Positions 1 to 64,000 of a stretch of DNA of 64,000 nucleotides are shown piece by piece. The position numbers and the translations under genes are program-made. A model generated the notes under the pieces. That model was not told where the DNA came from. It worked only from the letters and a program-made list of their open reading frames with translations, and ran no database searches. The stretch is taken from NCBI GenBank assembly GCA_902582755.1, contig CACHSZ010000004.1, forward strand, positions 56,709 to 120,708, read 5' to 3'. Each line of letters opens with the position of its first letter. Position 1 is the stretch's first letter. This stretch comes from an uncultured Alphaproteobacteria bacterium (GTDB taxonomy: Bacteria > Pseudomonadota > Alphaproteobacteria > HIMB59 > GCA-002718135).

Positions 1-43
1 ATTTATACTTATCAATTTCAAATAAAAAGGAATTAAAACTATA

Positions 44-943
44 ATGTTTGGTTTAAATAAAATTATTCCTGTTGAGCCTAATATTAATTTTTTAGGTTTA
101 AGAAGAAATTTCTTAATTTTTTCTATTTTAGCAATGCTAATTTCAATTGTTTTATTGAGTATAAAAGGTTTAAATCTAGGTATTGATTTTAAAGGAGGTA
201 CTTTAATCGAGGTTAGTACTAAAAATACTTCAATTGGAGAATTAAGAGATATTTTATCTTCTTCGTATAGTGATGTATCTTTACAAGAATTTGGTAATGA
301 AGATATTATTTTAATTAGGCTTCAAAATAAAAGTAATCAAGAAAGTATAGAAACTGTTAATTCTGTTAAAAATTTAATTCAAGATAAAGTTGTTGAGTTT
401 AGGAGATCTGAATTTGTAGGGCCCACAATTAGTTCTGAGCTATTGCTTCGAGGTTTTCAAGCAGTCTCCTTTGCATTAATTGCTATTTTAATCTACATTT
501 GGTTGCGTTTTGAATGGCAATTTGGTTTCGGAGCAGTTGTAGCATTAACTCATGATGTATTATTTACTCTTGGATTACTGTCTATTTTAAATGTAGAATT
601 TTCTCTTGCAACAATAGCTGCAATTCTAACAATTGCTGGTTATTCCATTAATGATACAGTTGTAATATTTGATAGAGTTCGTGAAAATTTAAGAAAATAT
701 AAAAAGTTAGAGTTAGTAGATCTTTTTAATTTATCAGTTAATAATACTTTATCCAGAACTATAATGACAAGTTTAACTACACTTCTTGCATTAGTATCTT
801 TATTTATTTTTGGAGGAGAGGTTATTAGACCTTTTGCATTAACAATGATTATAGGTGTAATAATCGGAACATATTCATCTGTTTTTATTGCGGTCCCAAC
901 TTTATTAATTTTTAAGTTTAGACCGCAAGATGAAGATGATTAA
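44..943 (+). CDS. secF: Protein translocase subunit SecF
   Basis: 299 aa; GIDFKGGTLIEV N-terminal motif, SecF/SecD-type TM region (TIAGYSINDTVVIFDRVREN). Confidence 0.95.
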   Translation: MFGLNKIIPVEPNINFLGLRRNFLIFSILAMLISIVLLSIKGLNLGIDFKGGTLIEVSTKNTSIGELRDILSSSYSDVSLQEFGNEDIILIRLQNKSNQESIETVNSVKNLIQDKVVEFRRSEFVGPTISSELLLRGFQAVSFALIAILIYIWLRFEWQFGFGAVVALTHDVLFTLGLLSILNVEFSLATIAAILTIAGYSINDTVVIFDRVRENLRKYKKLELVDLFNLSVNNTLSRTIMTSLTTLLALVSLFIFGGEVIRPFALTMIIGVIIGTYSSVFIAVPTLLIFKFRPQDEDD

Positions 944-1536
944 GCGTTATTTAAGTTTTCTGTAACTTTTTCCCAATTAACTAAATTATCAATAAAAGCT
1001 TTTAAATAATCAGGTCTTCTGTTTCTATAATCAACATAATATGAGTGTTCCCAAACATCACATCCAAGCAGAGGAGTGTGACCATGTACGATTGGGTTTT
1101 CTCCATTTGGTGTTTTAGTAATTTCTAATTTTCCATTATTTAGAACTAACCAACACCAACCTGATCCAAATTGACCAATACCAGCATTTATAAAATCTTC
1201 TTTCATTTTTTCAATTGAACCAATATCTGAAACTATCTTGTTTTCAAGCTCAGAGGGTATTTTCCCATCTGGATTATTTTTCATCACTTCCCAAAAATGA
1301 ACATGATTTATATGTTGTGCCACATTGTTGAATACCGGAGCATTTTTTTGATAAGAGTTAATAACAATATCATTAACGTTATCATCTCCAATTTTTTGTT
1401 CTTTAATAAACTTATTTCCATTAGTAATGTAAGCCATGTGGTGCTTATCATGATGCAACTCTAAAGTTTCAGCCGACATATACGGCATTAGAGCATCTTT
1501 ACTGTAGGGTAGATCTGGTAACTCTAGATTTATCAT
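940..1536 (-). CDS. sodB: Superoxide dismutase (Fe/Mn family)
   Basis: HHDKHHMAYITNGNK, GSGWCWLV and DVWEHSYYVDYRNRR motifs. Confidence 0.95.
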   Translation of the reverse strand: MINLELPDLPYSKDALMPYMSAETLELHHDKHHMAYITNGNKFIKEQKIGDDNVNDIVINSYQKNAPVFNNVAQHINHVHFWEVMKNNPDGKIPSELENKIVSDIGSIEKMKEDFINAGIGQFGSGWCWLVLNNGKLEITKTPNGENPIVHGHTPLLGCDVWEHSYYVDYRNRRPDYLKAFIDNLVNWEKVTENLNNA

Positions 1537-1551
1537 TTTATTTCCTTTGAT

Positions 1552-4356
1552 TTATAAAATTTTCTTTAAAAATTCACCTGTAAAGCTTTTTTTATTATTT
1601 GCAATATCTTCGGGGGTGCCAGTTCCAACAATTTGACCGCCATTTACACCTCCTAGAGGACCCAGATCAATTATATGATCAGCTGTTTTAATAACATCAA
1701 GATTATGCTCAATAACGATTACAGTATTACCTTCATCAACAAGTGTATGAAGAATTTTAAGTAATTTTTTAACATCATCAAAATGAAGACCGGTTGTTGG
1801 TTCATCTAGAATATATAGTGTTTTTCCTGTCGATCTTTTTGATAATTCTTTTGATAATTTTATTCTTTGTGCTTCTCCGCCTGACAAAGTAGTAGCTGAT
1901 TGACCTATTTTTATATAATCTAATCCCACATCCATTAAAGTTTGTAATTTTTGTTTTATTGCAGGAATTTTATCAAAAAATTTATAACCTTCCTCAACAG
2001 TCATTTCTAAAACATCAGAAATAGATTTATCTTTATATTTTACTTCTAAAGTCTCTCTATTGTACCTTTTACCTTTGCAGATATCACACTCGACATAAAC
2101 ATCAGCTAAAAAATGCATTTCTATTTTTTTTACCCCATCACCTTCACATGATTCACATCTACCACCCTTAACGTTAAATGAAAAACGACCTGGTTTATAG
2201 CCTCTAGCACTTGATTCATTTAAATTTGCAAACCAATCTCTTATTGGAGTAAAGCATCCTGTATATGTTGCTGGGTTGGATCGCGGTGTTCTTCCAATAG
2301 GAGATTGATCAATATCAATTACTTTATCTATATGGTTAATACCTTTAAAGTTAAAACGACTTTCATCTTTATTTAATGATTTATTGAAATACTCATCTAA
2401 TCTTTGGTACAATGTATCAATGATCAATGAAGATTTACCACTTCCAGATACACCCGTAACAGAAATAAAATTTCCTAAAGGTAAAGTGATATTAAGATTA
2501 TCTAAGTTGTTTGTTTTTATTTTATTAAGTTTAAAAACTTTATTTTTATTGAATTTTCTTCGATTTTTTGGAACTTCTATTTCTAAGGATTTGTTCAAAT
2601 ACTTTGCTGTCAAACTTTTATTATTTTTTAGGATTTTTTTAAGTCCTCCCTCTGCAATAATGTGACCTCCATTAACTCCCGCTTTAACACCAATATCAAT
2701 TATATGATCAGACTGTCTAATTGCATCCTCATCATGCTCAACAACAATTACTGTATTTCCTAAATCTCTTAATCTAAATAAAGTTTCAATTAGTTGTTGA
2801 TTATCTTTTTGATGTAATCCAATTGATGGTTCATCCAAAACATATAAAACTCCTGTTAAACCTGAACCAATTTGACTAGCTAATCTGATTCTTTGACTTT
2901 CACCTCCAGATAAAGTTTTACTAGCTCTTGCCAATGATAAATAATCTAAACCAACTCTATTTAAAAAAACTAATCTATCTTTTATTTCTTTAATAACTCC
3001 TTCAGCAATTTTTTTATTATTTTTATCGAGTTTACTTTCAAGTGATGAAAACCAGTGTAAACATTCGCTAATTGATTTTTTAGTAATATTACCAATATGA
3101 TTTTCATCAATTCTTACGGCTAAAGCTTTCTCGTTAAGACGGAAACCATTGCAAACTTCACAGTCTCTTTCAGATAAATATTTTTCTAATTCATACTGAA
3201 GCCACCATCTCTCAGTTTCCTCATATTTTCGATCAATAAAGTTAATTATTCCCTCAAAATCATATAAAAAATTTAATTCACTATTCTCATCTCCATAAAG
3301 AATTATATTTTTAACTTTTTTTGGAATTTCACTCCATGGAACATTTTTCTTAACTTTGAATTGTTTTAAAATTTTATCTATTGTTTCAACAAAATATTTT
3401 TTTTGATAACCAAATACTTTTGTTTCCCATGGTTTAATAGCTCCATCAGAAATTGACCTAGTCTCATCTGGCACAATCTTGTATTCGTCAAAATATTTTT
3501 CAACTCCTAATCCATCACACTCAGTACATGCACCTTGTGGTGCATTAAAACTAAATAGTCGAGGTTCAATTTCTTCGATACTAAATCCAGATACAGGACA
3601 TGCAAATTTTGATGAAAATACAGATATTTTATTTGTATCCAAATTTTCTAAATATAACAAACCATCTGATAGTGTTAGTGCAACTTCTATACTTTCACTT
3701 AATCTTTGCTGAATATTTTTTTTTACAACAAGACGATCAATTACAACATCAATATTGTGTTTAAAATTCTTTTTTAGTGAAGGCACTTCATCAATATCAT
3801 ATACAACATTATCAACTTTGAGACGTTGATAACCTCTTTTTTTTAAATCTTCGATTTCTTTTCGATATTCACCTTTTCTATCCCTAACTATTGGAGATAA
3901 AATATAAATTCTCTTATCAATATTATTTTTAATTATAAGATCAGTCATTTCACTTACTGATTGTGATTTAATTGGTTTTCCTGTTGTTGGAGAGTACGGA
4001 ACGCCGACTCTAGCATATAAAACTCTAAGGTAATCATAAATTTCAGTAACAGTTCCAACAGTGCTTCTTGGATTTTTTTGTGTTGTTTTCTGCTCAATAG
4101 AAATAGCTGGAGATAGACCGTCAATACTATCTACATCAGGTTTATTCATCATTTGAAGAAATTGTCTTGCATATGCAGAAAGACTTTCAACATATTTTCT
4201 TTGTCCCTCAGAATAAATTGTATCAAATGCTAATGTTGATTTTCCTGAGCCACTTACACCAGTTATTACGACGAGTTTATTTTTTGGTATTTCTAAGTTG
4301 ATGTTTTTAAGATTGTGCTCTCTTGCACCTTTTATAACAATTTTATCTAAATTCAT
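1552..4356 (-). CDS. uvrA: Excinuclease ABC subunit A
   Basis: 934 aa, two ABC ATPase modules ([32 protein letters not shown]), zinc-finger CxxC motifs. Confidence 0.97.
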
Positions 4357-4413
4357 GAATATTAGTGTTATCTAATAACGTTAATATGTTATATGGATAT
4401 ATATAGAAATCTT

Positions 4414-4887
4414 ATGGTTGGTAGTGTTAATAAAACAATTTTATTAGGAAACTTGGGAAGAGATCCTGAGATTAGGTCTATGCAATCTGGAGCAAAAATG
4501 GCTTCATTTTCAATTGCAACATCAAAAAGATGGAAAGATAGAAACACTCAAGAACAAAAAGAAAAAACATCTTGGCATAACATTGTAGTTTTTGGTGACG
4601 GTTTAGTTGATATAGTAGAAAAATATGTAAAAAAAGGATCTAAAATTTATGTTGAAGGAGAGCTTCAAACAAGGAAATGGCAAGATAAAGATGGAAATGA
4701 TAGATACACTACAGAAGTAATTTTACAGGGATATAATTGTAATTTAACCCTCTTAGACAACAGAAATAGTAATTCTCAGGTATCAGATAATTCACAAGAA
4801 ATGGATCAATCTAAGCCAATTGAAGACAATTCTTTTGGAAACCAATCAGGTGATTCTGATGATTTAGATGAAGATATTCCTTTTTAA
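4414..4887 (+). CDS. ssb: Single-stranded DNA-binding protein (ORF opens at 4393; ATG at 4414 gives the canonical N-terminus MVGSVNKTILLGNLG)
   Basis: OB-fold SSB sequence and acidic DDLDEDIPF C-terminal tail. Confidence 0.95.
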   Translation: MVGSVNKTILLGNLGRDPEIRSMQSGAKMASFSIATSKRWKDRNTQEQKEKTSWHNIVVFGDGLVDIVEKYVKKGSKIYVEGELQTRKWQDKDGNDRYTTEVILQGYNCNLTLLDNRNSNSQVSDNSQEMDQSKPIEDNSFGNQSGDSDDLDEDIPF

Positions 4888-5029
4888 TTTTTTATATTAG
4901 AAATTATTGCTTAATTACTGAAAAATAAAATTTTTTTAATATAATTTAATCATTTATTTATATTGGTTTAAATTGTCCTTTTTGATATAAAAAAAACTTA
5001 ATTTTTCTTAGAAAACTTGGATTTTTTTA

Positions 5030-7705
5030 GTGACTGACGATATAGATACATCAAATAATGACAACCAAGAACCTACTAATATACCTTCAGTAAGTTTAGA
5101 GCAAGAAATGCAGAAATCCTATCTGGATTATGCAATGTCTGTAATAGTTAGTAGGGCACTTCCAGACTGTAGAGATGGCTTAAAACCAGTTCACAGAAGA
5201 ATATTGTACTCTATGAGTGAATCAGGGTACAATTTTAATAAACCGTACAAAAAATCTGCAAGAATAGTGGGTGATGTAATGGGTAAATATCATCCTCACG
5301 GAGACTCAGCTATTTACAATTCTATGGTCAGAATGGCACAAGATTTTTCTATGCGATTAGAGTTAGTTGATGGTCAAGGGAATTTTGGATCTTTGGATGG
5401 AGACCCTCCTGCAGCAATGAGATACACAGAAGCACGACTTGCTAAAGTATCCGAGAAGCTTGTTGAAGATATTGATAAAAACACCGTTTCGTTTCAACCT
5501 AATTATGACGACACAACAAAAGAACCATCAGTTTTGCCATCTCAATTTCCAAATCTTTTAGTTAATGGTGCATCGGGAATTGCAGTTGGAATGGCGACTA
5601 ATATTGCCCCACATAACTTAGGAGAAGTAATAGATGCATCTTTATATCTTATTAAAAACCCAGAATGTAATATCTCAGATCTTCAAAAATATATTTTTGG
5701 TCCTGATTTTCCAACAGGAGGTCAAATAATTGGTAAAAAAGGAATAACTGATGCTTTTGAAACTGGAAAAGGAGGATGTGTAGTTAGATCGAAGACTAGT
5801 ATTGAAAATTTTAAAAAGGATCGAGAGGCAATTATTCTCCATGAAATACCTTACCAGGTTAATAAATCAAAATTATTAGAAAGGATTGCAGAAATTGTAA
5901 AAAATGGAATTGTTGAAGGAATTTCAGACTTAAGAGATGAGTCAGATAGAAACGGCGTTAGGGTTGTGATAGAATTAAAAAAAGATGTAGACTCAAATAT
6001 TATTCTAAATCAATTATATAAACATACTTTAATTCAAACGACATTCAATTCTAATATGCTTGCTTTAAATAAAGGTAAGCCTGAACAAATGAATTTAAAA
6101 GAAATTTTATCTTCATTTTTAGATTTCAGAGAAGAAGTAGTTATAAAAAGAACATTATTTGACCTTAATAAAGCTAGAGAAAAAGCTCATATTTTAGTTG
6201 GATTGGTTGTTACTAATGAGCATATTGATGAAATTATAGAATTAATAAAAAGTTCAAAAGATACAAAAGAAGCAAAAGAAAAATTAATTAAAAAGAAATG
6301 GAAAGTATCTAAACAAAATCTTAATTTTATTAAATTAGTTGAGGATGATACTGTAGAGTTAAAAAGCAACACTTTTAATTTTTCTGATGTACAGTCTAAA
6401 GCTATTTTAGAGCTAAGATTACAAAAATTAACTGCTTTAGAAAGAGAAGATATACAAAAAGACTTAGAAAGTTTAATTTTAGAAATTAAAAATTACTTAT
6501 CTATACTTAATTCAAGAGATATTCTTTTAAAAGAAATAGAAAATGAATTAACTGAAATAAAAAAAGAATTTGCAACTGAAAGACGCAGTGAAATTATTGA
6601 TCAAGAATATGAGCAAATAGATGATTTAAGGTATATTCAACAAGAAGATATAGTTTTAACTATTTCTAATAATGGATACATAAAAAGATCGCTATTATCT
6701 AATTATCGTTCCCAAAAAAGAGGAGGAAAAGGAAAAACTGGTATGTCAACAAGGGAAGAAGATTTTGTTAAAGAAATTCACTTTGCAGATACTCATACTA
6801 AACTTTTAGTTTTTTCATCATTAGGAAAAGTTTATTCTCTAAAATCACATGATGTTCCTGAAGCTAGTTTAAAGGCAAGAGGAAAACCTATAGTAAATCT
6901 ACTTCCATTTAAATCTTCTGAAAAAATATCTACATTCCTTCCATTACCTCTCGATGAAAATCAATGGGATAAGTTCTATGTTATTTTTGCAACAAAAAAT
7001 GGAATGGTTAGAAAAAATAAATTAATTGATGTTGCAAAAAGTGGAAAAAGAGAATTGAGGGACTCAGGAAAAGTATCTATTAAACTTGATGAAAAAGATG
7101 AACTAATTGGTGTTAAGCTTTGTACTGTAGATGATGATATTTTACTTTCTTCATCAAATGGAAAATGTTTACGTTTTCCAGTTGAAAAATTAAGATTATT
7201 TTCTGGTTTAAATTCATCAGGTGTGAGAGGTATTAAATTAGATAAGGGTAATAGTATTATTTCTCTAGCAATCTTGAAACACTCAGTGATAGATATGAGC
7301 ATTCGACAAGAATACTTAAGAGCAGCATCTGAAAGTAGGAAAGAAACCTCATCTCTTAAAAATGGATTTGAAGAATTAAATAAAAATGAAGAATTTCTAT
7401 TAGCTATAACATCAAAGGGTTTTGGAAAAAGATCATCCGCTTATGAATATAGAATTTCAAATAGAGGAGGAAAAGGTATAACTGGCATAATGACATCTGA
7501 AAAAAATGGAGAAGTTGTTGATTGTTTTGTTGTTCAGAACAATGATGAAATTATTCTTGTTAGTGACAAAGGTCAAATTATTAGAGTTAATGTAAATCAA
7601 ATTAGAATAGCAGGTAGATCCACCAAAGGTGTAAGTATTTTTAAGATACCTGAAAGTGATAGAATTGTTTCTGTTTCTAGAATACAAGAATTTGAAAATG
7701 ATTAA
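5030..7705 (+). CDS. gyrA: DNA gyrase subunit A (GTG start)
   Basis: 891 aa; [48 protein letters not shown], GyrA-box QKRGGKG. Confidence 0.97.
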
Positions 7706-8192
7706 AAAAATTGGAATATATCCTGGTACTTTTGATCCTATGACTGCAGGTCATATGGACATAATCAAAAGATCATTAAGAATAGTAGACAATTTAGTAA
7801 TAGCTGTTGCTAATAATATTAACAAAGATTCATTATTTAGTGTTCAAGAAAGAATTAATATTATCAAAAGTGATGTCAGTTCTGTAAATGAATTAAATTC
7901 GAAAATTAATGTTAAGGAGTTATCAGGATTACTTACAAATTTTGCTAAAGATCAAAATGCCACATGTATAATACGAGGTTTACGAGCAGTATCTGATTTT
8001 GAGTATGAATTTCAAATGACAGGTATGAACTACCAACTTAATCCTGATATTGAAACAATATTTCTTATGACTTCTGAAAAAAACTCATTCATTTCATCAA
8101 ATTTTGTTAAAGAAGTCCACAAACTAGGCGGGGATGTTTCAAAATTTGTTTCTAAAAATACTTTAGAACAACTTAATAAAAAAAACTCTTAG
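7698..8192 (+). CDS. coaD: Phosphopantetheine adenylyltransferase (ATG at 7698, overlapping the gyrA stop)
   Basis: [36 protein letters not shown] and ISSNFVKEV motifs. Confidence 0.95.
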
Positions 8193-8242
8193 TTAATCAC
8201 TTGCGCTTACAATATTTGAACTATATAGAATACACATTCGAT

Positions 8243-8318
<76 letters not shown>

Positions 8319-8324
8319 TCCAAA

Positions 8325-8507
8325 ATGAAAAAAGCAAAAATAAAAAATATATCATCTGGTATTGAGAAAAACTGCGATATTTTAAGAAAAAACGACAACA
8401 TTCTTGAAGTAGTTCTAGAAGGAACAACAATAAAAATATTACTTAAGAAAAAGATTAATAAATATATTGGTTATTTTAAAGAAATGGAATTTGAGTCTGA
8501 CGGTTAA
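8325..8507 (+). CDS. Small hypothetical protein (60 aa)
   Basis: ORF starting 7 nt after tRNA-Lys; Lys-rich, with beta-strand-like composition. Confidence 0.55.
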   Translation: MKKAKIKNISSGIEKNCDILRKNDNILEVVLEGTTIKILLKKKINKYIGYFKEMEFESDG

Positions 8508-8941
8508 TTTTTATTCCTAATATTTAATTCATTTTCATAATCAATTTGTACTTGCTTTAAAATTTCTTTCTTTGTTTTTACTTTACCTTTACCTACACCA
8601 GGGCAATTTTTAGCAATATCGTTATTCCAAGTTTTTGTATTCATATTTTCAGGCCAAAAAGGCCAAGTTCTACACTGTATAGGTCTTGATTTATAAACAG
8701 TGCATTTGTTATCTTTCAAAAATATGCAATTTCCATTATTTTTTTTTAGTTCCTTTAAGTGAATGAAACCATCAGTTTTTTGACAATAGTTTTTTACAAA
8801 GTTTTGTTCTGTCATTTTAAATCCATCTGACAATTTTTTAATATCTTTCTTACTTAAATAAACAAAACCATAGGTACCTCTTGAAACACAACAATTTCCA
8901 GAACCCTGGCATTCAAATCTAATACCTTTTTCTATATCCAT
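8504..8941 (-). CDS. YkgJ-family cysteine cluster protein
   Basis: FECQGSGNCC...YLSKKDI...CTVYKSRPIQCRTWPFW Cys pattern typical of UPF0153/YkgJ. Confidence 0.85.
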   Translation of the reverse strand: MDIEKGIRFECQGSGNCCVSRGTYGFVYLSKKDIKKLSDGFKMTEQNFVKNYCQKTDGFIHLKELKKNNGNCIFLKDNKCTVYKSRPIQCRTWPFWPENMNTKTWNNDIAKNCPGVGKGKVKTKKEILKQVQIDYENELNIRNKN

Positions 8942-8946
8942 AAATA

Positions 8947-11028
8947 TTATCCAGCAGTAAGTGTTAAAATTGCTGCATCTCTTTCTTGAAGATACAATAA
9001 GTTTCGAAGATTTTCTCCTTCTATGTTTTCTAATTTTGGATTTTTGGATAATATATCTTCTACCATAATTTTCGCATCTTCTAATAAATCGTAATCAAAA
9101 CTAAGGTCAGCTACATAAAAAGATGGGCTACCAGATTGTTTTTTTCCTAAAATTTCTCCTGGTCCTCTTATTTTTAGATCCTCTTCAGCGATTTTAAAAC
9201 CATCATTTGTTTGCTTCATTATATCAATTCTTTGTTTTGAAATTTCCCCAATATTATCTTTATGTAAAAGTATGCAATATGATTGAATATCATTTCTACC
9301 AACACGACCTCTCAATTGATGAAGTTGAGCTAAACCGAATCTTTCTGCATGCTCAATGACAATTGTTGTAGCAGAGGGAATATCTACACCAACTTCAATA
9401 ACTGTTGTTGAAACTAAAATTCTATAATCCTCATTTTTAAACTTTGTCATTATTTCTTCTTTTTCTATTTCACTTAAACGTCCATGCATCAAAAGAACTT
9501 TATTTTTGAAATATTTTTTTAAAATTTTGTATCTTTCCTCTGCAGCTTTTAGATCCAATTCTTCAGATTCTTCTATTAAAGGACATACCCAGTAAAATTT
9601 AGAAGATGAATTTTTAATTTTTTCATTTATTCTATCAATAAGTTGATTTTCTTTTTTTAATGACAAAGAGCTAGTAATAATTGGTTTACGACCTAAAGGT
9701 TTTTCAATTAATTTACTCTCTTTCATATCTCCATATGCTGCTAAAGTTAATGTTCTTGGAATGGGAGTCGCACTCATTACTAAAATATTTGGTTTATGAT
9801 TTTTATGATTAAATACCATTCTTTGATAAACTCCAAATCTATGTTGCTCATCAATAACTGCTAAACCTAAATTATTAAATTTTATAGTATCTTGTATTAA
9901 AGCATGTGTCCCAATTATAATATCTGCTTTTCCCTTTGCAATTTGATCTAATTTTTCTTTCCTTTCCTTACCCTTATCCTTTCCTGTAAGAACAAGCACA
10001 TTTATTTTTGAATTTTTTAATAAATTTAGAATATTTTCATAATGCTGAAATGCAAGAATTGTAGTAGGCACCATTAAAGCAGATTGAAAATTACTTTCAA
10101 ATACTTTTATCATTGATATTAAAGCAACAATAGTTTTTCCAGACCCAACATCTCCTTGCAACAATCTGATCATTTGATTAGAGCTTCCTAGGTCCTGAAG
10201 TATTTCTTTGATTACATTATTTTGTGAATTTGTGAGTTGAAAATTTAAATTACTATAAAATTTATTTAACGTTTTATTTTCACTAGTAATTTTAAGGCCT
10301 TTTTTCTTTTGATTAAAATTTCTCATTATGCCTATAGCTAATTGATGAGATAATAATTCATCAAATGCTAGTCTTCTTCTGAGCAAATTTTTATTTTTTA
10401 TATTATTATCACTTGGATTATGAAGATTTTTAACTACTTCACTCCATCGTTTAAATTTATATTTATTTAATATTGAATTTTCTATCCATTCATTAAAATT
10501 TGGTAAATTATTTAATATTTGATCGGTTAATTTATTCATTATTTTTTGATTGAGGCCACTAGTTAAACTGTAAACTGCCTCTTTACTTTTGATTATTTTA
10601 TTATTGTTTAAAGCACTTACATGAGTAGGGTGCGTTATTTGAAATGTGTTTCTAAAATATTCTAATTTTCCAGATATTAATCTATTTTCATTTGTTGGAA
10701 GCATTTGTCTCAACATAGGATGTCTTGCATTAAAATACACTAAATCAATATTTGTATCTCCACAGATACATTTAATTTTGTAGGGTTGCCTTTTAAACCT
10801 TGAAGGTTCATGTTTAATTATTTTTAAATTTAATGTTACTAAAGAATTAATCTCAGCATCATGAATATTTTCATAGAATTTTCTTTCAAGAATATTATTT
10901 GGTATATTCCAAACAAAATGAATATTCTTATATATACCTAATTTATTAATAATTTGTTCTAACTTTGGACCAACTCCTTTGAGAGAAGATATTGAAGATA
11001 ATAAGTAGTTTAATTTTTCTGGTCGCAT
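8947..11028 (-). CDS. recG: ATP-dependent DNA helicase RecG
   Basis: LLQGDVGSGKTIVAL, IDEQHRFGVYQR, QLRGRVGR, N-terminal wedge domain. Confidence 0.95.
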   Translation of the reverse strand: MRPEKLNYLLSSISSLKGVGPKLEQIINKLGIYKNIHFVWNIPNNILERKFYENIHDAEINSLVTLNLKIIKHEPSRFKRQPYKIKCICGDTNIDLVYFNARHPMLRQMLPTNENRLISGKLEYFRNTFQITHPTHVSALNNNKIIKSKEAVYSLTSGLNQKIMNKLTDQILNNLPNFNEWIENSILNKYKFKRWSEVVKNLHNPSDNNIKNKNLLRRRLAFDELLSHQLAIGIMRNFNQKKKGLKITSENKTLNKFYSNLNFQLTNSQNNVIKEILQDLGSSNQMIRLLQGDVGSGKTIVALISMIKVFESNFQSALMVPTTILAFQHYENILNLLKNSKINVLVLTGKDKGKERKEKLDQIAKGKADIIIGTHALIQDTIKFNNLGLAVIDEQHRFGVYQRMVFNHKNHKPNILVMSATPIPRTLTLAAYGDMKESKLIEKPLGRKPIITSSLSLKKENQLIDRINEKIKNSSSKFYWVCPLIEESEELDLKAAEERYKILKKYFKNKVLLMHGRLSEIEKEEIMTKFKNEDYRILVSTTVIEVGVDIPSATTIVIEHAERFGLAQLHQLRGRVGRNDIQSYCILLHKDNIGEISKQRIDIMKQTNDGFKIAEEDLKIRGPGEILGKKQSGSPSFYVADLSFDYDLLEDAKIMVEDILSKNPKLENIEGENLRNLLYLQERDAAILTLTAG

Positions 11029-11071
11029 AGATTTTTATAAAAATATAAACTATATTCTATATTCAATTTTT

Positions 11072-11320
11072 ATGTCATTCAATTCACTTAAAAAAACAAT
11101 AAAATATAGAGTTTCTTACTCTGGTACAAAAGAGACAGATATTTTATACAAAAGATATTTTATAAATCAGTTAGATAAATTTACTGAAAAAGATCTTGAG
11201 GATATTAAATCGATATTTAATCAATTCTCCGATAATGAGATTTATGATTTACTTACTTCTAAGGTAGCTATCCCATTAGAATTTAAGGAAATATTTAATA
11301 AAATACTTAATGAAGAATAA
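11072..11320 (+). CDS. sdhE: FAD assembly factor SdhE-like
   Basis: 82 aa; resembles the SdhE/DUF339 fold and sits immediately upstream of mfd. Confidence 0.7.
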   Translation: MSFNSLKKTIKYRVSYSGTKETDILYKRYFINQLDKFTEKDLEDIKSIFNQFSDNEIYDLLTSKVAIPLEFKEIFNKILNEE

Positions 11321-14300
11321 AAATACAATCGGTCCATCAATTCATAATGTTGAACCATTTTTCATTTCTCAGTTCTATCAAAATTCTAATAAATCAATTT
11401 TATATATTGGAAAAGATGAGAGAGAAATATCATCCATGGAACAAAAAATTAAATGGTTATTACCTGATGTTGAAATTTTATTATTTAAATCTTGGGATCA
11501 AATTCCATACGATAATGTCTCTCCTTCAAAAGAAGTTCAAATAGAAAGATTAAAAACACTTAAAATCTTATCAAATTCTAACGCAAAAAGAATAATACTC
11601 ACTACAATTAATTCAATAACTCAAAAAATAATTCCTAAATCAATTATTAATTCACAATTTTTTAAAATTTCAAAAAATAAAAAATTTAAATTTGAGGATC
11701 TTATTAATAACCTTGTTCTCTTAGGCTTCCAAAGAACTTCTTTAGTGCGTGATAAATCAGAATTTTCTGTAAGAGGATCAATTCTGGATATTTTTCCAAA
11801 TGATAGATCTAAGCCAATAAGAATAGATTTTTTTGATGAAGAAATAGAGACGATTTTTGAATTTGATCCAATTACTCAAAAAAGATTACAAGAAATAAAT
11901 AGTGATTTAGAGTTCAATATTATTAATGAATTAATTCTTAATGAAAATAATCTTAACTTATTTAGAAAAAATTTTAGAGAAATATTTCCAGAGTATAGAA
12001 ATAGTCAAGTTTATAATCTTTTTTCTGAAAATGTTATTCCATCTGGTGGTGAACAGTTTTTGCCTTTATTCTACAATAATCTCGAAACATTATTTGATTA
12101 TGTTAAAGACTATAAAATACTATTAAATGACGAATTTAAAAATATATTTGAAAATAGATTAGAAAATATAAATGATTTTTATTTAGCCAGAAAAAATAAT
12201 AAAGAAAATTTTTTTTTATCACCTGATTTTTTTTACTTAAATAAAGAAATTTTCCAAAAATATTTAGATAACAATGAGCATTTTTACTTTAATACATTTG
12301 ATAAAAATAATCATATCAATATTGATGTAAATATTATTCATAATTTATCATCAATTAAAAAAGAAATTGATTTTAGTTTTATAAATCAATTTTTTACAAC
12401 TAATTCTAAAGAAAATTTTATATATATATGTTGCCGTAGTAAAGGAAGTTTAGAAAGAGTATCTAGAATATTACAGAATAATTTAAGTTTAAATTTAAAT
12501 AATGTAACAAACTTTAATCATTCACTTTCAGATAATATTCTTCTGACTATTCTGGATATTGAAGAGTCATTTAAATTTAATAAATATATTTTTATTAATG
12601 AAAAATCCTTGTTTGGTTATTTTTTTAATACGCAAATATCTAAATCACGTAAACAAACTATTTTTTTTGAAGAATTAAATAAATTATCTATTGATTCTAT
12701 TCTGGTTCATTCTGAGTACGGTCTTTGTAAGTTTAATAATATTAGAAAAATTGAATTAAATGACTCAATTCATGAGTGTTTAGAATTAGAATTTTTTGAA
12801 AATCAAAAACTTTTTTTACCAGTTGAAAATTTAAGTTATGTATCAAAATACAGTGATGATACTGATGGAAATATTATTTTAGATAAACTTGGTGCTTCTC
12901 ATTGGCAAAAAAGAAAAGCAGATGCAAAAAAGAAAATTAGAGATGCTGCAAAAAAACTTATTTCAATAGCTTCTAAGAGACTTCAATCTCAATCATATGA
13001 AATCAATACAAATATTCCTGAATACGATAAATTTGTTAGCACTTTCCCATATGTTGAAACCGATGATCAATTGAATGCAATTCAAGATGTAATTAATGAT
13101 TTTTCTAAGATGATACCATCTGATAGATTAATTGTAGGCGATGTTGCATTTGGAAAAACAGAAGTAATTTTAAGAGCTATTTTTCTAGCTGCAAAATCAA
13201 ATTTACAATCTGTAGTTTTAGTGCCAACTACAATTTTATCTAGGCAACATTTTATTAATTTTAAAAAAAGATTATCTATTTTTGGAATTAATATTGCAGA
13301 AATTTCTAGATTAGTTTCATTAAAAGATAAAAAAGAAATTATTGAAAAATGTAATACTGGCAAAATAGATGTTTTAGTTGGAACTCATGCTTTATTAAAC
13401 GATAAATTAAAATTTAACAGGCTCGGTTTAATAGTTTACGATGAAGAGCAAAAACTAGGAACAATTCAAAAAGAAAAATTTAAAGAAATTGCACCAAAAG
13501 CTCATTGTATTTCACTTAGTGCAACACCTATTCCAAGAACTTTAAGTATGTCTCTTTCTGGAATAAGAGATCTAAGTCTGATTCTTACAGCTCCATTTGA
13601 AAGGATGGCAGTTAGAACTTATGTTTCGCCTTTTGACTCTATAACTATCACAGAAGCTATAAAGAGAGAGATATATGGGAGAAAGAATGGGGTTTACTTT
13701 GTAGTGCCAAGAAAAAAAGACTTACCTTTTATAGAACAATTTTTAAATGATAATTTACCAGAAATAAAATATGTAATCACTCACGGTCAGCTTAGTCCTA
13801 AATTATTAGAAAGTAGAATTTCAAAATTTTATAATCAAGAAGTTCCTTTAATGCTTAGTACAAATATTATTGAAAATGGTTTAGATTTACCTCACGTAAA
13901 TACAATTATAGTTTACCGATCCAATATTTTTTCTTTAGCTGCCCTATATCAATTGAAAGGAAGGGTGGGGAGATCTTCGAAACGTGGATACGCATACATT
14001 ACATACAAAGAGAGTGAGCTAAAAGATAATGGTAGAAAAAGATTATCAATAATAAACTCTTCTGATCATCTTGGCGCAGGTTTTAATATTGCATCTCAAG
14101 ATTTAGATCTTCGAGGTGGTGGTTCTATTATTGGAGAAGAACAAAGTGGTTTTATAAAAGAAATTGGAACAGAACTTTATCATCAAATGCTTGAGGAAGA
14201 GATAAATTTACAAAAAAGTAAAATAAATTCTGACTTTGTAAAAAAAAATAATTTTCAACCAATTATAAAAATCCCTGTTGAAATTTATATACCTGAAAAT

Positions 14301-14687
14301 TTTATAAATGATGTTGATCTAAGATTGTCCATATATAAAAGAATTTCAAACATTAATAATTATAAAGAAATTGAAGATATAAAAATAGAATTAATAGACA
14401 GATTTGGCAAATTACCTATTCAATTAATTAATTTATTAAAATTAGTAGAAATTAAAATCATTTGTTTAAAAAATTATATTGAAAAATTTGAGTTTAGCAG
14501 AAAAGGCATATTAATCAGTTTTTTTCAAAATAAACCTAAAAATCCAGAAAAATTATTACAACTTTCATTATCTAATAAATATTCGCTAACATTAAGACCG
14601 GATCAAAAAATATTTTATGATTTTGGTGGTAATTTAATTGATGATAGATTTGAATTATCAAAAAAAATTATTAATTTAATAAAATGA
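11310..14687 (+). CDS. mfd: Transcription-repair coupling factor
   Basis: 1125 aa; UvrB-interaction-like N-terminus, RID (VHSEYGLCKF), GDVAFGKTEV, YDEEQKLG, QLKGRVGRS. Confidence 0.95.
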   Translation: MKNKNTIGPSIHNVEPFFISQFYQNSNKSILYIGKDEREISSMEQKIKWLLPDVEILLFKSWDQIPYDNVSPSKEVQIERLKTLKILSNSNAKRIILTTINSITQKIIPKSIINSQFFKISKNKKFKFEDLINNLVLLGFQRTSLVRDKSEFSVRGSILDIFPNDRSKPIRIDFFDEEIETIFEFDPITQKRLQEINSDLEFNIINELILNENNLNLFRKNFREIFPEYRNSQVYNLFSENVIPSGGEQFLPLFYNNLETLFDYVKDYKILLNDEFKNIFENRLENINDFYLARKNNKENFFLSPDFFYLNKEIFQKYLDNNEHFYFNTFDKNNHINIDVNIIHNLSSIKKEIDFSFINQFFTTNSKENFIYICCRSKGSLERVSRILQNNLSLNLNNVTNFNHSLSDNILLTILDIEESFKFNKYIFINEKSLFGYFFNTQISKSRKQTIFFEELNKLSIDSILVHSEYGLCKFNNIRKIELNDSIHECLELEFFENQKLFLPVENLSYVSKYSDDTDGNIILDKLGASHWQKRKADAKKKIRDAAKKLISIASKRLQSQSYEINTNIPEYDKFVSTFPYVETDDQLNAIQDVINDFSKMIPSDRLIVGDVAFGKTEVILRAIFLAAKSNLQSVVLVPTTILSRQHFINFKKRLSIFGINIAEISRLVSLKDKKEIIEKCNTGKIDVLVGTHALLNDKLKFNRLGLIVYDEEQKLGTIQKEKFKEIAPKAHCISLSATPIPRTLSMSLSGIRDLSLILTAPFERMAVRTYVSPFDSITITEAIKREIYGRKNGVYFVVPRKKDLPFIEQFLNDNLPEIKYVITHGQLSPKLLESRISKFYNQEVPLMLSTNIIENGLDLPHVNTIIVYRSNIFSLAALYQLKGRVGRSSKRGYAYITYKESELKDNGRKRLSIINSSDHLGAGFNIASQDLDLRGGGSIIGEEQSGFIKEIGTELYHQMLEEEINLQKSKINSDFVKKNNFQPIIKIPVEIYIPENFINDVDLRLSIYKRISNINNYKEIEDIKIELIDRFGKLPIQLINLLKLVEIKIICLKNYIEKFEFSRKGILISFFQNKPKNPEKLLQLSLSNKYSLTLRPDQKIFYDFGGNLIDDRFELSKKIINLIK

Positions 14688-15781
14688 GATTATTTGCATC
14701 TTTATCTATTTTAATTACTTTCTTAATATTTAATAAAAATGTTTTTTCTTTAAGTAATGATTATAAATTATCAATATTAAAAAAAGGTCTTGAGCAACCT
14801 TGGAGTATTTCATTTATTAATAAAAGTGAAATATTGATTAGTGAAAAAACAGGTAAAATAAAATTATTTAATCAAACCAATGGAAATATTATTGAGATAA
14901 AACATAATTTAAGTTTTATTGAGGATATAAACTCCCAAGGCGGTTTGCTAGAAATTTTATATCATGATGATCATGTTTATATCAGCTACTCAGAGAAAAG
15001 AGGTGAATTTAAATTATATGGACCATCATCTACGTCAATTGCTAAAGCTAAATTCAATAGAGAAAAATTAAATTTTAATAATATTTTTAGATCTGAGCCA
15101 CCAATAAGATCACCTTATCATTATGGTTCTAGAATAGTAATTAAAGATAATAATTTATTTGCCTCTTTAGGTGAAAGAGGTAAAGGAATGATTGCTCAAG
15201 AAGTAGATAAACATCCAGGTAGTATTATTAGAATTAATTTAGATGGTTCAATACCTAAAGATAATCCTCATTTTAAGGATCAACCTTTATGGCTTCCTGA
15301 AATTTTTCAAATTGGTGTAAGAAATCCTCAAGGAATGGCAATCTCTCCTTTTAATAATAAATTATATATAAGTAATCACGGTGCAAAAGGTGGTGATTGG
15401 TTTGGTGAAGTAAAGAAAGGTGAAAACTATGGATGGAAAATACTTGGTTGGGGAGGAACAAATTATAATAATACGAAAATTGGCCCTAAATGGTTACCTG
15501 GTTATACAAAAGCAATTCATTATTGGGTACCTTCAATAGCAGTGAGTGCAATTGCAATATATGATGGAAATGAATTTCCAGAATTTAAAGGATTGGCACT
15601 TATAACATCTTTAAAAGATCAGTCTTTACGCAAATTAGATATTTCTAATTTAGATAATGTAAAAGAAAAAATTATTTTTAAAAAAGAAATTGGAAGAATA
15701 AGAGATATTAAAATTCATCCCGAGAGTGGTAAAATATTTTTATTAGCTCAAGATAAATTATGGTTATTTGAAAAAAAATAA
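14684..15781 (+). CDS. PQQ-dependent sugar dehydrogenase (soluble aldose sugar dehydrogenase-like), exported
   Basis: Signal peptide; LEQPWSISFI, GVRNPQGMAISP, GENYGWKILGWG motifs of the GSDH family. Confidence 0.85.
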   Translation: MRLFASLSILITFLIFNKNVFSLSNDYKLSILKKGLEQPWSISFINKSEILISEKTGKIKLFNQTNGNIIEIKHNLSFIEDINSQGGLLEILYHDDHVYISYSEKRGEFKLYGPSSTSIAKAKFNREKLNFNNIFRSEPPIRSPYHYGSRIVIKDNNLFASLGERGKGMIAQEVDKHPGSIIRINLDGSIPKDNPHFKDQPLWLPEIFQIGVRNPQGMAISPFNNKLYISNHGAKGGDWFGEVKKGENYGWKILGWGGTNYNNTKIGPKWLPGYTKAIHYWVPSIAVSAIAIYDGNEFPEFKGLALITSLKDQSLRKLDISNLDNVKEKIIFKKEIGRIRDIKIHPESGKIFLLAQDKLWLFEKK

Positions 15782-15829
15782 TATCTTGATGTGTATTGAG
15801 AAATATTCTTTTTAATTTATAATAATCAT

Positions 15830-15946
15830 ATGTTTGAATTTTTAGCCTTTTTAGTTGGTGTCATGATTATGGGTCCAATAGTCTATATTTATTTTTTAGT
15901 TCAAGATTTAAAAAAAAGGATCGATAAGCTTGAAAATAAAAATTAA
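15830..15946 (+). CDS. Small single-TM protein (38 aa): MFEFLAFLVGVMIMGPIVYIYFLVQDLKKRIDKLENKN
   Basis: Not in the ORF track (below length cutoff); ATG to TAA read directly; TM segment plus charged amphipathic tail. Confidence 0.5.
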   Translation: MFEFLAFLVGVMIMGPIVYIYFLVQDLKKRIDKLENKN

Positions 15947-15952
15947 TTTTTA

Positions 15953-16780
15953 ATGCAAAAAAATATATTTTTGGCCTCTTATCCCAAATCTGGCAATACT
16001 TGGTTAAGATCTATAATTGGAAATTTTTACAAATTTGGCAAAGATTTTAGTCTTAATGATTTAAAATCTATACCATTATTATCGATAAAAAAACATTTTG
16101 ATGAGTTTGAGAATAAAATTTATATAGAAAATAATGAATTACATTTTGATTGGGTTTCACAGAATATTATACAGTGTCAACATTTATTAAATACTAAATC
16201 AAATCATCTTAATATATTTAAAACTCATAGTGTTAGACATAAAAAATTTACAAATGAAACTGTTAATGCTGGATTTATTTATATTGTAAGAGATCCTAGA
16301 GATATAGTTGTTTCTTTTAAAAATTTTACTGGCAAAGATTTTGATGAGATTATTAATGAATTACTTTTTGAAAAAAAATTAATGATTGGCTCAAATGGAA
16401 TTCAGGAATTACTTTCAACATGGGAGCTTAATGTTCAATCATGGTTAAATTATAGTACAGTGCCAAGATTAATTATCAAATATGAAGATCTTCAATTAAA
16501 ACCTAAATCTATTGTGTTAAAAATTAAAGATTTTTTAAATAAAATACATAAATTAAAACTAAACTTAAATGACCATGAAATAGATCAAATAATAGAAAAT
16601 ACTAGTTTTAATAATCTAAAAAAATTAGAAAATAGAAGTGGATTTGATGAAGCTACAAAACATTCCAAATTTTTTAGATCTGGCACATCTAATCAATGGA
16701 AGGACATTTTATCTAAATCTCAGATCAAACTTATTGAAAAAAACCTACAATCAATGATGAAATATTTTAATTATATTTAG
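15953..16780 (+). CDS. Sulfotransferase domain protein
   Basis: 5'-PSB-like SYPKSGNTWLRSIIGN and 3'-PB-like YIVRDPRDIVVSF motifs of PAPS-dependent sulfotransferases. Confidence 0.85.
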   Translation: MQKNIFLASYPKSGNTWLRSIIGNFYKFGKDFSLNDLKSIPLLSIKKHFDEFENKIYIENNELHFDWVSQNIIQCQHLLNTKSNHLNIFKTHSVRHKKFTNETVNAGFIYIVRDPRDIVVSFKNFTGKDFDEIINELLFEKKLMIGSNGIQELLSTWELNVQSWLNYSTVPRLIIKYEDLQLKPKSIVLKIKDFLNKIHKLKLNLNDHEIDQIIENTSFNNLKKLENRSGFDEATKHSKFFRSGTSNQWKDILSKSQIKLIEKNLQSMMKYFNYI

Positions 16781-16787
16781 GAAATAG

Positions 16788-16877
16788 TGGCGGAGAGAGT
16801 GAGATTCGAACTCACGAACGAGTTGCCCCGTTGCCGGTTTTCAAGACCGGTGCTTTCAACCGCTCAGCCATCTCTCC
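16788..16877 (-). tRNA. tRNA-Ser (anticodon TGA), CCA encoded
   Basis: Reverse complement ggagagatggctgagcggttgaaagcaccggtcttgaaaaccggcaacggggcaactcgttcgtgagttcgaatctcactctctccgcca; long variable arm. Confidence 0.96.
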
Positions 16878-16970
16878 GTTTAAAAGCTTACTATAGTTTC
16901 AACATAAAAATGTCAAAATATTAAGTATATATCATTTCCTAATTAATGATAGTTTTGGTAATTTTGTATA

Positions 16971-18008
16971 ATGATTTTTAGGTTTGTAATATTCTTTCTA
17001 TTTCTAACATTTAATGCCTACTCTGCTGATTGTGAAAAACCAAAAATGCCATCTGATGATGAGTGGAGTATATGGCTTGAAAATATTAAAAAAGAAGCTT
17101 TAGAAATAGGCATAAGTCAAAATACTATCTCAAAACATTTAAATAATGTTAAGCCACAAAGTAAAATAATAATGCGAGATAGATGCCAACCTGCATCTAC
17201 AATGACTTTAGATGAATATTTATTTTATACAATTACAAAAGATAAAATATTTGCCGGAAAAAAATTTTTAAAAAAATATGAAGATTTATTAAAAGAAATT
17301 GGTGATTATTTTAAAATACAACCAAGATTTATAGTAGCTGTCTTAGGTATGGAAAGTTATTATGGAAGAAATCAAGGCAAAATAAATTCCATAATTGCCA
17401 TAACTACACTTGCATTTGATAGAAGGAGAAGTGATTTTTACAAAAAACAACTATTTGCAGCACTTGAAATTTTAGATAAAAATCTCGTACCTAATGGAGA
17501 ATTAAAAGGAAGTTGGGGTGGTGCTGTAGGTATGACTCAAATGATACCTACAACTTTTCTAGAAACAGCATATGATTGGGATGGTAATGGAATAGATATA
17601 TGGAATAGTTATGCCGATGCATTTGCTAGTACTGCAAATTATTTAACCTCATTAGATAAAAATCCATGGTCTAATGATAGTACTTGGGGAAGAGAAGTGC
17701 TTCCACCTAAAAATATTTCTTCATCTTTTTTTGATTCTATAAAGCAAATTAAACCCAAAGGTTGTGGCGCAGTTAAACGCAGATCAATTCCAAAAACTCT
17801 ATCCGAATGGTCAAATTTAGGATTTACAAAAATCAATGGAGATCCTTTACCAATAAGAGATGATTTAGAGGCTAGATTAATAATGCCAGATGGGATAGAT
17901 GGAAGGATGTTTATTGTTTATCCTAATTACAAAAATATTCTTTATTATAATTGTTCATCATATTATGCTGTATCAGTAGGTCTCCTAAGTGATAAAATAT
18001 CTAATTAG
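16971..18008 (+). CDS. Lytic murein transglycosylase (MltB/SltB family)
   Basis: Signal peptide; AVLGMESYYGRNQGK, GSWGGAVGMTQMIPTTF, DGNGIDIWNSYADAFASTANYL. Confidence 0.92.
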   Translation: MIFRFVIFFLFLTFNAYSADCEKPKMPSDDEWSIWLENIKKEALEIGISQNTISKHLNNVKPQSKIIMRDRCQPASTMTLDEYLFYTITKDKIFAGKKFLKKYEDLLKEIGDYFKIQPRFIVAVLGMESYYGRNQGKINSIIAITTLAFDRRRSDFYKKQLFAALEILDKNLVPNGELKGSWGGAVGMTQMIPTTFLETAYDWDGNGIDIWNSYADAFASTANYLTSLDKNPWSNDSTWGREVLPPKNISSSFFDSIKQIKPKGCGAVKRRSIPKTLSEWSNLGFTKINGDPLPIRDDLEARLIMPDGIDGRMFIVYPNYKNILYYNCSSYYAVSVGLLSDKISN

Positions 18009-18924
18009 TTTTATAATTATTTTATTTTTATTTTCTTGCAATGAATTAAATCTAAATAATGTTTCTGATGTTGTAGAAAATAGCACAAATAAAATAGAAG
18101 AAATAATTGACAATAAAAAAGAAGATAAAAAAGAAAAAAATCAATCAACCAATAAAAAAACTAAAGATAATATTTTTTATTACGTAGGTGAGACTTATTT
18201 TATAGAAGGGGTTAGTTATACTCCAGAGGAAAATTATAATTATTCGGAAATTGGACTTTCTTCTTTTTACGGTAAGGAATTACACAATATTAAAACTGTA
18301 AATAATGATATAAATAAAGTTACAGAGTTACTTGGTAGACATAAAACATTACCTATACCAAGTATGGTCAAAATCACTAACTTGGATAATGGACTTTCTA
18401 TAAATGTAAAAATAATAGATAGACATGATGATAATGCAGTTATTATTCAGGTTTCAAGAAAAGTTGCACAGCTTTTAGGATTTTATAAATCTAAAATAGC
18501 TACTGTAAAGGTAGAAATACTTTCTGACGCTAGTAAACAATGGAAGAGTGTTGCAAATTCATTAAATGAAGAAAATTTTAATGAAACTATCTCTTCTGCA
18601 CCAACAGATATTGTATCTATTGAAGAAATTGATGAAATTATGGATACTAATGACGATGCCACTTCAATTACAGAAGAACCAATTGAACTTAAATCAGAAA
18701 AAATAACTGATTTTAAATTATATTTAAGAGTAAATGGGTTTGAAAACTATGGGAGTATTCGATCAGTATTAGATAATTATGATAATAATCTAAAATATAC
18801 TTCTGAAAAAAATAATTCCAAATATGACGTAATTATTGGTCCCTTAGAAAATACAGAAGCAAATAATTTGGTTTCATACTTTATCTCAAAAGGTTATAAG
18901 GAAACTGAAATTCTTATTGAATAA
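17989..18924 (+). CDS. rlpA: RlpA-like septal lytic transglycosylase lipoprotein, DPBB plus C-terminal SPOR-like domain (GTG start)
   Basis: Lipobox LFSC; GRHKTLPIPSMVKITNLDNGLSINVKIIDR; VSRKVAQLLGF; SPOR-like C-terminus. Confidence 0.85.
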   Translation: MIKYLISFIIILFLFSCNELNLNNVSDVVENSTNKIEEIIDNKKEDKKEKNQSTNKKTKDNIFYYVGETYFIEGVSYTPEENYNYSEIGLSSFYGKELHNIKTVNNDINKVTELLGRHKTLPIPSMVKITNLDNGLSINVKIIDRHDDNAVIIQVSRKVAQLLGFYKSKIATVKVEILSDASKQWKSVANSLNEENFNETISSAPTDIVSIEEIDEIMDTNDDATSITEEPIELKSEKITDFKLYLRVNGFENYGSIRSVLDNYDNNLKYTSEKNNSKYDVIIGPLENTEANNLVSYFISKGYKETEILIE

Positions 18925-18959
18925 CAAATAAAGGTCATAATTAAGAATTAGTAATATTT

Positions 18960-20093
18960 ATGTTAAAAATTTTTAGCTTTTTTTTATTTTTTATTATTTC
19001 TTTAAAACTTTACGCCATTGATACAAAGGCAGAGCAAGCCGTTGTCATTGATTTTAATACAAATGAAGTTCTTTTTGAAAAAAATTCTAATGCAAAAGTA
19101 ATTCCCGCTTCAATGACAAAAATTATGACCGTTTACGTTGCATTTGATAGAATAAAGAATACAAATTTTGCAATTGCTAATGAATGTAAAGTTTCTCCTA
19201 AGGCTTATAAAAAGGGAGGTTCCAGAACATTTTTAGAGATAGATGATAATGTAACAGTTGATGATTTATTAAAAGGTATAATCGTTCAATCTGGTAATGA
19301 TGCTTCTATAGCTTTAGCGGAATGTTTAGGAGGTACCGAAGAAGATTTTGCTAAACTCATGAATGTTTACGCAGAACGCTTAGGAATGACAAATACAAAT
19401 TTTGTAAATTCATCTGGCTGGCCTGATGATAATCACTATTCTACTGTTAATGATCTTGGAATTCTTTCAAATGCAATAATTAGAGATTTTCCAAATCTTT
19501 ATACATATTTCAAAATGGAAGAATTTACTTATAATGATATTACTCAACCAAATAGAAATAAACTTTTATATCAAGTTCAAGGTGCTGATGGTTTAAAAAC
19601 AGGTTTTACAAAAGAATCTGGGTGGGGAATAGCTGCTACAGCTTTAAGGAATGATAGAAGGATTACTGTTGTTATAAACGGAACAAATAGTTCAAGATCA
19701 AGGTTAAATGAGTCATCTAATTTAATAAATTGGGCATTTAATCAAACTTCTCAACAAACTTTAGTCGAAAAAGATCAATTTATTAAAGAAGTAGATGTAT
19801 GGCTTGGTAGTGAGAGTAGTATTAATTTAATTAGTTCACAAAAATTAGTATCAACATTATCATTTGATCAAATTCAATTAATGAATTCATCTATTGAATA
19901 TACAAAACCTATTTCTGCTCCAATCAAAAAAGGTGATGAATTTGGAAGATTAATAATTGATATAGATGGAAAGCCAAAAATAGAAATAGCCCTAATTGCC
20001 GAAAAAGATGTATCTGAAATCAATCCTTTATTTAAAGTTTTTGCTGCAGCAAAATACTTAATTTTTGGAAGAAGTTTAGATGAAATCAAATAA
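18960..20093 (+). CDS. dacA: D-alanyl-D-alanine carboxypeptidase (PBP5/6-like)
   Basis: Signal peptide; SMTK (SxxK), SGN, KTG motifs. Confidence 0.93.
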   Translation: MLKIFSFFLFFIISLKLYAIDTKAEQAVVIDFNTNEVLFEKNSNAKVIPASMTKIMTVYVAFDRIKNTNFAIANECKVSPKAYKKGGSRTFLEIDDNVTVDDLLKGIIVQSGNDASIALAECLGGTEEDFAKLMNVYAERLGMTNTNFVNSSGWPDDNHYSTVNDLGILSNAIIRDFPNLYTYFKMEEFTYNDITQPNRNKLLYQVQGADGLKTGFTKESGWGIAATALRNDRRITVVINGTNSSRSRLNESSNLINWAFNQTSQQTLVEKDQFIKEVDVWLGSESSINLISSQKLVSTLSFDQIQLMNSSIEYTKPISAPIKKGDEFGRLIIDIDGKPKIEIALIAEKDVSEINPLFKVFAAAKYLIFGRSLDEIK

Positions 20094-20691
20094 AGGTTTA
20101 TTTATTAGCTTTGAAGGACCAGAAGCTAGTGGAAAGTCATCTCAAATATTATTATTATCAAAATATTTTAAAAAAAATAATATTCCTTTTATTGTTTCCA
20201 GAGAGCCCGGAGGAACTGATTTTGCAGAAAAATTAAGAAGATTAATTTTGGATAATAAGTCTAAGATTAATAATTTAGAAGAACTCCTCCTTCTTATGGC
20301 AGCTAGGTCAAATCATATTAATGAGGTAATTATTCCTAATCTAAAAAAAGGTAAAATAGTCATTTCAGATCGATATGCAGATTCCTCTTTTGTCTATCAA
20401 GGTTATGTAAACAAATTTGGTATTAAAAAAGCTCAAAAACTACATAAAGATCTTTTAAAAAATTTCTTTCCTGATTATACTTTTATTTTTAAAATCAATC
20501 CAAAAGAAATAATCAAAAGATTAAAACAAAGAAAAATTAAAAACAAATATGATAAATCTAACTTATTATTTCATCAAAAAGTAATTCGAGGATATAAAAA
20601 AATAGCAAATCCAAAAAGATATATAACTGTAGATGCTTCTTTATCTAAAGATATAATTCATAAAAATATTATTAAAAAACTAAAATTATAA
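20080..20691 (+). CDS. tmk: Thymidylate kinase
   Basis: ISFEGPEASGKSSQ, SREPGGTDFAEKLRRLIL, SDRYADSSFVYQG. Confidence 0.95.
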   Translation: MKSNKGLFISFEGPEASGKSSQILLLSKYFKKNNIPFIVSREPGGTDFAEKLRRLILDNKSKINNLEELLLLMAARSNHINEVIIPNLKKGKIVISDRYADSSFVYQGYVNKFGIKKAQKLHKDLLKNFFPDYTFIFKINPKEIIKRLKQRKIKNKYDKSNLLFHQKVIRGYKKIANPKRYITVDASLSKDIIHKNIIKKLKL

Positions 20692-20694
20692 TTA

Positions 20695-21678
20695 ATGACT
20701 GAATTAATAGGTTTTGAAAAAGAGTATAGTGATCTTGTTAATAGATATAAATCCAATAATCTTCCAAATTCAATTTTAATTCATGGATTGAGTGGTATAG
20801 GTAAAAGAACTTTTCTCAACAAATTAATTAAAAATATTTTAAATATAGAATTTAAAGATAATAATCTTGATCATCACTTAAATTTATTTAAAAATAATAC
20901 ACATCCAAATATAAATATAATTGAGAAAGAAATTGATAGTAAAACTGGAAAAATTAAATCTAATATAACAATTGACCAAATTAGAAGTTTAAAAACATTT
21001 TTAAATTCAACATCAGTAATTCAAAATTCTTCGAAAATAGTTATCGTTGATTCTGCAGATTATTTAAACATTAATTCTGCAAATAGTATGCTCAAGATAT
21101 TAGAAGAACCAAAAGAAAATACATATATTTTTTTAATATCAAATCAGATTTCATTACTTTTGCCAACAATCAGATCAAGATGTTTAAAAATTAAATTTAA
21201 TACTCATAATTTAATTAATTTTACTAATATTATTAAAGATCAAATCGATGAAATATCTAATGAAGAAATAAACTTTTACTTTGAATTAACGTACGGATCA
21301 CCAGGAACAACCATTCTTTATTACAATAATGATTTCTTGGATATTTTCCAATTATCAATTAAATGTCTTTTATCAAATGATCTAGATGATGATAAAATAA
21401 ATTTATCAAATATATTATCAAAATTTACTAATGATGAATTTAATAATTATTTATCAATGCTTAAATTTATTCTAATTGTTGCTAATAAGCTAAAAGTAAA
21501 CAGAGATGATAAAAGCTTGGTTAATATGCCAAATTATCTAGAGTTAGAGTCTTTATCTGCAAATCTTACACAAAAAAATCTTATTGATAGATTTGATTAT
21601 TTAACTAATAACCAAAAAGAATTATTTAGTTTAAATCTTGATAAGAAAATATTTATATTAAATTTTTTAACTCAATAA
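20695..21678 (+). CDS. holB: DNA polymerase III subunit delta'
   Basis: HGLSGIGKRTF P-loop; IVDSADYLNINSANSMLKILEEPKENTYIFLIS; tmk-holB-metG context. Confidence 0.9.
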   Translation: MTELIGFEKEYSDLVNRYKSNNLPNSILIHGLSGIGKRTFLNKLIKNILNIEFKDNNLDHHLNLFKNNTHPNINIIEKEIDSKTGKIKSNITIDQIRSLKTFLNSTSVIQNSSKIVIVDSADYLNINSANSMLKILEEPKENTYIFLISNQISLLLPTIRSRCLKIKFNTHNLINFTNIIKDQIDEISNEEINFYFELTYGSPGTTILYYNNDFLDIFQLSIKCLLSNDLDDDKINLSNILSKFTNDEFNNYLSMLKFILIVANKLKVNRDDKSLVNMPNYLELESLSANLTQKNLIDRFDYLTNNQKELFSLNLDKKIFILNFLTQ

Positions 21679-21679
21679 A

Positions 21680-23200
21680 ATGAATTTTTATATAACTACA
21701 CCAATTTACTACACTAATGATATTCCTCATATAGGTCACGCTTATACAAGTATAGCTTGCGATATTATCGCACGATATAATAAATTATTAGGAAACAATG
21801 TATTCTTTTTAACAGGTACAGACGAGCATGGACAAAAAGTAGAAAAAGCTGCTATTAATTCAAACTTAAAACCTAAAGAATTTGTTGATAAACTTTCAGT
21901 TAATTTTATCAATTTAATACCTTTTTTAGGATGTGAAATAGATGATTTCATAAGAACCACTGAAGAAAGGCATATTAAAGCGTCTCAAGAACTTTGGAAG
22001 CAATTAGAAAAAAATAATCAAATATATCTTTCAAATTATGAAGGTTGGTACTCTGTTAGAGATGAAGCATTTTATTTAGAAAATGAATTAAAAAAGATTG
22101 ATGGTAAATACGTTACCGATAATGGATCACCTGTAGAGTGGGTCAAGGAGGAAAGTTATTTTTTTAAACTTTCAGAATGGCAGAATAAGTTAATCGATTA
22201 TTATGAAAAAAATCCAGAATCAATATTACCAAAAACAAGATATAATGAAGTATTAAGTTTTATTAAAGGTGGATTAAAAGATCTGTCTATTTCAAGAACA
22301 ACTTTTAACTGGGGAGTACCAGTTCCAAATAATTCTAGACATGTAATGTATGTTTGGATTGATGCATTATGTAATTACTTAACTGCAATTGGTTATCCAG
22401 ATACAAATAATAAAAATTATAAGAAATTTTGGCCTGCAACACACATTGTAGGCAAAGATATATTAAGATTTCATGCAGTATATTGGCCAGCTTTTTTAAT
22501 GGCTGCAGGCATTGAGCCTCCTAAAAGAATATTTGCACATGGTTGGTGGACTAATGAAGGGCAAAAAATTTCTAAATCACTTGGTAATGTTATTGATCCT
22601 TACGAAATTATTAATGAATATGGGTTAGATCAAATTAGGTTTTTTTTATTTAGAGAGGTACCATTTGGAAATGATGGAGATTTTTCAAAAAAAGCAATCG
22701 CAAATAGAATTAACGCTGATTTATCGAATAATTTTGGTAATTTAGTACAAAGGATTGCATCATTTACTGTAAAAAATAATGATTCTTTACTAAAACCAGC
22801 AGAAAATTTAACTAATGAAGATCAGGATTTAATTAATATTCTTCAAAATAAATTTGATGAGTATTGTAAATTTATGAATAATCAACAAATTGATAGAGCA
22901 ATTAAGTCTGTCTTGGAACTAATATCTGCTGGTAACGCATATGTTGACACTCAAGCACCATGGACACTGAAAAAAACAAATAAAATAAGAATGGAAGAAG
23001 TTTTATATATTGTTACAAATATCATTATTAAATCAGCTGTTATGCTCTTTCCAATAATACCAACTAGTTCTAAAAAAATTCTAAATATTTTTAATTTTGA
23101 TATGGATAATAATAAGTTTGAGAATTTCACTAAACTAATAAATCAAAATATAAAAATAAATAATCCAGAACCAATATTTCCAAGAATATTGAATGATTGA
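21680..23200 (+). CDS. metG: Methionyl-tRNA synthetase
   Basis: TTPIYYTNDIPHIGHAYTSI, TGTDEHGQKVEKAA, KISKSLGNVIDP (KMSKS-like). Confidence 0.97.
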   Translation: MNFYITTPIYYTNDIPHIGHAYTSIACDIIARYNKLLGNNVFFLTGTDEHGQKVEKAAINSNLKPKEFVDKLSVNFINLIPFLGCEIDDFIRTTEERHIKASQELWKQLEKNNQIYLSNYEGWYSVRDEAFYLENELKKIDGKYVTDNGSPVEWVKEESYFFKLSEWQNKLIDYYEKNPESILPKTRYNEVLSFIKGGLKDLSISRTTFNWGVPVPNNSRHVMYVWIDALCNYLTAIGYPDTNNKNYKKFWPATHIVGKDILRFHAVYWPAFLMAAGIEPPKRIFAHGWWTNEGQKISKSLGNVIDPYEIINEYGLDQIRFFLFREVPFGNDGDFSKKAIANRINADLSNNFGNLVQRIASFTVKNNDSLLKPAENLTNEDQDLINILQNKFDEYCKFMNNQQIDRAIKSVLELISAGNAYVDTQAPWTLKKTNKIRMEEVLYIVTNIIIKSAVMLFPIIPTSSKKILNIFNFDMDNNKFENFTKLINQNIKINNPEPIFPRILND

Positions 23201-23975
23201 CTCACATTGTCATTTAAATTTTAAAAAATTATCAGACAATTTTGAGAATATAATTAATAATTCCAAAAAAAATAATATTAGTTCAATATTATCAATCAAT
23301 ACCAAACCTGAAGATTTTCAGGATCATTTAAATTTAATAAAAAATTATAATTCTATTTATCTTTCATATGGACTTCACCCAAGTAATGTTCAATCAACGA
23401 ACCAAATTGAATTACAAAACTTTGATCAATACTGTAATAATGAAAAAGTAATAGGAATAGGTGAAACAGGCATTGACCTATATCATAATAATCAATTTCT
23501 CAAAGAACAAACAAAAGTATTTGAAACCCATATTGAAGCTTCAATAAAGCATTCATTACCAATTATCATTCATCAAAGAAATTCTGAAAAAGAAATTATA
23601 GATATTTTAAAAAATTATAAATCAAATAATTTAAAACTAATTTTTCACTGTTTCACCGGCTCTAATCAACTATTAAATTTTTGTCTAGAGAATAGTTACT
23701 ACATTTCAATTTCTGGAATAATAACATTTAAAAATGCATCAAATTTAAGAGATATAATTAAGGATGTTCCTTTAGATTCTATACTTATAGAAACTGATAG
23801 TCCTTTTTTAGCACCCGAACCAATGAGAGGTAAAGTTAATGAACCATCTTTTGTAAAATACACTGCAGAATATTTGGCTAAATTTTTTAAATTATCCTTA
23901 GAAGAATTTGAAAAAATCACTGATAATAATTTTTTTAATTTGTTTACTAAAGCTAAAAGAGATAATTATCTGTAA
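23193..23975 (+). CDS. TatD-family DNase
   Basis: MIDSHCHLNF, GIGETGIDLYH, PIIIHQRNS, HCFTGS, ETDSPFLAPEPMRGK. Confidence 0.95.
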   Translation: MIDSHCHLNFKKLSDNFENIINNSKKNNISSILSINTKPEDFQDHLNLIKNYNSIYLSYGLHPSNVQSTNQIELQNFDQYCNNEKVIGIGETGIDLYHNNQFLKEQTKVFETHIEASIKHSLPIIIHQRNSEKEIIDILKNYKSNNLKLIFHCFTGSNQLLNFCLENSYYISISGIITFKNASNLRDIIKDVPLDSILIETDSPFLAPEPMRGKVNEPSFVKYTAEYLAKFFKLSLEEFEKITDNNFFNLFTKAKRDNYL

Positions 23976-24727
23976 TGAAAATAACAATTTTAGGCTGTGG
24001 AGGATCTTTCGGATCTCCTTTAGCATGGAATAGACATGGCAATATTGATCTTAATAATAAAAGAAATTTTAGAACAAGATCATCGGTACTTATTGAATAT
24101 GAAAATACTAATATTCTAATTGATACAAGTCCAGATCTAAGACAGCAACTTTATAATGCTAAATGCACAAATATTGATGCAGTACTTTACACTCATATTC
24201 ATTCTGATCATACATCAGGAGTACCAGATATGAGAGCAATGTCTTTAATAAATAAAAAAATTATACCTGCATACATGCCAAAAGAAATGATTCCCGAAAT
24301 GGAGGCAAATTATAAATATATTTTTAAAGGAGAAAAAGATTATTTACCATTTATGGAAATTAAAGAATTACATTCCAGTATAAAATTTGAGAATGTAAAC
24401 ATTGAAACATTTAAACATAATCACGGTTCAATTGATGTTCAAACATACAAGATTGGAAAATTCGCTTATTCTACAGATTTAAAAAAATTTTATAATCAAG
24501 ACATTGATAAATTAAAAAATCTCGATTTATGGATTGTTGGTTTGTTAAGAGAAGATACTCATCCTGCTCATGCTGGATTTGATCAAATAATGGATTTCAT
24601 TTCGTATATTAAGCCAAAACAAACTATATTTACTCATATGACAGCTTTACTAGATGAAAAAGAATTAATAACAAAATGTCCTCCAAATATTAAACCTGGA
24701 TATGATGGTATGACTATTAATTTATGA
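23975..24727 (+). CDS. MBL-fold metallohydrolase (PhnP-like)
   Basis: YTHIHSDHTSGVPD metal motif, GCGGSFGSP, THMTALLD. Confidence 0.88.
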   Translation: MKITILGCGGSFGSPLAWNRHGNIDLNNKRNFRTRSSVLIEYENTNILIDTSPDLRQQLYNAKCTNIDAVLYTHIHSDHTSGVPDMRAMSLINKKIIPAYMPKEMIPEMEANYKYIFKGEKDYLPFMEIKELHSSIKFENVNIETFKHNHGSIDVQTYKIGKFAYSTDLKKFYNQDIDKLKNLDLWIVGLLREDTHPAHAGFDQIMDFISYIKPKQTIFTHMTALLDEKELITKCPPNIKPGYDGMTINL

Positions 24728-25659
24728 AACCATTATCTATTGGTTTCATAGGAATTGGAAACGTTGGATCTAATCTTGTAAATAATTTATTAAAATCAAG
24801 TAATAATGTATTTGTTTATGATAAAAATAACAAATCCTATTCAAGATTAAAAAATTTAAAAAGCAAACCTTGTAAAACTTTAAAAGAATTAACTGAAAAT
24901 AGTGAGATTATAATAACGTGTCTACCTTCACCAAAAGCAGTAAGTAAAGTTTTGAAAACCATATTGAGATATTTAACCAAAAAGCATATTTGGATTGAGA
25001 TGAGTACTACAGATAAAAATGATATGATTAACTTATCCAAAAAAGTAATTTCTAAAGGTGGGAGTGTATTAGAATGTCCAATTACTGGAGGAGAACATAG
25101 AGCGAAATCTGGAAATATATCTATTTTAGCTGCAGGTAAAAAATCAACCTTCAAAAAATGTTTCCCAATTTTATCATTACTTGGCCATGAAATTTTATAT
25201 TGCGGAAATATTGGAAATGCTTCAATATTGAAAGTAATTACAAATTATTTAGCATCATTACATTTAGTAGGTATTGGTGAAGCTCTTAGTGTTGCAAAAA
25301 AAAATAAAATTGATTTAGGTTTAACCTATAAAGCTATAAAAATAAGCTCCGGAAATAGTTTTGTTAATGAAACTGAAACTAAGGTTATACTTGGAGGCAG
25401 TTATAATGTTGGATTTACAATGGATCTAGTCAATAAAGATATAAATCTTTTTAATAAACTTGGAAAAAATATAAAATTAGAATTAGGAAATTATCTAAGT
25501 AAAAAGTTTAAACTTGGTATGAAAATTTTAGGGGAAAGGTCATTTAGTACTAGTATTATTAAATTAATTGAAAAAGATACAAAATTTAAATTTAGAGCAA
25601 AAAATTTTCCAAAACAATTAATTGATAAACAAAAAAAACAAAAAGGTGTAGAAGTATAA
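24724..25659 (+). CDS. NAD(P)-dependent oxidoreductase, 3-hydroxyisobutyrate dehydrogenase family
   Basis: GFIGIGNVGSNLVNNLL Rossmann motif; CPITGGEHRAKSGNISILAAG; KVITNYLA. Confidence 0.85.
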   Translation: MKPLSIGFIGIGNVGSNLVNNLLKSSNNVFVYDKNNKSYSRLKNLKSKPCKTLKELTENSEIIITCLPSPKAVSKVLKTILRYLTKKHIWIEMSTTDKNDMINLSKKVISKGGSVLECPITGGEHRAKSGNISILAAGKKSTFKKCFPILSLLGHEILYCGNIGNASILKVITNYLASLHLVGIGEALSVAKKNKIDLGLTYKAIKISSGNSFVNETETKVILGGSYNVGFTMDLVNKDINLFNKLGKNIKLELGNYLSKKFKLGMKILGERSFSTSIIKLIEKDTKFKFRAKNFPKQLIDKQKKQKGVEV

Positions 25660-25660
25660 T

Positions 25661-26614
25661 ATGTCAGATAAAAAATTACTACCTGCTGAGTTAGATCCAA
25701 GAAATCCAAGTTTTGCTTACAAAAATAAATATAATGAACATGTAGAAAATACTGATCAATTCAATAATTATGTAAAGTCTGCTGAAGTTAAAAAAGTTTT
25801 TTCTGGAATGTTATGGGGAGAAGGACCTGCTTATATTCCTCATTTAGATACATTGGTATTTAGTGATATACCAAATAACAGGATGTTAAAGTTAACAAAT
25901 GGTTCAGTTACTGAATATAAAAATCCCTCAAATTATTGTAATGGAAATACTATTGATAAAGAAGAAAATGTAATTTCTTGTTCACACGGAGGGAGATGTA
26001 TTTATAAAACTAATGATAATTTAGAAGTGGAAGTGTTAGTTGATAGTTATAATGGTAAGAAACTTAACTCTCCAAATGACCTATTTGTTAAATCGGATGA
26101 TACAATTTGGTTTACAGATCCACCTTATGGTATTCTATCAGATTATGAGGGATATCCTGGTGAACAAGAGTATGGAGGTTGTAATGTGTTTTCATTTGAT
26201 CCTAAACTAAATATTTTAAAAGTTATGATTGACGACCTTGATAGACCAAATGGAATCGCCATTTCTCCAGACGAAAAAAAATTATATGTTGCAGATACTG
26301 GAGAGAATATAAAACATTTGTACGTTTATGATATGATTGACGGATTACCTATTAACAGAAAATTAATTTATGATTTTAAACCTTTTTTCTCTGATGGTTT
26401 TAGATGTGATAAAGATGGTAATGTTTGGACAAGTGCAGGAAAAGCAATTAAATGTTTTAATCCTCAAAACGAATTAATTGGGCAACTTATAATCCCTGAA
26501 TTAGTATCAAATTTAGAATTTGGAGGAGTCGAAGGAAATATCTTGTACATAACAGCTACAACTAGTTTATATTCAATTGAATTAAATCAACAAGGCGCTA
26601 GATTTTATGAATAA
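25661..26614 (+). CDS. SMP-30/gluconolactonase-family protein
   Basis: GEGPAYIPHLDTLVFSDIPNNR; NSPNDLFVKSDDTIWFTDPPYG; RPNGIAISPDEKKLYVADT. Confidence 0.9.
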   Translation: MSDKKLLPAELDPRNPSFAYKNKYNEHVENTDQFNNYVKSAEVKKVFSGMLWGEGPAYIPHLDTLVFSDIPNNRMLKLTNGSVTEYKNPSNYCNGNTIDKEENVISCSHGGRCIYKTNDNLEVEVLVDSYNGKKLNSPNDLFVKSDDTIWFTDPPYGILSDYEGYPGEQEYGGCNVFSFDPKLNILKVMIDDLDRPNGIAISPDEKKLYVADTGENIKHLYVYDMIDGLPINRKLIYDFKPFFSDGFRCDKDGNVWTSAGKAIKCFNPQNELIGQLIIPELVSNLEFGGVEGNILYITATTSLYSIELNQQGARFYE

Positions 26615-26942
26615 ACCTTTATCTTCAGGGAAGTGTGAACCATGCAATGGGAACACTCCTAAATTAGATTATCAAGAAATTAGTAAATTTTTATCTGAAC
26701 TTAATGAATGGTCAGTCAATGATAATCAAGAAATGATTTTCAAAAAATTTAAATTTAGCAATTTTAAAAAAGCTATATCATTTGCAAATGAGGTAGGAGA
26801 AATAGCAGAAAAAGAAGGTCATCATCCCGATATATCAATAGGATGGGGTTATTGTTTAGTAATGGTCCATACTCACGCAATAGAGGGATTATCAATTAAT
26901 GATTTTATATTAGCTTCCAAAATTGATTTAATTAAAAGTTAA
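26607..26942 (+). CDS. 4a-hydroxytetrahydrobiopterin dehydratase (pterin-4a-carbinolamine dehydratase)
   Basis: FANEVGEIAEKEGHHPDISIGWGYCLVMVHTHAIEGLS. Confidence 0.93.
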   Translation: MNKPLSSGKCEPCNGNTPKLDYQEISKFLSELNEWSVNDNQEMIFKKFKFSNFKKAISFANEVGEIAEKEGHHPDISIGWGYCLVMVHTHAIEGLSINDFILASKIDLIKS

Positions 26943-26946
26943 TTTA

Positions 26947-28323
26947 ATGAAAAAAAAAATTTTTATTTGCGGTATTAGTACTGAATGTTGCTCTTATTCT
27001 ACATTAATACAAAACAAAAAAGATTTTGAAGTTTTAAGTGGAAAAAAACTTTTAAAATATATAAATTTCCCATATTCCAAACATAATAATGTTACATTTA
27101 TACCAAATAAATTTTATCGAAGTTTACCTGGCGGGCCTGTAGATAAAAAATTTTTTATAAAAACAATTAACAATATCACAAATGATTTAATAATAACAAA
27201 ACCTATTGATGGTATTTTACTAATCATGCATGGAGCGATGTATGTCAAAGGTATTAGTGACCCCGAAGGTTTTTTTATTAAAAAAATTCGCTCTAAAGTA
27301 TCTAAAAACTGTAAAATATCATTATCTTATGATCTTCACGGGCAGATGACTCATTCAATTATAAAAAATATTGATTATTTTGCAGCATATAAAACAGCCC
27401 CACATATCGACGTTAAGCAAACTTATTCACGGTCATTGAAAATGTTAATAGATGGAATATTAAGAAATAAAAAAAATCATATTATTTGGAAAAAAATACC
27501 AGTTTTAGTTTCTGGTGAAATGTCATCTACAATAGTTCAGCCATGTAAAAAAATTTATAAAAATCTGAATATATTTAATAAAATGAAAGGAATTAATGAT
27601 TGTAATTTACTTGTTGGATATGTTTGGGCTGATACTAAGAGGGCAACAGCTTCAGCGATTGTAAATTGTACAGATGTTAATATTGGTAAAAGAGTTTGTA
27701 AGAAAATAGCACTAAGTTATTGGAATAGTAGGTTTAAATTGGTTTATGATATGCAATCTTATAAATTAAATAGGATTTTTCATGTAATTAATAAAAAAAA
27801 ATTTACAATTTTAGCCGATAGCGGAGATAATCCAACAGCTGGAGGAGTAGGAAGTAGAATTGATGTATTAGAGTATGTATTTAAAAATAAGATACAGAAT
27901 ACATTATTTGCAGGAATTTTTAATGAAGAAATTTTTAAAGAGCTAAAAATTAAAAAAAACAAAATTGTCATAAAAGATACTTTCTCAAAAAAGAAAATTT
28001 CAATTTCGATTGATAAATTTTATCTAAAAAATGATAATGCGATTGTAACCTCAAATAATAATACAATAATTTTTACAAAGTATAGAAAACCTTTTCATTA
28101 TTTGAGTGATTTTAAAGAATTAAATATAAATTTAAAAAAATATAAAATATTGGTTGTAAAATCAGGATATCTTTCACCAGAACTTAAAAAACTTAAGGCG
28201 GATAATTTTATGATTTTAACAGATGGATTTGTTACTCAAGATTTTAAAAGAATTAAAAATTTATTTAGAGAAAAGCCAATTTATCCTTTCCAAAAAAATT
28301 TTAGATATAATGTAGCTATTTAA
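26947..28323 (+). CDS. M81-family metallopeptidase (MlrC-like)
   Basis: GISTECCSYS; DGILLIMHGAMYVKG; YDLHGQMTHSI; LADSGDNPTAGGVGSR. Confidence 0.87.
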   Translation: MKKKIFICGISTECCSYSTLIQNKKDFEVLSGKKLLKYINFPYSKHNNVTFIPNKFYRSLPGGPVDKKFFIKTINNITNDLIITKPIDGILLIMHGAMYVKGISDPEGFFIKKIRSKVSKNCKISLSYDLHGQMTHSIIKNIDYFAAYKTAPHIDVKQTYSRSLKMLIDGILRNKKNHIIWKKIPVLVSGEMSSTIVQPCKKIYKNLNIFNKMKGINDCNLLVGYVWADTKRATASAIVNCTDVNIGKRVCKKIALSYWNSRFKLVYDMQSYKLNRIFHVINKKKFTILADSGDNPTAGGVGSRIDVLEYVFKNKIQNTLFAGIFNEEIFKELKIKKNKIVIKDTFSKKKISISIDKFYLKNDNAIVTSNNNTIIFTKYRKPFHYLSDFKELNINLKKYKILVVKSGYLSPELKKLKADNFMILTDGFVTQDFKRIKNLFREKPIYPFQKNFRYNVAI

Positions 28324-29712
28324 TTATGTACCACAAAAAGTTTCAAAAACTTTTTCACTTTCTAAAGGTGGGGTAATATACTTTTTATTTTCTATTTTCC
28401 CATATGGATTTTTAAGTATTTTTTCGAAATTATATAATTGACTATAATTATTGCTGTACACTTCATTAATTATTTCTTCAATAATATGATTCCTAGGAAT
28501 AATTTGAGGATTAATATTTTTAAATTTTCTTAATTTATTATTTTTATATTTTTCTTCCCAATTTTTAAAAATCTTTTTATTAAGAGTATTATTTTCTAAA
28601 TCTAAAAATGTATTTGTATAATCAAGTTTATAAATATGCATCAAATCTAAAAATTCTTTAATAATATCTTCGTTATTATTATTAGTATCTAAATTTAATT
28701 TCATAGACATCATTGTTAACCAAGATTGATCAAACAATTCTTTATATTTATTTAATATATTTTCTATTTTTTTAATTGCTGTTTTTTCATTTGAATCAAT
28801 TAAATGAAGAAAAGTTTCAGCAAATCTTGCTAAATTCCACAACGTTATTTTTGATTGATTTTCAAAAGAATATCTTCCCATTTTATCAATTGAGCTAAAA
28901 ACTTTTTTTGGATTATATTCATCTAAATATGCTGCTGGACCATAATCTATAGTCTCACCTGATAAAGACATGTTATCAGTATTCATAACACCATGAATAA
29001 AACCAACCCTCATCCAATTAACAACCAATTTAATTTGTAATTCACAAATAGTTTCAAAAAAGTTCAAATATTTATCATTATTATTCTCTATCTCTGGATA
29101 CAGTCTTGAAATTGTATAAGATATAAAGTTTTGAAATTCTTCTCTATTTTTTAAAAGACTTCCAAATTGAAAAGTCCCCACTCTAATATGCGAATTCGCA
29201 ACTCTAATTAAAATTGCTCCTGGCTCTAATCTATCACGCAATACATTTTCACCGGTGGTAATAACTGCAAGTGCCCTGGTTGATGATATACCAAGATTAT
29301 GCATAGCTTCACTCAATATGTATTCCCTCATCATTGGACCTAATGCAGCTTTTCCGTCTCCATTTCTAGAGTAGGGTGTTTGGCCTGATCCTTTTAACTG
29401 TATATCTACCCTTTGTTTATTATTAGTAATATGTTCACCAATAATTACAGCTCTACCATCGCCTAAAATTGTAAAATTTCCAAATTGATGTCCAGCATAA
29501 GCTTGAGAAAAGTAATTTTTATTTAATTTATTTTTACCCAAAAGAATATTACACTTTTCATCATCGTCATATTTACTAAAATCTAAATTTAACTCTCTTG
29601 CAAGGTCACTATTAAACAAAACTAATTTTTTATTACTAAAATTTTCAGGATTAACTTTACTATAAAAAATACTAGGTAATTTTGTATAACTATCTTGAAA
29701 ATTCCAAACCAT
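28324..29712 (-). CDS. selO: SelO/YdiU-family protein (AMPylating pseudokinase)
   Basis: YAGHQFGNFTILGDGRAVIIGE; QLKGSGQTPYSRNGDGKAALGPMMREY; DNMSLSGETIDYGPAAYLDEY; C-terminal FETFCGT. Confidence 0.93.
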   Translation of the reverse strand: MVWNFQDSYTKLPSIFYSKVNPENFSNKKLVLFNSDLARELNLDFSKYDDDEKCNILLGKNKLNKNYFSQAYAGHQFGNFTILGDGRAVIIGEHITNNKQRVDIQLKGSGQTPYSRNGDGKAALGPMMREYILSEAMHNLGISSTRALAVITTGENVLRDRLEPGAILIRVANSHIRVGTFQFGSLLKNREEFQNFISYTISRLYPEIENNNDKYLNFFETICELQIKLVVNWMRVGFIHGVMNTDNMSLSGETIDYGPAAYLDEYNPKKVFSSIDKMGRYSFENQSKITLWNLARFAETFLHLIDSNEKTAIKKIENILNKYKELFDQSWLTMMSMKLNLDTNNNNEDIIKEFLDLMHIYKLDYTNTFLDLENNTLNKKIFKNWEEKYKNNKLRKFKNINPQIIPRNHIIEEIINEVYSNNYSQLYNFEKILKNPYGKIENKKYITPPLESEKVFETFCGT

Positions 29713-29782
29713 TTTGAATAAATATATATAAATTTTTTAAATTTAACATCTACAACTTTAGTATATAAGTATTAAGTCAGCA

Positions 29783-30565
29783 ATGAATACCATAAATGAT
29801 ATAGTTAATCAGTCAAAACATCCAATAGATAGTGATGAATATATTCAATATTGCAATGATGAAATTAAAAAAAATTCTATACTAATATTAAATGATTTTT
29901 TAACAAATGACTGCTTAAGTAAATTAATTACTGAAGCACATGGATTACAAGATCAAGCTTTTTATTGTTCTCAAAATCATACTATTTTACTTAATAAACA
30001 AGATAAATTAGGTGACTTAAATGATCCTTTGAATAGAGAGGTCGTAAGTGATAAAGGTTGTGTTCCTCATGATTTGTTAAATCAGCAATCTAAATTAAAT
30101 ATTTTATATCAATCAAACATCTTTAAAAATTTCTTAAAAGGTGTCTTAAATTTAAAAGATATTTATCCATACAGTGATACTTTATCTTCCATTAATTATA
30201 ATTATTATCAAAAATCACAACAGCTAGGATGGCATTTTGATAATGCATCATTTGCTATTACTTTAATGATACAATCATCAGATAAAGGTGGTGAATTTGA
30301 ATATGTTAGTAAAGGTAGAAATTATTCAGAAAACTATATCGATAAATCATATATTAAAAATATACTAGATAGAAAAACTTTACCACAAAAAGCAGATGTT
30401 GATGCCGGTACTCTTATATTATTTTATGGTAGAAATTATTTGCATCGTGTAACACCAGTAGAGTCGGAAAAACCAAGAATATTAGTAACACTAAATTATA
30501 ATGAAGAGGAGGGTACAATGCTCTCAGAAAATGCAAGATTAACCTTTTTTGGAAGAATTAACTAA
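29783..30565 (+). CDS. 2OG-Fe(II) oxygenase, HalD/BesD-like family
   Basis: GWHFDNASFAITLMIQ (HxD), distal His in RNYLHRVTPVES, C-terminal LSENARLTFFGR. Confidence 0.65.
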   Translation: MNTINDIVNQSKHPIDSDEYIQYCNDEIKKNSILILNDFLTNDCLSKLITEAHGLQDQAFYCSQNHTILLNKQDKLGDLNDPLNREVVSDKGCVPHDLLNQQSKLNILYQSNIFKNFLKGVLNLKDIYPYSDTLSSINYNYYQKSQQLGWHFDNASFAITLMIQSSDKGGEFEYVSKGRNYSENYIDKSYIKNILDRKTLPQKADVDAGTLILFYGRNYLHRVTPVESEKPRILVTLNYNEEEGTMLSENARLTFFGRIN

Positions 30566-31356
30566 TTATGATTAAAGAAAAATAATTGTTTTCCATTTAC
30601 TCTATAGTTATTAATTAATTTTTTTGCTTCTTTTGATGTAATCCATTCAATATATTTTTTAGCTGTCTCGATATTTAAATTATTATTTATTTTATTGTTT
30701 ACTAAAATTATTCCATATTGATTAAATAATGGAGGTAAATTTTCACAAACAATTTGTAGATTTTCTTTTTTTTTAAAAGCTATCCAAGTACTACGATCAC
30801 TAAGAGTGTAAGCTTTTTTTTGATTGGCTATTAACAATGTAGATCCCATTCCCTGACCTACACTAAGATACCAATTTTCTTTAAATGGTATTTTTATATT
30901 TGATAATTCCCATAGTTCTTTTTCTTTTTTATGTGTTCCACTTTCATCACCCCTAGATATAAATAATAATTTTGATTTTTTTATTTCAATCATTTTATTT
31001 TCAATCGATGAGCAATTTCTGTTATCTTGTTTTGGTCCAATTAATACAAAATCGTTGTACATCAAATCATACCTTAGCGTGCCATACCCATTATTCATAA
31101 ATTCTAGCTCTGATTTTTTATGATGGACTAATAAAATTTCTACATTTCCATCCATTGCAACTTTAATTGCCTGGCCTGTTCCAAGAGATAGTGCTCTAAC
31201 TTTTGTATTATATTTGTTTTCAAATTCTTTATTAATATATTCTAATAAACCCGTATCGTGTGTAGAAGTTGTACTTGCTATGGTTATATATTTATTATCT
31301 GCAAGAGCACTTTTTAATAGGAATATTAAACTAAATATTACTAAAACTCTAATCAT
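30562..31356 (-). CDS. TupA-like tungstate/molybdate ABC substrate-binding protein
   Basis: Signal peptide; TIASTTSTHDTGLLEYI; FISRGDESGTHKKE. Confidence 0.87.
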   Translation of the reverse strand: MIRVLVIFSLIFLLKSALADNKYITIASTTSTHDTGLLEYINKEFENKYNTKVRALSLGTGQAIKVAMDGNVEILLVHHKKSELEFMNNGYGTLRYDLMYNDFVLIGPKQDNRNCSSIENKMIEIKKSKLLFISRGDESGTHKKEKELWELSNIKIPFKENWYLSVGQGMGSTLLIANQKKAYTLSDRSTWIAFKKKENLQIVCENLPPLFNQYGIILVNNKINNNLNIETAKKYIEWITSKEAKKLINNYRVNGKQLFFFNHN

Positions 31357-31415
31357 AAACTTGATACATCATATAGTACTTACTAAATATATTTATATAT
31401 TTTGAAAGGATAGTT

Positions 31416-31601
31416 ATGAAAATTATTAAAGTTTTAGAAAAAACTGAATTAGTCATAGTCGATTTAGAGGTAAATCTAGGTAATGAAAAAAGAAATGGCT
31501 TAACATTATGTGTTAAATATAATGATGAATATTATCCATTAAATACAGCACACGATGGAAGACCAATTTTAATGAATAAAGATAATGTAATTAAAAATTA
31601 A
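31416..31601 (+). CDS. Small hypothetical protein (61 aa)
   Basis: ORF with upstream SD-like aaagga; compact beta-rich composition. Confidence 0.5.
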   Translation: MKIIKVLEKTELVIVDLEVNLGNEKRNGLTLCVKYNDEYYPLNTAHDGRPILMNKDNVIKN

Positions 31602-31938
31602 AATTAAGTTTTTTAATTATAAACATGAAAATAGCATAAGCTATTGCAGTGCTAATTATTGAAACGATCAGAGAAAAAACAAAGTTTTGTTTGAACTTTA
31701 GAAGAGTTGGTAAAACAATAAAAAAGACTATTGAAGGAACTGTCATAACTATTGTACTATAAGAGAGTTCTATAATTTTTTGAGAGTCTTTTGTATCCCA
31801 ATACAACCAAATAAATGCCAATAGTGAAGTTAATGGTAAAGAAACAATAATTGCTGCAGTCCAAGTATATTTTTTAGCTATTTCTGAAACTGCTACTATA
31901 ATTATTGCAGATATTAATGTTTTTAAAATGATGTACAT
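31591..31938 (-). CDS. Small integral membrane protein (DUF3147-like)
   Basis: Four hydrophobic helices; abuts the downstream end of the sulfatase gene. Confidence 0.65.
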   Translation of the reverse strand: MYIILKTLISAIIIVAVSEIAKKYTWTAAIIVSLPLTSLLAFIWLYWDTKDSQKIIELSYSTIVMTVPSIVFFIVLPTLLKFKQNFVFSLIVSIISTAIAYAIFMFIIKKLNFNF

Positions 31939-33287
31939 TAGTAACCATCCATGAATGATCCAGGCTCTAAACCTAATTGTCCAGGATTATTTATGTTGTT
32001 CGCTTTTTTAATATTAGTTTTTAAATTTTCGTGTTTATTTATGTATTGAATTAATTTGTCCCTTAGTTTTTTTGTAATTGTGTTAAATTCTTTAATTCCG
32101 ATTAAATTATTTAACTCATAAGGATCTGCATCTAAATTATATAAAAATTGTTCTATATATTGATTTGATCCTTGTTCGTTCCATGGATCTGACTCAGGAC
32201 TATTAACGCTATATTTCCATTTTTTAGTTCTCAATGATCTTCCAACTTGACTTTCACTAATTTGAATAAATATTTCATCAATCCATTTATTATTTTTTTT
32301 CATCACTAATGGCAAAATTGATTTACCATCACTTTGGAAATTTTTTACACCTGCAACATCAAGTATTGTTGCATGTATGTCTAATATGCTAATTAAATTT
32401 TTTATTCTGCCACCTTGTTCAAAAACATTTCCAATAACTGAAGAAGGAACTCTTATTGAACTTTCATGACATGATCTTTTATATTCTTCATTACGTGTTT
32501 TAAAGTTATTACCATGATCTGATGTAAAAAATAAAACACTGTCATCCATTAATTTTAAACTTAATAAACTGTCTATTAATCTACCGTATGCTTCATCAAT
32601 TCTTTTTGTCATTCCAAAATATCCAGCTAAATGTTGATGCGCAGATCCTTTTAAAGTTTGTAAATCTGGCGGGACCCAACGTCCTGCATATTTCTCTCGA
32701 TATCCAATTGGAGGAGGGTAATCGTCTGTATGATTTTGATGATGCGGTTCTATTAATGAAATAAATAAAAAAAATGGCTTCTTTCTTTTTCGATTAATAT
32801 ACCTAATTGCTGCATCAACTATCGCATCAATTCTGTATCCAGGAAGTTTTATTTTTTTGTTATCTTTATCATAGATAATAGTGTCGTAAGAGTCAGAAGT
32901 AAATTCAAGTAAATTTGATGCAAGCCAATAATTATATCCGCCTCTTTCATTTTTTTTTACAGGATCAGATGATCCTAAATGCCATTTTCCAATATAAGCT
33001 GTATCATAACCTTCTTTATTTAAATACTGAGCTAATGTTTTTTGATTTTTATTTAATGTAATATGATTTCTAAATACTCCAGTTTTAGTTGCATATTTTC
33101 CAGTTTGTAATGAAGCTCTTGCAGGACCACATACTGGCTGACATGTAAATGAATTAAATAAATGCGTTCCTTCTTGTGCGTAATGATCGAAATTTTCCAT
33201 CAAAGATAATGGATTTCCATGTAAACCGGAAGTATCCCATCTTTGTTGATCGGTAAAAAAAACAATTATGTTAGGTTTATTTTTCAA
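31938..33287 (-). CDS. Sulfatase, no evident signal peptide
   Basis: NIIVFFTDQQRWD; formylglycine motif CGPARASLQTGKY (CxPxR); FTSDHGNN. Confidence 0.93.
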   Translation of the reverse strand: MKNKPNIIVFFTDQQRWDTSGLHGNPLSLMENFDHYAQEGTHLFNSFTCQPVCGPARASLQTGKYATKTGVFRNHITLNKNQKTLAQYLNKEGYDTAYIGKWHLGSSDPVKKNERGGYNYWLASNLLEFTSDSYDTIIYDKDNKKIKLPGYRIDAIVDAAIRYINRKRKKPFFLFISLIEPHHQNHTDDYPPPIGYREKYAGRWVPPDLQTLKGSAHQHLAGYFGMTKRIDEAYGRLIDSLLSLKLMDDSVLFFTSDHGNNFKTRNEEYKRSCHESSIRVPSSVIGNVFEQGGRIKNLISILDIHATILDVAGVKNFQSDGKSILPLVMKKNNKWIDEIFIQISESQVGRSLRTKKWKYSVNSPESDPWNEQGSNQYIEQFLYNLDADPYELNNLIGIKEFNTITKKLRDKLIQYINKHENLKTNIKKANNINNPGQLGLEPGSFMDGY

Positions 33288-33292
33288 ATTAT

Positions 33293-34117
33293 TTATTTTA
33301 CTGCACCAGCAGTTAATCCTTTTACAATATATTTTTGTGCAAAAAATGTAAGGATTAATGCAGGAACAAGTGATACTAAAGAACCTGCGGCCATTTCTCC
33401 ATATCTAACTTCATATTGCTGAGAAAAAGTTGCGATAGAAACAGGTACCGTTTGAGTTGCCTTTGCTGTTAGGTTCATTGCAACCATAAAATCATTCCAA
33501 CTAAATAAAAATACAATTACTGCGGTAGCAAATAAACCAGGGCCTAATAATGGAAGCATTACTTTTAAATAAACTTGTCTATTACTACACCCATCAATAT
33601 ATGCAGCCTCTTGTATTTCAGTTGGAACATCTCTCATAAAAGATGATATAATTAACAAACCCAGAGGTAAGTTTACAGTCACATGAGCAAGAATTAATGC
33701 AACTCTGGAATTAAATAATCCAACAGAATTAGCCATTTGAAACCATGATCCAACAAAGGTAATTGGAGGCAACATATGAAAAACTATTACCCACAGAAAA
33801 AGAACTGCTGTAATCCAATTTGAGATTTTAGTTCTGATCATTGTAAATGAAGCCATACTGCAAATAATTAAAATTATTAAAGTAGAAATTATTCCTACAA
33901 ATAATGAATTAAAAATATCCCTGAAAAAAGTTGCTTCTTTTGAAAAAAATAATTTATCAAAATTAAATAATGTTGGTTTAAATATAATTTTCATCATCAT
34001 TATATCTATTTGTGTTTTGAAAGCTATTGTTGCTATCCATAAAAATGGAGCAAGAACTAATATTGCAAAAAAAGAAAGCATAATGTAGTTAATTAATTTT
34101 TCAGTGCTAGTTCGCAT
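33293..34117 (-). CDS. Carbohydrate-type ABC transporter permease (MalG-like)
   Basis: Six TM segments and EAAYIDGCSNRQVYLKVMLPLLGPG EAA loop. Confidence 0.92.
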   Translation of the reverse strand: MRTSTEKLINYIMLSFFAILVLAPFLWIATIAFKTQIDIMMMKIIFKPTLFNFDKLFFSKEATFFRDIFNSLFVGIISTLIILIICSMASFTMIRTKISNWITAVLFLWVIVFHMLPPITFVGSWFQMANSVGLFNSRVALILAHVTVNLPLGLLIISSFMRDVPTEIQEAAYIDGCSNRQVYLKVMLPLLGPGLFATAVIVFLFSWNDFMVAMNLTAKATQTVPVSIATFSQQYEVRYGEMAAGSLVSLVPALILTFFAQKYIVKGLTAGAVK

Positions 34118-34988
34118 ATTTATTTACTCTTCTAATTACATTTAAAACTATTATTATTAGTAGTGAAACTACGAATAGAGAAACAACAGACATTACGGAT
34201 CCTAGTCCCATATTATCTGACTCAAAAAACGTTTCATAAATTGAAAAACTAATAACTTCGGTCGATGTACCTGGTCCACCTTGAGTTAATAAGTAAATTT
34301 CATCAAATACCTTAAAAGATAATATAAACCTAAATACCATTGTTACTATAATTGTTGGTATCATTAATGGGATGGTAATGTAGACAATTTCATTCCAACC
34401 AGATGTACCATCAACTCTTGCTGCTTCATAAACATCAGTTGGCAAAGATTCTAAACCTGCAAGTAAGAGTAAAACAACAAATGGCGTCCAATGCCAGATA
34501 TCAACAATTACTATTGATGTAAAAGCTAGACTTGAACTTCCTAACCAATCTAAAGGAAATACACCAAAAAAAGAAAGTAGATAATTAAAAATTCCAAAAT
34601 CAAATCCATACATAAGTCTCCATATTGAGCCAATGACAATTGGAGGAAGGAGTATTGGTAATAAAAATAGGGATATAAAAAAACCCTTTCCACGTTTTAT
34701 TTTACTTATGCCTAATGCAATTAAAAAACCAAATAGCATTTGAAAAAAAACAGCGAATATAGATAGCTTTATAGTATTTATAAGACCTGGAAGATAAAAT
34801 TTATTATTTGGAAGCTCAATGTAGTTTTCTAAACCGATATATGTATAATTATATTTTCCATCATCCCAGCGAATATCAAAAAAAGAATTATAAAAAATAT
34901 TTACAAGTGGAACTAAAGTAAGAATTACCAAAACAGCAATGATTGGTGTTAATGATAATATTTTCCAACTTTTATCTTTTGTATTCAT
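34107..34988 (-). CDS. Sugar-type ABC transporter permease (MalF/UgpA-like)
   Basis: EAARVDGTSGWNEIVYITIPLMIP EAA loop; TQGGPGTSTEVISFSIYE. Confidence 0.92.
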   Translation of the reverse strand: MNTKDKSWKILSLTPIIAVLVILTLVPLVNIFYNSFFDIRWDDGKYNYTYIGLENYIELPNNKFYLPGLINTIKLSIFAVFFQMLFGFLIALGISKIKRGKGFFISLFLLPILLPPIVIGSIWRLMYGFDFGIFNYLLSFFGVFPLDWLGSSSLAFTSIVIVDIWHWTPFVVLLLLAGLESLPTDVYEAARVDGTSGWNEIVYITIPLMIPTIIVTMVFRFILSFKVFDEIYLLTQGGPGTSTEVISFSIYETFFESDNMGLGSVMSVVSLFVVSLLIIIVLNVIRRVNKYAN

Positions 34989-34996
34989 AATTTTTT

Positions 34997-35031
34997 AAAA
35001 AAAAATAGCACCTTCATAACTGAAGGTGCTA
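34997..35031 (-). terminator. Rho-independent terminator between binding-protein and permease genes
   Basis: Perfect 11-bp inverted repeat TAGCACCTTCA-taac-TGAAGGTGCTA (35006-35031) followed on the minus strand by T9 (34997-35005). Confidence 0.88.
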
Positions 35032-35043
35032 CACTAATATATA

Positions 35044-36351
35044 TTACAGATCAGGCAATTTTCCTGTCTTTTTTCCAGCTTTTGTTAAAAGTTGAAAAAG
35101 TTCCTCTGCAGCAGCATTTAACCCTTCTTCAATTGAAACTTCACCTGCAACAATTTTATTTAAGTACAGATTAGTTATTGAAGTTGATTCAACAGCCTCT
35201 ACATTAGGTGCAATAAATTGCGCTACATCTGAGTTCTGTCCTAATGCTTCTAAGAATCTAAATTCATCCTGTTTAGCCATTGGAGAATCAATTAAGTCAC
35301 ATCTTACTGGTACAGCACCATTTTCAATGTATTTAATTTGATTTTCTTTTGTGACTAACCATTTTAGAAAATCTAATGCTTCAACAGCATTTTCATCAGG
35401 TATATTTTTTGGAATATGTGCTTCCCAGTGACCAAGACTACTTGCACTTCCCATAGGTCCAGCAGGATTTAGAGCAGCTCCCATTTTTCCAATAACAGCT
35501 GATTTATTTGGATCATCCATACCACCCCATGCTGCAATAACAGCTATTGCATGAGCAGCCTTTCCAGTTCTTAAATACTGTATCATTTCACCTTGTCCAA
35601 TAGCATGTGCATTTGGATGTCCAACCGTATCCCTTACTTTAAGGTAAGCTTCCATTGCAGCTTTAACTTCAGGACTGTTGAACACAATAGAAAAATCTCC
35701 ATTAGCTGGATCTTTGTATACAGCACCACCATGACTAAACATATATGGTCCAAAATTATAAGTAACTGATGATCTTTCAGCTCTTTGAATCATACCATAC
35801 ATTTGAGGGGGATTGTGAAACACTGCTGCATTAGCAATTAAATCATCCCATGTTTTAGGTGGGGTTAAACCTTTTTCTTCGTAAAGATCTCTTCTGTAGT
35901 AAAGAACTTGAACATTTCCATTAACAGGAATACCAATAAATTCTCCATTTACAGGATCATAAGATTGAGTATCATAATTCCAATAACTAGTATTTTGATA
36001 ACTACAAATTCCTGGATCTAATTTATAATTAGGATCAATGTCATTAATATTTCTAAACTCACCACTATCAGAATAAGTAGACATAAATTCAGTAGAAGTA
36101 ATTACAATATCGTAAATTCCTTCTGGTGCTCTTATAGAATTTCTTATTTTCTCTGACATTGCAGGGTATGGGTTAACATCTAACTCAATACTAGCTCCTG
36201 TTTCTTCTTCATACATCTCTAATGTTTTTCTAAAACCATCAAACCAAGGAGATTGATTTATTAACATAGTTAATTTTGGACCGGCAAAAACCTCTCCAAC
36301 AAAAGTTATGCTAAATAGAAAAATAGAAATTGTAGAAATAATTTTCTTCAT
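35044..36351 (-). CDS. ABC transporter extracellular solute-binding protein (family 1)
   Basis: Signal peptide; sugar-type SBP pattern; strong SD (aggagg) before ATG; adjacent to two permeases. Confidence 0.92.
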   Translation of the reverse strand: MKKIISTISIFLFSITFVGEVFAGPKLTMLINQSPWFDGFRKTLEMYEEETGASIELDVNPYPAMSEKIRNSIRAPEGIYDIVITSTEFMSTYSDSGEFRNINDIDPNYKLDPGICSYQNTSYWNYDTQSYDPVNGEFIGIPVNGNVQVLYYRRDLYEEKGLTPPKTWDDLIANAAVFHNPPQMYGMIQRAERSSVTYNFGPYMFSHGGAVYKDPANGDFSIVFNSPEVKAAMEAYLKVRDTVGHPNAHAIGQGEMIQYLRTGKAAHAIAVIAAWGGMDDPNKSAVIGKMGAALNPAGPMGSASSLGHWEAHIPKNIPDENAVEALDFLKWLVTKENQIKYIENGAVPVRCDLIDSPMAKQDEFRFLEALGQNSDVAQFIAPNVEAVESTSITNLYLNKIVAGEVSIEEGLNAAAEELFQLLTKAGKKTGKLPDL

Positions 36352-36549
36352 AATTCCTCCTATTAATTATAAGAACATCTAATCATCCATTAAAAATTAT
36401 GTCAAATTCAAAAAAACAAGTAATTCTCTTATTTTCCTGCTAAAAAATAAATTACTAGATTAATTAATTAAAATAAAAATAATTTTTATTTTGATAAATA
36501 TAAAAAAATTATTTAGGTTTTATTAATTTTTATTAAAAAATAAAATTAT

Positions 36550-38073
36550 ATGAAAACTGTTTTTTTACTTTTTGATTCTCTAAATAGAAGAATGCTCAAT
36601 CCATATGGAGGAACTTTTGTGGACACTCCAAATTTTAATAGATTGGCAAAAAATTCTATAACCTTTGATAATCATTTTATCGGAAGTATGCCTTGTATGC
36701 CGGCTAGAAGAGATATGCAAAGTGGTAGATTAAGTTTTTTACATAGAAGTTGGGGTCCATTAGAACCATTTGATAATTCCTTTCCAGAATTACTTAGATT
36801 AAAAAATACCTATACCCATCTTGTTACGGACCATAATCATTATTTTGAAGATGGTGGGTCAACATATCATAACAGATATAATTCTTTCGATTTTATTAGA
36901 GGACAAGAGAGAGATCCTTGGAAAGCAATGGTAGAGCCACCGATTGAAAGATTCAAAGAAATGTATCATAAGAGTCAATCTGATTTTAGTGATAGAGAAT
37001 CAAGATTTTATTTTTATCCTATAAATAGTGAATATATTAAAGAAGAAAAAGATTTTCCTTCAGTTCAATGTTTTTCATCTGGTCTTGAATTTTTAAAAAC
37101 AAATAACTCAGCAAAGGATTGGTTTCTTCAAATTGAAACTTTTGACCCTCATGAACCATTCTTTGCTCCAGAAAGATTTAGGAAAAAATTTAAAACTAAT
37201 TATTCTGGACCACGTTTAGATTGGCCTCAATATGATAGGGTAAAAGAAACACCTGATGAAGTAGCAGAATTAAAAGCTAATTATTTTGCTTTAATTAGTT
37301 TATGTGATTTTTTATTAGGATCAGTTTTAGATTTTTTTGATGAAAATAATTTATGGGAAGATACAACTTTAATTTTAACTACAGATCATGGTTTTATGTT
37401 AGGAGAACATGATTGGTGGGCAAAAAATAGAATGCCATTATACAACGAAATATCACATATACCGCTTTTTATTTATCATCCTGATTACAAACATAATAAT
37501 GGTGAAAGAAGAAGTGTTGTGTCTCAAAATATTGATTTGATGCCAACATTTTTAGAAAATCATAATGTTAATATTCCAAAGGAAGTACAAGGTAAATCAC
37601 TTTTGAATTTTTTAGATAAAGAAAAATCAACTAATCACTCAGCTTTATTTGGTTATTGGGGAGGTGGAGTTAATATTACAGATGGTAAATACACTTACTT
37701 TAAATATCCTGAAAATATGAGTAGGAAAGATCCATTTCAATATACTCTGATGCCTACACATTTAAGGCAATTTTTTACTCTTGAAGAATTAAAAACTGCC
37801 CAAATGGAAAAACCTTTTAGTTTCACAAAAGGTGTACCAGTTATGAAGATTAAAAATGATGATAAAGGACCGTCAATTGGGAATAGTAATGGGGGAGACA
37901 ATATGGGATTTGTTGATACAGAGTCAGCTTTATACGATATAATAAATGATCCTGGTCAATTAAATAAATTAGATGATGAAACTATTATCTCTAATATGAA
38001 TGATTTAATTTATGATAAAATGATTGAAAATGATGCCCCTAGAGAGGTAGTTAATCGTTTTTTCAAAAAATAA
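36550..38073 (+). CDS. Sulfatase, no evident signal peptide
   Basis: VFLLFDSLNRRML; formylglycine motif CMPARRDMQSGR (CxPxR); TTDHGFMLGEHDWWAKN. Confidence 0.92.
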   Translation: MKTVFLLFDSLNRRMLNPYGGTFVDTPNFNRLAKNSITFDNHFIGSMPCMPARRDMQSGRLSFLHRSWGPLEPFDNSFPELLRLKNTYTHLVTDHNHYFEDGGSTYHNRYNSFDFIRGQERDPWKAMVEPPIERFKEMYHKSQSDFSDRESRFYFYPINSEYIKEEKDFPSVQCFSSGLEFLKTNNSAKDWFLQIETFDPHEPFFAPERFRKKFKTNYSGPRLDWPQYDRVKETPDEVAELKANYFALISLCDFLLGSVLDFFDENNLWEDTTLILTTDHGFMLGEHDWWAKNRMPLYNEISHIPLFIYHPDYKHNNGERRSVVSQNIDLMPTFLENHNVNIPKEVQGKSLLNFLDKEKSTNHSALFGYWGGGVNITDGKYTYFKYPENMSRKDPFQYTLMPTHLRQFFTLEELKTAQMEKPFSFTKGVPVMKIKNDDKGPSIGNSNGGDNMGFVDTESALYDIINDPGQLNKLDDETIISNMNDLIYDKMIENDAPREVVNRFFKK

Positions 38074-38082
38074 AATAAATTA

Positions 38083-39567
38083 GTGAAAAACAATAAAGTT
38101 TTTTGGGGTGATTTGCATTCACATTGTAATATTAGTTATGGTGATGGAAAATTATCGCATGCAGTTCATAGAGCATCTAAGCAATTAGATTTTTGCACAA
38201 TAACAGGTCATGCATTTTGGCCAGATATATCTGAAATTGATCATTTAAAATCTATTAAAAATTATCACTTAAAAGGATTTCAAAAATTAAAAAAAAAATG
38301 GAACAAAATTTTAATTGATTTAAAAAAACTAGAAAAAAAGTACAAAATAAATATTTTTCCAAGTTATGAGTGGCATAGTTTAAAATATGGTGATCATAAT
38401 ATAATAAGCAAAAGTTTTAATTTAAAATTAATATCAGCTGAAAATATAGAAATTTTAAAGAAAAGTATTTCAAAAGATAACTTTGTTATTCCGCATCATA
38501 TTGGTTATGGAAAAAATAAAAGAGGTATAAATTGGGAATATTTTAATGAAAACAAATCACCATTCGTTGAAATATTTTCGATGCATGGCCTGTCTTTAGA
38601 AGAAGTAAATTCGTTTAAAATGTTACATGATATGGGTACATTATCTGGTGATGGGACTGCTACTTACGGATGGTCAAAAGGTTATAAGTTTGGAATAATT
38701 GGCAGCACTGATCATCATGCAGGTTATCCAGGTTCTTATGGGTCAGGATTAATAGGCGTTATTGCAAAAAATAAAAAAAAATCAACTTTGTGGTCATCAT
38801 TAAAAAATAAAAATGTTTACGCTGTATCAGGGGATAAAATAGAATTATTTTTTACTATTAATAATAAGATTATGGGAAGTGAAATAAAAAAAAGAAAAGT
38901 TAATGATATTTCTATTTATGCAAAATCATTAAATGAAATTTCACATGGTATTTTATACAAAAATGATAAAAAGTTTGATTTATTTACTCCTGATAATAAA
39001 AAAATTAACAATACAGGTAGTTTAAATTTTGAATGGGGTTGGGGAAATAAAAATAATGTATTTAATTGGGATATTGAAATTAAATTCATTAAAACAACTA
39101 TCTTAGAATATCAAACTTGCTTTAAAGGTATTCCAAAACTTTCACCAAATGATTCAAAAATTTTAAAAATTAACAATTTTGCCTTACCAAATAATTTAAT
39201 AAAAAATAAGAATAAATTAATTATAAAATCTAAAACTATTGGAAATTTAACTTTAAAAGATGATAATACACAGGGTATTAAATTAAGAATAAAGTTTCAA
39301 AAAAAATCATATATTAACTTAAAAATAAATAAAAAATCATACAAAATATTTTTAGAAGATATAATTAATGATGGCAGTAAAACAATATTTATTGATAAAT
39401 GGTTAAGTCAATTATTTAAAGTTGGCCCTTTTAGCTATGATCATTTAAATTTTTTAAAATATACAAAACATAAAATAAAAATGAAAAATAATGACAGATA
39501 CAGAGTTGAAATAATTCAGAAAAATAATCATAGAGCCTGGTCATCACCTATATGGATAAAAAATTAA
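38083..39567 (+). CDS. PHP/DUF3604-like metal-dependent hydrolase (GTG start)
   Basis: VFWGDLHSHCNISYGDG; TITGHAFWPD; PHHIGY; IGSTDHHAGYPGSYG. Confidence 0.75.
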   Translation: MKNNKVFWGDLHSHCNISYGDGKLSHAVHRASKQLDFCTITGHAFWPDISEIDHLKSIKNYHLKGFQKLKKKWNKILIDLKKLEKKYKINIFPSYEWHSLKYGDHNIISKSFNLKLISAENIEILKKSISKDNFVIPHHIGYGKNKRGINWEYFNENKSPFVEIFSMHGLSLEEVNSFKMLHDMGTLSGDGTATYGWSKGYKFGIIGSTDHHAGYPGSYGSGLIGVIAKNKKKSTLWSSLKNKNVYAVSGDKIELFFTINNKIMGSEIKKRKVNDISIYAKSLNEISHGILYKNDKKFDLFTPDNKKINNTGSLNFEWGWGNKNNVFNWDIEIKFIKTTILEYQTCFKGIPKLSPNDSKILKINNFALPNNLIKNKNKLIIKSKTIGNLTLKDDNTQGIKLRIKFQKKSYINLKINKKSYKIFLEDIINDGSKTIFIDKWLSQLFKVGPFSYDHLNFLKYTKHKIKMKNNDRYRVEIIQKNNHRAWSSPIWIKN

Positions 39568-39782
39568 TTAATCGATTAATATTTGTTTTTTTGCTTTCAA
39601 TTGCAATGACTATGATTATGACTTTTGCAGTTACATTAAGTAATATTGGTTTTTCAAATATTTTTTTTTATAAATGGCTTTTAGCTTGGTTAATTGCATG
39701 TTCAATAGCCATACCTGTCTCTTTGCTATTAAGTCCTTTTATTCAAAAAATTGCAGATAAAATAACAAAAAATATTAATTAA
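39552..39782 (+). CDS. DUF2798-like small membrane protein
   Basis: 76 aa, two TM helices; resembles the DUF2798 pattern. Confidence 0.65.
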   Translation: MDKKLINRLIFVFLLSIAMTMIMTFAVTLSNIGFSNIFFYKWLLAWLIACSIAIPVSLLLSPFIQKIADKITKNIN

Positions 39783-39783
39783 A

Positions 39784-40632
39784 TCATTTCCTCGTAGCTA
39801 TATAAACCCCAAAAGTACAAATAGTTAAACCAATAAAATCAATTAAATATATATCTTCTCCCAGTACGAAATATGCCATCACGGCTGTAGTTGGCGGTAT
39901 TAAGAAAAATAAATTTGATGTTTTACTTGCTGTTCCAGTTTTAATTAAATACATTAAAATTGCATATGCTCCAAAAGACACCATAATTATTTGCCACCCC
40001 ATTGACAAAATGAATCTTTTATCAAAATTTATAAATGGTACTTCAAATACAAAAGAAACAATAATTAATAAAAGTGTTGCAGCAATAGCTTGATAAAAAT
40101 TATTTACTGATAATGTAATTTCACTTGTAAATTTTTTTTGCCAAATTGTTGCAATAGTTGCACCAAGTAGAGCCACTATTGAAGCGATTACTCCTAAAAC
40201 TGGAATGGTTTTACCAATATCATAACCAATGACTAATACTGTCCCAATAAATCCAAGTGCTATTCCTATCCACTGAACTAGGGTTACTCTTTCTTTTAAT
40301 ATTGGTCCACTAAAAATATTTGTTAGAATAGGTTGTAAACCAACTATTAGAGCAGATAATGTAGCTGATAAACCAATAGAATATGAAAAAAAAACTCCGC
40401 CGAGATAAAAACCATGAAAAAGAACACCTGTAACTGAAGCCTGTAAAATTAATTTATAATTAACTAAAATTTTTTCTCTAAAGAAATAAGAAAATAATAA
40501 AAAAAAAATTGAAACGATTAAAAATCTAAATGATAATGCAGCAAATGGACTTGCTGACTGAACTATAAATTGCCCACTAATAAATGCTGAGCTCCAAAAT
40601 AAAACAAAAAGATAAGGAAAATATAAATTCAT
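39784..40632 (-). CDS. EamA/DMT-family transporter
   Basis: Ten-TM pattern, two EamA repeats. Confidence 0.88.
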   Translation of the reverse strand: MNLYFPYLFVLFWSSAFISGQFIVQSASPFAALSFRFLIVSIFFLLFSYFFREKILVNYKLILQASVTGVLFHGFYLGGVFFSYSIGLSATLSALIVGLQPILTNIFSGPILKERVTLVQWIGIALGFIGTVLVIGYDIGKTIPVLGVIASIVALLGATIATIWQKKFTSEITLSVNNFYQAIAATLLLIIVSFVFEVPFINFDKRFILSMGWQIIMVSFGAYAILMYLIKTGTASKTSNLFFLIPPTTAVMAYFVLGEDIYLIDFIGLTICTFGVYIATRK

Positions 40633-40690
40633 AACAAAAGTATATTATTATACATCTACAAGTGATATGAAAATTTCTCTATAGTTTTTT

Positions 40691-41095
40691 ATGCAAAAAG
40701 ATATAAATTTTAATTGCCCAAACTGTTATTCAAATAAATATAAATCTAAAACAACAATGGGAAAGAAATATAATGATGGGCCATATAAAGATGTTGTTTC
40801 AGAAATACAGTGTTCTCGTTGCTTTATGGATATTCCCTCAAACTTATCAGAAAATATTAACAAAAAATTTTTAGATGATTGCCGTAAATTGTGGAATGAT
40901 GTTTACAAACCAATACATAAACTAGATGCTGCAAAATGTTCAAAATGTTATCGTTATTATTGGGAAATAGAAAAATTTTTATTTAAAAACAAAATCTCTA
41001 CTAATGATATTTTTTATCAAACATACAATCCAAAAAAGAATATTGGTGATTTAGTTTGTAAAATTTGCGATCCAGAGGCTTTCAAATCTAGTTAA
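40691..41095 (+). CDS. Cysteine-rich putative zinc-ribbon protein
   Basis: Four CxxC pairs: CPNC, CSRC, CSKC, CKIC. Confidence 0.65.
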   Translation: MQKDINFNCPNCYSNKYKSKTTMGKKYNDGPYKDVVSEIQCSRCFMDIPSNLSENINKKFLDDCRKLWNDVYKPIHKLDAAKCSKCYRYYWEIEKFLFKNKISTNDIFYQTYNPKKNIGDLVCKICDPEAFKSS

Positions 41096-41943
41096 TGTTA
41101 GCTTATATTTTTAATATTTCAGGATGGCTTTTATTGCCATTTATGGATGGGATTGCAAAGTATTTGTCTTCAGAAATACATTTTGTACAAATTATTTGGG
41201 GAAGATATTTTTTTATGCTTTTAATCAGTTTTCCAGTAGTCTTTATTTTTTTTAGGAAAGAAATTACTTTTCCTAAAGTAATTTCAGTACAACTGTTTAG
41301 AAGTTTTTTTTTATTTTTATCTACTGTTTTTTTCTTTTATGCAATATCAGTTATATCATTAGCTGAAGCTTTGACTTTAGCATTTGTATCACCAATATTT
41401 GTAACAATATTATCCATATTTTTTTTAAAGGAGAAAGTTGGTTTTCATAGATGGGCTGCTGTTATAATTGGTTTTTTTGGTGTATTAATAATAATTAGAC
41501 CAGGATTTATAGAAATTAATTTTTCTTCTTTTGCAGCCATTGGAGCTGGTATTTCATATGCATTTTATATGATATATACACGTAAATTATCTTTTACAGA
41601 CAGTGCTTTTGTTACTTTACTTTTTACTGGAGTGGTAGGTTGTATTTTAATATCACTTGTAGTTCCATTTTTTTGGACAAATTTAGATTTAAGACAATTA
41701 TTATTACTTATCTTATTAGCTTCAATCGGAACTTTAGGTCATTTTTTAATAATTTTATCTTTAAGACTTGGTGAGGCTTCAAAATTAGCTCCTTTAGGTT
41801 ATTTTGAGATATCTACAAATATATTTGTTGGATATGTTTTTTTTAATGACCTGCCTGATATTTGGATTTATTTAGGATTAACTTTGATAGTTTTAAGCGG
41901 TATATATATCTTTATTAGAGAAAATAATAAAACAACCAAATAA
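41095..41943 (+). CDS. EamA/DMT-family transporter
   Basis: Two EamA repeats; SLAEALTLAFVSPIFVTILSIFFLKE. Confidence 0.9.
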   Translation: MLAYIFNISGWLLLPFMDGIAKYLSSEIHFVQIIWGRYFFMLLISFPVVFIFFRKEITFPKVISVQLFRSFFLFLSTVFFFYAISVISLAEALTLAFVSPIFVTILSIFFLKEKVGFHRWAAVIIGFFGVLIIIRPGFIEINFSSFAAIGAGISYAFYMIYTRKLSFTDSAFVTLLFTGVVGCILISLVVPFFWTNLDLRQLLLLILLASIGTLGHFLIILSLRLGEASKLAPLGYFEISTNIFVGYVFFNDLPDIWIYLGLTLIVLSGIYIFIRENNKTTK

Positions 41944-41948
41944 ATAAA

Positions 41949-43763
41949 TTAATTAATAATTTCTTTAGTAAAATTTTCTAAATTTATATTCATATCATCG
42001 TCAGGTAAGTGAAAACCTTTTATTGTTTCCTTCCAATCTAGTTTAGAATAATCATCATACTTATTAATAAAGTATTCATTTTCTTTTAAATTAATTTTAT
42101 TATCTTTTTCTTTCAATGAAAATAAGAGGAATATCCATGAACGTGGTTCTAACTCTTTGATTTTTTGAGCATGATTTATACAAATATTGTAATCCTCTTT
42201 ACAAAAATAACCTAAAACAAGATCTCTATATCTATTATCTGATGTTTTTTGACCAGCAGGTATAGGATCTAATTCAAGCGCTTTATGAAGTAATTCTAAA
42301 CCTTGATCAATTTTTTTATTTCTTACTAATATTTCACCGTAAACTGCAAGCACTCTTGGATCATTTGGATTCATAGAATAAGCAATTTTTCCGTGTTCTT
42401 CTGATTCTTCATATTTTTTTTGCATTAAGGAAATAGCTGAGCTAATTCTTCTTACTTCATAATCATTCTCATCGTGCTCTAAACTTTTTTCAATATGGTG
42501 AAAAATCATTTTCATCATTTTATCATTATCTTCATAATATTGTTTACCTAGGCCGCCACCAATTGTACAAGCTTTAAGTGAGTGCGCTCTTGCATTCGTT
42601 TCATCTTGTTCGAGAGCTTTATCAAAGTGAAATAAAGCTTTATCATTATGTTCTTTTGCTACTGATTGTCTAAGCCAATGATATCTTCCAATAACTAAAT
42701 TTTCATAAGAATTTAAATTTTCAGTGGGTTTTCTTTTGATATTTTGTAAATTTGTAATTTCTATATTACCTAATAATTCTTTTGATATCTTTTGTACAAT
42801 TTCATCTTGAATATCAAAAATGTCTTCAAGAACTCTATCATATCGATCTCCCCATATAATAGAACCATCTTTTGCATTAGTTAAATCTACCGCTACTCTT
42901 AATCTATTACCAGCTGATCTAATATTTCCACCAACTAAAAAATCTATTTTATGTTTTTTCGCAAATGTAAGTGCATCTTCATTACTTTTATCATGATCGT
43001 CACATGTCTTTTTTGATACAACATCAAATTCTTTCATTCTGGAAAACTCTATAATTAAATCACCTGTAATAGCTTCTACCAAAAATTCACTGTCATCATT
43101 TTTGCTAACATTCTTAAATGTAAGTATTGCTATTTTTGGCTGTGAAGAATTTCTTGTAATAATTACATTATCATCTTTTTTATTATTTTCATCTTCATTG
43201 TTTTCCTTATTAACTTCTTCAGAGAAAAAATCATCATCATCTATTTTTAAACCTTTTACTTTGAAAACCTCGAACTCATCGCTTATATTTTTGAGTTTTC
43301 TCGTACCATCAGCTTCTATTGAATAATCAATTCTTTTATCAACTTGATCTTTGACAATTTTTGACACAAGAATTTTACCTGGCTCACTTTGACTTTCTAG
43401 TCTTGCAGCAACATTGACACCTGAACCCATTATATTATTATTTTCTACAATAACATCATCAACGTGGATACCAACTCTCCAGCTTAATTGTAACTTAGTT
43501 AAAGAATGTTCATTTCTTTCATATAATTTATCCTGAAATTTAATAGCAGCTTTAACACATTGTACAGGACTAGAGAATTCAGCAACAACTGAATCACCAG
43601 CAGTTGAAAAAATTTTACCACCAAATTCAGCTATAACTTCATCAATTATTTTTCTGCAATCATTAAGATTAGTGAGTGTAAGCTCTTCGCTATCCTCCAT
43701 ATGTTTACTAAAATTAACACAATCGGTAGCAAGAATAGTTGCTAATTTTCTTTCAGAATTCAT
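41949..43763 (-). CDS. Class III adenylate/guanylate cyclase domain with TolB-like region and TPR repeats
   Basis: ILATDCVNFSKHM, STAGDSVVAEF, GSGVNVAARLESQSEPGKILVS; C-terminal TPRs. Confidence 0.88.
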   Translation of the reverse strand: MNSERKLATILATDCVNFSKHMEDSEELTLTNLNDCRKIIDEVIAEFGGKIFSTAGDSVVAEFSSPVQCVKAAIKFQDKLYERNEHSLTKLQLSWRVGIHVDDVIVENNNIMGSGVNVAARLESQSEPGKILVSKIVKDQVDKRIDYSIEADGTRKLKNISDEFEVFKVKGLKIDDDDFFSEEVNKENNEDENNKKDDNVIITRNSSQPKIAILTFKNVSKNDDSEFLVEAITGDLIIEFSRMKEFDVVSKKTCDDHDKSNEDALTFAKKHKIDFLVGGNIRSAGNRLRVAVDLTNAKDGSIIWGDRYDRVLEDIFDIQDEIVQKISKELLGNIEITNLQNIKRKPTENLNSYENLVIGRYHWLRQSVAKEHNDKALFHFDKALEQDETNARAHSLKACTIGGGLGKQYYEDNDKMMKMIFHHIEKSLEHDENDYEVRRISSAISLMQKKYEESEEHGKIAYSMNPNDPRVLAVYGEILVRNKKIDQGLELLHKALELDPIPAGQKTSDNRYRDLVLGYFCKEDYNICINHAQKIKELEPRSWIFLLFSLKEKDNKINLKENEYFINKYDDYSKLDWKETIKGFHLPDDDMNINLENFTKEIIN

Positions 43764-43872
43764 ATATTTTTTTTAACTAAATTTTTTTTAAAATACCAGC
43801 CAAATATGGTAACTATTGTCACAGAATCTTAAAAAACAAATGTATATATAAATAATTTTATAGGAGGGTTTT

Positions 43873-44289
43873 ATGGTTGAAAGTTTTAATGGAATTTTTT
43901 ATTTGATTTTATACATAATTAATATTGCTTTAGCTGGTTATTACTCATTTACATTTTTATTTAATAAAGAAAAAGAATTTGCAAAATATAATACTGATTC
44001 AAGTGCTGCACCTGCAGCAAATTTTGGAATTTTTTGGGTTACTGCTTTTTTCTTTGTTGGTCTTTATATTTTATTTACTGGACCGGATGGTACTTGGCCT
44101 TTCTTTATAATTAATGTTATTGTCTTTGCAATGGCAACTGTCTACAATTTTTGTTTTCATTTTAAAATAGCTTTCCTTTTTGGAAGAGATAAAGTTAATT
44201 CGACAATAGAACAACCAATTGTATCAGCAGTAGTTCTAGTATTAAACTTATTTATAATTTATGGTTTATCCGATAAAATATATTTATAA
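43873..44289 (+). CDS. Integral membrane protein, tandem paralog 1
   Basis: Four TM helices; strong SD taggagg. Confidence 0.7.
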   Translation: MVESFNGIFYLILYIINIALAGYYSFTFLFNKEKEFAKYNTDSSAAPAANFGIFWVTAFFFVGLYILFTGPDGTWPFFIINVIVFAMATVYNFCFHFKIAFLFGRDKVNSTIEQPIVSAVVLVLNLFIIYGLSDKIYL

Positions 44290-44325
44290 TTATAATTTGA
44301 TCGATAATTCAATGAAGGAGAAAAT

Positions 44326-44730
44326 ATGATCGAAGCTTGGGGAGGTACTCTAAATCTAATTTTATATCTAATTAGTATGTTGGGTTTAGGATACTATGCA
44401 TTTCTTACAGTTTTAAGTCCTAATACATTAGTCACTAGATATGATTTAGGAGAAAAATCAGTTCCTATTATAAGAATTGTTGGAACTTTTGTATTGCCAA
44501 TTTTAATTTTGGGAATTTATTTACTTTTTCGAGGACCTGAAGGTGCTTGGATTTTTCTTGTATTAAACTTTCTTGTTTCAACACATCAGGTAATTTTAGG
44601 CTGGGCTACTAGGTTTAAAATTATAGACCCTGATTCAAAGCAAGATGTTGGTGATGAGATAGTAGGGCATGTATTTGTTATTATAGCAATTGTTCTGATC
44701 TACAGACTTTCTTATACAATATACGCTTAG
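44326..44730 (+). CDS. Integral membrane protein, tandem paralog 2
   Basis: Same layout as previous ORF (ILYLI...GYY; GPEGAWIF vs GPDGTWPF); SD aaggag. Confidence 0.7.
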   Translation: MIEAWGGTLNLILYLISMLGLGYYAFLTVLSPNTLVTRYDLGEKSVPIIRIVGTFVLPILILGIYLLFRGPEGAWIFLVLNFLVSTHQVILGWATRFKIIDPDSKQDVGDEIVGHVFVIIAIVLIYRLSYTIYA

Positions 44731-44737
44731 TTATATT

Positions 44738-44764
44738 AAGCTGGGATTTAAATCCCAGCTTTTT
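44738..44764 (+). terminator. Rho-independent terminator after the tandem membrane genes
   Basis: Palindrome aagctgggatttaaatcccagctt followed by ttt, between convergent genes. Confidence 0.8.
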
Positions 44765-45299
44765 ATCTTAATGAAAATTCTTTAATTTCTGAAAATTCAA
44801 AACCATCAAAAGCATCTTTTTCAGAGTATTTAGATCTTATTACAACTCCTTCTTTATCAAGAAAGAAATCTGCAGTCATTATATCTAAGTAGCCGCCAAG
44901 TTTAATAGGAATATAACCCTTGAGCATAGCAGAAAGTGCTTTTGGGAATTTAAAAATAAATGCATTCATTAATTTAGTCATTGATCTATCAATTTCATAT
45001 TTTTTGTAATAGGTAAAATCTGGATCAGCAAGAACTGTAAATGGAAGAGGTCCGTGTTTTTTCATTTGTTTATTTAAAAACTCAACACTAGAATGAAATA
45101 CTAAAACAATTTCAAAATCTTTTCCAAATTCACTATGTTTATTTTTTAAAAGATTAACTTCTAAATTACAAAACATACAAGAAGCAAATCTCATGTATTT
45201 TAAATATACTTTTTTTCCTTTAAAATTATTAAGATCAAAATCTGATCCATCCATTTTCTTTAATTTTAGTTCTGGTGCATCACCTTTTTTTATTTTCAT
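44763..45299 (-). CDS. AhpC/TSA-like redoxin
   Basis: KGDAPELKLKKMDGSDFDLNNFKGKKVYLKYMRFASCMFCNLEVNLL thioredoxin-fold pattern. Confidence 0.78.
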   Translation of the reverse strand: MKIKKGDAPELKLKKMDGSDFDLNNFKGKKVYLKYMRFASCMFCNLEVNLLKNKHSEFGKDFEIVLVFHSSVEFLNKQMKKHGPLPFTVLADPDFTYYKKYEIDRSMTKLMNAFIFKFPKALSAMLKGYIPIKLGGYLDIMTADFFLDKEGVVIRSKYSEKDAFDGFEFSEIKEFSLR

Positions 45300-45344
45300 A
45301 TTATAACTTTAATACTATAATTACATAAAAAGTAATATTTAATT

Positions 45345-45773
45345 TTGATGACATTAATAATAACACTAAAATTTATACACTACCTTGCAATTGTTTTTTC
45401 AGGTGGAGTTTTAGTTGGTGGTGGAGTAATTCAATCTGTTTATGCTAAAGCAAATCAAATTCCTGATTTAAATACAGCAAAGATATTGAAGTTACTTGGC
45501 TATATTGGTCTTATATCCCTAATTGTTTTATGGATATCCGGAATTGTACTATCAATTAATCTCTATGGCGGTTTTATAATTAACAGTGCATTTACAATTA
45601 AAATAATTGCAGCAGGTATACTTTTAGGGTTGTCTACTTTTGTAAATTTTCATGTATTTAATTCCTCAAAAAATAATTTACCGCCAAATAAAACTATAAT
45701 GAAAATAGCTACAATGAGTGGAAGAGGGTTACTGATAATAGTACTGATATCTGCTGCTATAGCTTTTTATTAA
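45345..45773 (+). CDS. Hypothetical integral membrane protein
   Basis: 142 aa, four TM helices. Confidence 0.65.
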   Translation: MMTLIITLKFIHYLAIVFSGGVLVGGGVIQSVYAKANQIPDLNTAKILKLLGYIGLISLIVLWISGIVLSINLYGGFIINSAFTIKIIAAGILLGLSTFVNFHVFNSSKNNLPPNKTIMKIATMSGRGLLIIVLISAAIAFY

Positions 45774-45789
45774 ATTACATTATTATATT

Positions 45790-46308
45790 TTATTTAAAAA
45801 ATTCTTCTAATTTATTTAGAGAGCTTTCATTATTTAGAGTTTCATTAAAAATTTCCTCAACTAAATACTTTCCATCTTGAAACTCAGATATGAGAGTTAA
45901 AGTATAAGGTTTAATATCTGCACATATTTTTTGCCTATTTTTAGGATCTTTAACAATACCAGTAGTACATGAAACTAACCACTGCATTCGCATGTCACTA
46001 ATATCAACATCATGTGTGGGAGTAATTTGAAGTTCATCTGTATGGTTTGTTATGAAAGTTTTATAAGTTTCACTATTAATTTTTGCATCGTTTAAAATAT
46101 TAACTATTCTTTTACACTTTGATTTATCTCCATCTAAAACATGAACTACTGCGTTAATTCTTATATCTCGTACAATCGGTATTTCTCCAAAGCCAAAATA
46201 TTGCATTCCGCACATACAGACTCTATTCTCCACATCACAATTTCCAGCATTTGAGACATTAAAAAAGCTTAAGCATAGCAAAACAATTAAAGAGTAAAAA
46301 ATTTTCAT
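45790..46308 (-). CDS. Hypothetical exported protein
   Basis: 172 aa; signal peptide (LSFFNVSNAG) and Cys-rich N-terminus. Confidence 0.6.
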   Translation of the reverse strand: MKIFYSLIVLLCLSFFNVSNAGNCDVENRVCMCGMQYFGFGEIPIVRDIRINAVVHVLDGDKSKCKRIVNILNDAKINSETYKTFITNHTDELQITPTHDVDISDMRMQWLVSCTTGIVKDPKNRQKICADIKPYTLTLISEFQDGKYLVEEIFNETLNNESSLNKLEEFFK

Positions 46309-46346
46309 ATATTTTCTTTAAATATTGTTACTAATAATAAGAAAAT

Positions 46347-46398
46347 ATTTAAATTTAATAGTTATAATTTTTATTTAAATTTAATAGTTATAATTTTT
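46347..46398. repeat. Perfect 26-bp tandem direct repeat (atttaaatttaatagttataattttt x2)
   Basis: Copy 1 46347-46372 and copy 2 46373-46398 identical; copy 2 contains the recombinase stop codon. Confidence 0.9.
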
Positions 46399-47446
46399 TT
46401 GCTGCACTTGTCTCTTTAATATTTGTTAGCTTTGTATATCTATCTATCATTTGTGTTGTTTTATGACCACTTTGAGCCATAATTTCATGAGTGGGTACTC
46501 CATTCATTCTAGCCTGAGTAATTGAACCTATTCTTAGACTATGACCAGAAATTTTATCACAATTTTCTATGCCTGCGTCTTCGGCTCTTTTCTTTAAAAT
46601 TAAAACAAAACTTGTGTCAGTCAAACTTATTTTTTGATTTTTATTATTAAGAATATATTTTTCTATATTGTTAGCTTTGTTAATTTTATAAAAGAGAGGA
46701 CCTGAGTCAATTAATGCAACGTCTAACCAATTCTTTAACGCAGATACAGGACAATAAGGTGAGTTATTTTTAGGTAAATAGATCATTCTCCCTTCACCTT
46801 TTTGATCAGTTTTAGAAAAAGGAATTAAAACCTGAACACCATCATCTTCAAAATTTAAATGCTCATATTTCATTCCTAACAATTCTGATCTTCTGCAAAA
46901 ACTATAAAATCCAATTAATATTAGAGCTTTATCTCTTATGTTTCTAAAATCATCATTATCCTCTGGAATTTTATTAATTATTTTCTCAATATCTGCTTTC
47001 AAAAGCTCCTTTGCTTGACCAGATTTATTATTTCTTTCATCTCTTACAATTGCACTTATCGTTTCTGATATGTTGGGATTTTTTCTATCAAACTGAAAAC
47101 CATTAATTCTATATTTATAAGTTATAGAGGCTAAAATTCTTTGTATAGTTGACGCTTTATAGGCTGATGAAGAGTAGGGGTTATTATTTAACTTTTCTCT
47201 TCCTGGAATATTACTTGTTCCTTTCAATATTTTTGCTTCTGGATCTTCATGAAGCCAATCCATATAATTAGCAGTTAAAGCATATGCACTTTCTAAATCA
47301 TCAACATCTAATGGACTGCAATTGTATTTATTTTTGCAATAGTCGATAAATTTAAGCCAATCTCCGTTGTATTTGTCCTGAGTATTCTTTGCCTTAGATT
47401 TTTCCTTTAATTTATTTACATTATCATTTAGTGATATTTTAACCAT
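46388..47446 (-). CDS. Tyrosine recombinase / site-specific integrase
   Basis: Complete catalytic set: FCRRSELLG (R), FSKTDQKGEGR (K), HSLR (HxxR), GHKTTQMIDRYTK (H, Y). Confidence 0.92.
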   Translation of the reverse strand: MVKISLNDNVNKLKEKSKAKNTQDKYNGDWLKFIDYCKNKYNCSPLDVDDLESAYALTANYMDWLHEDPEAKILKGTSNIPGREKLNNNPYSSSAYKASTIQRILASITYKYRINGFQFDRKNPNISETISAIVRDERNNKSGQAKELLKADIEKIINKIPEDNDDFRNIRDKALILIGFYSFCRRSELLGMKYEHLNFEDDGVQVLIPFSKTDQKGEGRMIYLPKNNSPYCPVSALKNWLDVALIDSGPLFYKINKANNIEKYILNNKNQKISLTDTSFVLILKKRAEDAGIENCDKISGHSLRIGSITQARMNGVPTHEIMAQSGHKTTQMIDRYTKLTNIKETSAAKKL

Positions 47447-47452
47447 ATTATA

Positions 47453-47480
47453 TATTACGATAATTACAGTTATCGTAAAT
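47453..47480. promoter_or_regulatory. Dyad resembling a Xer/dif core site or autoregulatory operator: TATTACGATAA-TTACAG-TTATCGTAAAT
   Basis: 9-bp perfect inverted arms ttacgataa/ttatcgtaa (47455-47463, 47470-47478) around a 6-bp spacer, just upstream of the recombinase start. Confidence 0.5.
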
Positions 47481-47598
47481 AATAGTCAAGTAATAATTAT
47501 TAATACAATAAATCAATAAGTTATATATATTATCTAAATCTATTTATAATATTACAAACTAGATATAGATTTTCACGTGTAATAAAATACTGTATATA

Positions 47599-48333
47599 GT
47601 GTATCAAATGGAACAATTACCGCAGATTTCAGCTGATTCCCAGATCTTTGTATTAACGGGTGCTGGTATAAGTAAAGAGTCTGGGATTGAAACTTTTAGA
47701 GACTCTGATGGACTTTGGAATAACCATAGGATTGAGGATGTTGCCAGTCCCGAAGGTTTCTATAGAAACCCTACTCTTGTCTATGATTTTTATAATAAAC
47801 GTCGAAATGAACTAAATTCAGGAATTGAGCCAAATAGGGCCCATATTCTTCTTCATGAATTAGAAAAAACATATAAAATTCATATAGTTACACAAAATAT
47901 CGATAATTTGCATGAGATTGGAGGATCATCATCAATTATTCACATGCACGGTGAGCTAAATAAGGCAAGATGTATAATGAATAATAATCATGTGTTTGAG
48001 TGGACAGAGGACCTAAATGAGACCCATAAATGCTCTAAATGTGGCTCTCAAATGAGACCTCACATTGTATGGTTTGGTGAAATGCCAATGCAAATGGATG
48101 AAATTCATGATTTAGCTGAACAATCTAGTCTGTTTGTTTCTATAGGCACTTCAGGACAAGTCTACCCTGCTGCCGGTTTCGTTTCAATGTTTAAAGATAT
48201 GGGCAAACCAACAGTTGAATTAAATCTAGAGCCATCAAGTAATCAAAATCAATTTGATTTTGCTATTCATAAACCTGCAACAGTTGCCGTTGAAGAATTT
48301 AAAAACTTACTTTTAAGTAATAATAATAACTAA
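47599..48333 (+). CDS. cobB: Sir2-family NAD-dependent deacylase, CobB-type (GTG at 47599; ATG at 47608 also possible)
   Basis: LTGAGISKESGIETFRD, TQNIDNLHEIGGS, MHGEL, RPHIVWFGEMP, GTSGQVYPAAGFV. Confidence 0.94.
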   Translation: MYQMEQLPQISADSQIFVLTGAGISKESGIETFRDSDGLWNNHRIEDVASPEGFYRNPTLVYDFYNKRRNELNSGIEPNRAHILLHELEKTYKIHIVTQNIDNLHEIGGSSSIIHMHGELNKARCIMNNNHVFEWTEDLNETHKCSKCGSQMRPHIVWFGEMPMQMDEIHDLAEQSSLFVSIGTSGQVYPAAGFVSMFKDMGKPTVELNLEPSSNQNQFDFAIHKPATVAVEEFKNLLLSNNNN

Positions 48334-48427
48334 TTTATTCACGTCATTAATTTATTTAAATTTAATCTAGTTTTTTCATTTAAAATTATTAATTTATTTT
48401 AAAAAAATTATTACTTTTGGAGGATAA

Positions 48428-48751
48428 ATGAAAAAAGGATACTGGGTAGGACAAGTAAAAGAAATTAAAAATGAAGAAAAATGGGGACAATATTTAGAGA
48501 AATTTATGAATATTGTTGCAGAAGAAGCAGAAAAGAAATCAGGAAATTTTGTATTTACTGCTGGTAGTGAACCAAAGCACTATGTTCAAAAGAATTTTGA
48601 TTTATTATTTTCTGCAGTTGTTGAATTTAATAGCGTGCAGGACGCAATAGATGGTTACAATGATCCTCGATACCAAGAAGCTTTAGCACTTTTAGGTGAA
48701 AATAAAGAGGATGTTGTTGTAAGAAATTTAGTAATTATAGAAGCACCTTAA
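48428..48751 (+). CDS. DUF1330-like dimeric alpha/beta-barrel protein
   Basis: KGYWVGQVKEIKNEEKWGQYLEKF; SVQDAIDGYNDPRYQEAL; SD ggagg. Confidence 0.75.
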   Translation: MKKGYWVGQVKEIKNEEKWGQYLEKFMNIVAEEAEKKSGNFVFTAGSEPKHYVQKNFDLLFSAVVEFNSVQDAIDGYNDPRYQEALALLGENKEDVVVRNLVIIEAP

Positions 48752-48817
48752 ATAGCTAAATATAAATAAGTAAATGCAACTATTTTCAATTAAAAGAAAT
48801 ATAAAAAAGGACGTATT

Positions 48818-49087
48818 ATGAAAATAATCATGAATGTTAAATTAAAAGATGGTTATGAAAAATGGAAAAATCTTTTTCTCAGTGTTGATACTCATAGAGA
48901 AAAATATGGAATAAAAGTTTTAGCATATGGCCATCCGAAAGATGATGAAACTAAAATTTATCAAGTTTTAGAGATTGAATCGATGGAAAAAATGCAGCAG
49001 GCTATGCAAGATCCAGAATTAGCAAAACTTAGAACTGATGCTGGTGTTGATTTAGATAGCCAGGAATTAGTTTTTTTAGTTGAGTAG
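48818..49087 (+). CDS. Small alpha/beta-barrel-like hypothetical protein (89 aa)
   Basis: ORF with SD aaagga; ABM/DUF3764-like pattern. Confidence 0.65.
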   Translation: MKIIMNVKLKDGYEKWKNLFLSVDTHREKYGIKVLAYGHPKDDETKIYQVLEIESMEKMQQAMQDPELAKLRTDAGVDLDSQELVFLVE

Positions 49088-49098
49088 ATTTAATTTTA

Positions 49099-49126
49099 TT
49101 GAGGGTAATAATTATTTTGCCCTCAA
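49099..49126. terminator. Possible terminator hairpin between convergent genes
   Basis: ttgaggg...ccctcaa arms; lacks a strong T-tract on either side. Confidence 0.45.
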
Positions 49127-49127
49127 C

Positions 49128-50354
49128 TTATTCGTATCTTAATGCATCAATGGGATTAAGGTTTGCCGCTTTTCTAGCTGGATAAAACCCAAATATTATT
49201 CCAATTGATGAAGAAAAAACAAAAGAAAGAACAATAGACATATAATCAAGACTCATTTTCCATTTAAAATATTCACTGACCCCGAATATTACCCCTAAAC
49301 CCAAAGCAATTCCTATGAGGCCTCCTATGAGAGATATCATTAATGATTCAATCAAGAATTGAAGAAGTATATCTCGTTTTTTTGCACCAACAGACATGCA
49401 AACACCAATTTCTTTTGTTCTCTCTGTAACAGTAACAAGCATGATGTTCATAATACCAATGCCCCCTACTATTAATGAAATACCTGCAACAGTTGCAAGA
49501 AGTATAGACATAACTCTAGAAGACTCTTGTCTTGCATTTAAGAATTGAGCGTAATTTCTAATGACAAAGTCAGGATTACCATTAGCTGAAATTTTATGAA
49601 GTTTTCGCATAACCGTATCAACATCTTTTTCCGTTTTAAAAAGTAAATCAGAGGATCTAACATTAATAGTCATGCTACGAATTTGATCACCTGGAAATTT
49701 TTTAGCTACAAGTCGTTGTTTAGCTGTTTTTAATGGTACTATAACTGTATCATCTAAATCAGCCCAAGCCGTTCCACCTTTTGCATCTAATAATCCAATA
49801 ACAGTAAAAGGAACTTTATTAATTCGTATTACTTCATCAATAGGGCTATCAGTATCAAATAAATTTTTTTGAACTGTTTTTCCTATAATGGCTACTCTTG
49901 AACCTGAAGCTAACTCCTCTTCTTCAAAACTTCTTCCGTTTTCAAATTTCCAATTACCTAAATCAAAATAATCATTTGTTGTTCCTGTAACTGTAGCAAG
50001 CCAGTTATTTCCATTAGCAACAATTTGTGTACTTAAACTTACCCTTGGTGCGATAGCTTTTATTGCTGGTAATTCTTCTTTAAGAGCTTCCATATCTTTT
50101 AAAGTTAACGTGTTAACCGAATTTGCACCCATCGATACACCTCTGTTAGAAGAACTCTGCGATCTAACAATTAAGTTGTTTGATCCAAATCTTTCTATTT
50201 GTTGCTCAACTTCAATTCTAGCACCTGAACCAATTGAAATCATTGTAATAACTGAACTAACACCAATGATGATACCAAGAGATGTTAAAATACTTCTTAG
50301 GATGTTAGAGCGTAAACTTTTTTGTGAAAGGTATATAAGATCAGTTATTGACAT
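49128..50354 (-). CDS. ABC exporter permease, MacB-like
   Basis: SLRSNILRSILTSLGIIIGVSSVITMISIGSGA; MNIMLVTVTERTKEIGVCMSVGAKKRDIL. Confidence 0.93.
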   Translation of the reverse strand: MSITDLIYLSQKSLRSNILRSILTSLGIIIGVSSVITMISIGSGARIEVEQQIERFGSNNLIVRSQSSSNRGVSMGANSVNTLTLKDMEALKEELPAIKAIAPRVSLSTQIVANGNNWLATVTGTTNDYFDLGNWKFENGRSFEEEELASGSRVAIIGKTVQKNLFDTDSPIDEVIRINKVPFTVIGLLDAKGGTAWADLDDTVIVPLKTAKQRLVAKKFPGDQIRSMTINVRSSDLLFKTEKDVDTVMRKLHKISANGNPDFVIRNYAQFLNARQESSRVMSILLATVAGISLIVGGIGIMNIMLVTVTERTKEIGVCMSVGAKKRDILLQFLIESLMISLIGGLIGIALGLGVIFGVSEYFKWKMSLDYMSIVLSFVFSSSIGIIFGFYPARKAANLNPIDALRYE

Positions 50355-51024
50355 TTTTTTTATCCTCTAAAATTTTACCATCTTTCATTTTAATTATTCT
50401 TGTACCATAGTTTGCGATATCATCTTCATGTGTAACAAGAACAATCGTTATACCTTTTGCATTTAGATCATTTAGAATTTTCATAATTTCTAAACCTGTT
50501 TTACTGTCTAAAGCTCCCGTTGGTTCATCTGCTAAGATTAATTTAGGTGAACCTGTGATTGCTCTTGCAATTGATACTCTTTGTTGTTGACCACCAGATA
50601 ACTGATTTGGTCTGTGATGAACACGATCTTTTAATCCAACACTTTCTAGAGCCTCTATTGCTAATTGATTTCTTTCTTTTAAATTTTTACCAGAATACAA
50701 AAGTGGTAGCACAACATTTTCTTGTGCGTTTAGTCTTGGTAGTAAATTAAAATTTTGAAAAACAAAACCTATGTCCTTGTTTCGTAATTCAGCTAGTTTA
50801 TTCGAATTTAAAGTTGATACATTATTATCTCTAAAATGATATTCTCCACTAGAGGGCACATCTAAACATCCTATAATATTCATTAAGGTAGATTTTCCAG
50901 AGCCAGATGAACCCATAATACTAACAAAATCACCTTCATTGATTGAAAGATCTATATTATCGAGCGCTAATAGCTTGTTATCTCCCATAACATATTCTTT
51001 TGAGAGAGAATTTATATTAATCAT
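50341..51024 (-). CDS. ABC exporter ATP-binding protein, MacB/LolD-like
   Basis: [45 protein letters not shown]. Confidence 0.95.
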   Translation of the reverse strand: MININSLSKEYVMGDNKLLALDNIDLSINEGDFVSIMGSSGSGKSTLMNIIGCLDVPSSGEYHFRDNNVSTLNSNKLAELRNKDIGFVFQNFNLLPRLNAQENVVLPLLYSGKNLKERNQLAIEALESVGLKDRVHHRPNQLSGGQQQRVSIARAITGSPKLILADEPTGALDSKTGLEIMKILNDLNAKGITIVLVTHEDDIANYGTRIIKMKDGKILEDKKNVNN

Positions 51025-51025
51025 C

Positions 51026-52600
51026 TTAAAATAAACGTAGTGCTTTTTTTTCTAATGTTTCAACGATAACTTTAGAAATTACTTCATCACCTTCTTTAAT
51101 CTCACCTTTTATTATTTCTGTGTAGCCACCAGAATTAAGACCTGTCACCAAATCAATCTGTTCATGAGAACCATCAACTAATTTGTATACTTTTTTAACA
51201 TTTAAAGATTCTTTTAAAGAGAAATATTTATTTCTTTGTTCATCAGTTAATAATTCTACTAAAGCATTCTCAATATATAACTGAATTTCTTTTCTTATTT
51301 TTTCTGGTGATAAGTTTTTTGCTTCTAAAGAGCCTCTTACTTTACCTAGTTTTGGATACACACTTCTCATTTTATTTTGTTGATCAGCAGTCATGTTTAT
51401 TTGAGCCATGATTTCTTGCATTTGAGATGCACCGCCCCCGCCCCATCTACTTCCACCTGAATTTTGTTTAGGCTTTTGATTTAGTTTTACAGAGAGTGCT
51501 GAATTTTTAACTTTTAAAACTTCCTCTTTATTTTGAACAATAATATCAACGTTAGCAGTCATACCAGGTAAAAGAAGATTTTCTGGGTTATCAAAAGAAG
51601 CAATTACTTCATATGTAATAACATTCTGATCATCTATTGGTGAATAACGTATTTGGCTAATGGTAGCATTTAATTTTCTATCTGGAAAAGCATCAGTAGA
51701 AAATTCGACAACCTGATTTAATTGAATGTTTCCAATATCTGATTCATCAATAAATATTTCTATATTCATATTGGATAATGTTTCTGCAATAGTAAACATT
51801 ATGGAATCTTTTTGATAAGCTCCTAGAACATCACCAACGCTAATATGTCTGTCTAAAATAAAACCATCTATTGGTGAGACAATTTTAGTTTTTGTTAAGT
51901 CTAGTTTTTCACTTTCTAATGTTAATTCAGATTGTTGAATTATTTTTTCAACTTCTTCAATTTCTGCTTTAATTATTTCAATTTGTGCTTTTCGTGAACT
52001 TATAATCGCATCTAAAGATGATATCTCCGATTTTATAGTGGCATTTTGAATAATAGCACTTTCATAATCAAAATTTGTGTCATCAAATTCTTTTTTAGAA
52101 ATAAATTTTTTATCAAATAGAGCTTTACGCTCTTCAAGATTTTCTTCTAGTTTACTTAAATACAAATTAGAGTCCTCTAATCGTGATTCAGCACCGTATT
52201 TATTTGCAACTGAGTTGTTTAATTCTGATTTAGCTTTTTCAAGACTTGCTTGTTTTTGTTTTAATTTAGATTTTGATATGTCTACTGAAGTTTGAGATTC
52301 TTTTACGCTTAAAGTAAAAGGGTTTTGATCAAAGATTGCTAGAACTTCACCTTTCTTTATTTGCTCATTAAAGTCTTTATTAATCTCAACAATTTTTCCA
52401 GATATTTCGGATGATAATGTTAAAGTTGATGTTGGTATAATTTTACCTGTAGCAGAAACAGTTTTCTTTATATTTCCTTTTTCTATTTTTATATATTCAT
52501 AGCTGGTAGTTGCTACTTCTGTATTATTGCTTACAAAGAAATAGTAGTAGACCCCTCCTGCGATAATTATTGCTAAAATTAATAAGATAAATTTTTTCAT
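51026..52600 (-). CDS. MacA/HlyD-like periplasmic adaptor with a C-terminal-half helical insertion
   Basis: SEISGKIVEINKDFNEQIKKGEVLAIFD; IVSPIDGFILDRHISVGDVL; insertion SGGSRWGGGGASQMQEIM...LTDEQRNKYFSL. Confidence 0.9.
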   Translation of the reverse strand: MKKFILLILAIIIAGGVYYYFFVSNNTEVATTSYEYIKIEKGNIKKTVSATGKIIPTSTLTLSSEISGKIVEINKDFNEQIKKGEVLAIFDQNPFTLSVKESQTSVDISKSKLKQKQASLEKAKSELNNSVANKYGAESRLEDSNLYLSKLEENLEERKALFDKKFISKKEFDDTNFDYESAIIQNATIKSEISSLDAIISSRKAQIEIIKAEIEEVEKIIQQSELTLESEKLDLTKTKIVSPIDGFILDRHISVGDVLGAYQKDSIMFTIAETLSNMNIEIFIDESDIGNIQLNQVVEFSTDAFPDRKLNATISQIRYSPIDDQNVITYEVIASFDNPENLLLPGMTANVDIIVQNKEEVLKVKNSALSVKLNQKPKQNSGGSRWGGGGASQMQEIMAQINMTADQQNKMRSVYPKLGKVRGSLEAKNLSPEKIRKEIQLYIENALVELLTDEQRNKYFSLKESLNVKKVYKLVDGSHEQIDLVTGLNSGGYTEIIKGEIKEGDEVISKVIVETLEKKALRLF

Positions 52601-52659
52601 TTTATATTATCTAGGTCGAATATAGTTTTAGATAAGAAAAAGATACAATATAATGAATT

Positions 52660-52697
52660 GGGGTATAAAGTCCGCTCCACTGCGGAAGTTTTGCCCC
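52660..52697. other. GC-rich imperfect hairpin (possible structured RNA, operator or terminator)
   Basis: ggggtataaagtCCGCtccactGCGGaagttttgcccc: GGGG/CCCC and CCGC/GCGG stems linked by AT/GU pairs. Confidence 0.5.
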
Positions 52698-52755
52698 ATT
52701 TAATAAGATTAAATTCCATTTTAATTTTTTACGTATTTCTATATTTAGTATCAAG

Positions 52756-52950
52756 ATGAAAACTTTAATAGTTAAAGCAGATGATGGAAGAGAATACCAT
52801 GTAGATGACCCTAATCGCTTTTATCAGCACCTTATAGATTTTCACTCAGATAATAGTATTGGTAATAATAGTGTTCACGAAGAAAATGGCTATTACTTTA
52901 CAGTAACACCTTCATTTTACGATACTGTAAAAAAATTTATAGGAAAATAA
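52756..52950 (+). CDS. Small hypothetical protein (64 aa)
   Basis: ORF; MKTLIVKADDGREYHVDDPNRFYQHLIDFH. Confidence 0.55.
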   Translation: MKTLIVKADDGREYHVDDPNRFYQHLIDFHSDNSIGNNSVHEENGYYFTVTPSFYDTVKKFIGK

Positions 52951-52967
52951 ATAAAAATTAAAAATCT

Positions 52968-53939
52968 ATGCATAGATATTTTTTGATACCCTTTATTGGT
53001 TTTTTTATAATTATTAGTATCATTATGATTTATCTTCAATTTGTTAATGAGAATTGGAAATTTTTAGTACCAAAAATCCAACTTCCAGATACTTGCAACA
53101 ATAATAATGAAGTTGAATTTGTTATACATGAGAGTGATATTAATCAGAATAGATCATTTGAAGATCAAAAAGATGTATATAATGGCAACCAATTTCATCC
53201 AATCTTTTTACTACCATGTGAAAGAGAGGATCGCCTTTATGATGTGAATAAAAATATAGAAGCATCCCTTGTAGCTATTAATAATTGGTTTGAAAAAAAA
53301 ACAAATAACCAAACAATTAGATTTGATAAAAAAATTAATGGAAATTTTGATGTTACTTTTTTGCGCGTTAATAAAACCATGGATTGGTTTGGCGATTTAG
53401 ATACCAAAGGTGAAGAAGTTGAAATTACTGAAGTATCAGAGAAGATTGAAAAGATTATTAATGATAATAATCATCTATTTAATAATTTTTCCTCTAAGAA
53501 ATTTATCATTTTTTTTGAAGGCTGGGAAAAAAGAAAATATATTGATTACGATATATGTGGAAAATCACGATTTGATGGAAACATAGCAATTTATTACACC
53601 TACTCTAGATTTAAAAAATACATTGGTAATGATTTAATTTTATCAAATAATGACAGAATATTTTCTTGCACTCACAACGATCATTTAAATGATAAAAATG
53701 ATTTAACTTTTGGTGATGCAGAAGCAACAATTTTACATGAAATGATTCATTCATTGGGTTTTCCTGCAAAATGTTCAACTAATAATAAATTCTTTCATGT
53801 TAATGATAATAAAAATGATGTTATGCACAATCAATCAGGAAAAAAATTTTTAGATTACAATAATGACGATTATTATAATCACGGATTAGATGATTGCCCT
53901 GATATAAAAAATAGTGAGTTTCTAAAAGAATTATTTTAG
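52968..53939 (+). CDS. Membrane-anchored or secreted putative zinc metalloprotease
   Basis: N-terminal hydrophobic segment; HEMIHSLGF (HExxHxxGF) with downstream DVMH. Confidence 0.65.
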   Translation: MHRYFLIPFIGFFIIISIIMIYLQFVNENWKFLVPKIQLPDTCNNNNEVEFVIHESDINQNRSFEDQKDVYNGNQFHPIFLLPCEREDRLYDVNKNIEASLVAINNWFEKKTNNQTIRFDKKINGNFDVTFLRVNKTMDWFGDLDTKGEEVEITEVSEKIEKIINDNNHLFNNFSSKKFIIFFEGWEKRKYIDYDICGKSRFDGNIAIYYTYSRFKKYIGNDLILSNNDRIFSCTHNDHLNDKNDLTFGDAEATILHEMIHSLGFPAKCSTNNKFFHVNDNKNDVMHNQSGKKFLDYNNDDYYNHGLDDCPDIKNSEFLKELF

Positions 53940-53944
53940 TTAAA

Positions 53945-54880
53945 TTATGTTCTAAGAGTAGTCTCGGATACAACTAATTCCTCACGCTTATTTTCTCTAA
54001 ATATAACAAATATACCACTTACCATAATAAGAAAAATTCCAATAAATGAGTTTATATCAGGTACTTCTGAAAAAATAATAATTCCTATTATTATTGCAAA
54101 AATTAGATGAACGTACTCAGTTATACTATTAACTAATGGAGAGCCAACTCTGTAAGCTGCAATCAAACAAAATATTCCAAGACTTCCAGTTGTAGAAATA
54201 AAAAGTATTAATCCAATAAATTGAAGATCATTAAGTATCCAAGGATTACTAAGAATAGAAAAAATTGATAAATTAAAGTTTGTATTATGCAATAAAATAC
54301 TAATCGCACTTCCCCCAATAAAAGCTCCAATATAAATATGAAAAGTTTGTTGGAATAAGCTATCATTTTTTGAAGTTTTTTTTGCTAATGTCATTGATAA
54401 CGCATAAGTAGCAGCAGCAATGATTGGAAATAACATATAAACATTTATTTCATTAAATTCTGGTTTGATGATTAAAAGTGTGCCACTAAAACCAACAAAG
54501 ATTGAAAATAACCTATTCAAGCCAATTTTTATATTCAGAATAAAGTACGAATAAATAGTTATAAAAAATGGACTCACAAAAAACAAACTTGTTGCTTCCG
54601 CTAAAGTAATTTGGCTTAACGAAATAAAAAACAAAGTAAATCCAAAGAAGAATGTTGAGCCTCTAAACATCGCTATATATGGATGTGCTGTTCCAAAGAA
54701 AATAGGCTGTTTTGTATAAAGTAAATATAGACATAAAATTGAAAAACCTACCCCTCCTCTAAATACGAGTATTTGCATTAAAGAGGCATCATGAATGGTG
54801 TATTTAATTAAGACGTCCTGGGTAATGATGAACAACATCCCCACAATAATTAAAATAAGACCTTTTATGTTATTATTCAT
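53945..54880 (-). CDS. EamA/DMT-family transporter
   Basis: Ten-TM EamA pattern; ITLAEATSLFFVSPFFITIYSYFIL. Confidence 0.9.
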   Translation of the reverse strand: MNNNIKGLILIIVGMLFIITQDVLIKYTIHDASLMQILVFRGGVGFSILCLYLLYTKQPIFFGTAHPYIAMFRGSTFFFGFTLFFISLSQITLAEATSLFFVSPFFITIYSYFILNIKIGLNRLFSIFVGFSGTLLIIKPEFNEINVYMLFPIIAAATYALSMTLAKKTSKNDSLFQQTFHIYIGAFIGGSAISILLHNTNFNLSIFSILSNPWILNDLQFIGLILFISTTGSLGIFCLIAAYRVGSPLVNSITEYVHLIFAIIIGIIIFSEVPDINSFIGIFLIMVSGIFVIFRENKREELVVSETTLRT

Positions 54881-54940
54881 ATAAATTTTCTTAGAGTAAT
54901 TTAGGTATTAGTTTAGAAAAAAAAATAATATATAATTATT

Positions 54941-55963
54941 TTGATGATTTTTTACCTTGTAACACCACTAATATTGATTTTTGCTAGTTCTTTAGGATTA
55001 ATCATTAATCCCTCTTGGTCAATTTCACCTTTTATTTGGGTTTTCGTATTAGTTCCAATTATTGACCTTGTATTACCTTACTTAAGTAAAGATGATATTG
55101 AGCTAAATGAAAGTGTATTTCACAATTTTTCTATTTTAATCGTGCTTCCCTGCATTTTATTTTTAATTATATTTGGTTTAATTATTGTTTCTGACTCCAC
55201 TATCACTTTATTAACGGCTGCAGCTTTGGGGGCAGCTGTAGGTATGTCTGGTGGTTCTATCGGCATTACAACAGCACATGAACTTATTCATCGAAAAAAT
55301 AAATTTATGCGAGGTATTGGAGTATTTTTACTAGTTTTATGTTGCTATGGGCATTTTCGTATAGAACATATTTATGGCCATCATTTAAATGTAGCCACTA
55401 AAGAAGATCCTGCTACAGCTAGAAGAGGTGAAAATTTTTATTTTTATTTTATTCGTTGTGTAATCAATAGTGTGATTTCATCTTGGAATATTGAAAAAAA
55501 TATTCTTAATAGAAAAAATCTAAATACTTTAAGTATTCAAAACAGAATGATTCATTATTTTATTTTAGAATTATTATTTTTAGTATTTGCTTATTTAATT
55601 GCTGGTATGAATGGCTTAGTTTTTGTTATCTTTCATTCTTTTGTTTCCATAATCTTATTGGAGTTAGTAAATTATATTCAACATTATGGATTAGAGAGAA
55701 AAAAAGAAAATGGAAGGTATGAAAGATTTTCAGATTTACATTCTTGGAATAGTCGTCACATTTCTGCTAATTGGTCGACATTTAATTTGGGTCTTCATGC
55801 AGAGCATCATCAAAGTGCATCAAAACCCTATCCGCTTTTATCTCAAGAAGAAAAAGCAATTGAAATGCCTGCTAATTACTCCATCATGTTAATTATGGCT
55901 TTAATACCTCCACTGTGGTTTTTTGTGATGGATAGGAAAATTGATAACCTAAAAACTATTTAA
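54941..55963 (+). CDS. AlkB-like membrane di-iron alkane monooxygenase
   Basis: His boxes HELIHRK, EHIYGHH, NYIQHYGL and HAEHHQ. Confidence 0.9.
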   Translation: MMIFYLVTPLILIFASSLGLIINPSWSISPFIWVFVLVPIIDLVLPYLSKDDIELNESVFHNFSILIVLPCILFLIIFGLIIVSDSTITLLTAAALGAAVGMSGGSIGITTAHELIHRKNKFMRGIGVFLLVLCCYGHFRIEHIYGHHLNVATKEDPATARRGENFYFYFIRCVINSVISSWNIEKNILNRKNLNTLSIQNRMIHYFILELLFLVFAYLIAGMNGLVFVIFHSFVSIILLELVNYIQHYGLERKKENGRYERFSDLHSWNSRHISANWSTFNLGLHAEHHQSASKPYPLLSQEEKAIEMPANYSIMLIMALIPPLWFFVMDRKIDNLKTI

Positions 55964-55969
55964 TCAAAT

Positions 55970-56653
55970 ATGATAGATTTTTTTTCCAAGTTGAAAGACA
56001 ATCGTATTTTTCAATTTTCTGTTGTTGTTATAATTATATTAAATGCCATTCTTATTGGAGCTACAACATATCAATTAGATCCTATATTTTTAAATACTAT
56101 TCATTTACTTGATTATGCGATTACTGTTTTCTTTGTAATTGAAATACTTATTCGTTTTATTGGTGAAAAAGAAAAGAAAAATTTTCTAAAAGATGGCTGG
56201 AATGTATTTGATACAATTATTGTAGCTATTTCACTCATTCCTATTCCAAATAATTCTAGCTTCTTAGTTTTACGTCTTCTTCGTATTTTTAGGGTACTAA
56301 GATTAATTTCTGTAATACCTGAATTAAAAAAAATTATAGAAGCTATTCTAGCTTCTATAAAAAGGGTATTTTTTGTCAGTCTGCTGCTGTTTATAATACT
56401 CTACATTTATGCAACAATGGGCTCTATTTTATTTGGTGAAGATGATCCAGAAAGGTGGGCTGATTTGGGAATCTCTCTTATTACCCTTTTTCAAGTTTTA
56501 ACTTTATCTAGTTGGGAGAATGTAATGCTACCTATGCAAGCAATTTACTGGTGGGCATGGATTTATTTTTTCAGCTTTATTTCAATTTGCTCAATTACGA
56601 TATTGAATTTGGTGATTGCTATCCTTGTTGATGTAGTAAATCATCAAAAATAA
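55970..56653 (+). CDS. Voltage-gated ion channel (BacNav-like, six TM)
   Basis: S4-like RLLRIFRVLRLI; pore TLFQVLTLSSWENVM; S6 ILNLVIAILVDVV. Confidence 0.88.
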   Translation: MIDFFSKLKDNRIFQFSVVVIIILNAILIGATTYQLDPIFLNTIHLLDYAITVFFVIEILIRFIGEKEKKNFLKDGWNVFDTIIVAISLIPIPNNSSFLVLRLLRIFRVLRLISVIPELKKIIEAILASIKRVFFVSLLLFIILYIYATMGSILFGEDDPERWADLGISLITLFQVLTLSSWENVMLPMQAIYWWAWIYFFSFISICSITILNLVIAILVDVVNHQK

Positions 56654-56762
56654 CCTGTAAAAATTACATATATCTTCAAATATTAATACTTATATGCTAA
56701 TTAAATAAATAAATTATAGCAGTTGTAGATTACCTGCATTAACAAAACTATGGGGAGGTATA

Positions 56763-57212
56763 ATGTTTGATAAAAAAGACGATAATACAAATTCAACAAC
56801 TGATGTATTTAGACCTGCTAAGGGATCTGCAAAAGTTGTAATCGGTCACGGTGTAACAATTAATGGTGAAATTAAAAAAGCTGATGAAGTTCAGATTGAT
56901 GGTGAAGCAGATGTTACTATGAAAACTGATAATGTAGTTATTGGTGCGACTGGAGATTGCAAAGGGAATATAGAAACGCATAATGCTGATATCTGGGGAA
57001 AATTTGACGGTGAAATAAAAGCTTCTGGCACCTTAACAATCCAAGAGCAAGGAGTTGCTTCTGGGGACATTGAGTATCAAAATTTACAGATTAAGCTTGG
57101 TGGACAAATCAGTGGTGATATTAAGAAATCTGATAAGATACAGCCTATTAAAAAAGACTCAAAACCATCAGAAGAAAATAATTCATTACAAGAAGCAATT
57201 AAAAAAGATTAG
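56763..57212 (+). CDS. Bactofilin (polymer-forming cytoskeletal protein)
   Basis: VVIGHGVTINGEIKKADEVQIDGEADVTMKTDNVVIGATGDCKGNIET beta-helix repeats. Confidence 0.93.
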   Translation: MFDKKDDNTNSTTDVFRPAKGSAKVVIGHGVTINGEIKKADEVQIDGEADVTMKTDNVVIGATGDCKGNIETHNADIWGKFDGEIKASGTLTIQEQGVASGDIEYQNLQIKLGGQISGDIKKSDKIQPIKKDSKPSEENNSLQEAIKKD

Positions 57213-57229
57213 CAATTATATTTGTTAGT

Positions 57230-57634
57230 ATGAAAGAAAGATTATTTAAACCTCTACACTGGATTATGTTAATCCTTATCTCTCTTGATTTCATTGATAC
57301 GTCTTATCGAATTACGTATGGATATTTTTCAGGTCAAGGTGTGCAACCACCTGTAGGAGATTTTAATGTTCAAGTTTCAACTTTAGATTTTTTTGTAAGT
57401 GTTGTTTTTCAATTAGCAATCGCTTACACAATTTATATGTTGTATAGTATGAAAAGAAGTGGTGGTTATTATTTAGTAGGTTTAAATATTCTTTTTGTGA
57501 TTTACGGATTTGTTATTGGTCCGTTTAGCACAGTACCAGCTGGAGAAGTATTACCTCTTATTGCCGGCTTTATGGTTTTCTATATTATTTTAGTTATTGG
57601 GATACCTTACTTATATTCTGATAAGTATGAATGA
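57230..57634 (+). CDS. Hypothetical integral membrane protein
   Basis: 134 aa, four TM helices. Confidence 0.65.
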   Translation: MKERLFKPLHWIMLILISLDFIDTSYRITYGYFSGQGVQPPVGDFNVQVSTLDFFVSVVFQLAIAYTIYMLYSMKRSGGYYLVGLNILFVIYGFVIGPFSTVPAGEVLPLIAGFMVFYIILVIGIPYLYSDKYE

Positions 57635-57635
57635 T

Positions 57636-57953
57636 TTATAAAAGTATATCCCTATATTTTTTTTTAAATTGATTTAATTTTTCTCTAACATCAAAATCTA
57701 ATCTGTAAGAAGTATATAAATCTTGCTTTGTTCCCTTGTTAATTTTAGTCTTTTTGACAAATTGCAGATCGGTATCTTCTACGCTATCAACATTTCTTAC
57801 TAGTAAAGCTAATTTCCATTCTAATTCCTTACTACGTAAATTATCAGGAATGGTATGTTCTTCTGTTTTATATTTATTATTTAAATTAAATAATTTTGAA
57901 ATGTTTTGTATCATGATTATTAATAAACTTAGATTTAGTTTTTTATTATTCAA
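57636..57953 (-). CDS. Hypothetical protein (likely starts at internal ATG 57914)
   Basis: Hydrophilic ORF, convergent with the preceding gene. Confidence 0.45.
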   Translation of the reverse strand: MNNKKLNLSLLIIMIQNISKLFNLNNKYKTEEHTIPDNLRSKELEWKLALLVRNVDSVEDTDLQFVKKTKINKGTKQDLYTSYRLDFDVREKLNQFKKKYRDILL

Positions 57954-58099
57954 TAGGATTAATTTTACTAAGATGAATTAACAAATATTAACAGTATTAA
58001 TATTTTTAATTGAAATGTAATAATTATATAATATTTAATCTATGAACGATTTGACTCTATTGCGGTTTACAAGCAGCTAAAATGAGATACGTATAAATT

Positions 58100-58139
58100 T
58101 ATCCTCCCATTAAGAAAAATGGTGAGGATATTTTTTTTT
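58100..58139 (+). terminator. Rho-independent terminator/attenuator hairpin
   Basis: tatcctcccatt-aagaaa-aatggtgaggata followed by T9 leading into aggag SD of the 58151 ORF. Confidence 0.8.
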
Positions 58140-58150
58140 AGGAGATAATT

Positions 58151-58408
58151 ATGAATTTATGTGTTGTATCAAAAGGATCTTTTACCAAAGAAGATTACAT
58201 GGAATTATACAATTTTTTTAAAGATGATATTGCCAAATATACAGATGCATTTGATATGGCTTTCGTTAAAGATGGCCATGTAATGATTATGTGTAATGTT
58301 ACTGATGAAGAAAAATTTTATGCTTTATTTGATGATCCAAAATCTAAAGAATTTGATTCAAAATTTAATAGTACAGATACGGTCTATTCTTTACAAAAAG
58401 TAGAATAG
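58151..58408 (+). CDS. Small hypothetical protein (85 aa)
   Basis: ORF with strong SD (aggag) 6 nt upstream of ATG; alpha/beta-barrel-like. Confidence 0.65.
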   Translation: MNLCVVSKGSFTKEDYMELYNFFKDDIAKYTDAFDMAFVKDGHVMIMCNVTDEEKFYALFDDPKSKEFDSKFNSTDTVYSLQKVE

Positions 58409-59020
58409 TTATAATCCACCTTGAGAAATTAAGAAGTCAGAAATTTTTTCAATTCCGTTATTATTTTTCATTTCACCAAAAATATACGGTAAACCATTTC
58501 TGGCTTCATTCACATCCTCTTTCATTTGCTCTAAATCAACATTAACATATGGAGCAAGGTCAACTTTATTAATTACGAGTAAATCAGACTTTCTAATTGC
58601 TGGTGCTTTTTTTCTCGGTATGTCGGCACCTTGAGCCACATCTATCATATAAATTGTTAAATCAACTAACTCTGGACTAAAAGTTGCTGCTAAATTATCA
58701 CCACCTGATTCAATAAGGATTAACTCTAAATCTGGAAATTTTTTTTTCATTTCATCAACTGCAAGTAAATTGATACTACAATCTTCTCTTATAGCAGTAT
58801 GTGGACATCCCCCAGTTTCAACACCTTTAATTCTCTCTATTGGTAGAACTTGTGCTTTCATTAGATATTCGGCATCTTCAGTTGTATAAATATCATTTGA
58901 AATAACTGCCATAGAGACTTTTTTAGATAAATAACGACATAACGCTTCTGTTAAACTTGTTTTACCAGTCCCTATTCCGCCTCCAATACCAACTTTTAAA
59001 GGTCCATTTATATTATTCAC
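58409..59020 (-). CDS. ureG: Urease accessory GTPase UreG
   Basis: [48 protein letters not shown]. Confidence 0.97.
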
Positions 59021-59652
59021 GTTAAATAAATCCTTGAGTCTAAATATTCGTGCTTAATGGCAAAAATATCACCAATAAAAAAACTTGAACCTATATCTTT
59101 AAGAGTCAGCTTATCTGAATGACTTAAAAATTCTTGAATTTGATTAATAAAAATAACATTAAGACTCTGTCCATCTTTTTGAGACATTGGGATATGTTTT
59201 ACGCATACATTTATTAAATTAGAAATAAATGATTGTAGATAAAACTTAATTAAATCATCAAACTTAATATTAAAATGTAATCCAGCTTTTGCTAAACAAT
59301 ATATAAATGATGTGTTTTCAGGTAAAGATAATTCCCAGCTATCTTTCATGATTTTACGAAAAGAATTTCCCATATCTATCATTTCTATTTGCCTTTCTTT
59401 AGAAGAAGCACTTGCTAAGATTAATTGATTAATTTCGTCACCTTTGTAAATAGACTTAATAAAAATATAATCATTTCTTAATGTTCCATAAAATAAAAGG
59501 GCATGTAAAAATTCTTTAACATCATTATTTTTTTTAATTTTTTTATCATCAATCAGAGCTTCTAAACCATGAGAGTATGCATAAGAACCAATAGGAAAAG
59601 AGGATGAAAACCATACTTGTAATATTTGATGAGGATCTTTAAATGTTTTCAT
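59017..59652 (-). CDS. ureF: Urease accessory protein UreF (ORF extends to 59718; internal ATG at 59652 preferred)
   Basis: [21 protein letters not shown]. Confidence 0.93.
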
Positions 59653-59653
59653 T

Positions 59654-60100
59654 TTAATGTTTGTGGCTATGTGTTCTGCCCATACCATAAGCACCACCTT
59701 CAGGTTTAAATTTTTCAAAAACTTTTTTTACATTTCCATGTAACTTTAAAACCATATCAAGAATTACAGCATCATCTTGAATAAGAATTCTGTTTTCTTC
59801 AATTTGACATGGCAGATGTCTGTTTCCTATGTGCCATATGATTTGCTTTAAATTATCACCTGTTATTTCAATTAAATTTTCTTCTTTAGATAGAACTTTA
59901 ATTAAATTACCATTGTCTAATTCAAAAAAATGATTTTCATCAACACTGACGGTTTCTTCAAGATTAACTAAAAATTCAGTTCCATTATTTGCTCTAAGTT
60001 TTTTTCTGCGTATAAATCTTTCTTCATAAGATAATGAGATTTCATCTAATAATTCTTTGTTTTCATGATTGTGATGTATTATTTTGAAAGAAGTATCCAT
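59654..60100 (-). CDS. ureE: Urease accessory protein UreE (ATG at 60100 preferred)
   Basis: RRKKLRANNGTEFLVNL; IWHIGNRHLPCQIEENRI; His-containing C-terminus GRTHSHKH. Confidence 0.93.
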   Translation of the reverse strand: MDTSFKIIHHNHENKELLDEISLSYEERFIRRKKLRANNGTEFLVNLEETVSVDENHFFELDNGNLIKVLSKEENLIEITGDNLKQIIWHIGNRHLPCQIEENRILIQDDAVILDMVLKLHGNVKKVFEKFKPEGGAYGMGRTHSHKH

Positions 60101-60101
60101 T

Positions 60102-61808
60102 TTAGTACATAAAATAACGTTGAGCCAAAGGTAGTGTTTTAGCTGGCTCACAAGTAATTAATTCACCATCTGCTAAAACTTCATAGGTTTCTGGGTTAAC
60201 TTCTATTTTTGGACAATAATCATTTAATATCATATCTTTTTTAGAAATTTTTCTGATATTTTTAACGGGTAATAAAGATTTATTTACTCCAGAGTTTTTA
60301 AATGAATCTTTATCTAATGAAACTTTACTTACAAAAGTAACAGTAGATTTTTCTAATGATTTACCAAAAGAAGAAAACATTGGTCTTGAGTACACTGGTT
60401 GTGGTGTTGGAATTGATGCATTGGGATCACCCATTTGTGCGCAAGCAACACTTCCACCTTGTAATACCATTTCAGGTTTAACACCAAAAAAAGCAGTATC
60501 CCAAATAACAATATCAGCACGTTTATTTTTTTCGATAGTCCCAATATGATCAGAAATACCATGTGCTATTGCAGGATTAATTGTATATTTTGCAATGTAT
60601 CTTTTAACTCTTACATTGTCGTTATCACCCTTCTCTTCTTTTAATTGTCCACGTTGAACTTTCATTTTATGTGCTGTTTGCCATGTTCTAATAATAACTT
60701 CACCAACACGACCCATCGCTTGACTATCAGAAGCAATGATTGAAAAAGCACCCATATCATGAAGTATATCTTCCGCTGCAATTGTTTCTTTTCGAATACG
60801 ACTTTCGGCAAATGCTACATCTTCTGGTATAGATTTATCTAAGTGATGGCATACCATTAACATATCCAAATGCTCTTCAACTGTATTAACTGTATAGGGT
60901 CTTGTTGGGTTAGTAGAAGAAGGAATAACATATTGTTCACCACAAACTTTTATAATATCGGGTGCATGACCGCCACCAGCACCTTCTGTATGAAAAGCGT
61001 GAATTGTTCGTCCATTAATTGCTTTAATTGTACTTTCGACAAATCCACTTTCATTTAATGTATCTGTATGAATCATTACTTGAATGTCATGATCATCAGC
61101 TACATTTAAACAATTATCTATTGCTGCTGGGGTTGTACCCCAATCTTCATGTAATTTTAGTGAGCTTGCACCAGCAATTACTTGTTCTTCAAGTGCTTGA
61201 GGCAATGAACTATTTCCTTTACCAGCAAAAGCCAAGTTCATAGAAAAAGCATCTGCTGATTGTATCATTCTTTCTATATGCCAAGGTCCAGGTGTAACTG
61301 TTGTAGCTAAAGTACCATGTGCAGGACCAGTTCCTCCTCCCAACATAGTTGTAATACCTGAATGAAGTGCATCATCTATTTGCTGTGGACAAATAAAATG
61401 TATATGACTGTCAAATCCACCAGCTGTTATAATTTTGCCTTCACCAGCAATTATTTCTGTTCCAGGTCCAATAATAATATTTACATTGGGTTGTGTATCT
61501 GGATTACCTGCTTTTCCAATTTCATAAATTAATCCATCCTTAAGACCAATATCAGCTTTATAAATTCCATTTACATCTACTATTAAGGCATTTGTTATAA
61601 CTGTATCAACAGAACCATCTTTACGAGAAACTTGAGATTGCCCCATTCCATCTCGAATAACTTTACCACCACCAAATTTTACTTCTTCTCCATACGTTGT
61701 TAAATCTTTTTCCACTTCAATAAATAATTCAGTGTCAGCAAGTCTGACTTTATCACCAGTTGTTGGTCCATACATATCGGCATAAGCTTCTCTTTTTATT
61801 TTTTTCAT
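60102..61808 (-). CDS. ureC: Urease subunit alpha
   Basis: [53 protein letters not shown]. Confidence 0.98.
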
Positions 61809-62116
61809 TATAATTGACCCATAATTTTCTTATTAAATCCAAATATCTTTCTATTTCCCATTATTGGAATTAATTCTACATCTTTTGATTGACCTGGTTC
61901 AAAACGAACAGCTGTACCTGAAGGTATATCTAAACGCATACCTCTTGATTTTTCTCTATCAAATTTTAAATATTCATTTGTTTCAGCAAAATGATAATGA
62001 CTACCAACTTGTATTGGTCGATCTCCACTATTTGAAACTTTTAAAGTTATTGATTGTCTATCATCGTTCAAATTAATATCACTATTTTGCTTTGTTATTA
62101 TTTCTCCAGGTTTCAT
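61808..62116 (-). CDS. ureB: Urease subunit beta
   Basis: [35 protein letters not shown]. Confidence 0.97.
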
Positions 62117-62418
62117 TATCTAATCGGTTTATGTACTGTTACTAATTTTGTTCCATCTGGAAATGTTGCTTCAACCTGTACTTCAGGTATCATGTCTGGA
62201 ATACCATCCATACAATCTTCTTTTTTTACTACGTGCGCACCTGTTTCCATCAATTCTGACACCATTTTTCCATCTCTTGCACCCTCTATGACAAAATCTG
62301 TTATCAAAGCTATAGCCTCTGGGTAATTAAGTTTAACACCTCTTTCTAGACGTTTTCTAGCAACATTAGCTGCCATACTGACCATCAACTTATCTTTTTC
62401 TCTAGGCGTTAATTTCAT
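62116..62418 (-). CDS. ureA: Urease subunit gamma
   Basis: [44 protein letters not shown]. Confidence 0.98.
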
Positions 62419-63213
62419 TTATAGATCCCAACTTTTTGGTAATTTATCATGAATTATATTTTTCATAATAAAATTTAGTGTTTTTTTTAAATCATAATTA
62501 TCATTTGCTATGCACCTAATGATAATCTTATCATCAAATTTTGTCATCCCACAATAATGATTTACTATGTTTTCTATGATTTTTCTTAACTCAGACTCAA
62601 ATTGATGAATAATTTCACCAAAAATTATAATTGTTGATAAAGAAGATTGATTATCAAATGTATAATTATTTTTATAATTATCAATCATTGACCCTTGCAT
62701 ATTGATAGCCTCAAAATGTTTTAAAGAAGAATTGACATTAATTTTCCATTGATCAGATAAAGAAATATTTTTAATCTTCTCTGACATTGCCTTTCTACCA
62801 AAAATTGATGTTTCACAAAAAATCAAATTAGAATTATCTAATAGATTAACATTTATATTTCTTCTTAATTTTGAATTATCAAATAAAATTAACTCTTTGG
62901 GCAACCAATACAAAGTTGAATTATTTAAATTGATATTTATGTTAACTTTAGCAGGATCACCAATACCAGCATAAATTTTTTCAGCAGCTTGAGTACAAAT
63001 ACTTAATTCAGAATTATGAATTGTAGCATTAATTTCAATACTATCATTACAAGTAATTCCACCTGCAGTGTTAATTAAAATTAATTCTTTATTATGATTA
63101 TAATTATTTGGATTTAAAATTTTACAACAACCACTTTGAAAAAATTTTTTAAAATTATTATCTAATAATTCGATATTAATTTCCCCCTTTGACCTTTGAA
63201 GTAATTTGTCCAT
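62419..63213 (-). CDS. ureD: Urease accessory protein UreD
   Basis: LILINTAGGITCNDSIEI; TQAAEKIYAG; immediately upstream of ureA. Confidence 0.93.
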   Translation of the reverse strand: MDKLLQRSKGEINIELLDNNFKKFFQSGCCKILNPNNYNHNKELILINTAGGITCNDSIEINATIHNSELSICTQAAEKIYAGIGDPAKVNININLNNSTLYWLPKELILFDNSKLRRNINVNLLDNSNLIFCETSIFGRKAMSEKIKNISLSDQWKINVNSSLKHFEAINMQGSMIDNYKNNYTFDNQSSLSTIIIFGEIIHQFESELRKIIENIVNHYCGMTKFDDKIIIRCIANDNYDLKKTLNFIMKNIIHDKLPKSWDL

Positions 63214-63262
63214 AATTATTTAATTAAGTATAATCGAAACAAAATATATGAAAATGAATATT

Positions 63263-63339
63263 TGGCGTGCCCGGCATGATTCGAACATGCGGCCCCCAGA
63301 TTAGGAATCTGGTGCTCTATCCTACTGAGCTACGGGCAC
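63263..63339 (-). tRNA. tRNA-Arg (anticodon CCT), CCA encoded
   Basis: Reverse complement gtgcccgtagctcagtaggatagagcaccagattcctaatctgggggccgcatgttcgaatcatgccgggcacgcca; anticodon loop ttcctaa. Confidence 0.96.
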
Positions 63340-63346
63340 TCCTAAT

Positions 63347-63631
63347 TTAATTTTTATGATTTAATGTTACTTCACCAGTCTTTGTGTCAACAACATCAAA
63401 AGTTTTTTCATTATTACTCATTCTTTTAGCTCTAGCTGCTGAAGCACGTTCCATTGCATCATTATCAGAATATAAAGATACAGCCATTACAGTTGTATCA
63501 CTTGCGCGAATTTGTAGTAATTGTTGTGCTTCAGGAAATTCACTTGGTGCTTTTGCTGAATAATCTTTAATAGATTCATCAGCATCTTCTTTAGATTTAA
63601 AGTTAATTGTTGTTATTCTTGCTACTGTCAT
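63347..63631 (-). CDS. Small ABM-like hypothetical protein (94 aa)
   Basis: ORF with SD gaaggagg; ferredoxin-like-fold pattern. Confidence 0.65.
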   Translation of the reverse strand: MTVARITTINFKSKEDADESIKDYSAKAPSEFPEAQQLLQIRASDTTVMAVSLYSDNDAMERASAARAKRMSNNEKTFDVVDTKTGEVTLNHKN

Positions 63632-63654
63632 TTTTCCTCCTTCATTTTATTCAA

Positions 63655-64000
63655 TTATTTAACTGCTCCTTCAGTTAAACCAGATACAAAATATTTTCCA
63701 ATAAATACAAATAATAATATCACTGGTAAACTTGCAAGAACAGCTCCAGATAATAAAAAACCCCAATCAATTTGATATTGACCAACAATTCCAGCTAAAC
63801 CAACAGGTAAGGTTTTTAGATCATCGCCACTTATTAATATTGACGCAAAAAGATATTCTGTCCAAGAAATAATAAAGCAAAAAATTGCTACACTCGCTAT
63901 ACCTGGGGCAGCTAGAGGAACAATAATTCTAGAAATTACGATATATCTAGATGCGCCATCAATATATGCCGCCTCTTCTATCTCATTAGGAATTAATTTA
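63655..64000 (-). CDS. Carbohydrate-type ABC transporter permease (MalG-like), truncated by window edge
   Basis: Reverse translation NELIPNEIEEAAYIDGASRYIVISRIIVPLAAPGIAS...FVSGLTEGAVK*; EAA loop. Confidence 0.9.
   Translation of the reverse strand, partial: KLIPNEIEEAAYIDGASRYIVISRIIVPLAAPGIASVAIFCFIISWTEYLFASILISGDDLKTLPVGLAGIVGQYQIDWGFLLSGAVLASLPVILLFVFIGKYFVSGLTEGAVK

Follow-up and report, generated by a model that had tools for sequence, protein, structure and literature searches.

The dyad at 47453-47480 of the window (the whole stretch of 64,000 nucleotides analysed here) is very probably the dif site of its chromosome, and the gene next to it very probably encodes a single recombinase that acts on it. 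What we observe is a conserved site present once per genome, linked to the recombinase gene and located at the replication terminus, in a group in which XerC and XerD are absent. The best reading is a one-enzyme dif system in which the recombinase promoter and the site overlap, recombination being something that we infer from sequence. The window belongs to a group of very small marine bacteria, which appears to have lost the two-enzyme XerC/D machinery that parts duplicated chromosomes ahead of cell division, and to use one Cre-like enzyme with a site beside its own gene. We also think it likely, with rather less confidence, that two streamlined lineages of marine Alphaproteobacteria, SAR11 being one of them, resolve chromosome dimers by a Cre-like single recombinase with an adjacent dif, and that XerC/D was replaced in them from the plasmid/phage integrase pool.

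The site and its conservation

The site reads TATTACGATAA-TTACAG-TTATCGTAAAT, and the inner 9 bp of its arms are perfectly complementary across a 6-bp gap, so that the dyad given in the preliminary description is real and correctly placed. It lies in a 152-bp gap between the recombinase gene and a divergent SIR2 gene. It had been put 7 nucleotides upstream of the recombinase ATG; the adjacency holds, but there are six bases between the site and the first base of the ATG (47446, minus strand). The window has a GC content of 27% and comes from an assembly of 1.43 Mb that is 85% complete and in 35 contigs. The features are:

46388-47446, minus strand: Cre-like tyrosine recombinase of 352 aa, the only PF00589 protein in the genome assembly
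47453-47480, minus strand: dif-like site, 11-6-11, from the sequence; its 22-bp core (47456-47477) is invariant within the genus
47453-47463, no strand: predicted recombinase-binding arm, the half-site nearer the recombinase gene, TATTACGATAA on the plus strand (from sequence and conservation)
47460-47466, minus strand: weak -10-like stretch inside the site, TAATTAT in gene orientation, a poor match to consensus (2-4 of 6)
47464-47469, minus strand: asymmetric 6-bp centre, the predicted strand-exchange region, TTACAG on the plus strand and CTGTAA in gene orientation
47470-47480, no strand: half-site nearer SIR2, TTATCGTAAAT on the plus strand, 9/11 like the E. coli XerD half-site (from alignment and conservation)
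47484-47489, minus strand: TTGACT, -35-like box of the recombinase promoter; TTGAC is invariant in the genus
47599-48333, plus strand: SIR2-family gene, the divergent neighbour across the site in most genera, with no known part in the system

With regard to chance, the bare dyad is not significant, because the window has four perfect 9-6-9 dyads where a first-order Markov model predicts 1.7, and we reject its rarity by itself as evidence. Likeness to E. coli dif is also rejected. The 15/28 identities previously counted by hand were reproduced, as were the 9/11 in the XerD half, but the whole-site figure carries no weight as unrelated places in the window reach 19/28. It is in conservation that the site exceeds chance, with an invariant 22-bp core and one pair of arms per genome in 76 genomes.

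In gene orientation the core is TACGATAA-CTGTAA-TTATCGTA, and among relatives it does not vary in any of 72 distinct upstream regions, in which the flanking intergenic columns are mostly variable. The other invariant block in these regions is the TTGAC box, 8-12 bp before the core. The arms are present in 76 of the 162 genomes of the order, with exactly one copy in each, and a control pattern had no match across the same 162. The positive genomes comprise 71 of the 102 in the window's genus and 5 of 8 from other genera of the family (four other genera); the arms were found in none of the 52 sister-family genomes. The dyad is conserved upstream of orthologs, and the preliminary description had made this a condition for keeping the idea. 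In the window's own genome a search for further copies gave only 3-mismatch matches, at control level.

About a quarter of the genus genomes are without the locus in their assembly, including G054 and G055, both 90% complete. Overall, gene or site is found in 75 of the 102, and 75.6 would be expected from completeness if the locus were universal. Presence tracks assembly completeness, as for a universal gene.

The 6-bp centre is invariant in the f1 genera and inverted in genus g3, where the recombinase has 66% identity and the core is the same, the centre being intact though turned round relative to the gene. In G035 the recombinase is 41-46% identical and the site is GTATGATAA-GTGTAA-TTATCATAC, with changes in both arms that preserve the dyad. 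In genus g5 a well-conserved SIR2 gene (78%) is next to another recombinase (36%), and the position of the site is taken by another dyad, whose 16-bp arms (one mismatch) flank a centre of 7 bp. From these sequence variants it appears that enzyme and site change together. In one single-cell genome (L043, G046:C20:17119-18175) the recombinase reading frame is broken by stops, and is either a pseudogene or an assembly error.

A class-wide search found recombinase homologs in a second family, f99, with genomes of about 1.2 Mb and 26-29% GC. A tyrosine recombinase is present in 52 of 60 f99 genomes, mostly exactly one, of about 309-327 aa, and an inner YGATAA-N7-TTATCR dyad stands just before the start codon in all nine loci for which the upstream region was read. 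In G366, the one f99 genome read for skew, the cumulative skew maximum of the 400 kb read is 570 bp from the site. From their translations the neighbouring genes resemble those of a free-living metabolism, and for this reason f99 is probably SAR11. In a tree the f99 and f1 enzymes fall in one wider group apart from XerC/D, but with moderate support and long branches, so that it fits one origin or two.

The recombinase and the absence of XerC and XerD

The preliminary description had called the recombinase an orphan, and it is indeed the only tyrosine recombinase in its own genome assembly; it is also the one tyrosine recombinase common to the family. R185, K212, H302, R305, H328 and Y337, which we take from knowledge of the recombinase family to be the catalytic residues, are invariant in 13 homologs. 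In the structure model (pLDDT 82) the nearest fold is that of Cre, followed by XerA and XerH, and identity in the structure alignment with Cre is only about 16%. The enzyme thus has a Cre-like fold with the full catalytic set, and is of the plasmid/phage integrase type. Against the XerC and XerD models it is below the cut-offs by about 300 bits, and it scores 21.5 bits against the XerS model NF003462, for which the cut-off is 267. No XerH chain was among the PDB sequence hits at E<=0.001.

A search for separate xerC and xerD genes had been proposed as a check, and neither was found in the window's own genome or in the 68 family genomes sampled. The sister family has two such genes, with XerC/D-type genes in 49 of 52 genomes at similar completeness, and the best XerD-model scores there are 1e-65 as against about 1e-14 or weaker in the window's family. 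The genome also encodes an FtsK that has the gamma domain. In the family a canonical dif pattern gave only 2-3-mismatch matches near control level, a pattern that also picked out no dif in the XerC/D-bearing sister genomes.

In other Alphaproteobacteria (L279, L281 and L282) there is, upstream of a related recombinase, a conserved gene (about 370-390 aa) that, judged by eye, looks like a RarA/MgsA C-terminal region standing alone.

Terminus, promoter and alternative explanations

GC skew is positive to the left and negative to the right of the site in all seven contigs that extend on both sides (G133, G009, G000, G020, G021, G024 and G106). Tested against shuffled blocks, the change reaches significance in G133 (8.5 kb from the site) and G009 (7.8 kb), and the skew maximum of G035 is 1 kb from the site. 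The contig of the window has only 16 kb on one side, and its change point is not significant alone. The skew check suggested at the outset is thus positive in relatives with longer contigs, and the site, being where the skew switches sign, marks the replication terminus. Gene and site are co-inherited, so within the family the terminus position is not independent for each genome. Genomes differ in how the site is oriented with respect to the replichores: the block that includes it is inverted between G000:C4 (98.6-120 kb) and G133:C1 (131-163 kb), so that orientation differs between species. There are also KOPS-like motifs, G-rich words such as AGTAGGG with a strand bias towards the site of 71 to 11, but this is only a lead as the genomes share ancestry.

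Of the roles first put forward for the dyad, that of a chromosomal dif with one-enzyme resolution is the best fit to the skew at the terminus, the conservation and the absence of XerC and XerD. From these we infer binding, cleavage, dimer resolution, control by FtsK and autoregulation, which might proceed as follows. One site, with its two near-identical arms of the YGATAA type, would be occupied by two protomers, and two sites on a dimeric chromosome would be brought together to give a tetramer. Strand exchange across the 6-bp centre would then split the dimer into monomers, and FtsK may set the time and place of the reaction. Binding by the recombinase probably also represses its own gene where the site overlaps the promoter, as it does in most genera.

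It is unlikely that the dyad is an operator only, at which the recombinase or another dimeric repressor regulates the recombinase gene without recombination. An operator role had been one of the original options and is probably partly true, because in most genera there is overlap of the site with the TTGAC -35 box and the weak -10-like stretch. The invariant box is directly beside the core, the -10-like stretch is inside the site in the f1 genera, the start codon is six bases away, and the box of g3 has moved by 6 bp along with the inverted centre. A TTGACA/T box is upstream of the site in every lineage, but its distance from the arm ranges from 13 to 33 bp with the site intact: 14 bp in most f1 genera, 20 in g3, 13 in G035 and 32-33 in f99 and g5. 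As the site moves relative to the promoter and yet stays intact, it more probably has a role of its own, and autoregulation would be a by-product. An operator alone would also have an asymmetric centre that is invariant, and intact when inverted, would be at the replication terminus in two families, and would leave these genomes without either dif or XerC/D.

We give still less probability to a mobile element that has become resident in the family, with the dyad as its attachment site and the recombinase as its integrase, the two serving integration and excision and not chromosome maintenance. The enzyme is of a type that would suit this, and G113 has, directly next to the site, an island with a related recombinase. 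However, there is neither a flanking element nor a further copy of the site, the locus is single copy and present as a universal locus would be, the site has its place in the GC skew, and no relatives were found in IMG/VR viral contigs. In G113 homology to the other genomes ends at the left edge of the site, where the left arm is altered to TTACGTTAA, and about 25 kb of other DNA follows. This island has genes that from their translations are cytosine methyltransferase-like and Vsr-like, a second SIR2 gene (50%) and a second related recombinase (41%); a partner site or left attachment copy was looked for and not found. This suggests, by analogy with LME-1, which uses the dif site in Legionella (PMC9765430), that an element may have used the site in G113. 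Attachment, which had also been an original option, may thus be at most a secondary use, seen in this one relative.

The island also carries restriction-modification-like genes, and its SIR2-recombinase pair is divergent in the same order as the host pair (L160:7834-15984; G113:C2, about 47.8-56.0 kb). The interval between SIR2 and DUF1330 (48333-48428 in the window) is an insertion hot spot (L205, L145, L159-L160); its length is 94 bp in the window and about 5, 7 and 25 kb in G110, G133 and G113 respectively.

Finally, the own genome is only 85% complete in 35 contigs, but that a canonical XerC/XerD and dif were missed for this reason, with the dyad incidental, is extremely improbable given absence from 68/68 family genomes and presence in 49/52 of the sister family at similar completeness.

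Comparison with known systems

Carnoy and Roten reported Pelagibacter ubique to be without dif/Xer, which they read as loss by genome streamlining (PMC2731167). For one abundant, streamlined lineage of the ocean our analysis offers a specific site and a specific enzyme that can be tested, and the same holds for SAR11 if f99 is SAR11. If the reading is right, the few single-recombinase dif systems gain a Cre-like member, and the mobile-element pool can supply a replacement for XerCD. In fragmentary single-cell genomes of the window's group the 22-bp core is, in addition, a marker of the replication terminus.

Like XerCD/dif, the site is 11-6-11, low in G+C, intergenic and terminal, and its right half resembles the E. 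coli XerD half while identity over the whole site is no better than at random places in the window. It differs from that system in having one enzyme and symmetric arms, with neither XerC nor XerD, so that a pair of recombinases is lacking.

Cre/lox of phage P1 has the nearest solved fold and sequence, and there too a single enzyme acts on a palindrome. Dimers of the P1 plasmid are resolved by Cre, and lox is 13-8-13. The window's site differs in being chromosomal and terminal, and its conserved core fits 11-6-11 and not the lox layout.

In the case of XerH/difH (Campylobacter and Helicobacter) and XerS/difSL (streptococci and lactococci) there is one recombinase, of 354-362 aa, with the site beside its gene and near the terminus (PMC5357621, PMC2731167). 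The window has the same arrangement of one tyrosine recombinase with gene and site side by side near the terminus. However, its enzyme is far below the cut-off for XerS, and XerH structures are more distant from it than Cre. Neither difH nor difSL has perfect arms, and the centre of difSL is 11 bp long (PMC5357621), whereas the arms in the window are perfect over 9 bp.

XerL/dif of the Legionellales is a single divergent recombinase in bacteria formerly thought to be without dif/Xer, with near-perfect arms of 10 and 12 bp in a site that is near the GC-skew maximum and is used by a mobile element (PMC9765430). The window is like it in the single enzyme, the near-perfect arms and the location near the skew maximum, a likeness in described features. 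In L. pneumophila the XerL gene and site are >400 kb apart (PMC9765430); in the window they are adjacent.

By the features compared, the window falls with the single-recombinase dif systems: it has one conserved chromosomal tyrosine recombinase without the XerC and XerD pair, and a single intergenic palindromic site near the GC-skew maximum, at which that one enzyme is predicted to recombine.
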